Shown: one piece after another, positions 1-35,840 of the stretch | Layout: each line of letters opens with the position of its first letter | How positions within the stretch are numbered: position 1 is the first letter of the stretch | Source of the DNA: a filamentous cyanobacterium Phorm 6 | Lineage (GTDB): Bacteria > Cyanobacteriota > Cyanobacteriia > Cyanobacteriales > Microcoleaceae | Assembly: GCA_003003725.1 (NCBI GenBank) | Contig: PVWI01000026.1 | Span: 1 to 35,840 of the forward strand | DNA: 35,840 bases | Direction of reading: 5' to 3' | Notes under the pieces: generated by a model | The model's database searches: none | The model's input: the letters and a program-made list of their open reading frames with translations, nothing else | Told to the model about the DNA's origin: nothing | Position numbers and translations under genes: made by a program

Positions 1-1741
1 GCACCATGTGCCACAACTGTTCAGTGCGGCTCGGATGGTTCACGGAGTCTCCATAGAACAAGTGGTGGGCGTATTCCCGCATGGGAGTATCGAGGCTACA
101 AGCAGAAGAATTAGGATCGCCGAGTTGAATGTAACTCTTATCCGTGGCGACATATTCCCGTCCCGACACAATTTCGGAAATTTCTTCGGCGTGATTTGGA
201 TCTGCGCAGTATTGAGAAGCTTCCAGCAAAGCTTTGAGCAGAGCAATGTGAGTGTTGGGATAGGCATTTGCCCAGTCTTCCCGCACCCCCAAAATTTTGC
301 CTGGGTGTCCGGGCCACAGTTCCAAATCTGTAGCTACCGTAAAGCCGATTCCTTCCATCGAGGCCCGCAAATTCCAAGGTTCGCCGACGCAGAAACCGTC
401 AATAGTGCCGCCTTGCAAGTCCACGATCATTTGAGCTGGAGGGAGATTTTTCAGCACAACATCATGATCCGGGTCAATGCCGCCGGAAGCTAGCCAGTAG
501 CGTAGCAGCAGGTTGTGCATCGATGAAGGGTGAACGATGCCCATGCGGTGCGTTTGCGCGGGTGTTCTGCGGAGCATTTCTTTGAAATCTCCCAGATTGT
601 AGATTCCCTGGTCGTAAAAGCGCCGCGCGAGGGTAATTCCGTTGCCGTTGCGGCTCATGGTGAGGGCTGTAACGGTTGGTATTGGCTTGTTTTTGTGGCC
701 TCCTAATGTCAACCACATTGCCATTCCAGAGGGCATTTGGGCTGCGTCTAAGTATCCTGCGGCGATGCCGTCTACGACGCCGCGCCAACTTGTTTCCCGC
801 ACTAGGTGGACTTCATCGAGGCCGTGTTTGGCAAACAAGCCTTTTTCTTTGGCGATCGCGAGGGGAGCGCAGGCTGTTAGGGGAATGAAGCCGAGTTCGA
901 GGTTGACTTTTTCTAGGCCGTGGCGGGCGATCGCGGGTACTTTTCTTGCCCGCAGTTTTTTCACCCGTTTTTGCTGGTTGAGGAAGTAGATCATTTCGCT
1001 GCGTAGAGCGTAGTAGCTGGGGTGTGTGACTACTTCCATGCGCTTGCGGGGGCGGGGGATGTCTACTTCGAGAATGCTGCCTATATTCGATTCTGGGCCG
1101 TTGGTGAGCATGACGATGCGATCGCTCAACAGCACCGCTTCGTCCACGTCGTGAGTCACCATCAGGGCGCTGATTTCATACTCTTGGCAGATTTCCATCA
1201 ACTTTTCTTGCAAGTTGCCGCGAGTTAGTGCGTCGAGTGCGCCGAATGGTTCGTCTAGGAGTAATAGTTTGGGACGTAGGGCCAATGCACGGGCGATCGC
1301 AACTCTTTGTTTTTGTCCGCCGGATAGCAATGCGGGCTGTTTCTCCGAGTGGGGGCCCAAACCTACCATGTCAATGTGTTGTTGAATGATGTCGAGGCGT
1401 TCGGCTTTGGGTAAGCCTTTCATCACCGAGTCTACAGCTAGAGTAATGTTTTCTCTGACTGTTCGCCAAGGTAGCAGCGAATAGTTTTGGAAGACTACCA
1501 TGCGATCGGGGCCTGGCTTGGTGATTCTTTGTCCGTCGATTGTCACCAATCCTTCTGTCGGCAAATCCAAACCTGCCACCATATTTAGTAGTGTAGATTT
1601 GCCACAACCGGAGTGTCCGATTAATGAGACAAATTCTCCTTTTTTAATTTCCAGATCGATGCCTTTGAGGGCTATGTATGTACCACCGTCTGTTAAATTA
1701 AATGTTCTTCCGACTTTTTCTACCGCAATCAAAACTGACAT
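1..1741 (-). CDS. nrtC: Nitrate ABC transporter ATP-binding/regulatory subunit NrtC (3' end beyond window)
   Basis: Energises nitrate/nitrite uptake at the cytoplasmic membrane. Starts at ATG 1741 and stays open to the left edge (580 codons), so roughly the last 80 residues of a usual NrtC are missing. The N-terminal half is an ABC ATPase: Walker A IGHSGCGKST at residues 41-50, signature LSGGQKQRVAIARALA, Walker B LLLLDEPFGALD and H-loop MVTHDVDEA. After a linker the C-terminal half resembles the NrtA solute-binding protein (for example LGFIPLTACAPLAIAKEKG, then a GEPWNLR stretch). In NrtC this fused domain is known to mediate ammonium/N-control inhibition of uptake. It is the third gene of nrtA-nrtB-nrtC; nrtD would be expected beyond the edge. 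The architecture is diagnostic. Confidence 0.95.
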   Translation of the reverse strand, partial: MSVLIAVEKVGRTFNLTDGGTYIALKGIDLEIKKGEFVSLIGHSGCGKSTLLNMVAGLDLPTEGLVTIDGQRITKPGPDRMVVFQNYSLLPWRTVRENITLAVDSVMKGLPKAERLDIIQQHIDMVGLGPHSEKQPALLSGGQKQRVAIARALALRPKLLLLDEPFGALDALTRGNLQEKLMEICQEYEISALMVTHDVDEAVLLSDRIVMLTNGPESNIGSILEVDIPRPRKRMEVVTHPSYYALRSEMIYFLNQQKRVKKLRARKVPAIARHGLEKVNLELGFIPLTACAPLAIAKEKGLFAKHGLDEVHLVRETSWRGVVDGIAAGYLDAAQMPSGMAMWLTLGGHKNKPIPTVTALTMSRNGNGITLARRFYDQGIYNLGDFKEMLRRTPAQTHRMGIVHPSSMHNLLLRYWLASGGIDPDHDVVLKNLPPAQMIVDLQGGTIDGFCVGEPWNLRASMEGIGFTVATDLELWPGHPGKILGVREDWANAYPNTHIALLKALLEASQYCADPNHAEEISEIVSGREYVATDKSYIQLGDPNSSACSLDTPMREYAHHLFYGDSVNHPSRTEQLWHMV

Positions 1742-1929
1742 GGTTTTCTTGCCTTTTTTTGTAGGTTTGTTATTTTACTATTGTCCGTTGTCCGTTTAAC
1801 TGGTTCCTAGGCAGAGCCCAGGAACCGATCTAGAGGCTGAGCCTCGTCGATCTTTTAGCGAAAAAAATAGATGCAGAGCCTGGGAATGAGTAGACTGTGA
1901 ACTGTCAATTGCCAACGGTCAACTTTAAA
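1742..1929. repeat. nrtB-nrtC spacer filled with dispersed repeat fragments
   Basis: This 188-bp spacer inside the nrt operon contains a CCTAGGCAGAGCCCAGGAACC-type palindromic fragment repeated in degenerate form (aggctgagcctcg, cagagcctgggaatg). It is followed by a degenerate heptamer run (aactgtcaattgccaacggtcaac) like the one at 23046-23085. No coding potential is seen. It probably represents repeat insertion between genes that are still co-directional. Confidence 0.6.
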
Positions 1930-2775
1930 CTACTTTCCTTGACTAGGAGCAATTTTATTCTGCAACCAAGCCATCATACGATCGAGCATCAAGCCAACCG
2001 CCCCAATATAGAAAACCGCTAATAGAATTTCACTGATGTAGTTTTGCTGGTAAGCATTCCAAATAAAGAAGCCAATACCTGTAATCCCCGACATCACGAT
2101 TTCTGCTGCAATAATCGCCAGCCAAGCCAAACCGATCGCAATTCTCAATCCGGTGAAGATATAAGGAAGTGCCGAAGGGAACAAGATATTGATGTAATAT
2201 TCCTTCCGAGTCAGTTGCAGCACTTTCGCTACGTTGTTGTAATCGTCAGGAATTTGGCGGACACCTTCAGCGGTGTTGATTAAAATCGGCCAAACTGCGG
2301 TGATAAAAATCACGAACAAAGCAGCAGGTTCGTTTTGTTGTAGTGCAGCCAGGGCGATCGGCACCCAAGCCAGAGGCGCAACCATCCGCAAAAACTGAAA
2401 AATCGGGTCTAAAGCCCTGTTCAGCAACGGATTTGTACCTACCAAAACACCCCCAGCAATTCCTACAGCAGCGGCGAGAGTGTAGCCTTTTGCTACCCGT
2501 TCCAAACTAGCCAAAGTTTGCCAAAACAAGCCGATTCCGTAGGTTTTGGAGTTCATGAAAGGATACAGCAACAATACCCGCGTCCGTTCGTCAGTCCAAA
2601 CGCTAGTCGGCGGTGGCAACTTGATCAGTCCCGTACCCGATAGGAATTGCCAAATTAGCAGAAACCCCAAAAGTCCTAAAATTGGCGGCAATATATTTGG
2701 TGAATTCTTCTTCCAAAACTCGCCAAACGCTCCTTGTGTACCGCCTCCGACCCTTCGATTTGTACTTACAGCCAT
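1930..2775 (-). CDS. nrtB: Nitrate ABC transporter permease NrtB
   Basis: Integral-membrane permease of the nitrate/nitrite ABC transporter (281 aa). It has a soluble start of about 30 residues, then about six hydrophobic segments. The BPD-type EAA-loop region lies around GVRQIPDDYNNVAKVL followed by LFPSALPYIFTGLRIAIG, the site that docks on the ATPase. ATG 2775 is preceded by AGGAG with 9-nt spacing, which supports this start. Length and position between nrtA and nrtC fit the family. The related bicarbonate (CmpB) permease is the main alternative; the neighbouring genes alone do not fully exclude it, but the sequence reads as the Nrt type. Confidence 0.93.
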   Translation of the reverse strand: MAVSTNRRVGGGTQGAFGEFWKKNSPNILPPILGLLGFLLIWQFLSGTGLIKLPPPTSVWTDERTRVLLLYPFMNSKTYGIGLFWQTLASLERVAKGYTLAAAVGIAGGVLVGTNPLLNRALDPIFQFLRMVAPLAWVPIALAALQQNEPAALFVIFITAVWPILINTAEGVRQIPDDYNNVAKVLQLTRKEYYINILFPSALPYIFTGLRIAIGLAWLAIIAAEIVMSGITGIGFFIWNAYQQNYISEILLAVFYIGAVGLMLDRMMAWLQNKIAPSQGK

Positions 2776-2867
2776 GCTATTTATCTCCTGTGTTTGCGCT
2801 ATTTCTTTTGACCGTAATTTTCCGAGGCTAAATTATGGGAAGCTAAGTAGGTGGGTACAAATAAACA

Positions 2868-2942
2868 TTAGATGGGTCGGGCGGGTTTTGCCTTCATGTT
2901 CTCGCTGGTATCATAGATTCTTAGCTAAACCCGCCCCTACCA
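2868..2942. repeat. GGGCGGGTTT/AAACCCGCCC inverted repeat in nrtA-nrtB spacer
   Basis: Arms at about 2878-2887 and 2927-2936 are complementary (CGGGCGGGTTT against AAACCCGCCC), with a loop of about 40 nt. The same element type recurs at 13810-14005. It lies in the 208-bp gap between nrtA and nrtB, so the nrt mRNA may carry this hairpin. It could be a processing or attenuation point, or just a repeat insertion. Confidence 0.6.
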
Positions 2943-2983
2943 GATACTATTGTTTTTTTTGCAATGACCTACTTAAGACCCCA

Positions 2984-4384
2984 TCACACTTTTTTAAAGG
3001 TCAAACTCTTGAGGTAATCTTCTGGCTTTTCCGGGTTAAATTCTTTGCCATCAAAGAACTTTTCAATGCCGCGAGACGTATTTTTGGGAATGTCAGCATC
3101 AGCAACTCCGGCCAATTTTGCTGCGGCTTTCCACAAATCTTCGCGGTTGACTTTGCCGATAATTGTCTTAGAATCTGCCAAGGTGTTAGTTGGCAGGAAA
3201 CCCCACCGCACGCTTTCGGTTAAGAACCACAAATCGTGACTCTTATAAGGATAGGAAACGTTGCCGAGGTCGTCTTTCCAGTACAGCGGGCCCATTTTGA
3301 AATCGTTGATTTCTGGTTGGCCGTCACCCATCATGTACTTGCCCTCGTAGGGAGGTGTCAAAACTGCCGGAGGTACGTCAAAGTAGTTTCTGCCGGAAGT
3401 AATGGCAACTAATTCGGCGCGATTTTCTGGTTTGTCGCACCACTGCTGCGCTTCGATCAGTCCTGCTAGCAGGGCTTCGGTGGCCTTGGGGTTTTTGTCT
3501 ACCCAGTCGCCGCGCATGGCTAGATACTCTTCGGGGTGATCTTTCCAGATTTGGGCCGTGAGGGCGGACATGAAGCCGATGTCCTCTTGGACGATCCGCA
3601 GGGGCCAGGGGTCGCCGGTACTGAAACCGTCCATGCTGCCGGTTTTCATGTTGGCTACGGTTTGGGCTGAGGGTACTGTTAGCAACTCGGCTTCTGTGTC
3701 GGGATCGATGCCGTTAGCTGCTAGCCAGTAGCGAATCCAAAAGTCTTGGTTGGCTTTGGGGAAGGTGTAGGCTGCTTTGAAGGGCGTGCCTGCTTTCTTG
3801 AGGCCTTTCATGTAGTCTTGGGCCGCTTGGGTTAGTTTGAGCCCGATGCCTTTGCCTTTGTGTTTTCCGGCGATCGCAATTCCATTTCCTTGAGTGTTCA
3901 ACTGGGCTAGAACATACATCGGGATTTTGACGCTACCTTTGGTAATCAGACCTTCACTAATTTGATAAGGCATGGGCATTTGCCACTGGCCTCCGTCAAT
4001 GCCGCCGCCGGCAGATCCGATTTCTAAGTTGTCTCTAGCTGAGCCCCAGTTGGCTTGTTTGGCAACCGTGACATCGGTCATGCCGTACTTGGCAAAAAAG
4101 CCTTTTTCTTTGGCAATAATTAACCCTGCTGCTTCGACGATCGGGATATATCCCAAAATGACTTTTGTGGTTTCGATGCCCTCTACTTTTTTCTCGTTGG
4201 CCACAGCAACTGCTGATGTGGTCACTGGGGATGCCCCGCTACCGGGAGTAGCGCCGCCACCGGCACCGGCTGTACTACCTGGTTCTGGCGGAGTACAGCC
4301 TTTGAGGAGTATTGTACTGACGGCAGATGCACCTGCGGTAACAATAAATTTACGCCGGGAAAATTGCTCTGAAAACTTTGTCAT
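2984..4384 (-). CDS. nrtA: Nitrate/nitrite-binding lipoprotein NrtA
   Basis: Periplasmic-face solute-binding protein that hands nitrate/nitrite to NrtB (466 aa). The N-terminus has a twin-arginine-like SRRKF (residues 9-13), a hydrophobic segment and a lipobox LLKGC with the acylated Cys at residue 30. A Gly/Ala/Pro/Ser/Thr-rich linker (about 31-60) follows, then the binding domain from [23 protein letters not shown]. The sequence closely resembles NrtA/CmpA proteins; NrtA is preferred because an NrtC-type fusion lies downstream. ATG 4384 follows a purine-rich GGAG/GAGG stretch. It is the first gene of the visible operon. nirA, often the first gene of cyanobacterial nitrate operons, is not immediately upstream. 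Confidence 0.94.
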
Positions 4385-5195
4385 AGCCTAGCCTCGCTCC
4401 TATTCATAAATCTTCTGTAACTACATCACTGAAGTTTATCAAAGCGCTTTTTTGCTGTTTGCTTCATGCCTATTAGCAAACTATTTTGAGCGCGGGGAAA
4501 GCAGGAGGGGTCGAAAGATTTATTGCTAGCATAAGTCTTTCAAATATCCCTGCTGATTTTACACTTTTGATTAACTCAATATTGCGATCGGCCAAGTTGT
4601 ATGAACTCGCTTTTGGCGAACTCCACATTTTTTGGTCTTAGTTATTCAGTTTACCGTACTCTTGCTGTGATTATAAAACAAATATTAAATTTGAATATAT
4701 TTTGTAGAATGTTGCGTTTGATTAAGTAATCCTGGGTGTTGCCGGATTGTTTCACCCACCGCCAAAATTTCACCAAAAGCTTGCCTTGTAAGGTTTTTGG
4801 TAGTTTTTCGCGGCTTGAATTCTGATTGTTGTCAGCAATTTTGCAAATTTAATACTTTTGGTATATTGACATTCTACCAAAAATATGATATTAGAAGTTA
4901 AGGTGCTGCCGATCGAGCGATCGCCCGTGGAGGCGGCGCTTAGATGAGAAAAAAATGAGACAAACAATGAAGTTTTGAGTCTTTTGCTGAGTAGTAGCTG
5001 TAGGGCGCGTCGCACCCGCTCGACTTCGTTACTGAATTCAAAAACGCTAAAAAGCTTGCTGTGTATGTCTTCTGACTTGTAAATTTTGACTCATTGCTTC
5101 TGACTTCTACTTAATGATAAAAATGTGAACCGTCTTACCATCGAAAATTTCCTCAAAGTATCGTAGGGTGGGCAAGACACGATTAACTTTTAATT
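4385..5195. other. 811-bp divergent intergenic region upstream of nrtA
   Basis: AT-rich region between nrtA (minus) and the membrane-protein gene at 5196 (plus). It must hold the nrt promoter. A scan by eye for the NtcA consensus GTA-N8-TAC found no perfect copy; the nearest is GTT-N8-TAC at 4641-4654, without a convincing -10 box at the right distance. The clearest regulatory-looking element is the 8-bp inverted repeat at 4856-4882. A GC-richer, repeat-like stretch lies at 4905-5030, and a TCGTAGGGTGGGCAA fragment of a common dispersed repeat at 5160-5175. No gene is evident. Confidence 0.5.
4856..4882. promoter_or_regulatory. Inverted repeat TTTTGGTA-N11-TACCAAAA, possible operator
   Basis: Perfect 8-bp arms at 4856-4863 and 4875-4882 separated by 11 bp, in AT-rich DNA about 470 bp upstream of nrtA and 315 bp upstream of the gene at 5196. 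The spacing suits a dimeric regulator on one DNA face. Which gene it serves and which regulator binds are unknown. Confidence 0.35.
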
Positions 5196-5615
5196 ATGCA
5201 GCTCACAAAAGGTGCAGCAATCAGACTAACAATTCTATTTATTTTGCTGGGAATAGGTGGTGCTTATTCATGGCAAATTATGGCAAATCCGGCTTCTTTA
5301 GAACAAGCTAAAACACAATCTAAATTATTAGAAACAATTTATATAAATGGCAATTATATTGAAGCATTTATCTGGTTTTTTTTTGCTATTGGTTTCGCTC
5401 TTAATGCCGTAAAAAAATCAGGAAAAACCAGAATTTATCGCCTGATTACCACCCTAGTTTTTTTCTTGTTTGGTTGCTCAGATATTGTCGAAGTACAAAC
5501 TGGCGCGTGGTGGAGTCCTTGGTGGCTATTTGTTTGGAAAGTTTCTTGTGGTTTATCTATGATTATTTTATTGTGGGTTTATTTACGCGATCGCACTTTT
5601 GATTATAAACTATAA
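5196..5615 (+). CDS. Small membrane protein of unknown function
   Basis: 139 aa, unrecognised. Four hydrophobic segments are visible: about residues 8-28, 54-70, 84-97 and 110-128. Acidic and polar residues lie between the first two (about 30-50), and a Trp-rich stretch (AWWSPWWLFVW) leads into the last. The C-terminus (RDRTFDYKL) is charged and probably cytoplasmic. Base composition is AT-rich compared with the flanking genes. No obvious Shine-Dalgarno is present; the upstream tract is AT-rich. It is monocistronic, facing away from nrtA and converging on the P-type ATPase gene. No function can be assigned. Confidence 0.7.
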   Translation: MQLTKGAAIRLTILFILLGIGGAYSWQIMANPASLEQAKTQSKLLETIYINGNYIEAFIWFFFAIGFALNAVKKSGKTRIYRLITTLVFFLFGCSDIVEVQTGAWWSPWWLFVWKVSCGLSMIILLWVYLRDRTFDYKL

Positions 5616-5617
5616 TT

Positions 5618-5763
5618 GGTTTGTAGTGAGGACTTTAGTCCTAGTCATAAATGCGGACTAAAGTCCGAACGATCGAACCTTTTTTGAATATCGAAGCGGT
5701 TGACAGGTTCGTAGTGCGGACTTTAGTCCGTTCTTTCTGCGGACTAAAGTCCACACTACAAAC
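5618..5763. repeat. Palindromic GTAGTGNGGACTTTAGTCC repeat cluster
   Basis: Successive copies of GTTTGTAGTGAGGACTTTAGTCC, TGCGGACTAAAGTCCG, GTTCGTAGTGCGGACTTTAGTCCG and GCGGACTAAAGTCCACACTACAAAC form nested inverted repeats in the gap between two convergent genes. The same family occurs at 10044-10142, 15571-15599 and 27212-27236. It could also serve as a bidirectional stem-loop between the convergent transcripts. Confidence 0.8.
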
Positions 5764-5766
5764 AGA

Positions 5767-8532
5767 TTAGTTGGGCGGATCAAAGCGGTTAACAGAAAGC
5801 GCAACACCGATCATCGGTAGCGCGACGCCGAAACAAATCAGCCACTGATCCAAGTTCATCGGAGCAGTCTCAAATATGCGATTGATAAACGGAGAATTAG
5901 CAAAGACAATCTGCAAAAGTATCGCCAAGACAATTCCCACAGCAAGGGCGGGAGCGCCGCTAACTTCTTCCTTAGAACCGCTAAATTTAGCAATTAAAGA
6001 AGGCAACAATTGGCTGAGACTCAATAGGTAAAAGATTCTCCCCATTACTAAAGCTTGAATCGCCATCGTGCGGGCGAGTTCGATCGTTCCCCAATCTGAT
6101 TGACGCACCCATTCAAACATCCCAAAAATTATAGTCCAGTTGTAAAGAGAAATAGCGATGATTCGTTTGATCCGATTACCGGTGAGCAAAGGTTCATTTG
6201 CCGATCGCGGTTGTTGCTGCATCACCCCGATCGACTTCGGCTCAAAAGCCAGCGGTACAGTCATCGTAATCGAGTTGAGCATATTCAACCACAGAATTTG
6301 CAGTGACAAAATCGGCAATTCTCGGCCGAGGAGGGTGCTGAGCAAAATTGTCATCGATTCTCCGCCGTTGACTGGCAGAATGAAGCTAATTGCTTTGAGT
6401 AGATTTTTGTAAACCGATCGCCCTTCTTCGATCGCACATTCGATCGACGCAAAGTTATCATCGGTCAAAATCATATCGGCTGCTTCCTTAGAAACCTCCG
6501 TACCGCTACCCATTGCAATCCCGATATCCGCTTGTTTCAGGGCGGGCGCATCGTTAACACCGTCTCCCGTCATCGCCACAATTTCGCCCTGAAGTTGCAA
6601 AGCTTCTACCAGGCGGAGTTTTTGTTCGGGGGCGACGCGGGCAAAAACTGAGCCGGCTTCTACGGCTTCGGCGAGTTCGTTTTTGTCCATTGCGGCGAGT
6701 TGAGCGCCGGTGTATGCTACAAGTTCTCTGTTATGTTTAGTTTTGCGGAATCCCATGCGACGGGCGATCGCCTTGGCGGTAGCGATGTGATCGCCGGTAA
6801 TCATTTTGACTTGGATGCCGGCGGTTTGACAAGCTTGAACGGCGGCTATGGCCTCAGCCCTGGGCGGATCGATCATCCCTTGGAGTCCCAAGAAAATCAG
6901 CCCAGATTCCAAATCCGCATGATCGACGGAATTTTGGCTTTCGGGTACGGACTTTTTGGCTAAAGCCAAGACGCGCAAGCCTTGCTTTGCCATTTCCTCG
7001 ACAGAAAAGTGAGTTTGTTCGCGATCGACTTGTACCGGATTTCCTTCGGTATCCAGACTGGAACCACAGCGGCTCAAAACTGATTCTACGGAACCTTTCA
7101 CGTACAAAACTTTGCCCGTGGGAGTTCGGTGCAAAGTTGCCATGTATTGAAACTGCGATTCAAAAGGAATTGAATCCAGTCGTGGCAAAGACTTTTCTAA
7201 AGTTTGCTGGCTCAATTCTGCTTTTTTACCAGCAGTAATTAACGCTCCTTCTGTCGGATCTCCAACGACAATCCAATCATCATCTTTAAATTCCAGATGA
7301 GAGTCATTGCAAATCATTCCGGCTTGCAAACATTCTTGCAAAGTTGGAGATTGACTGACATTAATTGGCAGTTGATTGAGCTGAATTTCACCTTCGGGGC
7401 TGTATCCTGTACCCGTAACCGAGTAGGATTTGCCACCAGAATAGATGTCTTGCACCGTCATCTGGTTTTCCGTCAAAGTTCCGGTTTTGTCGGAACAGAC
7501 GACTGTAGCGCCGCCCAGGGTTTCAACTGCGGGCAGTTTGCGGACGATCGCATTTCGAGATGCCATCCGCGAAACACCAACCGCCAGGGTGACGGTGATG
7601 ACGGCGGGTAAGCCTTCGGGAATTGCGCCGACAATCAGGGCGACGGCGGGTTCGACTGCTTCTTTGAAGGCTGAAACTCCGGCTGGAACTGGTCGCCCTA
7701 AACGCACTGCAAAGGTCAAGGTTGCCATTCCCAACACGAATAAGAGCCAGTTTTGACTAAATTCGTTGAATTTGCGCGTTAACGGCGTGGTGAGGTCGAT
7801 GTGTCTGTCTAATAGTTGGGAGATTTTGCCAGTTTCGGTTTTATTGGCGATCGCAATTACGATACCGCTACCTTGGCCAAAAGTGACAAAACTTCCAGCA
7901 TAGGCCATGTTATCGCGTTCTGCGAGGGGCGTTTCTGCTGGTAAAACCAAGTCTCCAGACTGTCCGAGTTGTTTTTCGACAGCAACGGATTCCCCTGTAA
8001 GTCCAGATTCATCAATTTGCAAGTCGCGCACTTTCACTAAGCGCAAGTCTGCCGGTACTTTGTCGCCGGAAGTCAGGGTTACTAAGTCGCCCACAACGAG
8101 TTCTTTTGAGGGAACTCTTAATTTTTTGCCTCCTCGAATTACTGTAGCTTCTGTGGTGACGGCTTGGGCGAGGGCTTCGATTTTTTTCTCAGCCCCCGCT
8201 TCTTGGATAAAACTAATAGTAGCGTTGGTGGTGGTGACGCCCCAAATTACGCTGGCGTTGAGCCATTCTCCAATCAGTGCTTTGATTAAACCGGCACTCA
8301 GCAAGATGATTAACAAAGGTTGGTTAAATTGCAGGATAAATTTTAACCATGCTGGTTTCCCTGCTTTAACTGTTAGTTCATTTGAGCCAAATTGCTGTTG
8401 GCGAGTGGCTGCTTCTGTCGGATCGAGTCCGTTTTCCAGATTGGTTTCTACTGTACTTGCAACTTTGGATCTTTCTAAGTAGTGCCAATATTGCTCTGCT
8501 ACGTCTACATCGTTGGCGGCTTTTGCTGGCAT
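5767..8532 (-). CDS. P-type (PacL-like, P2) cation-transporting ATPase
   Basis: ATP-driven cation pump of the plasma or thylakoid membrane (921 aa). Seen: an N-terminal cation-ATPase domain (about 1-60), TM1-2 (about 65-110), the A-domain TGES loop (179-182), TM4 with PEGLP (305-309), the phosphorylation motif DKTGTLT (Asp348), the hinge TGDGVNDAP (about 656-664) and a C-terminal TM bundle. There is no heavy-metal-binding domain, so it belongs with the Ca2+/Na+-type P2 ATPases. TM5 keeps Asn722/Glu725, corresponding to SERCA Asn768/Glu771. TM6 reads WLNMLNS: Asn750 is kept, but Ser754 replaces the Ca2+-ligand Asp800 and Asn753 replaces Thr799. The transported ion is therefore uncertain. AGGA precedes ATG 8532. 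Confidence 0.92.
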
Positions 8533-8998
8533 AATTTTTCCTGATTTTTTGCTGTTTGGTGAGCTTTTATCGCTTATTAATCGGCGTGCTTAATACAATT
8601 CCTCGCTCGTTGGAGCGTGAATATATTGAGCGAGCTAATAGTGTTTTATTACTTTAATGGGGTATGACTCAGATCAATATTATAACGGATGTGTCCGTCT
8701 GCTCCAAGAGATTTTCGGAATTCTTTCCGGTGCTAAATCTTTTCGGGGACTGCGTGCGTCGATGAGAAGAAGTTGCTCAATTTCCTTGACATTTGGGAGG
8801 TTTTAGGTGTGGTTGAGGAACGAAACTCAAATATCAGAGCATGATTCTCAGTAATCGGCAGGATAGCTGTTCCACAATAATTAAATGTTCTTGTGCGGTG
8901 GCCCCGAAGCCCGCCCTTGAAAGCCTGATTAACATTTATGATGCCAGCCGATCGCCATAGGTGTTAAAACCTAGTTAAGCGAGCAAGTTTTGAGAAAA
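8533..8998. other. 466-bp divergent intergenic region, no gene seen
   Basis: Lies between the P-type ATPase (minus) and the C39-like protease (plus). A 7-bp inverted repeat CTCGCTC/GAGCGAG (about 8601-8635) sits just upstream of the ATPase. A TTGACA hexamer at about 8786 has no clear partner -10. No coding remnant was recognised. Confidence 0.4.
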
Positions 8999-10021
8999 AT
9001 GGAAATAATTGTCACACTGGTTTTGGGTTCGGTGCTGCTTGTCTGGGGAATCCGGTTCGGGAAGGTGTTAGTTCGATCGGGTGTGACGGCTAAGGATCTG
9101 TTTAAGGGGCACAATTCGATCGCCCTGCTGTTTTTAGGTTTTTATGTTGGCTTGCTGCTGCTGGCTTTAAATCTGCCGCAAATGCCTGCTTTGCCGATCG
9201 AGTGGCGCGTGCACGGGATGCGAGTCACTTGGACTTTGCTGCGAGTGATGTTGATGGGAGTCTGCGGTATTGGGTTAACTATAAGCTGGCAGACGGCGCG
9301 ATCGCAAGTAATAGCAGTAATTTTAATTGGCTTGCTGGGATTGGGCGGATTTACCAGCGCCGAGGCTTATTTTCTCGCGCCAATTTATGATGATTTAGTT
9401 GATAATTTGCAACCAAACGGTGTATTTAGACAAACTTCTAGCAGCAGTTGCGCGCCGGCGGCGCTAGCAACAGTATTGAGACGCTGGGGAATCGACGCAA
9501 CGGAATCGAGTGTAGCGCGTTTTGCCGGCACCAGTCGCTTGGGAACTTCGATGCCGCAGTTGATTGTAGCAGCGAGGGGGTTGGGTGTAAATGCGATCGA
9601 GCTAGCGCCGACTTGGGAGCAAATTCAGCAAATTAATCGCCCCGGAGTGCTAGCAGTTTGGCTGTTTGACGGCCCTCGCAAGCTACCCCACGCCGTGGCT
9701 TTGCTAGGCATGAATGACAGTGTAGCAGCCATTGGAGACCCGGCGCGGGGCAAGATTTTCTATTTAGACAGAGCAACTTTTGCTTATGTTTGGCGGGAGG
9801 AATACGTGCCGATTTTTCGTTCTGCGGATATCTTGTTAAGTGACAAACAGGCGATCGATTATTTGACTAAATTAGGATATAATAGTGGCGATTTGAAAGC
9901 AGACATCGAGCGATTTCAAACAGATAAAAAATTGAAAATTAGCGGCAAATTAGATAGGATAACTGAATTAATGTTGAGCGGCCCTTTTTTAGAAGGCGTG
10001 CCGAGATTAGATGGCAAATAG
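8999..10021 (+). CDS. Membrane protein with C39-like cysteine peptidase and peptidoglycan-binding domains
   Basis: 340 aa from ATG 8999; a TTG at 8990 would add three residues and is less likely. Four probable membrane segments lie at about 3-19, 41-59, 78-96 and 103-122. They are followed by a papain-fold C39-like domain: Gln145 (oxyanion), Cys151 in SSSSCAPAALATVL, His231 in LPHAVAL and Asp247 in GDP. The last 55 residues (AIDYLTKLGYNSGDLKADIE onward, then RFQTDKKL) look like a peptidoglycan-binding_1 repeat. C39 peptidases normally sit on ABC exporters and cleave double-glycine leaders. Here there is no ATPase or exporter partner, and the cell-wall-binding tail suggests a periplasmic wall or envelope role. 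Substrate unknown. Confidence 0.8.
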   Translation: MEIIVTLVLGSVLLVWGIRFGKVLVRSGVTAKDLFKGHNSIALLFLGFYVGLLLLALNLPQMPALPIEWRVHGMRVTWTLLRVMLMGVCGIGLTISWQTARSQVIAVILIGLLGLGGFTSAEAYFLAPIYDDLVDNLQPNGVFRQTSSSSCAPAALATVLRRWGIDATESSVARFAGTSRLGTSMPQLIVAARGLGVNAIELAPTWEQIQQINRPGVLAVWLFDGPRKLPHAVALLGMNDSVAAIGDPARGKIFYLDRATFAYVWREEYVPIFRSADILLSDKQAIDYLTKLGYNSGDLKADIERFQTDKKLKISGKLDRITELMLSGPFLEGVPRLDGK

Positions 10022-10043
10022 TTATTAAAACACATCCATATAT

Positions 10044-10142
10044 GCAGGTTCGTAGTGCGGACTTCAGTCCGCAATAATGAGCAGGTTCGTAGTGCGGACT
10101 TCAGTCCGCAATAATGAGCGGACTAAAGTCCGCACTACAAAC
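10044..10142. repeat. Tandem 37-bp duplication of the GGACT(T/C)(T/C)AGTCC palindrome family
   Basis: Two exact 37-bp units at 10044-10080 and 10081-10117 (GCAGGTTCGTAGTGCGGACT start, ATAATGA end). An inverted copy GCGGACTAAAGTCCGCACTACAAAC follows at 10118-10142. It is the same family as 5618-5763. It lies between the 3' ends of two convergent genes. Exact tandem identity implies a recent duplication. Confidence 0.85.
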
Positions 10143-10277
10143 TAATTTTAAATCAGTCAATCGATGGGACATGATATAACGAGCAAATCACTTAAGTTAT
10201 TAAATTTTCATTCCTAAGTGATTACTTTTGAGTTTCTAGCAGCTTGCGAATTTTGTGTAAAGTGCGCGCGGCGCACC

Positions 10278-11321
10278 CTAGGTATAAAAACCAGGCCAAG
10301 TATCAATTGACTGAGTAGATTTAACCACATTCATTCCCGCCGTTGCGAATCTTAGAAAAGCCGCATCTGCTGCTTCCGTAAAATCAACAACACCCGGAAC
10401 AACCACAGGCGAAGTACAATCTTCCAACAAATAAACCTGCTTTGCAAACTCCGAATCCCGCGCCAAAATTTCCGTCAGCAAATCATCAATCGTCCAAGCA
10501 ACGCAATGACTCTTCGCTTGTCCCGCAATAATTACGGCATCAAAACCGAGCAGCTTATCAATAAACTTAGCATTTTTTTTAGCAATAGAAACCCCATCGG
10601 GCCCGTCCAAGACTTCCGGCCGCAAAACCGAATAATTTTCAGTTAAAGGATTGCCACCTTTAATCTCAAAAAGTGCTTGACTATTGCGCGCCATACTATG
10701 AAAAAATATCGCTTCTTCCACAGCGGAAACCAAGGCGTGTCCGATGCCGCCCAGCATTGAATGATAGGGCCAAATAGTTAGCGGAAATTTGCCATTCTCA
10801 CTTAGTTTCTGCACGTAGTGCAAAGCGTGTTTTTCCAGTGCTGCAAAGTTGCCACCTGCGATGCTGTAGGCGACGGCTGGATTAACTTTCCAGATCCCTT
10901 TTTCAACATCTTCTAGGCTAATGGAAGTTGCAGCAGGTTGCGGGTGTTCGCCTGCATCATTGATCCAAAATATGGGATGAAAAATTTGCATAGCGGTATG
11001 CGTGTCCATTGTCGGCGCGATCGTTGTAATTCTGTCTAAATTGCGGTAAATGAACTCGCACAGCCGTACATTGTCGTCCACTGCACCGCTACCCGAACGC
11101 CCGCCGACAAACAGTTCAAATTCTGGTATGCAAAAAGTATTTTGGGCATCAATTATCAACAAACAAATGCGATGTTTATCCCTAGCAGCAGGTAGAATAC
11201 TGTGTTTGATAGCCCATTCTTTAGCTTGAACAGCACGTTCTTGATAAAGTACCCGCCAGACTTCGCTGACTTTTGTTGAGTCAAAATACTCAGGGATCGG
11301 GAGTATGCTTTTTGCAATCAT
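10278..11321 (-). CDS. Isochorismatase/nicotinamidase-superfamily cysteine hydrolase
   Basis: About 347 aa from ATG 11321. The frame also opens at TTG 11351 (10 more residues), but ATG is preferred. Catalytic elements of the superfamily are visible: the Asp in LLIIDAQNTF, a Lys in GIWKVNP, and the nucleophile Cys in KSHCVAWT near a cis-peptide-like VIIAGQA. TMDTHTAMQIFHPIFW resembles the metal-binding THxxxxH-type strand of nicotinamidases. The protein is longer than a typical nicotinamidase (about 200 aa), with an N-terminal extension and insertions. The substrate cannot be told from sequence: nicotinamide, isochorismate or another amide/ester. Monocistronic. Confidence 0.8.
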   Translation of the reverse strand: MIAKSILPIPEYFDSTKVSEVWRVLYQERAVQAKEWAIKHSILPAARDKHRICLLIIDAQNTFCIPEFELFVGGRSGSGAVDDNVRLCEFIYRNLDRITTIAPTMDTHTAMQIFHPIFWINDAGEHPQPAATSISLEDVEKGIWKVNPAVAYSIAGGNFAALEKHALHYVQKLSENGKFPLTIWPYHSMLGGIGHALVSAVEEAIFFHSMARNSQALFEIKGGNPLTENYSVLRPEVLDGPDGVSIAKKNAKFIDKLLGFDAVIIAGQAKSHCVAWTIDDLLTEILARDSEFAKQVYLLEDCTSPVVVPGVVDFTEAADAAFLRFATAGMNVVKSTQSIDTWPGFYT

Positions 11322-11407
11322 GGCTAATTTATTTTGCGGTAGTTGTGGCAATAACTTAAGTTATAATTATAAAAACATTAAATCATTCATCAACCTTTCT
11401 TTCTCTC

Positions 11408-11445
11408 CTTTCTTTCTCTGCGCCCTCTGCGCCCTCTGCGGTAAA
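11408..11445. repeat. CTCTGCGCCCTCTGCG dispersed repeat
   Basis: A CTTTCTCTGCGCCCTCTGCG tract followed by CCCTCTGCGGTAAAA, upstream of the TVP38 gene. The reverse-complement form occurs at 32709-32745. This is a common low-complexity repeat of filamentous cyanobacterial genomes, with no sign of coding. Confidence 0.6.
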
Positions 11446-11504
11446 AAAAAATCAAAAATCTCATCTAATTAGACTACAATAATCATAGCTATTTACGGTG
11501 AATC

Positions 11505-12236
11505 ATGCCACAACCAGAAAATCCCAATTATTCCCGGAATATTTTTCAACGCAGATTATTATTTTTGTCGATCGCCCTTTTCATCCCCCTCTTAATTCTA
11601 ACAACTAAATCTTCCTATATTCAAGATATTTTAAGAACAGGGTTAATCCAGATCCAGAATTTAGGCTGGTGGGGGCCAGTAGCTTTTATTGTCACCTACA
11701 ACTTAGCTACTGTACTATTTATACCAGGTTCTGTCTTGACCCTGGGAGGCGGGGTGATTTTTGGTTTGTGGTGGGGTTCAATCTACGTGTTTGTCGCAGC
11801 AACTTTAGGGGCTACCTTTGCTTTTTTGATCGGGCGATACTTGTCGCGCGATCGCGTGGTAAGATATATGGAAGGTCATCCCAAATTTAAAGCTCTAGAT
11901 CGCGCCGTGTCCCAAGAAGGATTAAAAATAGTTTTTTTGACTCGTCTTTGTCCTTTATTTCCTTTTAATTTATTGAATTATGCTTTAGGAGTTACTCAGG
12001 TTTCTTTAAAAGATTATATACTAGGTTCCTTCGGGATGATACCAGGAACTATACTGTATGTTTACTCAGGTTCTTTGGTAGGTGATATTGCTGCGATCGG
12101 CGCGACAACTCAATCAGAAAATCCCCAATTGTCAACACTAAAATTGTTGATAAATATCATCGGTTTGATTGCTACTGTCGCTGTTACCGTATCTTTAACT
12201 CGGATAGCCAGCAAAGCTTTGGATGAAAGTGTTTAA
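11505..12236 (+). CDS. TVP38/TMEM64 (DedA/VTT-fold) membrane protein
   Basis: 243 aa polytopic protein. A short cytoplasmic start precedes TM1 (about 18-34). The conserved VTT core follows: FIPGSVLTLGGGVIFG with re-entrant glycine-rich loops (about 72-90), GATFAFLIGRYLSRD (about 103-118), then LTRLCPLFPFNLLNYALGVT (about 146-165) and GMIPGTILYVYSG. The family is implicated in lipid or small-molecule transport across membranes, but this member's substrate is unknown. It is separated by 16 bp from a flavin disulfide reductase gene on the same strand, so co-transcription is likely. This pairing is familiar in bacteria. Confidence 0.9.
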   Translation: MPQPENPNYSRNIFQRRLLFLSIALFIPLLILTTKSSYIQDILRTGLIQIQNLGWWGPVAFIVTYNLATVLFIPGSVLTLGGGVIFGLWWGSIYVFVAATLGATFAFLIGRYLSRDRVVRYMEGHPKFKALDRAVSQEGLKIVFLTRLCPLFPFNLLNYALGVTQVSLKDYILGSFGMIPGTILYVYSGSLVGDIAAIGATTQSENPQLSTLKLLINIIGLIATVAVTVSLTRIASKALDESV

Positions 12237-12252
12237 TTAGGAAAACTTGCTA

Positions 12253-13788
12253 ATGTCACAGTCAAAAGTCGATCGCCTAAATCTCCATCCGATGGACGAA
12301 TATAATCAAAAATTAGTCTCTTATTTGCATCCGCCTGACTGGGTAAATCCGCAGCCAGCCAGCCGTTACAATTTAGTGGTAATTGGAGCCGGCCCCGCTG
12401 GATTAATTGTTGCCGCAGGTGCCGCAGGTTTGGGCGCGAAGGTTGCTTTGATTGAAAAACATTTGATGGGCGGCGATTGTTTGAATGTCGGTTGCGTACC
12501 GTCAAAAGCCATGATTCGATCGGCCCGCGCTGTCGGTGATATCTGGAATGCCAGTAAATTTGGCGTTAATGTTTCTAGCAATCTAGAAGTAGATTTTGCC
12601 GCCGTCATGGAACGGATGCGCCGGATTAGGGCGGGTATCAGCGATGTCGATTCTGTCGATCGCTACCAGCACAAATTAGGAGTCGATGTTTTCTTAGGTT
12701 CCGGTAGTTTCACTAGCAATTCTACCATAGAAGTGGCCGGTCAAACTCTGCACTTTAAAAAAGCAGTAATTGCCACAGGTGCAAGGGCGCGACAACCACA
12801 AATTCCCGGCTTACAGGAAGCTGGATATTTGACAAATGAAACTGTATTTAACCTCACAGAAAGACCTCAGCGTTTGGCTGTAATTGGCGCTGGGGCGATC
12901 GGCTGCGAATTGGCTCAAGCCTTCCGCAGACTGGGTTCAGAAGTCGTGTTGTTACACAAAAATGCTCACATTTTGGACAAGGAAGATGCGGATGCAGCCG
13001 AAATTGTGCAGCAGACTTTTGTCAGAGAAGGCATTCAGCTAGTTCTGGAATCCAAAATAGAGCGCGTTGAGCAAACAAATGTAGGCAAAGTCGTTTATTA
13101 TCGATGTCAGGGTAAGGAAGCATCTGTCACCGTAGATGAGATTATTGTGAGTGTGGGGCGATCGCCAAACGTCGAAGGATTGAACCTAGAAACTGTAGGC
13201 GTGGAGTACGACACACAAAAAGGCGTATTTGTCAACGACAATTTACAAACTACGAATCCCCGCATTTATGCCGCCGGCGACATTTGCATGAGTCATAAAT
13301 TCACTCACGCTGCTGATTTTGCAGCCAGAATGGTAATTCAAAACACTCTGTTTTTTGGGCGCAAAAAGCTCAGCGCTTTGACGATACCTTGGTGTACTTA
13401 TACAGATCCCGAAGTGGCGCGTGTCGGAATGGGCGAAGCTGAAGCCAAAGCTAAAGACATTAGTATCGATACATTTTTAATTCCTTTCAGTCAAGTCGAT
13501 CGGGCAATTATTGACGGCGAAGAGGAAGGTTTTGTGAAAATAAACGTCAAAAAAGGCAGCGACAAAATATTAGGTGCAACAATTGTAGCGCGACACGCTG
13601 GCGATATGATCAGCGAGATTACTTTGGCAATGGTTAACAATATTGGTTTGGGAAAGATTGCTAGCACAATTCACCCCTATCCAACGCAATCCGAAGCAAT
13701 TCGGAAAGCTGGAGATGCTTACAATCGTACTCGTTTGACTCCGTTTGTGAAAAATTTGTTCAATAAATGGCTGGCTTGGACACGGTAA
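12253..13788 (+). CDS. FAD-dependent pyridine nucleotide-disulfide oxidoreductase (mercuric reductase-like)
   Basis: 511 aa from ATG 12253; a TTG six bases earlier is possible. Class I flavin disulfide reductase: FAD dinucleotide fold VVIGAGPAGL, redox-active pair Cys76/Cys81 in GGDCLNVGCVPSKA, NAD(P) fold AVIGAGAIGCELAQAF, second FAD motif AAGDIC and C-terminal active-site HPYPTQSE. It lacks the N-terminal heavy-metal-associated domain and the C-terminal vicinal Cys pair that deliver Hg(II) in true MerA (it ends FNKWLAWTR), so mercury reduction is unlikely. About 40 extra residues precede the FAD fold. It follows the TVP38 gene by 16 bp, suggesting a membrane-linked redox function. Substrate unknown. 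Confidence 0.9.
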   Translation: MSQSKVDRLNLHPMDEYNQKLVSYLHPPDWVNPQPASRYNLVVIGAGPAGLIVAAGAAGLGAKVALIEKHLMGGDCLNVGCVPSKAMIRSARAVGDIWNASKFGVNVSSNLEVDFAAVMERMRRIRAGISDVDSVDRYQHKLGVDVFLGSGSFTSNSTIEVAGQTLHFKKAVIATGARARQPQIPGLQEAGYLTNETVFNLTERPQRLAVIGAGAIGCELAQAFRRLGSEVVLLHKNAHILDKEDADAAEIVQQTFVREGIQLVLESKIERVEQTNVGKVVYYRCQGKEASVTVDEIIVSVGRSPNVEGLNLETVGVEYDTQKGVFVNDNLQTTNPRIYAAGDICMSHKFTHAADFAARMVIQNTLFFGRKKLSALTIPWCTYTDPEVARVGMGEAEAKAKDISIDTFLIPFSQVDRAIIDGEEEGFVKINVKKGSDKILGATIVARHAGDMISEITLAMVNNIGLGKIASTIHPYPTQSEAIRKAGDAYNRTRLTPFVKNLFNKWLAWTR

Positions 13789-13809
13789 TTTGAACTATTT
13801 TGCCATGAA

Positions 13810-14005
13810 TCGTAGGGGCGGGTTCACCAACCATCTATGTGAAAAATAAATAATCTCGTAAACCCGCCCCACCCGATCGCAAATACAAATCTACCATTAA
13901 TTTATTGGATAAAATGTTGATGTAAAATGGGGCGTTGGAGTTGGAGGGCGGGTTTATCAGATTGTTTGATTTGTGTTCGAGATTTCGATGAACCCGCTCT
14001 ACGCG
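13810..14005. repeat. GGGCGGGTTC/AAACCCGCCC repeat cluster
   Basis: Three related segments: GTAGGGGCGGGTTCACC (about 13811), AAACCCGCCCCACCCGATCG (about 13860), then GGAGGGCGGGTTTATCAGAT (about 13942) paired with GAACCCGCTCTACGCG (about 13990). Two overlapping hairpins are possible. The same family occurs in the nrtA-nrtB spacer. It lies between convergent genes. Confidence 0.7.
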
Positions 14006-14029
14006 GATTGGGGTTTTCGACATTCCTAT

Positions 14030-14614
14030 TTATGTTTCTGTTTCTGTTTCAAATGTAACGCCTTCATACAAAAGTGCGATCGGTAACTCAAATTCAATGC
14101 TGGATAAAGTGACAATCTCTCCGGCGGTATAAGAATAGTAAAGCCACATTTTACCCTCTCCCCGACAGTAACGTTCAACGTGAATTTTTTCAGAATCAAT
14201 CAAAATATACTCTTGTAAAGTCGGAATTTTTAGGTAAGCAGTAAATTTTTCATCCCGATCCTTACCACTTGTACCGGGCGAGAGAACTTCCACAATTAGC
14301 TTCGGATGTTGAATGAATTTGCGCGCATTTATATCTTGAGGATCGCAACTGACTATCACATCCGGGTAATAGTAACGACTCCGAGGACTGACTTGCAATT
14401 TCACATCTGACACGTTCGCCCGACAACCTCTGGAACGCAGATGAGGGCGCACAGCAGTGTAAAAGTTAAGTGCAAGATCGTTATGGGGAATTGTACTACC
14501 CGTCATAGCAAAAACTTCGCCGTTGACATATTCGTGGCGAATCTCTTGTTGAGCTTCCCATTCGAGATATTCCTCGAACGTCATTTTTTGGGGTGTTTGG
14601 GGAATTGCTATCAT
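14030..14614 (-). CDS. Uma2-family (DUF820) PD-(D/E)XK endonuclease-fold protein
   Basis: 194 aa. Typical Uma2 start (MTFEEYLEWEAQQEIRHEYV, then NGEVFAMTG), a YYYPDVIVSCD strand with the metal-binding Asp, and PKLIVEVLSPGTSGKDRDEK carrying the Glu-x-Leu core and downstream Lys/Arg of the PD-(D/E)XK fold. The family is heavily expanded in filamentous cyanobacteria and of mostly unknown function. The C-terminal FETETET tail is low complexity. It is co-directional with the downstream-facing RNA repair genes but separated by about 70 bp from pnkp, so operon membership is possible but unproven. Confidence 0.9.
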   Translation of the reverse strand: MIAIPQTPQKMTFEEYLEWEAQQEIRHEYVNGEVFAMTGSTIPHNDLALNFYTAVRPHLRSRGCRANVSDVKLQVSPRSRYYYPDVIVSCDPQDINARKFIQHPKLIVEVLSPGTSGKDRDEKFTAYLKIPTLQEYILIDSEKIHVERYCRGEGKMWLYYSYTAGEIVTLSSIEFELPIALLYEGVTFETETET

Positions 14615-14685
14615 AACAATTTTTCTGGTGATGTTACTTTGATTATAGCATTAGGCGTGGAACGATCGCCCAAACACACCATACC

Positions 14686-15534
14686 TTAAAAATCGCCTTC
14701 ATCAACTTGAAATACAGTCAATCCCAAGCCTCTCCACATATCAACAACTTGCTGCCGATCGTCCAAAACAAATTTAATGTTATACTTACCTTCAATATGC
14801 TGACGATAAATTTCATCTTTCATAATCGCATCCTTCCTCATATCTCCCGTTTTCCGCAGATAAATATGAGTGTAATTGACCTCGTATTGCCGTAACCATT
14901 GTTCAGTTTGAGGCTGACAATCATCGGTTCTACCCGATACTACGATAATATTAACGGTAGACTGCCACTTGTGGATGGTATCTAGTACAGGCTGATTCGG
15001 TAAATCGCGATCGCACTTTGAAGCATCAAAAGGATTTCTACCATTGAGAAGTGCCAGCGTACCGTCCATATCAACAATAATAGCATCCGGCAAATCTGGG
15101 TTGTGTTCCGGTGGCTGAACGGGAACCCGCACATACTTATTGTACATCTTCAAAATCACATCTTGGCCCACAGAATTAAGTCTTTTTAAATCCCGTTTAA
15201 TACATTCCTCTACCGGAACTTGCAGGAAAGAATCATTAACTTCTACAACAGCTTGACCTTTGACTAACTGTTTAATATGTTCGATATGCGGCCCAAAATT
15301 AGTATCATCAACAATTACGTGCTTCCCGTTTTCCAAAGCCATCAAAATAATCGTATCTCTCAACTGCACAATAAACTTTTCATTCGCCGGCGACCAATGA
15401 GAAGCATGAGCCATTTCTCGCAACAAATCTTTATTGCTACGAACCCATCTAGCAGGTTCAGACAGCAGCAATTCTTTCGCAAATTGAGATTTTCCAGAAG
15501 CAGGTAAACCGACAAGTACAATAACTCTTTTCAT
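14686..15534 (-). CDS. pnkp: T4 Pnkp-like polynucleotide 5'-kinase / 3'-phosphatase
   Basis: 282 aa with the two-domain order of bacteriophage T4 PseT. The kinase has P-loop GLPASGKS (residues 9-16), a catalytic Asp36/Arg39 pair in SNKDLLR and DDTN (76-79). A HAD-type phosphatase follows, with VDMDGTLA (Asp155, Asp157), the sugar/phosphate Ser-Gly-Arg loop VVSGR (198-202), a GDMRKD stretch and LDDRQQVVDMW (257-267). The C-terminus (VFQVDEGDF) matches the T4 enzyme almost residue for residue. It heals 2',3'-cyclic-phosphate/5'-OH RNA breaks to 3'-OH/5'-phosphate. It lies downstream of an Rnl1-type ligase on the same strand. An AGGTG sequence precedes ATG 15534. Confidence 0.93.
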   Translation of the reverse strand: MKRVIVLVGLPASGKSQFAKELLLSEPARWVRSNKDLLREMAHASHWSPANEKFIVQLRDTIILMALENGKHVIVDDTNFGPHIEHIKQLVKGQAVVEVNDSFLQVPVEECIKRDLKRLNSVGQDVILKMYNKYVRVPVQPPEHNPDLPDAIIVDMDGTLALLNGRNPFDASKCDRDLPNQPVLDTIHKWQSTVNIIVVSGRTDDCQPQTEQWLRQYEVNYTHIYLRKTGDMRKDAIMKDEIYRQHIEGKYNIKFVLDDRQQVVDMWRGLGLTVFQVDEGDF

Positions 15535-15570
15535 GGTATGTCACCTACAATATAATGTTACTCTTCTTTC

Positions 15571-15599
15571 GTAGTAAGGACTTTAGTCCTCATCTTAAG
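15571..15599. repeat. Single copy of the GGACTTTAGTCC palindrome family
   Basis: GTAGTAAGGACTTTAGTCCT at 15571-15590, followed by CATCTTAAG, related to the repeats at 5618, 10044 and 27212. It lies in the spacer between the RNA ligase and pnkp genes. Confidence 0.6.
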
Positions 15600-15630
15600 T
15601 TCGTATAAGTAGTATAAGTAGGTTGGGTTG

Positions 15631-15800
15631 AGCGATAGCGAAACCCAACACCTTATTTTAAAGAGTTGGGTTTCGTTACCTCAACCCAACCTACATATTT
15701 CTACATATTTCTACAAACCTAGCGATAGCGAAACCCAACACCTTATTTTAAAGAGTTGGGTTTCGTTAACTCAACCCAACCTACATATTTCTACAAACCT
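15631..15800. repeat. Tandem 90/80-bp hairpin repeat inside the RNA-repair gene pair
   Basis: Unit 1 (15631-15720) and unit 2 (15721-15800) are nearly identical; unit 2 lacks one CTACATATTT decamer and has one C-to-A change. Each begins AGCGATAGCGAAACCCAACA and contains the inverted repeat CGAAACCCAAC/GTTGGGTTTCG around CCTTATTTTAAAGA. The last codons and stop (TAG 15791-15793) of the ligase gene lie in the end of unit 2. An apparent plus-strand open frame here is only the repeat translated twice. Confidence 0.85.
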
Positions 15801-16876
15801 AAATGGATATAATCTAGACCCAACAACTCCTCTATCTTATGAATAGTAACATCACGGAGAGCTTCTTTCACTCCCGCAACTCTCCGGGCCCGCAAAGAAA
15901 ACAAAATTCCCGAATAGGGCAAATGCTTCACAGCTAAAGCAAAATCTTTCTGCACTTCGATAGATTCATGCTGTCGGTAAACCTCCTCAATTTCTGCAAC
16001 CAAAGATTGATATTTGTCCTTAACTTTTTGGTACAATTCAGTCCACTCAGGAAAATAAGCTAAAAACTCTTCCCCTTCATTAGTTAAAATAATCTCGATC
16101 ATCCGGCGGGTCGAAAACCCTTCTCGCAGATGGGAAATCGCGACATATTGCGGAGACTTGACTTTAACTCGATTGAAGTCAGCATCACAAATAATATAGC
16201 CTTCTGAATCCATCGGATCTAAGTTTTGAGATGCTTCGATAACTTCTTTCCAGCTAGTCAAAGCATAAGACTTGACTAATTCCCATCCATATTTTTCAGC
16301 CAAAATAGTCGGCTCTGTTTCTATCAATGTTTGAGTATTACGAACGCCATGAAACACGATTTGATTGTTTGTTTGTTGGACAACTATTCGATTGTAAGGT
16401 GTCATCAACTCAAAGATAAAACATAGGTCGGTTTCTGACGGCAATTGATATCCCAATTCTTGCCATACTTTCCAAAACAGTTCCGCAAAGCTGAATCCAA
16501 AACCGTTAACTTCGCCTGCTGCGTCGGGAGTTCCGCTAGATTGCACTCTCCATTCTCCATTGTAAAAATAAAGTACAATTAGAGAACCATCGAGTTTTTC
16601 GTAAACTTTGGCACTGTTCCAATCAATTGTAGCGGCGTGTCCTTCTCCGTAGTTGAAAAATTTGTCATAGGGATAAGAAACTATCTGCCAATCTTGGGAT
16701 GAGTCTAAAATAATCCCTCGACACTGTTGGACTATTTTTTCGCCCAGCGGGGATTCTATCTGCGAGTATTTCAGACAGACGAGATGAGGATATTGCCGAT
16801 CGCGCGTAACCTTGATATGATAAGTTTCGGACAAAGTTTCTAATCCGTGCTGGCGCAAATACTCTTGCAGTTCCAC
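15791..16876 (-). CDS. rnl: T4 Rnl1-family RNA ligase
   Basis: 361 aa ATP-dependent RNA ligase. Nucleotidyltransferase motifs: motif I YEKLDGS with the AMP-accepting Lys94, the RG element CRGIILD (52-58), KFFNYGE (72-78), motif III FIFELMTPYNRIV (about 153-165), motif IV EGYIIC (225-230) and motif V VKVKS (237-241). FFN-E after a Pro-x-x-Lys and the TPYNRIV stretch are characteristic of the T4 Rnl1 group rather than Rnl2 or DraRnl. The C-terminal ~110 residues are helical, as in the tRNA-recognising domain of Rnl1. Starts at GTG 16876, preceded by AGGAG with 6-nt spacing. With the Pnkp encoded downstream it forms a complete 5'-OH/cyclic-phosphate RNA break-repair pathway. Confidence 0.93.
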   Translation of the reverse strand: MELQEYLRQHGLETLSETYHIKVTRDRQYPHLVCLKYSQIESPLGEKIVQQCRGIILDSSQDWQIVSYPYDKFFNYGEGHAATIDWNSAKVYEKLDGSLIVLYFYNGEWRVQSSGTPDAAGEVNGFGFSFAELFWKVWQELGYQLPSETDLCFIFELMTPYNRIVVQQTNNQIVFHGVRNTQTLIETEPTILAEKYGWELVKSYALTSWKEVIEASQNLDPMDSEGYIICDADFNRVKVKSPQYVAISHLREGFSTRRMIEIILTNEGEEFLAYFPEWTELYQKVKDKYQSLVAEIEEVYRQHESIEVQKDFALAVKHLPYSGILFSLRARRVAGVKEALRDVTIHKIEELLGLDYIHLGL

Positions 16877-17065
16877 GATGTACTCCTAAGTTTGTCGCTT
16901 GCTCTATTTTATCGGCAACTGTATATTTTGGCGAAGTTCTAAACAAAAATTAAACTATTTTTTTCATAATTCATATTGTAATTTTTGTATTTTGGAGTAT
17001 CGTTGTAAATATGTGAATGCAGTTGGGGGTAAAAAGGGAATGTTTCAACATATAGGACAAAAACA

Positions 17066-17626
17066 GTGAACAATAAATTATTATTTTGGGCGACTTCTGC
17101 GTGCGTGTTGACTGCTTTAGTACCTGTATCGCGAGTTTTGGGTGCGTGGGAATTGTCGCAGCGGTTGCCTGAAACCCAATCTGTGGCTGTAGCGGGTACT
17201 GCTGTTCCGGTAAGTCAAATCTTGGCAAAATTAAAAGGCAAAACACAAGTCCCAATTTTTATCCCCAGTCGGCTTATTGTTTCGCAGAAGCTTTACTATT
17301 ACAGCCAAGCGCAACCGAATAGCTATGCTATTTCAATAGATTATATAGCAAATTGCCGGGGTGCGGGAGCTTGCACTTTTGGGGAAGTTCGAGCTCAAAA
17401 AGGCGGTGAATTTTCTACGAAAGTAGAAGGGGTAACTAAGACTTTGAAAAATGTTAAACTGGCCGGCGGAGTGAAAGGAATTTTTCACAACGGTTGTGGT
17501 GCTTACTGCACGGCATCTATTCAGTGGAAAAACCAGGGATTTCTATATACTGTATCAATTAAGAACGGACTGGAATCGGATTTGATTTTAACAGCAAATT
17601 CTGCTATTTTAGCGGGAAAGCGTTAA
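17066..17626 (+). CDS. Secreted cysteine-containing protein, paralogue of the next gene
   Basis: 186 aa from GTG 17066, with AGGA at 17054-17057 (8-nt spacing). An N-terminal signal peptide (about 1-25, ending SRVLGA) indicates export. The mature part carries KGKTQVPIFIPSR, a CRGAGACTFG pair (two Cys), KLAGGVKGIF and NGCGAYC (two Cys), ending in NSAILAGKR. The same motifs, in the same order, form the C-terminal half of the next protein. The four conserved cysteines suggest two disulfides outside the cytoplasm. The family was not recognised; function unknown. Divergently transcribed from the RNA ligase gene. Confidence 0.75.
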   Translation: MNNKLLFWATSACVLTALVPVSRVLGAWELSQRLPETQSVAVAGTAVPVSQILAKLKGKTQVPIFIPSRLIVSQKLYYYSQAQPNSYAISIDYIANCRGAGACTFGEVRAQKGGEFSTKVEGVTKTLKNVKLAGGVKGIFHNGCGAYCTASIQWKNQGFLYTVSIKNGLESDLILTANSAILAGKR

Positions 17627-17771
17627 GTTTTGTAGTCTGGGACGCACAACTTCTATCTGTAGGGTGCGCAGTGCGTACCTTACCGTTATTGTATGATATA
17701 TCTTAACTCGCACTCGCCTCTTACAAGATGCTATGGTTTTTTTGCGCTTATCTACTTGGAGGGTAATCAGG

Positions 17772-18776
17772 ATGAGGGGAAGATGGCTATTTGGGGCGAT
17801 TGTTGTTGGTGTAGTGACTGCTTTGACGATCGCACTTTTGACACCATACTCAGCCCTAGCAAGGACAGAAGCGCAAATCACAGAAATTCGCTGGTTTAAT
17901 TATACTTCTCAAGATAGCTGGCAATCCGCACAATTTATTGTACCCGATCGCAATACTGCACAATCTGTCGGCAGATCCAAGTTGCGGTTGTACGATGTTC
18001 ATATTGCCAAGATGTTTGAAATTTCGCGTTTTTTGTGCGATCGCGATCGCACTTGGGCCGGTTACAATTGGTCTTACGAAGCCGAAAATGGCAACATTGA
18101 CATGGGAAGCTTCAAAATTAGCTGCAATCTCGCCCGTTCCACAGCCGCAACTTATGGGTTAGGTAAACCAAAAATTACAGTCATTCGCCGCAACTTTAAC
18201 CAGAAAAACGGCCGTCCATCTGTTGCTGTAGAAAAATATTCAATTCCTACTCTGAACGTTGATAAAAATAGAGTTGTACAGTGGAGAATCTTTGTCCAAA
18301 AATTTCCCCCAATTCCCAACAATTCAGGTACAAATCAAGCTAATACTCGTTTTTCTGTAAGTAACATTTCTCAGCAAATCAAAGGCAAAACACGAGTACC
18401 TGTTTTTCTGCCGAGTATACTTCCTTTATCTGACACTCAGCAACTTGATTTTGACGTGCAAGCTGGCTCCCACGGTTACATTGTTGCCATGTATTTAGGC
18501 AAAGGATGCCGCGCCGGAGCTTGTGCTTTCGGCACAATCGAAGCTAAAAAGAATGAACCATTTTCGCCTCCGTCACAATTGCCGAGGGATACTTATAGAA
18601 GCATTGAATTAGCGGGCGGAATGAGGGGAACTTATTTCCAGACTTGCGGTAATTACTGCATTTCTTATGTGGAGTGGCAAAGGCTGGGTGTACTATACCG
18701 AGTAAGTGTCAAAAATGGAAGGCAGTCAGAAGTTGTTCGGATAGCAAATTCTGCACTTCAAGCAGGGCCACGTTAA
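17772..18776 (+). CDS. Secreted two-domain protein with C-terminal Cys-motif domain
   Basis: 334 aa from ATG 17772, chosen because GGAGGG lies about 9 nt upstream and the product then starts with a clean signal peptide (MRGRWLFGAIVVGVVTALTI, ending YSALA). An in-frame ATG at 17733 would put a non-signal stretch in front. The N-terminal domain (about 30-200) is unique here, with RWFNY and two Cys. The C-terminal ~130 residues match the preceding protein: KGKTRVPVFLPS, CRAGACAFG, ELAGGMRGTYF, CGNYC and NSALQAGPR. This looks like a tandem duplication with a domain gain or loss. Family and function not recognised. Confidence 0.75.
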   Translation: MRGRWLFGAIVVGVVTALTIALLTPYSALARTEAQITEIRWFNYTSQDSWQSAQFIVPDRNTAQSVGRSKLRLYDVHIAKMFEISRFLCDRDRTWAGYNWSYEAENGNIDMGSFKISCNLARSTAATYGLGKPKITVIRRNFNQKNGRPSVAVEKYSIPTLNVDKNRVVQWRIFVQKFPPIPNNSGTNQANTRFSVSNISQQIKGKTRVPVFLPSILPLSDTQQLDFDVQAGSHGYIVAMYLGKGCRAGACAFGTIEAKKNEPFSPPSQLPRDTYRSIELAGGMRGTYFQTCGNYCISYVEWQRLGVLYRVSVKNGRQSEVVRIANSALQAGPR

Positions 18777-18806
18777 TACCATTTTCGATTTGTGATTTTC
18801 GTTGAT

Positions 18807-18823
18807 GTACAATTAAACTGTAC
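18807..18823. promoter_or_regulatory. GTACA-N7-TGTAC inverted repeat, possible antitoxin operator
   Basis: Perfect 5-bp arms at 18807-18811 and 18819-18823, 17 bp upstream of the antitoxin ATG at 18841. Phd/YefM proteins usually bind a palindrome over their own promoter, so this is a plausible autoregulatory site. Short arms keep the confidence modest. Confidence 0.4.
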
Positions 18824-18840
18824 CTAAAAAAACTAATAAG

Positions 18841-19077
18841 ATGCCTGCGATTAGCGTTGAAGAAGGCAAGCAGAATCTGCAAGCTATCTTGGAAAAGGTG
18901 GCAAAAAGAGAAGAAGTGACAATCGTACAGGAGGGCAAAGTAGTAGCTCGCGTAGTCCCACCGCTATCCAAGGAGGAGTGGTTAGCTAGGCATAAAGCAT
19001 TACGAAACTCCATTAATGTCAAGGGCGAACCCCTGAGTGCAACTGTGATTAAGCTAAGGGAGGAAGTACGGTATTGA
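18841..19077 (+). CDS. Phd/YefM-like type II antitoxin, no toxin partner seen
   Basis: 78 aa. The N-terminal Phd-like DNA-binding/dimer fold is visible: the start MPAISVEEGKQNLQAILEKV, then EVTIVQEGKVVARVVP, followed by an extended acidic/basic tail (LSKEEWLARHKALRNSIN onward) that would normally wrap a toxin. The gene after it is on the opposite strand and unrelated, and 19078-19113 holds no open frame, so the usual adjacent PIN or RelE toxin is missing. It may be a solitary antitoxin or anti-addiction remnant. Confidence 0.75.
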   Translation: MPAISVEEGKQNLQAILEKVAKREEVTIVQEGKVVARVVPPLSKEEWLARHKALRNSINVKGEPLSATVIKLREEVRY

Positions 19078-19113
19078 TTTATATAATAACTTTCATATCT
19101 ATAACAAATATTT

Positions 19114-19554
19114 TTATTCGGGACAAACTGAATGATTGCGGTCAAACCAAATGATGTAGTAAACAGACTGAACGCGAAACCCAAATATCCGTTTTTTCTC
19201 ATCAATTCGCATTTCTGATAACCTCGCATCTTCAGGAATATTGTCAGGCAAAGTCGGATGAATGTTAATCAACTTATAACCCGTTCCTACTGATTCACCT
19301 CGTTTTTTTGAGCCGTGACCTTTGATTTGACCCCAAGTATATTTCTCGATTTTCTTTAGTCCTTCAATGAGGTCATTGATTTCTGATGATGTCCAGTCAG
19401 ATAGAAGCCAACGATTTTTATCTGCATAAGTGAATCTGAAGCTAGGATGCTCGTCATCTTTACTGCTTGGTCGATTTAACTGAGTTGCTTGCTCTGGAAT
19501 TCTTCTTTGTTGCTTGTTTTGAGGTGGCTTTGGTATTTGACTTTTTTTACCCAC
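19114..19554 (-). CDS. Putative toxin partner of the Panacea antitoxin
   Basis: 146 aa from GTG 19554. The start codon directly abuts the stop (TAA) of the upstream Panacea gene, and GGAGG inside that gene's end serves as the ribosome site, implying translational coupling. The first ~35 residues are basic and Gln/Pro-rich. The rest has a compact fold, with RWLLSDWTSSEINDLIEGLK, a KGHGSKKRG basic loop and a C-terminal RIFGFRVQSVYYIIWFDRNH strand pair that looks RelE/ParE-like in pattern. No catalytic set is certain. Toxin assignment rests on context: Panacea antitoxins are known to pair with many unrelated toxins. Confidence 0.6.
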   Translation of the reverse strand: MGKKSQIPKPPQNKQQRRIPEQATQLNRPSSKDDEHPSFRFTYADKNRWLLSDWTSSEINDLIEGLKKIEKYTWGQIKGHGSKKRGESVGTGYKLINIHPTLPDNIPEDARLSEMRIDEKKRIFGFRVQSVYYIIWFDRNHSVCPE

Positions 19555-20010
19555 TTACGCCTCCACCAAAGGTGCATAGCAGGCTTTCATATCTTCGTGG
19601 GAAATGATTTCAGTTGATGTTTCCGCAGGTTCTAATCCCTGGCGGGCGTTGAGCCAAGGTGTCTCAGATTGGGTCAATTCTGCCAAATGTTTAGCACTTA
19701 ATTCTCCATAAGCATTCCAAACTTCTTCGAGTACCTCAATCTCATCTTCTTCAAATTCTCCCTCAAAATTATCAGGAGCGGGAATATCGGTATATTTGTA
19801 AGCTTTGTACTCATCCCAAACATGGCGGACAATGGGGCCGGAAACCCAAGCTTCAATATCTTGAAAAAATAGCTGCTGGCTTCTAAAGACTAAACTCCAA
19901 GCTTGTGCGTAATAAACGAGTTTTTGCAGTTTGAGAGGAGAAATAGTATCGCCTGCTTCTCTATCGACACGACATAAAAAGTAACGAGCTACATCCAGAG
20001 CGCTTTTCAT
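19555..20010 (-). CDS. Panacea-domain (DUF4065, SocA/GepA-like) antitoxin
   Basis: 151 aa. The Panacea hallmark is visible from the N-terminus: ALDVARYFL, then ISPLKLQKLVYYAQAWSLVF, an acidic/aromatic FFQDIEAWVSGPIVRHVWDE and a C-terminal helix LSAKHLAELTQSETPWLNAR. Such domains neutralise diverse toxins encoded next to them, as shown experimentally for PanAT systems. The gene order here is antitoxin first, with the toxin start immediately after the stop. An acidic insert EFEEDEIEVLEEV (about 105-117) is typical. Confidence 0.85.
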   Translation of the reverse strand: MKSALDVARYFLCRVDREAGDTISPLKLQKLVYYAQAWSLVFRSQQLFFQDIEAWVSGPIVRHVWDEYKAYKYTDIPAPDNFEGEFEEDEIEVLEEVWNAYGELSAKHLAELTQSETPWLNARQGLEPAETSTEIISHEDMKACYAPLVEA

Positions 20011-20095
20011 AGTTTTAGGATTTTAGTAATTTGACAAATTGACTTTTTATGGTAAACTATTCGGTGGCTTGAGAAGTTCGATCGCCCTTTCCCCC

Positions 20096-20310
20096 TTATT
20101 CCCACATTTTTCTCATCAAATCCTGCAACCTGGGAGCAAACTCTTCAGCTTGCACCAGCTTAGGCTCGATCGACTCTAGGCAAATCATACACCGTCGGCT
20201 GCCTTCCGCTCTCCAGGTCGATCGGCTCAGTTTTATCCCCCTAATTGTCCCAACCAGCAATTAAAGTCACCACCTGCGGTACGCTAGATCAGGTGAATAT
20301 ACTGGCTCAT
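20096..20310 (-). pseudogene. Decayed small gene between the Panacea gene and hemC
   Basis: Reading the minus strand from ATG 20310 gives MSQYIHLI then a stop. Other frames then continue with protein-like text: SVPQVVTLIAGWDN (stop), GDKTEPIDLESGRQPTVYDL, and, after a frame change, ESIEPKLVQAEEFAPRLQD followed by LMRKMWE and a stop at 20096. Together these look like one protein of about 70-80 residues broken by at least one nonsense and two frameshift changes. Family not recognised. It is the only content of the 325-bp gap upstream of hemC apart from the hemC promoter. Confidence 0.4.
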
Positions 20311-20335
20311 TTCAAGCTATCCTGCGATCGATCTT

Positions 20336-21307
20336 ATGTCCCCAACCACATCTGCCCCCTCCCGAACCGTCCGCATCGGTTCCCGTAAAAGCCAACTCGC
20401 CCTCGTCCAAACCCACTGGGTGCAAGCAGAGCTACAGAAACACTTCCCGGAACACACTTTTGAAGTCCACACCATGTCCACCCAAGGGGACATAATTCTT
20501 GATGTCGCCCTCGCTAAAATCGGCGACAAAGGACTTTTTACCAAAGAATTAGAAACGGGAATGCTCAACAATGAAACGGACTTTGCCGTTCATTCCCTCA
20601 AAGATTTACCTACCAATTTGCCCGAAGGTTTAATTTTAGGATGCGTCACCGAACGGGAAAATCCCGCTGACGCCTTGGTAGTTCACTCCAAGCACAAAGA
20701 CAAGCAACTCGACACCCTCCCAGAAAATGCAGTAATTGGCACTTCTTCCCTGCGGCGGCTGGCTCAACTGCGACACCATTTCCCTCATTTTGAATTTAAA
20801 GATATTCGCGGCAATCTCAATACTCGACTCGCTAAATTAGATGATGGCGGTTACGACGCGATTATTTTAGCAGTTGCAGGACTCGAAAGATTGGGAATGG
20901 GCGATCGCATCCATCAAGTTATCGCTCCCGAAATCTCCCTTCACGCCGTCGGACAAGGTGCTTTGGGCATCGAATGCCGCGCCGGAGATACAGAAATCAT
21001 GGAAGTGATCAAAGCTCTCGAACATACGGAAACCGCCCAAAGATGTTATGCCGAACGCGCATTTCTGCGGGAATTAGAAGGCGGCTGTCAAGTACCAATC
21101 GGCGTCAATACCAAAATAGAAAACGGTCAATTAACCTTAACCGGAATGGTATCGAGTCTCGACGGCAAGCGCTTCGTCAAAGATACTGTTTCTGGCGCCG
21201 CCGAGACTGCTGAAATGATCGGAATTGACTTGGCTCACCGCTTGCGGGAACAGGGAGCCGGTGTAATTTTGGAGGAAATTTTTATCGAAGTTCAGCGCGG
21301 TTCGTAA
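20336..21307 (+). CDS. hemC: Hydroxymethylbilane synthase (porphobilinogen deaminase)
   Basis: 323 aa cytoplasmic enzyme that joins four porphobilinogen units into hydroxymethylbilane for haem, chlorophyll and bilin synthesis. It starts its core at [15 protein letters not shown] and carries [12 protein letters not shown] (catalytic Asp region), [25 protein letters not shown] and the cofactor-attachment loop EGGCQVPIG with Cys251, which anchors the dipyrromethane primer. Full length. It appears monocistronic, with about 230 bp to the next gene. Confidence 0.97.
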
Positions 21308-21539
21308 AGCTGACATCGGGGGTTTTAAACCCAAAAATCGCCTTTTTTATAAAACAATAAGGGTGATTGTTCTAAAAAATAGCTACGACAGCATTCTGGT
21401 TGTAGATTTTGGATGGGAATTTTAGAAAAAAAGCCCTCTAGTGGTTGAAAAAATGTGATTAGTTATCAACATACCCGTCAAAAATCTACAATCAAACATC
21501 CTAAATAAATCAGCAACCTATTTCAGGGAAAGGCAAAAT

Positions 21540-22361
21540 ATGAGCGAAACTCAATTAAAACTAGAATTGGCAAAAGTTCAGCAACTTTATCGCAAAATGC
21601 AGGCAGATCAAAAAGCTTTGCAGCAGCAATTGAAAGAGTTTAAAACCCAGACGGGAAACTTTTCTGATGTCGTCGAGCAAGTTTTGCCCTCCGTAGTTTC
21701 AGTTTACGTGATGGATTGGGATACAGGAGAAGAGACTTCTTCGGGCAGTGGTTTTTTTGTATCGCCTGACATCATTGTCACTAACTATCACGTTGTCGAA
21801 GATATTGCTGATGAAGATTATTTCTACGAAGAAAATGAAGTCGAACAGGTTTTAGTCGAAACTCATGATGGAAAGTTGAGAATGGCAGAGGTGGTATTTA
21901 CTGGCAATGCAACAGAGGATTTAGCATTGCTTTTAATTACTGGTTTTATGCTCGATCCCGAAACAGGAGAACAAGTTGAATCTCCCGAAGAATATCCTCC
22001 TTTAGAGTTGTCTTTTGATGTGAAAGTGGGCGATCCAGTAATTGCAGTGGGCAATCCTTTGGGGCAGTTTCCGTCAACTGTAACTCAAGGTATTATTAGT
22101 GCAGTTCGCGAACCGGAAGAGCATGAGGTGGGCGACGACGATGAAGATGAGGTTGGTGAGGTGAAGGTGTTGCAAACTGATGCGGCGATTAATCCGGGAA
22201 ATTCGGGTGGGCCGTTGATTAATATGGCCGGTCAAGTTGTTGGGGTGAATACGTGGGGATGGGAAGATGCTGATACTATCAATTTGGCGATCGCCTCTGT
22301 TGCTTTGGATGACTTTTTAGCTGGATTTGAGGAAACTTTTGAGGGTGATGGCGAGAATTAG
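21540..22361 (+). CDS. S1C-like trypsin-fold serine protease, cytoplasmic, no PDZ domain
   Basis: 273 aa. The catalytic triad is clear: His84 in VTNYHVVED, Asp127 in TEDLALLL and Ser222 in NPGNSGGPLIN. The fold matches HtrA/Deg proteases. Unlike cyanobacterial HtrA/HhoA/HhoB it has no signal peptide and no PDZ domain. Instead it starts with about 35 residues of coiled coil (LAKVQQLYRKMQADQKALQQ), and the protease is unusually acidic, with a DDDEDEVGEV loop before the active serine and acidic tracts near residue 95. It may be a cytoplasmic regulatory or scaffolded protease. A GGGAAAGG ribosome site precedes ATG 21540. Confidence 0.88.
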   Translation: MSETQLKLELAKVQQLYRKMQADQKALQQQLKEFKTQTGNFSDVVEQVLPSVVSVYVMDWDTGEETSSGSGFFVSPDIIVTNYHVVEDIADEDYFYEENEVEQVLVETHDGKLRMAEVVFTGNATEDLALLLITGFMLDPETGEQVESPEEYPPLELSFDVKVGDPVIAVGNPLGQFPSTVTQGIISAVREPEEHEVGDDDEDEVGEVKVLQTDAAINPGNSGGPLINMAGQVVGVNTWGWEDADTINLAIASVALDDFLAGFEETFEGDGEN

Positions 22362-22462
22362 TCGGTAGTTGTCAGTAATCTGTGATTCTGGCGATCCTCT
22401 TCGTTGGCGTAGCCCCCGTAGGGGATCGCGAATCATAAACATGAGAGGGATTCGACTGATTA

Positions 22463-22810
22463 TTATTGAGCAGCCGCCATCAATTCACTCGGTTCGGCAA
22501 CTTCTTTTTGCAGCTTTTTACTGAAATAAATTACTTCATAGTCTGGTGCAAGTTCCTGACGTAGCTGATGCCATATACTAATCCCTTCTTGCTCAAATTT
22601 ATCGCTAACTTCCTCACTAGCAAACCCAGATGAAGCTGGATCGTTCCAATTCAGAGTTCCCTCATAAATTGTGATCCAAGCAAGCAAACGCCTGAGAGTT
22701 TCTTGACTTAAAGGTAATGCCGTTGGCTCGATATTGCCAAGTTTTCCAGGAGAGGCCCACCATAAGGGATGACTGCCATAGTCAGCATTTAGTTTAATGA
22801 TTTCTTTCAT
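22463..22810 (-). CDS. Small protein next to disrupted nuclease gene, possible antitoxin/immunity protein
   Basis: 115 aa, no catalytic motif. It starts MKEIIKLNADYGSHPLWWAS and is rich in acidic and Trp residues (WITIYEGTLNWNDPASSGF), with a central helix and a C-terminal EVIYFSKKLQKEV. ATG 22810 has AGGTG about 8 nt upstream and lies 19 bp after the stop of the disrupted gene, so the two were probably an operon. Acidic small partners downstream of RNase-like toxins are often antitoxins, so this role is plausible, but the evidence is positional. It still looks intact. Confidence 0.6.
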   Translation of the reverse strand: MKEIIKLNADYGSHPLWWASPGKLGNIEPTALPLSQETLRRLLAWITIYEGTLNWNDPASSGFASEEVSDKFEQEGISIWHQLRQELAPDYEVIYFSKKLQKEVAEPSELMAAAQ

Positions 22811-22829
22811 GTTTATTCACCTTATTTTA

Positions 22830-23340
22830 TTAAAGAGAAGCGGGGTTAGCACAAACCAGATAACCGTTGCTACCGACTGTCACTGCAATCAGTTGAGTTA
22901 CACCATTAAAAGTGACTTGATAAATCGGTCTAGTTGGAGATTGATAACCTACAATTTCACCTGCATCACAGGGGATTTAAGCCCCCACCTTTAGGTGGAT
23001 TGTTTTTAGGCAGGGGCTTAAATCCCCTGCCTAAAAACTTCGCAATCAACTGTCAACTGTCAACTGTCAACTGTTAACTGTTAACTGAGATAACAGCAGC
23101 CATCACTGCATCGGGGATTTCTGCCTCAGAGATATTTCTTTGTGCAAAATCTCGCCTGTGATTGTTCACAATGTGTTGCAAACCAGAGGCATAGTTTCCT
23201 ATTTCTAAGAAAATTATTTGACCATCGATTAGCTTGGCTATCTCAACTATTGCTTCTGGATTATGCTTAATTCCGGTTTGCCTCAGTTCGGCTATGAGGG
23301 TTGCTTTTTCATCTGAGATTTCATTTTCTGAGTTGGTCAA
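22830..23340 (-). pseudogene. RNase-like (BECR-fold) toxin gene interrupted by a repeat insertion
   Basis: The upstream part (TTG 23340 to about 23089) encodes EKATLIAELRQTGIKHNPEA, GQIIFLEIGNYASGLQHIV, then NNHRRDFAQRNISEAEIPDA and VMAAV, after which the frame enters a repeat and stops. Beyond the ~118-bp repeat the same protein resumes (22970 to 22830): DAGEIVGYQS, RPIYQVTFNGVTQLIAVTVG, then SNGYLVCANPASL and stop. Joined, it gives about 130 residues with a GLQHI-x(3)-H motif and a C-terminal YxVxFNG/VTVGSNG strand pair, as in barnase/EndoU/colicin-E5/RelE-like nucleases. The inferred product is a toxin now inactivated. Confidence 0.7.
22971..23088. repeat. Inserted hairpin plus heptamer tandem repeat (about 118 bp)
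   Basis: Two parts. First, a hairpin with arms CAGGGGATTTAAGCCCC (22969-22985) and GGGGCTTAAATCCCCTG (about 23013-23029), containing an ACCTTTAGGT inner palindrome. Second, TCAACTG-type heptamers repeated about six times (23046-23085). The insertion interrupts a recognisable coding sequence, so its boundaries can be read from the resuming frame. Related hairpin fragments lie at 25194-25217 and 29569-29593. Confidence 0.75.
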
Positions 23341-23461
23341 TGGCGATTATCTCAGTCTTAGGGAATTTATTATAATTTTAGCATGGCAGTGGGCGATCGC
23401 TCTTTTTTTGACCGCAGATGGACGCGGATTGATGAAAAGGGCGATCGCCTCAAATGACGGT

Positions 23462-23596
23462 TCAAGTAAATAGCAGGTTTTCTGCGATCGTCTTAGGTTT
23501 TGGGAGAGATTTACCATCTACCTGATATTCTTCAACTAAAAGCTCTACTGCATTCTTCAAAGCTTCTTCGTAGGTATCTCCGTTTTTTTTGCGCAC
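23462..23596 (-). pseudogene. Truncated HicB-like antitoxin remnant
   Basis: From GTG 23596 the frame reads VRKKNGDTYEEALKNAVELL, then VEEYQVDGKSLPKPKTIAEN and LLFT before stop 23462. The frame is also open back to about 23638. G-D-T-x-E-E-A-L-x-N-A-x-E is the hallmark helix of HicB-type partial RNase-H-fold antitoxins, but the N-terminal strands (the G-x-W/V-x-ELPG part) are absent and are replaced by the glgA leader. No HicA partner is nearby. Probably a decayed 3' fragment. Confidence 0.45.
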
Positions 23597-23667
23597 CGCG
23601 TTAATATTGTGTCGATCGCCATTTAAACTTAATCTAGACTAACTATCTCAAGGAACACAAAAAAATA

Positions 23668-25095
23668 ATGCGCATTTTATTTGTATCCGCCGAAGCAGCA
23701 CCCCTAGCCAAAGTGGGCGGTATGGGCGATGTCGTCGGCGCTTTGCCTAAATTTCTGCGCCGCATGGGCCACGATGTCCGCATCTTCATGCCCTACTACG
23801 GTTTCGTCTCCGACAAAATGGACGTTCCCAAAAAACCTGTTTTCCAGGGGGCGGCGATGTTCCAAAATTTCTCAGTCTTTGAAAGTGTTTTGGCGGGAAC
23901 CGATGTACCTTTATACTTATTGCAACATCCATCTTTCTTACCCCGTCGCGTTTACGGTGGCGTAGATGAAGATTGGCGGTTCACTTTCTTTGCTAATGCT
24001 GCCGCTGAATTTGCCTGGAATCACTGGAAACCACAAATTATGCACTGTCACGACTGGCATACAGGGATGATACCTGTTTGGATGAAGCAAGACCCCGATA
24101 TCAGCACAGTTTTTACTATTCACAATTTAGCTTATCAAGGGCCGTGGCGCTGGCGTTTGGAGCAGATGACTTGGTGTCCTTGGTATATGCAAGGTCACAA
24201 TACAATGGCTGCGGCAGTCCAGTTTGCCGATCGCGTAAATACAGTTTCGCCCACCTACGCCGAACAAATCAAAACCCCAGCTTACGGCGAAACTTTGGAA
24301 GGTTTGCTATCTTTTCTAGGCGGCAAAGTATCGGGGATTTTGAACGGAATTGATACAGAATCTTACAACCCAGAAACAGACAAGTACCTTCATCAACAAT
24401 TCAGTGTTGATACTATTGAAAAGCGCCCAGCAAACAAAATTGCCCTGCAAGAAGAAGTCGGTTTGGAAGTGAATAAAGGCGCCTTTTTAATCGGCATGGT
24501 GACGCGGCTGGTAGAACAGAAGGGATTGGATTTGATCATTCAAATGCTCGATCTCTTCATGGCCTATACCGATGCTCAGTTTATTGTACTCGGAACGGGC
24601 GATCGCTACTACGAAACCCAACTCTGGCAAATGACAGCCCGCTATCCCGGTCGGATGTCCACCCAATTACTCTACAACGACGCCCTTTCCCGGCGCATTT
24701 ACGCAGGCTGCGACACCTTCCTGATGCCCAGCCGTTTCGAGCCCTGCGGCATCAGCCAAATGCTCGCCCTCCGCTACGGGTGCGTCCCATTGGTGCGCCG
24801 CACCGGCGGTTTAGTCGATACCGTTTCGCACAACGACCCAATTAATGATACTGGTACCGGTTACTGTTTCGATCGTTACGAACCCCTCGACTTGTTCACC
24901 TGCATGATCCGAGCATGGGAAGGTTTCCGCTACAAAGATAAGTGGAAAGAACTGCAACAACGCGGGATGAGAGAAGATTTTAGCTGGGATATTTCTGCTA
25001 AGAAATACGTCAACTTGTACAGCGATATTTTGGGACTACCGCCCGAAGAAATCGCACCAGAACCAGAACCAGAATTAATCATTGGTAAAGGTTAA
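23668..25095 (+). CDS. glgA: Glycogen synthase, ADP-glucose type (GT5)
   Basis: 475 aa enzyme that elongates glycogen from ADP-glucose. The ADP-glucose-binding KVGGMGD motif is at residue 15 of [35 protein letters not shown] and [11 protein letters not shown] are in the N-terminal Rossmann domain. The retaining-glycosyltransferase signature [18 protein letters not shown] with [10 protein letters not shown] is in the C-terminal one. The start matches the cyanobacterial GlgA1-like form rather than the second GlgA isoform. An AGGAA sequence precedes ATG 23668. The last ~10 residues ([11 protein letters not shown]) are a low-complexity acidic tail. Confidence 0.95.
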
Positions 25096-25105
25096 TCTCT
25101 TTCTT

Positions 25106-25168
25106 TGTAGGGTGCGTCAGGCGTTATTGTCGATTTAGGCGATCGGATATTTGCTGACGCACCCTACA
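25106..25168. repeat. TGTAGGGTGCGTCAG inverted repeat after glgA
   Basis: Perfect 15-bp arms at 25106-25120 and 25154-25168 with a 33-nt loop, starting 11 bp after the glgA stop. This is a widespread cyanobacterial MITE-like motif. It may also end or stabilise the glgA mRNA; no U-tract follows. Confidence 0.75.
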
Positions 25169-25193
25169 GTAACTTAAGGTCAAACCCCCAGTC

Positions 25194-25217
25194 CGGCAGG
25201 GGTTTAAACCCCTGGCG
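25194..25217. repeat. GGCAGGGGTTTAAACCCCTGGC palindrome
   Basis: A short palindrome (AGGGGTTTAAACCCCT) of the same family as the element inserted at 22971-23088 and the one at 29569-29593. Spacer of glgA and DUF1824. Confidence 0.65.
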
Positions 25218-25237
25218 GTCTTGCGGACTAAGTTGAC

Positions 25238-25265
25238 ACCAATTACCAATTACCAATTCCCAATT
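25238..25265. repeat. ACCAATT heptamer tandem repeat (4 units)
   Basis: ACCAATT three times, then CCCAATT, in exact 7-bp register. It is an STRR-type repeat of filamentous cyanobacteria and touches the stop codon (25264-25266) of the DUF1824 gene. Confidence 0.75.
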
Positions 25266-25692
25266 AATCAACAAATAAATCGAGAGGTAAATGACCGTAA
25301 GTGCCGCTAACTCCACCTTCTAAAGCAGATTGACATGACACCAAAACGCCCCGATAAGTTCCCGGATAACCATCAACATAATACGAACCCTTCAAAGTAT
25401 TAAACTTGATATAAACCGAACCAGTAAAGGTCGAAAAAGCATTTGGATCTAAAACAGCTTGATATCCCAAAGCCTTCAAATAAGTTGCTAAAGCTGAAAA
25501 GCCCTCATCCGTCGAAGCAGCGCACACTCCCAGCATTTGATAATCCGACAAACTTGCTACCAGCAAAATCGCTTGACGTAGCGCTTGTTTTTCTAGTGGC
25601 GATGCTACAGATTGCATATCCAGACAAGTAAAATCTTTGAGAATTTGCTGTGCTGCTTCTACAGTTAGGGTAGTCGGGTTTTGAGTAGACAT
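25264..25692 (-). CDS. DUF1824 family protein
   Basis: 142 aa soluble protein. The C-terminal part (GSVYIKFNTLKGSYYVDGYP, then TYRGVLVSCQSALEGG) matches the recurrent pattern of DUF1824, found in cyanobacteria and plant plastids and without known function. The N-terminal half is helical (LTVEAAQQILKDFTC, EKQALRQAILLVASLSDYQM). Full length for the family. Its stop overlaps a heptamer repeat. It is transcribed towards glgA (convergent). Confidence 0.8.
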   Translation of the reverse strand: MSTQNPTTLTVEAAQQILKDFTCLDMQSVASPLEKQALRQAILLVASLSDYQMLGVCAASTDEGFSALATYLKALGYQAVLDPNAFSTFTGSVYIKFNTLKGSYYVDGYPGTYRGVLVSCQSALEGGVSGTYGHLPLDLFVD

Positions 25693-25803
25693 GAATTGCT
25701 CTGATATTTACCAAAAGTACGATCGACAGTTGGGCACTCGTCAACGAATTTCTGACATTGCAGCCTCGATCGACGGCGGTAACACTCGCCTAACTCCTGA
25801 TTG

Positions 25804-25876
25804 TAGCGCATTGTGCGATCCTCTGCGAGGGCTTTCCTTCGGATCACTTCGCCCTCGCAGAGGATCGCACGCGCTA
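25804..25876. repeat. Perfect 20-bp-arm stem-loop with HIP-like GCGATCC core
   Basis: Arms 25813-25832 (GTGCGATCCTCTGCGAGGGC) and 25851-25870 are exactly complementary with an 18-nt loop. A further TAGCGC (25804-25809) pairs with GCGCTA (25871-25876) across a 3-nt bulge. It lies between the divergent DUF1824 and deacetylase genes. Possibly a repeat element that can form a cruciform. Confidence 0.8.
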
Positions 25877-25934
25877 CCTAAATTCCCAATAAACAGCAAA
25901 AAAAATATCAATATTACTGAATTTGCCCCTATTA

Positions 25935-26909
25935 ATGGTAGAGATGAAGAGTACGCAGATTGGCAATCAAAAAATTAGGAGCAAGCAATTGTTAGAAAAC
26001 ATAAAAATCCTGCGAGATTTTATATTTCGCCTGCTACACAAAGCCAAACCGATTTATTTATTGCTGATATTTGCAATCAGTATAGGTATTTCCGGCTGGA
26101 CAGTAGAATCTAATTTCATCAGAATCCCGATTATCGGCTTTCACGATATTGTAGACACTCGAAACCCCGCCGAAATGCCACCTCGGAGACTCGCTTTTCC
26201 CATCGACTACACCAAACAAAATTTCTCAGTCTTTTTAGAATATCTCATTAAAGAAAACTATTGGTTGTTATCATCTCAAGACTTGTACGTATACTTTATC
26301 GACAAGTCCCAGCCCATACCAGCTCAATATCTAGGTAAAAAACTAATCATAATCTCCTTTGACGACGGCTACAAAGGCGTTCATAAAAATGCACTTCCCA
26401 TCTTAGAAAAACTGTCAGTTACTTACAAACAAAAGGGCAAGTTTGTGGTTTTTGTCAATCCTCACTTTTTAGGTGTTGATATGGGCAGAGATTTTTTGCC
26501 CCACACTACTTGTAACGATTTAAGAGACGGATACCAAAAAGGTTTTTATGACGTTCAGTCTCACGGTTTTACTCACAAAAACTTAACTAAGGTGAGCGGG
26601 AAAGAATTAGAATTTGAGATTGCTAAATCTAAGTCAGAGTTGAGAAAGTGTATGGGAGATTTAGACAAAAATAAGGTTATCGGCGCTCACATCGCCTATC
26701 CCTACGGCGCATCAGACAGGGAAGTGGAAGAGCTTTTGCCTAAATATCATTTAACTGGCTTTTTGTACGATGACAATCTATTCAGAGTAAACCGACTAAA
26801 AAATAACTACCGGATCTCTCGCATAACTGTGGATAAAAATATGTCGCCTAGAGCTTTAATTAGCATAGCTAAAAAAGCTTCTACTCTCAGAAAAAAAGGG
26901 TGGTTTTAG
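25935..26909 (+). CDS. Membrane-anchored NodB-fold polysaccharide deacetylase
   Basis: About 324 aa. ATG 25935 is chosen; TTG 25923 or ATG 25944 are alternatives and no strong ribosome site decides. One membrane segment (PIYLLLIFAISIGISGW, about residues 40-56) is followed by the extracytoplasmic catalytic domain. NodB motif 1 is ISFDDGYKG (metal-binding and catalytic Asp pair), motif 2 is SHGFTHKNL (His-x3-His) and motif 3 is AYPYGASD. The family removes N- or O-acetyl groups from exopolysaccharide, PNAG-like polymers or peptidoglycan; the substrate here is unknown. Lys-rich tail RKKGWF. Confidence 0.87.
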   Translation: MVEMKSTQIGNQKIRSKQLLENIKILRDFIFRLLHKAKPIYLLLIFAISIGISGWTVESNFIRIPIIGFHDIVDTRNPAEMPPRRLAFPIDYTKQNFSVFLEYLIKENYWLLSSQDLYVYFIDKSQPIPAQYLGKKLIIISFDDGYKGVHKNALPILEKLSVTYKQKGKFVVFVNPHFLGVDMGRDFLPHTTCNDLRDGYQKGFYDVQSHGFTHKNLTKVSGKELEFEIAKSKSELRKCMGDLDKNKVIGAHIAYPYGASDREVEELLPKYHLTGFLYDDNLFRVNRLKNNYRISRITVDKNMSPRALISIAKKASTLRKKGWF

Positions 26910-26948
26910 GGGAAAAGTATTTTTTGGGAGTAAACAATGAGTCATTAT

Positions 26949-27083
26949 ATCAATTCCGGTTGCATCGGAATTAATATCACCCAAAATCAGGATACGGCAG
27001 TGTCATATTCCTACCCAAAATAAAATTGTAGGGAAACAGCACTGCCGTGTCCTCTATCATTCCGGCGCAGCCGTAATTGATAT
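26949..27083. repeat. Nested foldback repeat downstream of the RT gene
   Basis: The outer arms TATCAATTCCGGTTGC (26949) and GCAGCCGTAATTGATA (ends ~27083) are complementary with two mismatches. The inner arms AGGATACGGCAGTG...TTCCTAC (26989-27014) and GTAGGGAAACAGCACTGCCG (from 27028, continuing TGTCC) pair over about 25 bp. The whole resembles the GGCACGGCAGTGCC-type MITEs of cyanobacteria. It lies between the convergent 3' ends of the deacetylase and RT genes. Confidence 0.7.
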
Positions 27084-27103
27084 TATTTACTATAATTGCG
27101 AGC

Positions 27104-27176
27104 TTATAAAACGCATCAAGACCTTTATAAACCGGGTTTTTTTACCTTCTTAAAGGTGTTGATGCAGTATTTTATA
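27104..27176. repeat. ~25-bp-arm hairpin 75 nt past the RT stop
   Basis: Left arm TTATAAAACGCATCAAGACC (27104-27123, continuing TTTATA) pairs with TAAAGGTGTTGATGCAGTAT (27151-27170, continuing TTTATAA). There are a few mismatches and one small bulge, with a loop of about 22 nt containing CCGGGTTTTTTT. It would be in the 3' region of an RT transcript. It could be a repeat, a terminator-like structure or part of an RNA used by the RT. Confidence 0.6.
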
Positions 27177-27211
27177 AAAAACCAGATTTCTGAGTATTGG
27201 ACAGCGAAAAA

Positions 27212-27236
27212 GAGGACTGAAGTCCTCACTACAAAC
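27212..27236. repeat. GAGGACTGAAGTCCTCACTACAAAC palindrome copy
   Basis: Single copy of the family also at 5618, 10044 and 15571. It lies 16 bp after the RT stop codon on the RT transcript side. Confidence 0.65.
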
Positions 27237-27251
27237 TTTAGAATGGTGATA

Positions 27252-28649
27252 TTACCATTTATTTTTAATTGTTTTAACCTGTTCTATAAATTCTGCACCT
27301 TTCTCAGGATTTACCATTGCTACAAAGTTAGCAAAACCTTGAATCGATGCGATAACATCCTCTGAATTCCCCCAACGCTTGCCATCTGGCCCATCTTTTT
27401 CAATTTGAAATAAAGCAGCGCGGAAGCGTTTCAACATTTTTTTAGAAATACTGAGTTGTTCGTTGACAACAATTCCAGTCACTTCTTGTTGCCGATTCTT
27501 CCGCAAAATTCGAGTCTTTTCTTCGTTAATCACCAATCCTTCATGAGCGACAATCGACTCCGTGCGCCTGAGTACGTTACAAATGTTTTGCAGGCTGTCT
27601 CCCGATGCCGAAAATGTCAAATCGTCGGCGTAGCGAGTGTAAACAAACCCCAATTCGCCAGCCATTTGAGTTAAGCGCCTATCTAGGCGCCGGCACAGCA
27701 AATTCGTAATAGCTGGACTTGCGGGAGAACCTTGGGGCAAATGGCGTTCTGTAACTGCGACAAAGTAGGTTTTGCCGTCTAATTCCAATTCTTCAATCTC
27801 CGGTTCCGTACACAGCAATCCAAAGATTGTAGCCGCAGCTTCTGAGTACCCAAAAGATTGAAAAAGTCCTTTGACTCGCTTGTAAGAAATTGAGGGGAAA
27901 AAGTTTTTTAGGTCAAAATTGATAATAACTTCTGAGCCGACATGAGGGCGAGCGTTTGTGACAATTGAATGGCTGGTGCGAAAGCCGTGTGCTGCGCCGT
28001 GCAGTTCGAGTTTTTCTAAAATATTAACAAGAATCCAGTGCTGTGCTGCTTTGAGTCGGGGCATGGGCGCGGAAATGTGCCTTTCTCCCCCAGTTTTTTT
28101 AGGTATTTTAAACCGGATGTAGTGGGAGATATGGGAGGTTTTGCGATCGAAGGCGAGAAACCGTAATTGTCCGACACTAATCTCCATTGCAGCGGCAATT
28201 TCTGCTCCTATATTGCAAAGCGGTAACTGATAGCTTTGCAACCGTTCTTCGTTATAATTAGTGTTGTTAAGTCCGCCAGATACCTCATCGCCCAAGTAGC
28301 AAATTTCTTGCTGTTTTCTCTGATGCCAATTTTGCGATCGCTCTTGCCGTTCTTTTTCGCGCCGTTCTTTAGTTTCCTGCTGTTTTTGGCGCGACTGAAT
28401 CAGCCGCTGTTTGAGCATTTCCTTGCGGAGTGCTTGTTCGTTGTGTAGCAGCGAATTTTCCCGGCGCAGTTCGTCAAGTTCCCGCTGAATTTCCCCGATG
28501 CGACGAATTTCGTCGGCCGGATCTTGGGGGATTTCGCCTTGTGCGGGCCAGAAACCGAAGCGGATCATTTCTTCGAGAATGAATTCTTCTTTGCTGGTTT
28601 CCCGGATGCGATCGTACAATTCTTGGCGAGTGCGCGGCTGGTCAGTCAT
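27252..28649 (-). CDS. Retron-type reverse transcriptase with coiled-coil N-terminal extension
   Basis: 465 aa. Residues 1-165 are an extension that includes a highly charged coiled coil (about 48-115, Arg/Glu/Gln-rich). RT core: GGERHISAPMPRLKAAQHWI (187-206), AHGFRTSHSIVTNARPHVG with the retron X-type NAxxH (232-236), NFDLKNFFPSIS (244-255, first catalytic Asp), HLPQGSPASPAITN (303-316), YTRYADD (337-343) and EEKTRILRK...VTG (390-392, retron Y-type). Spacing and wording recall the Mx162/Sa163-type myxobacterial retron RTs, which also have long N-terminal extensions. There is no maturase or endonuclease domain, so it is not a group II intron RT. It starts 37 bp after the rnc stop, with no msr-msd in between. 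Biological role unknown. Confidence 0.92.
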   Translation of the reverse strand: MTDQPRTRQELYDRIRETSKEEFILEEMIRFGFWPAQGEIPQDPADEIRRIGEIQRELDELRRENSLLHNEQALRKEMLKQRLIQSRQKQQETKERREKERQERSQNWHQRKQQEICYLGDEVSGGLNNTNYNEERLQSYQLPLCNIGAEIAAAMEISVGQLRFLAFDRKTSHISHYIRFKIPKKTGGERHISAPMPRLKAAQHWILVNILEKLELHGAAHGFRTSHSIVTNARPHVGSEVIINFDLKNFFPSISYKRVKGLFQSFGYSEAAATIFGLLCTEPEIEELELDGKTYFVAVTERHLPQGSPASPAITNLLCRRLDRRLTQMAGELGFVYTRYADDLTFSASGDSLQNICNVLRRTESIVAHEGLVINEEKTRILRKNRQQEVTGIVVNEQLSISKKMLKRFRAALFQIEKDGPDGKRWGNSEDVIASIQGFANFVAMVNPEKGAEFIEQVKTIKNKW

Positions 28650-28686
28650 AGGGCAAAGTTGGTAGTTTTTACCTGTTTTTTCAAGT

Positions 28687-29400
28687 TTAAATCAATCCGC
28701 GTTTTTTCAGCCTAGCTAGTGCATCTTCTGCTGCATTTTTCTCAGCATCTTTCTTGCTTTTGCCTTTACCTTCTCCATAGAGTTTCTCTGCCACATACAC
28801 TTTAGCGAGAAATTCTGGGGCGTGAGGCGTACCTCCTGCTTGGACTGTCAAGTATTTGGGCGGAGTCGTGTCGCCGTTGGTCTGTACCCACTCCTGAAAG
28901 CGGTTTTTCGAGTCTACAGTCGATCGGGTTTCCACAACATTTTCGGGAACAGAATCAAACATTTGCCATACAAACTCGCGAACTTTGTCCATATCTTGCG
29001 TGTCCAGATAGTAAGCGCCAACGAACGCTTCAAAAGTGCTGCTGAGCAAATTTGGATTAGTAATCCCACCTTCTCGAAGAGCTCCTTTTCCGAGCCGCAT
29101 TTTTAAGTCTAAACTGATTTCGGTAGCAAATCTCGCTAATTGTCTTTCATCTACCAATGCAGAACGCCGGCGAGTAAGTTGGTCTTCTCCCATTTCGGGA
29201 TGGCGCTGGTAGAGATATTCGCCGCTGAGAAAAGTCAGCAAGGCATCGCCGAGAAATTCTAAGCGTTCGTTATCTGCTTCGCGGAATGTGGGGTTTTCAT
29301 TGACGTAGGAACGATGGGTTAGTGCTTGACGCAGGAGTTTGTCATTGTTGAATTCGGGAAGAGTAATTTGTATCTCTTTTGTTTGGTTAGTTAATTGCAT
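28687..29400 (-). CDS. rnc: Ribonuclease III, one catalytic Asp replaced by Ser
   Basis: 237 aa dsRNA endonuclease with the family's two-domain layout. The nuclease domain has ERLEFLGDALL (Glu45, Glu48, Asp52, corresponding to E. coli 38, 41, 45), Glu72 (E. coli 65), then NPNLLSSTFEAFVGAYYLD. A C-terminal dsRBD runs over about 164-233 (NRFQEWVQTN, GEGKGKSKKDAEKNAAEDAL). The numbering offset is a constant 7, which makes Ser121 the counterpart of E. coli Asp114, while Glu124 keeps Glu117. Asp114 is normally an active-site metal ligand, so activity may be altered. It lies upstream of, and 37 bp from, the RT gene on the same strand. A mini-III or second RNase III elsewhere in the genome could provide the housekeeping function. 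Confidence 0.92.
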   Translation of the reverse strand: MQLTNQTKEIQITLPEFNNDKLLRQALTHRSYVNENPTFREADNERLEFLGDALLTFLSGEYLYQRHPEMGEDQLTRRRSALVDERQLARFATEISLDLKMRLGKGALREGGITNPNLLSSTFEAFVGAYYLDTQDMDKVREFVWQMFDSVPENVVETRSTVDSKNRFQEWVQTNGDTTPPKYLTVQAGGTPHAPEFLAKVYVAEKLYGEGKGKSKKDAEKNAAEDALARLKKRGLI

Positions 29401-29606
29401 GGGAGTTTGATAATTGTGATTTTTCTGTGAGTTTAGTATTTTTTTTTGCGGACATGAAAGAGCCGCAGATGGCGGTTGGTTTGGAGAATCTAGTCTATCA
29501 AATAAACTGGATTTTTGCTATCTGCGACGAGGTTGATTTTAACAGATATTTGGGACTTTTGCCGTTAGTCTGCCAGGGATTTAAACCCCTGGCGGGCTGT
29601 GTTGCT
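29401..29606. repeat. rnc-NYN spacer with GCCAGGGATTTAAACCCCTGGC palindrome
   Basis: 206-bp spacer. The palindrome at 29569-29593 belongs to the family at 22971 and 25194. A CCGCAGATGGCGG-type fragment lies at about 29463. For the NYN transcript this is a 3' hairpin without a U-tract, so it is not a typical intrinsic terminator. Read-through into rnc is possible. Confidence 0.55.
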
Positions 29607-30161
29607 TCAACCAGATAATTGATCTGCTTGTATTGATAACTCTTTTGGCTTTTTTAGTTGCGGTTTCAATCCTGCACACAAACTAGGTAATTCATCTACA
29701 TAATGAAAGTTATCGTCACCAACGAGCTTAATCAGTTTTTTGCTTGCACTTTCGCGCCGTGCAAAAACGATCACTGTTTTACCCAAAGCCATCAAAACGA
29801 GGATTAAACCTGCAAAGTCCCTATCTCCTGAAACTAGGATAATTATGTCAGGAGAAAGCTTAGTTGCAACTCGTTTGATACAGTCAAACACGAATTGTTT
29901 ATCTACACTATTTTTGCCTGAATTGCGAACTGGAACGCCTTGAAAACCAAGATTTTCTAGCTGATTTTTGGCGCTAACTTGATTTTTGTGCTGCGGGTTA
30001 TAGTAATGTCTTTGGAAATCTAAACACCCTTTTGATAGGGCAAAAGCGACCAATAATTCACCTTGCTTTGGATTTAATTGGACGTTCTCACCATCCGAAA
30101 GTATAGCAACTCGCTGAGACTGGCTTTTTTGTTTGCCTGTGGTTCGATGATTGTCTGTCAT
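29607..30161 (-). CDS. NYN-domain (LabA/DUF88-like) predicted ribonuclease
   Basis: 184 aa, a PIN-like NYN fold. After a basic 15-residue start come VAILSDGENVQ (Asp23), GKNSVDKQFVFDC (Asp87, Asp93) and ILVSGDRDFAGLI (Asp113, Asp115), together the acidic metal-binding cluster of the family. GKTVIVFARRESASKKLIKL and DNFHYVDELP then complete the fold. LabA-type proteins of cyanobacteria belong here; NYN domains are generally RNA nucleases or bind RNA. The C-terminus is Lys/Gln-rich. It is the first of three co-directional genes NYN-rnc-RT and lies downstream of a large hairpin region. Confidence 0.85.
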   Translation of the reverse strand: MTDNHRTTGKQKSQSQRVAILSDGENVQLNPKQGELLVAFALSKGCLDFQRHYYNPQHKNQVSAKNQLENLGFQGVPVRNSGKNSVDKQFVFDCIKRVATKLSPDIIILVSGDRDFAGLILVLMALGKTVIVFARRESASKKLIKLVGDDNFHYVDELPSLCAGLKPQLKKPKELSIQADQLSG

Positions 30162-30310
30162 TGTATCGTTCCTAAATAAGGGTTAACAGACAGCATCAAT
30201 AAATTACCCATCTAGCCAAAGAAGTATTGTTTTTGGGTTCGCTCAAAAATGAGATGTCCCATTTAACAAATTCCTCTAATAACAAACTATGAATTTAGTT
30301 TGTAGTTGCT

Positions 30311-30581
30311 TGGTTAGCGTCTCAGCGATAGGATGTGCAGATTTCGGAAAGGCGTCTTAAAAACCCGTTGATATAGAAATTCAAACAAATGTCGTGCCAA
30401 CTGACCTATTAGACCTATCCCAAAAAATCTTAAACTTTTGCCGTGTCGAGACAAGAACTTAGTTTTTAGAGATGTCTATTGATTCCAGTGGAAACGACAT
30501 TAACTTGAATGTCTATATCAACGGAGCTTTGGGACACTTACCCGAAATCTGCACATCCTACCGCTGAGACGACTTAACCGA
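30311..30581. repeat. 271-bp nearly symmetric foldback (long imperfect hairpin)
   Basis: The whole segment is one inverted repeat centred on TCGA at about 30446. Best arms: TGGTTAGCGTCTCAGCGATA (continuing GGATGTGCAGATTTCGG, 30311-30347) against the complement of 30541-30581, nearly perfect over about 37 bp. A second block, CCGTTGATATAGAAATTCAA (continuing ACAAATGTCGT, 30364-30394), pairs with 30493-30525 at about 26 of 31 positions. Weaker pairing fills the rest up to the loop. It could be a foldback MITE, or a structured RNA of about 270 nt. No open frame is present. It lies about 150 bp upstream of the NYN gene. Confidence 0.8.
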
Positions 30582-30821
30582 CACTTTTTGCTTTTGAATG
30601 CGGTGTCTATCTGAGCTGTATGTCTTTTAACCTAGCATCCTCAAAATTGGATGTCAAGTATCAAGTAAAAATAATTTGAATTACCCGATCGCAAATCCTG
30701 AAACCATTTTGCGATCGGCTTCTAGCTCGCCCAAAGATCCAAGTTAAATTGGGATTCATCTATTTATAGATGAAAAAAAAATCGCGCGCCGCCACTGGTT
30801 GCCCCTTCGTAAACCCCCCAG

Positions 30822-30934
30822 GACTAGACTGCTCAACTCCAGCGGGGCCAGGTACTGTTGGTCGTTGGCTTCGCAGAAGCCACACCGCAACACCAACAGT
30901 ACCTGAAGCCCCGCACAGTCAAGAGCAGGCTAGT
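30822..30934. repeat. 113-bp multi-tier hairpin
   Basis: Nested complementary blocks: GACTAGACTGCTC (30822) with GAGCAGGCTAGT (ends 30934), GCGGGGC (30842-30848) with GCCCCGC (30908-30914), GGTACTGTTGGT (30851-30862) with ACCAACAGTACC (30892-30903), and innermost GGCTTCGCAGAAGCC (30867-30881). GC-rich compared with its surroundings. A short open frame covering it (30770-30952) is not convincing as a gene. It lies between the SWIM-protein stop and the 271-bp foldback. The remaining sequence 30582-30821 shows no other structure or gene. Confidence 0.75.
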
Positions 30935-31021
30935 GATGCTTGTCTAAACTAAACGCAAGGACGGCGATCCACCGCCCGGATTGCAAGGCTGTTTACCAAT
31001 TTAAACGCGCGATTTATTAAG

Positions 31022-32665
31022 TTATTGACACTGACGTGCGTGTTGCATTCGCAGTGCTAAAATGTGTTCGCAAGGGCCTTTGTACAGCTTGTTTTGCTGG
31101 TGCCAATTACAAGTACATTCTGCCTCAATCATACGCTCGTCTGCATCAATTGTCAAGTGCGGATTCAAAGTTTTTCCCCGGTCTTTGACACTGCCTCGCA
31201 CAGTGAATGCGCCGGAAGAATCGCTGGTAAAATCCGTCACTTCTACCGCATTTTCACTCAAGAATCCAGTTGCTTTTGATTCTCTTTCGTTGGCAAATCT
31301 CAACCGTTCTAGCGGTAAAGGTTCTCGGCTCAATTCCCGCACTCGATAAACCTGTTTGTTCAAATCGTAAATTGCCCTTCCCGCTTGCGTGTAGGCACTC
31401 AATGCACCCAACACCGAAGCCCGATTTAACTTCAGTCTTGTTGCCAAACTGTCAGCAGTTTCTACCCAATTTTCTTTTAGCGCATCAAAGATTAATTGCT
31501 GCGTCCAAGCATCAACATCGGCGCGGGGTGCCATTAAATCAAAGTTACCGGATTGCGACCAATCATTGGCACTCCATCCCGACAATCCTAGGGTAAATGA
31601 CATATCGCCCAAATCTGCAACGTAAAAAGAAGGCATTCCCGTTCCCAAGAGGTGAACTGTGAACTTTTTGGCGACGGGAATCAGTCTTTCGAGAATGTGA
31701 ATGCGGCGCCTTCCCCAAACGCGAATTTGTTGCTCTTGCGAACCAGTATAGATCGATCGCGCGCAAACAACTTCCGTCCCCCACGGATCGAAAATCACCC
31801 GCACCGGTTCCCCCGGCTTTAGGATGTAGCGCATACTGCGCGGGCCTTGCTTCTCCTTGTGGCGGCGCAGGACAAAACAAATATTGTGGATATCCATCGG
31901 ATGCAAATCAAACCGCACCGCCGGCAAAGACATCGCCGAACTAACTTGCAAAAATCCTCTCACCCAACTGTCGGGTAAGTCAATTTTAACTTCTTTAAAA
32001 GTCTCTTCATTTACTGTCTGAACATCAAAACTCGAGGGATCTACTTGCAGGGAAGTAGTCTTGTAACTGCGAATTTTTTGGAATTCATCGTAAAGCGCTG
32101 CGGAATAGTCGATGTTAGTCGTGCCGCAGCCAAATTCGCTGATATTTTGAAAGACTTCGTAGCTGGCACTTAATCTGCCATAACTCGATTCATCTTGGCT
32201 AAAACACTCGAAAAATACTTCGTCTGGATGAACTGTAATAACCGGATCTAGGACAAACCAAGCATCGAAGTCTTTTTTGTAAAGGTAGTTGAAGTATTGT
32301 TGTTTGGCTTTATAAAAAGGTGCTAAACGCTGGAAATTTAATTTTGTTAATTCGCTTAATTCTGATTGCAGTGGCTGAATTTTATTGGCTAGTTCTTGGC
32401 GCTGCGAAGCTACTATCTGCCAGTCGATTTCTTGTTGCCCAGCAACCCATTCTTTGTAAGCTGTTTTGTCTTTGGATTTGAAGCGCATATCGGAAACTAC
32501 GACATCGTGCAAGGCGCTGATGGCTTCGCGAAAGGCGACGTTTTGCCGCAGTTCTCCGATAAAATAAGTGGGCGGGCGTTTGGTGTCTGGGGAGAATGAC
32601 ATTTGGGTATTGCCGCCGCTTTCTGTGACTCCGGTGCTGCCTTTGTAAGAGTAGTTAAATTCCAT
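31022..32665 (-). CDS. SWIM zinc-finger protein
   Basis: 547 aa. The C-terminal SWIM motif is complete: ECTCNWHQQ...GPCEHILALR (Cys-x-Cys, then Cys-x-His) at about 515-540, preceded by a strand pair typical of the domain. The N-terminal ~480 residues are not catalytic in any recognised way. They include a coiled-coil-like stretch QRQELANKIQPLQSELSEL (about 85-105) and a DSLATRLKLNRASVLGALSA winged-helix-like segment (about 405-430). SWIM proteins of this size are encoded with MoxR-type AAA ATPases, VWA and WGR/HEAT proteins (E. coli yehLMPQ-type clusters). Here the gene just upstream is a WGR/HEAT protein, which fits. Start ATG 32665. Confidence 0.85.
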   Translation of the reverse strand: MEFNYSYKGSTGVTESGGNTQMSFSPDTKRPPTYFIGELRQNVAFREAISALHDVVVSDMRFKSKDKTAYKEWVAGQQEIDWQIVASQRQELANKIQPLQSELSELTKLNFQRLAPFYKAKQQYFNYLYKKDFDAWFVLDPVITVHPDEVFFECFSQDESSYGRLSASYEVFQNISEFGCGTTNIDYSAALYDEFQKIRSYKTTSLQVDPSSFDVQTVNEETFKEVKIDLPDSWVRGFLQVSSAMSLPAVRFDLHPMDIHNICFVLRRHKEKQGPRSMRYILKPGEPVRVIFDPWGTEVVCARSIYTGSQEQQIRVWGRRRIHILERLIPVAKKFTVHLLGTGMPSFYVADLGDMSFTLGLSGWSANDWSQSGNFDLMAPRADVDAWTQQLIFDALKENWVETADSLATRLKLNRASVLGALSAYTQAGRAIYDLNKQVYRVRELSREPLPLERLRFANERESKATGFLSENAVEVTDFTSDSSGAFTVRGSVKDRGKTLNPHLTIDADERMIEAECTCNWHQQNKLYKGPCEHILALRMQHARQCQ

Positions 32666-32708
32666 AATATTTACCTGTGATATCGTTTATGGTTGTTTAT
32701 GAATGATT

Positions 32709-32745
32709 TAACCGCAGAGGGCGCAGAGGGCGCAGAGTCAGAGAA
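32709..32745. repeat. CGCAGAGGGCGCAGAGGGCGCAGAG repeat
   Basis: Reverse-complement counterpart of the tract at 11408-11445. It lies in the 136-bp spacer between the SWIM and HEAT genes. Confidence 0.6.
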
Positions 32746-32801
32746 GTGAGAGATAATGACATACTTATTCTATTTTACTGCTTATCTGCTTAGTCGAGAA
32801 A

Positions 32802-35800
32802 CTAACTCCTCACCTCAACTACAGGCTTTACTTGAATTGGTAAGTCAAGCTGAGGGTAACTCCTGTGAATTTTTAGCATAGTTTGAATCGCTGTCGCTTT
32901 ATCTGCGATCGCAATTGTAGCCGATTGCCTGGTCAAAATTTCCGCTACCACCTTTGCAGATTGCTCGCTTTTTTGCGCTTCCGCATCCAGAAAAGCAAAA
33001 ACCCGCTTTTTGGTAACTCTCCCTTTATTCACCCGCGACAAAACGGCGACAAAAAATGGCGCTAATTCCCGCAATTTCTCGTGATTGCTTGCTGCATAAC
33101 TTTCCAAATAATTCGTCGCAAACAACTGCATATCCGCTGACGGATGTTCGCTAAACTTCAGCAAATAATCTTGTCCGCACTCATCCTGAAAATAGCGAAT
33201 TACCAAATCTCTGCCAAACTGCCGCACATCTTCCCGAATGCTGTCGCAAAGGCTAACCATGATTTCGGGAGTCCAATCTTGATCAGTCAATTCCGTGCGA
33301 AAAATCCTCGCGGCAAATTCCCGCGAATCCTCCCACTTTGCCTCCAGCAGTCGCACGGCTGACAGCATTTCTTGAGAATTGGTGCGAATTACATCTAGCT
33401 TTTGGAAAAACATTTGTCTGGCTGCTTCTCGCACCGATAAAATCTCGTGACTTGCCAGTTTGACGATCGCAATTGTATCAAACTCCGCCGCCCAATTCGC
33501 GCAATTTTCAACCAGCACAAATCCGCCTAATTCCTGTGCGGCTGAAGACTTCGCTTTCAGCAGCAGCCAAGCTTTTTCTCGATCAATTCCAGGCATCCAT
33601 CCGGGTAAATCTTCCCGCAGCAAATCCACTAAGTAGCCGTGCACTCCTTCGTGCCTTTCAGGAAGCATCAAAACATCGATAAATTCGGCTGCCAAATCAG
33701 CGCTGAATTCGGGATTTCCGGCTGCCAAACGCCGAATTACAGGCTTGATTGCATTGCGGATGTCTGCTAAAGCATTGACTGCCATTCCTACTAGCAAAAT
33801 TCGCTTGTCGCCTGTCAGCGTTGCGTCGGAAAGTTGACCGAACAACCTGATGCCAATTCCCCGAATTTGTTCGTAAGGAGAGTCAATCAATGATTCGATT
33901 AATTCAGGAGGCAAATTAGCTGCACTGATTTCGTGGTTGAGCAAAATTCTCGCGCCCAATTCCTGAATTTCGGCGATCGGGTTTCTCAGCAAGTCCAACA
34001 CTACGCCCAATCCCAAACTCCGCAGTTGTGCGGGAAAACAAAACAGTAAAATTTCTGCTATTTCTGCTGATAAAATTGAGGTGTCAGTCGGCAATATAGA
34101 TGCTGTCTCGAATGCCAGCATATGAGCGATGACTCTGCCAATTAACACTTTTGCAGTTCGATCGCTCATAACTGACGAGCTTAACAAACGGCGGGCCAAC
34201 TGGCGCGTATCTCCGTACAAACTGCTAACTAAAGCGGCAATTAATTCGCTGTCTTCTAAAAGGCGATCGCGCTGTTCGTCAATCCAGTCAAAAGCTTGGG
34301 TTCTCCCTGGCAAAAATCCGCAGTTAACCAGCGCTAAAATAACTTCCCGGTGGGCTGGATATCTGTAATATCCGTTTTGGACTGCCAAATTGAAACCCAC
34401 TTCTGCTGTAACTTCGTAAGGTGCAGCAATCAGTTTAATTGCGGTGTCAGCATCTATTCCAGCCAAAAATTGCGGACAAGCTTTCAGGGCTTTAACAGCG
34501 AAATGATGCACCGGGCGACAGTTGCTTTCTAACAATAGCTGCAACAGCGCATCGGGATTTTGTTCCCAAAGTTCCGGGAAAGCTTCTTCTCGCACGGACG
34601 GTTCCGGGTCTCCGGGTTTGTAACCTTCTTTGCAGCGCCATGCTTGGGAATTGGTAAAATAAGCATAGCGCGGGCTGTTTTCGTAGAGAATGCGGTTTAA
34701 TGTTAAATAACCGGCAAAAATATCCCATGCAGCGGTGCCGGACTCAAATCGAGTCCAGTTAGAGGTATTCCACTGATAATAAGTGCTCTGCAAAACTGCT
34801 TCGGCATCGCTATCAACATATTGCAGCAAAATGCTGACAGCCATGTTTGCATAATCAGCATCTCCTGCTTCGCCTAATTGTTTGAGAGTCCGCCATACCC
34901 GCCGCAGCAAATATTCCCGAGTATTGCTGCTGTAGGCAATTCTGGTGTTGGGACTCTGCATTTCGTTTAGTAATTCATTGGTTTTAACTTCTTTGTATTC
35001 GTTGGTTTTGTTGTTATATTCCCAGTCAGAGTTTCTCAAGGAAACGTAATCATCGCCGGGAATGCGAACGCCGTATTTGTTGCTGCGGTACATGGCTTTT
35101 TCGTCTTCAAAGCGGCGCGCAAGAATGGCAAATACTTCGGCGTCACGGCGGTATTCAGCCATTTTGAAGATGTGGCGAATTTGCTTGAAGTAATTTGGTT
35201 TTAGCGGTGCAGTTTTTAAGATATCCAGTAATGCCGATCGCACAAACCGACTGTCAATCTGATAAAGTCTGTCTAGAACCGCAAAACGACTGCTATCTTC
35301 AGTGTCGAGTTCAACTTTCAATGCTGTAGAAAATTCCTCCGCGCTGCCGTTTTCGACTAATTCTCGCAACTGTGCGGGTAGTAATTCGATTATGGACGAT
35401 CGCAAGTGCGATCGGCCTTCCTCATCCGCCAACTTTAGCAATCCTTCAAAAGCAATTCTCGCCACAAACTCCGCAGTCGCAGCATCCCGATCAAGCCGAG
35501 TCAGCGCCTCCACAGCGCCCTCGCCGCCGCACCAGCCCAAACTCCAAGCAATACAGTAGTCTCGCAGCGGTTCTCCCGTGCCGATGAGAGCGATTAGTCC
35601 CCGCCCTGCTTCGGCAATTTTCAGCTCCCCAGCCCGCCAAATCGCCCGTTCCAGAGGCCATTTAGGACTCCCCCCAATAGCGATATTATTCAAAATAGCT
35701 TGCTGGCGCGTCTCGGCGCGAGGAAGTTCTGCCGCTGCATCGGGCGCGCTTGGGGCGTCGCTGAGAACTTCCAGATAGCCTTTTTTTACCTTTTCGGCAA

Positions 35801-35840
35801 CTAGCTTGTCGAAAACTTTCTCTGCTTGGGCTAAAGGCAC
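32802..35840 (-). CDS. WGR/HEAT-repeat protein (5' end beyond window)
   Basis: At least 1013 codons, open at the right edge. The GTG at the very edge is unlikely to be the true start, because the first residues (VFDKLVAEKVKKGYLEV) look like the final strand-turn of a WGR domain, whose Trp-Gly-Arg part would lie outside. The rest is made of paired helices characteristic of HEAT/ARM-like solenoids: RDYCIAWSLGWCGGEGAVEA, PVIRRLAAGNPEFSADLAAE, EILSVREAARQMFFQKLD and VRQFGRDLVIRYFQDECG. There is no enzymatic motif, so it is probably a scaffold. It lies 136 bp upstream of the SWIM gene and resembles large MolR-type proteins of MoxR-VWA-SWIM loci. The AAA ATPase and VWA genes are expected further right. 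Confidence 0.8.
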   Translation of the reverse strand: MPLAQAEKVFDKLVAEKVKKGYLEVLSDAPSAPDAAAELPRAETRQQAILNNIAIGGSPKWPLERAIWRAGELKIAEAGRGLIALIGTGEPLRDYCIAWSLGWCGGEGAVEALTRLDRDAATAEFVARIAFEGLLKLADEEGRSHLRSSIIELLPAQLRELVENGSAEEFSTALKVELDTEDSSRFAVLDRLYQIDSRFVRSALLDILKTAPLKPNYFKQIRHIFKMAEYRRDAEVFAILARRFEDEKAMYRSNKYGVRIPGDDYVSLRNSDWEYNNKTNEYKEVKTNELLNEMQSPNTRIAYSSNTREYLLRRVWRTLKQLGEAGDADYANMAVSILLQYVDSDAEAVLQSTYYQWNTSNWTRFESGTAAWDIFAGYLTLNRILYENSPRYAYFTNSQAWRCKEGYKPGDPEPSVREEAFPELWEQNPDALLQLLLESNCRPVHHFAVKALKACPQFLAGIDADTAIKLIAAPYEVTAEVGFNLAVQNGYYRYPAHREVILALVNCGFLPGRTQAFDWIDEQRDRLLEDSELIAALVSSLYGDTRQLARRLLSSSVMSDRTAKVLIGRVIAHMLAFETASILPTDTSILSAEIAEILLFCFPAQLRSLGLGVVLDLLRNPIAEIQELGARILLNHEISAANLPPELIESLIDSPYEQIRGIGIRLFGQLSDATLTGDKRILLVGMAVNALADIRNAIKPVIRRLAAGNPEFSADLAAEFIDVLMLPERHEGVHGYLVDLLREDLPGWMPGIDREKAWLLLKAKSSAAQELGGFVLVENCANWAAEFDTIAIVKLASHEILSVREAARQMFFQKLDVIRTNSQEMLSAVRLLEAKWEDSREFAARIFRTELTDQDWTPEIMVSLCDSIREDVRQFGRDLVIRYFQDECGQDYLLKFSEHPSADMQLFATNYLESYAASNHEKLRELAPFFVAVLSRVNKGRVTKKRVFAFLDAEAQKSEQSAKVVAEILTRQSATIAIADKATAIQTMLKIHRSYPQLDLPIQVKPVVEVRS

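Follow-up and report, generated by a model that had tools for sequence, protein, structure and literature searches.

A type XIII retron of the cyanobacterium Phorm 6 with its candidate msr-msd RNA apart from the reverse transcriptase, beyond resident NYN and rnc genes

Retrons are usually sought through an RNA located just upstream of the reverse transcriptase (RT), in a compact cassette, and the type XIII class was reportedly set up by Mestre et al. in 2020. The myxobacterial retrons Mx162, Sa163, and Ne144 have an RT with an extended N-terminus, share an RT group with enzymes of Nostoc and Trichodesmium, and have a proven msDNA (PMC6868368). In the case of Mx162, the transcript measures 241 nt, with msr 71, msd 162, and a CAGC priming context, and CAGC is one of the conserved contexts of the retron priming guanosine, together with TAGC and GAGC (PMC6868368). 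Genes between msr-msd and RT are noted in the same source as a retron variation, and Retron-Nex1 (Ne160) has duplicated msr-msd copies with no RT inside a kilobase of them, thus offering a precedent for an RNA and an RT that lie apart (PMC6868368). One retron RT is listed for Trichodesmium erythraeum IMS101 in PMC8867640.

In this study, we have analysed a window of 35,840 nucleotides, the whole stretch of DNA under consideration, from the filamentous cyanobacterium Phorm 6. The genes of interest are the following:

27252-28649, minus strand: retron RT of type XIII, 465 aa (PADLOC RT_XIII, motifs, AlphaFold2/Foldseek)
28687-29400, minus strand: rnc, RNase III, a resident gene between ncRNA and RT (TIGR02191, 225.5 bits, cut-off 166.25)
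29607-30161, minus strand: NYN-domain protein, resident partner of rnc (Pfam NYN, 1.5e-20)
31022-32665, minus strand: SWIM zinc-finger effector (PADLOC SWIM_XIII, 812 bits, E 3.7e-245)
32802-35840, minus strand: WGR/HEAT effector (PADLOC WGR_XIII, 1115 bits, match over 56-970 of the 973 profile positions)

An earlier note on this DNA had described the RT by its retron hallmarks NAxxH, YADD, and VTG and by a long N-terminal extension, and both observations hold. The motifs are found as NARPH at residue 232, YADD at 340, and VTG at 390, with N232, A233, H236, YADD, and VTG invariant in an alignment of 39 sequences. The protein matches the PADLOC profile RT_XIII over residues 2-464 (662 bits, E 1.2e-199), the second-best profile being RT_other with 300 bits. 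In the AlphaFold2 model (mean pLDDT 88.8), an RT fold is accompanied by one unbroken helix spanning residues 45-114, which supports a long helical extension at the N-terminus; the confidence is lower for residues 1-50 (52-70 per block). The top 18 PDB matches of this model in Foldseek are all retron RTs, with Ec86 (Eco1) in first place (TMt 0.78-0.81, E 3.5e-26), and Ec86 is the nearest solved RT in phmmer as well (5e-47). The Ec86 match begins at residue 133 of the Phorm 6 protein, leaving the N-terminal extension without an Ec86 counterpart, and the Ec86 effector differs from the type XIII effectors. Other identities were considered and rejected, namely a group II intron maturase (TIGR04416, 69.7 bits vs a cut-off of 300), a DRT2 antiviral RT (NF041746, 44.1 bits vs a cut-off of 390), and an RT of the DGR type, for which the same profile scan returned no model and which does not turn up in the Foldseek list before ranks 25 and 30. 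Judged by profile, motifs, and predicted fold, the product of 27252-28649(-) is a real retron RT of type XIII.

The two effector genes, which were absent from the earlier note, complete the system. Pfam SWIM scores 19.4 bits on the product of 31022-32665, slightly below its cut-off of 19.6. The WGR gene reaches the end of the contig and lacks the first 55 positions of the WGR_XIII profile, its 5' end being probably missing from the contig. As RT, SWIM, and WGR all match type XIII profiles, nearly over their full length, these genes make up a type XIII retron that brings along effectors of its own. Its parts follow the order WGR - SWIM - ncRNA - [NYN - rnc] - RT. The N-terminal extension and the direction WGR-SWIM-ncRNA-RT are common to Phorm 6 and its type XIII relatives, from which it differs by the resident NYN and rnc between ncRNA and RT; in related cyanobacterial type XIII systems, the RT is frequently wholly unlinked. 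The retron is therefore ordinary by its parts, type XIII being known, and unusual by their arrangement.

Remeasurement confirms that only 37 bp separate RT and the upstream rnc, as noted earlier, and that this gap leaves no room there for an msr-msd. Two ways out had been offered: an RNA located elsewhere, at one of three hairpins (27104-27176, 26949-27083, or 30311-30581), or an RT that works without a dedicated ncRNA. The first was right as to an RNA elsewhere, for which there is now a candidate, but not as to the hairpins, the candidate being a fourth element that had not been listed:

30773-31018, minus strand: candidate retron ncRNA (msr-msd), 246 nt (covariance model R1, covariation, a1/a2 pairing)
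30959-30977, minus strand: putative msr-like part, stem-loop (helix 3, 99.5% of cells paired)
30822-30935, minus strand: putative msd-like part, long conserved stem (helices 4-8)

The candidate, a single copy in the Phorm 6 genome, lies between SWIM and NYN, directly behind SWIM and 2123 bp upstream of the RT. The R1 match in the window has a core at 30796-30989 (209 bits), and the ends of the element are formed by a1 (31004-31018) and by a2 with a run of nine T (30773-30790). From the general retron plan and the Mx162 sizes given in PMC6868368, we infer that the msr corresponds to the stem-loop 30959-30977 and the msd to the long stem 30822-30935 and beyond, which encloses a hairpin of variable sequence (30842-30914). 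An msr-msd RNA with a1/a2 repeats and a long hairpin, a feature of type XIII, is found here as sequence and structure; its usual position immediately upstream of the RT is not, with NYN and rnc lying in between. Both the Mx162 RNA (241 nt) and the Phorm 6 candidate (246 nt) contain CAGC, although the msDNA of Mx162, Sa163, and Ne144 is proven according to PMC6868368, whereas that of Phorm 6 is predicted. The CAGC at 30988-30991 possibly holds the priming guanosine, but it is not conserved, a G occupying that column in 12 of 23 sequences.

Comparative evidence for the candidate comes from 27 copies of a common structured element between SWIM and RT, contributed by the window and by 24 relatives, of which two have a pair of copies each; the element is usually located right behind the SWIM stop. 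A 23-copy alignment, with Nannocystis and Parachryseolinea among its members, shows both-side changes in 27 of 50 pairs and a covariation score of 0.418 against 0.160. The share of paired cells is 92.9%, compared to 78.8% for shuffles and no more than 43.7% when partners are slid, a comparison in which the structure, derived from the same 23 sequences, is favoured over the slid controls, and in which the shuffles leave relatedness in. The a1/a2 stem was assessed in 44 cyanobacterial and 37 other hits, leaving aside weak hits and L158 (same genome as L011); over all copies it is beaten or equalled by 30 of 440 and 43 of 370 shuffles, and in some copies, such as L144 and L152, it does not surpass the shuffles. 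Behind a2, a T-run is present in 31 of the 44 cyanobacterial and 14 of the 37 other hits, some genomes being counted twice, and a simple terminator scan does not list a2 with its nine T as a terminator. A scan of 25000-32000 against Rfam 15 gave no match to the ncRNA at E up to 1. PADLOC searches with msr-msd models, as stated in PMC9252829, and the RNA at 30773-31018 may already be covered by them.

Among 68 relatives fetched by RT similarity, R1 matches within the fetched stretch were obtained in 46, namely 15 of 32 cyanobacterial and 31 of 36 other loci, those of Chitinophaga being weaker (60-74 bits). Wherever a non-cyanobacterial locus gave a match (31 of 31, among them Nannocystis exedens DSM 71, L040, where R1 finds the RNA beside the RT), the distance from the end of the RNA to the RT match downstream is about 14-239 bp, which is the ordinary retron place. 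The other five (L041, L054, L061, L068, and L069) gave no R1 match in the fetched stretch; in L054 and L061 this stretch opens with the RT, and the RTs of L068 and L069 are distant ones. In L041, a locus of type XIII, the SWIM and RT matches are separated by only some 29 bp (8972-9001), and in L059 the WGR gene is found downstream of the RT, not upstream.

All three hairpins named in the earlier note exist in the sequence. Two of them correspond to elements that are listed here together with a further hairpin downstream of the RT:

26944-27091, strand unassigned: dispersed hairpin repeat, not retron RNA (66 match rows in its own genome, itself included)
30317-30571, minus strand: long imperfect inverted repeat upstream of NYN, not retron RNA (z -15, single copy)
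27212-27227, minus strand: terminator-like hairpin downstream of the RT (consensus scan only, with 9 sites in the region vs a shuffled mean of 4.9)

As a possible msr-msd, 26949-27083 was rejected for being part of the dispersed repeat, which is MITE-like, with better copies 75-86% identical and with both strands of some copies included in the 66 rows; 27104-27176 was rejected for giving no R1 match in a run over the whole window. The hairpin at 30311-30581 was the initial candidate and was dropped once the conserved RNA behind SWIM had been found. The inverted repeat to which it corresponds is 255 bp long, with arms about 73% alike overall and nearly perfect at their ends, and the idea that it represents the msr-msd draws on its high stability, its single copy, and its place upstream of NYN-rnc-RT. 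Yet among 206 loci it occurs outside Phorm 6 only in L002, L005, and L006, while type XIII loci generally carry the R1 RNA, and L006 keeps its homologue beside NYN even though its R1 ncRNA and SWIM are on another contig. We regard this idea as extremely improbable and retain the element behind SWIM as the candidate.

The relation between enzyme and RNA was followed in an order set of 148 genomes, of which 41 have a full-length RT, 41 a strong ncRNA, and 40 a SWIM gene; in another six, related RTs or a fragment are all that is present. All 40 SWIM genomes also have RT and ncRNA (Fisher p 2e-35, only a guide as the genomes are related), and the forty-first, G138, which is 82% complete, has RT and ncRNA and no SWIM. 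Two strong ncRNAs are present in 8 of the 41. The ncRNA is found within 100 bp of SWIM in 32 of the 40. Its distance from the RT is below 0.5 kb in 7 genomes and 0.5-5 kb in 11, Phorm 6 included; in 18 the RT has no ncRNA for at least 5 kb upstream, so that about half of these retrons would act in trans, and in 4 the distance is left undecided by contig ends. As a group, the cyanobacterial type XIII members do not keep the msr-msd immediately upstream of the RT.

Individual genomes illustrate the extent of this separation. RT and ncRNA are 639 kb apart on a large contig in G045, 1.1 Mb apart in one chromosome in G122 (where SWIM is 45 kb from the ncRNA), and on separate contigs of 2.5 and 1.1 Mb in G056. 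In the case of Calothrix parasitica NIES-267 (L021, G154), a contig of 8,952,335 bases carries ncRNA and SWIM at 1.86 Mb, and a record of 8,952,435 bases carries the RT near 3.05 Mb; the distance is about 1.2 Mb if both represent the same molecule, as their lengths suggest. From the cyanobacterial RT relatives without an ncRNA in the fetched stretch, 15 of 17 (all but L015 and L064) were traced genome-wide, some of them being also in the order set, and all 15 have R1 and SWIM matches elsewhere; L019, L020, and L026 are short contigs, uninformative on the distance. Stops interrupt SWIM in the L026 and L034 genomes, and the RT frames of L034 (Trichodesmium sp. jk18x7bins.61) and L118 (G076) have internal stops. 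Unlike the extra RNA copies that Retron-Nex1 has away from an RT (PMC6868368), the cyanobacterial RNA far from the sole full-length RT is often the sole strong match of its genome and accompanies SWIM. In many related cyanobacteria, enzyme and RNA have drifted apart in the chromosome, yet are inherited together.

The same data bear on the second way out offered earlier, an RT that functions without a dedicated ncRNA, for instance like a domesticated or DRT-type enzyme. Such an enzyme would be consistent with the lack of an msr-msd between rnc and RT and with six unlinked loci that showed no RNA near the RT even with filters off (best E 0.65). With default filters, none of the 22 genomes classed as unlinked or undecided, these six included, gave an R1 match in its RT stretch. 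Nevertheless, the conserved, covarying RNA is present in 41 of 41 order-set genomes with a full-length RT, and the retron-only top structure matches, with DRT2 and group II models far under their cut-offs, also speak against it. We give this explanation hardly any credence.

We therefore consider it highly probable that the locus encodes a type XIII retron of the order given above, whose RT uses the displaced ncRNA in trans. In such a model, the SWIM transcript would end at the ncRNA, where the a1/a2 stem and the nine T might double as a terminator, although this idea is weak, and the RT would be transcribed apart from the ncRNA, probably together with rnc. The RT would then bind the ncRNA in trans, prime on a guanosine near the 5' stem, and copy the long hairpin into msDNA. 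As in other retrons, RT, msDNA, SWIM, and WGR may assemble into a complex that stays inactive as long as no phage infects the cell. NYN and rnc would stand in between for historical reasons and are probably uninvolved.

The resident character of these two genes is apparent from strains of the same genus without a type XIII retron. Both G033 (L170) and G109 (L169) carry glgA - DUF1824 - rnc - NYN, and their rnc groups with that of the window in a quick tree. The G109 locus also has a deacetylase gene, and the ORF ends of deacetylase and rnc are 124 bp apart, compared to 1777 bp in the window, where this space holds the RT. Furthermore, NYN is found upstream of rnc in 8 of 19 RT-free rnc loci (a twentieth, L188, was left out because of an RT fragment). 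The presence of NYN-rnc without RT in sister strains and in these loci identifies both genes as residents. With the RT on one side of the pair and ncRNA-SWIM-WGR on the other, insertion on both sides or some other rearrangement may have taken place.

The earlier note had also pointed to a link between RT and RNase III. As gene order this link is real and is not unique to Phorm 6, since the RT directly follows rnc in 12 of 32 cyanobacterial relatives, a few of whose fetched stretches are too short to tell, and in 5 of 41 order-set genomes (G000, G001, G092, G004, and G101), the two sets overlapping in some species; as a functional link it is weak, rnc being resident with or without the RT and the order being found in 0 of 36 other relatives. 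In G003, G052, and G098 the contig ends are too near the RT to tell, and in Hydrocoleum (L026) the gap is 1.4 kb. The order is thus not kept across the family, and its restriction to a minority indicates that RNase III is probably not a retron component. A role for it is possible but unsupported.

Nonetheless, the repeated occurrence of rnc next to the RT may be a sign that RNase III is relevant. RNase III, with or without NYN, would then be a working part of the retron, the RT having been recruited beside rnc and the enzyme processing the ncRNA, whose long paired stems are potential substrates. On an RT tree of 67 rows, from which G076 and L034 (internal stops) and RTs without the type XIII N-terminus (G109, G128, G037, G111, and the second RT of G043) had been dropped, the rnc-adjacent label requires four changes against 19 unlinked rows, three of them forced by well-supported branches, with 36 rows that belong to neither group left uncounted. 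The rnc-adjacent RTs thus occupy four separate places, and two RNase III lineages are involved, as the nearest RNase III of Trichodesmium, Okeania, and Hydrocoleum belongs to another lineage in a quick tree. In the scanned order-set loci, rnc is the only gene cluster immediately upstream in more than one RT lineage; ten scanned upstream neighbours of other RTs comprise Uma2, NB-ARC, methyltransferase, nucleotidyl transferase, PIN, Nif11, and RTX repeats, and three with no family. On the other hand, a single clade is not rejected for all 12 rnc-adjacent rows (AU p 0.086) or for the nine of the Microcoleus and Trichodesmium groups (AU p 0.127), so one old adjacency followed by later moves would suffice, and the recurrence need not mean selection. 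In addition, 146 of the 148 genomes possess an RNase III of some lineage irrespective of the RT, and the low counts of the rnc-RT order and the RT-free NYN-rnc pairs argue in the same direction. A working role of RNase III is, in our estimation, distinctly unlikely. We read the data as an RT that has moved often and has reached the vicinity of rnc more than once, or once early. A broader proposal, in which the cyanobacterial type XIII retrons would be stable dispersed trans systems held by selection and not by linkage, sometimes with several ncRNA genes per RT, with RNase III trimming the ncRNA as a borrowed fourth component and the RT under rnc control in several lineages, appears unlikely to us as a whole. 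The preferred reading remains that of an RT acting in trans on a displaced ncRNA, with NYN and rnc as bystanders.

A search of the open literature, outside which most subscription papers lie, brought up no description of an order-wide separation between type XIII RTs and their RNA. In at least 29 of this order's 40 type XIII systems, the 0.5 kb upstream of the RT contain no RNA, so that annotation by neighbourhood would miss the RNA or label the RT an orphan. It is unusual for the parts of a putative defence system to be often unlinked and still inherited together in 40 of 40 genomes, and this raises the question of why linkage was given up. From a methodological point of view, R1 represents a direct tool for finding missing RNAs, also where a locus holds two to four copies. 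Such multi-copy loci were seen in L027 (7944-8906), L029 (704-1415), L039 (5082-5544), and L060 (7306-8858), with four tandem ncRNAs before the RT in L027 and three in L029; the copies within L039 and within L060 have different variable hairpins, so that several msDNAs per RT are possible.

Second, partial R1 matches were observed far from the RT in Nannocystis (G164, G165, G166, and G167), covering model positions of about 48-168 (72-154 in G167, where the match is weak), and these are reminiscent of the RT-less msr-msd copies of Retron-Nex1. A search for SWIM in G109, G128, G037, and G111 found none. Related RTs without the type XIII N-terminus were also met in L163, L164, L165, L166, and L171; N-terminal TPR repeats are present in three of the four scanned (L163, L164, and L165), weak R1 matches lie near the RT in L163, L164, and L166, and these enzymes perhaps represent a sister retron type.
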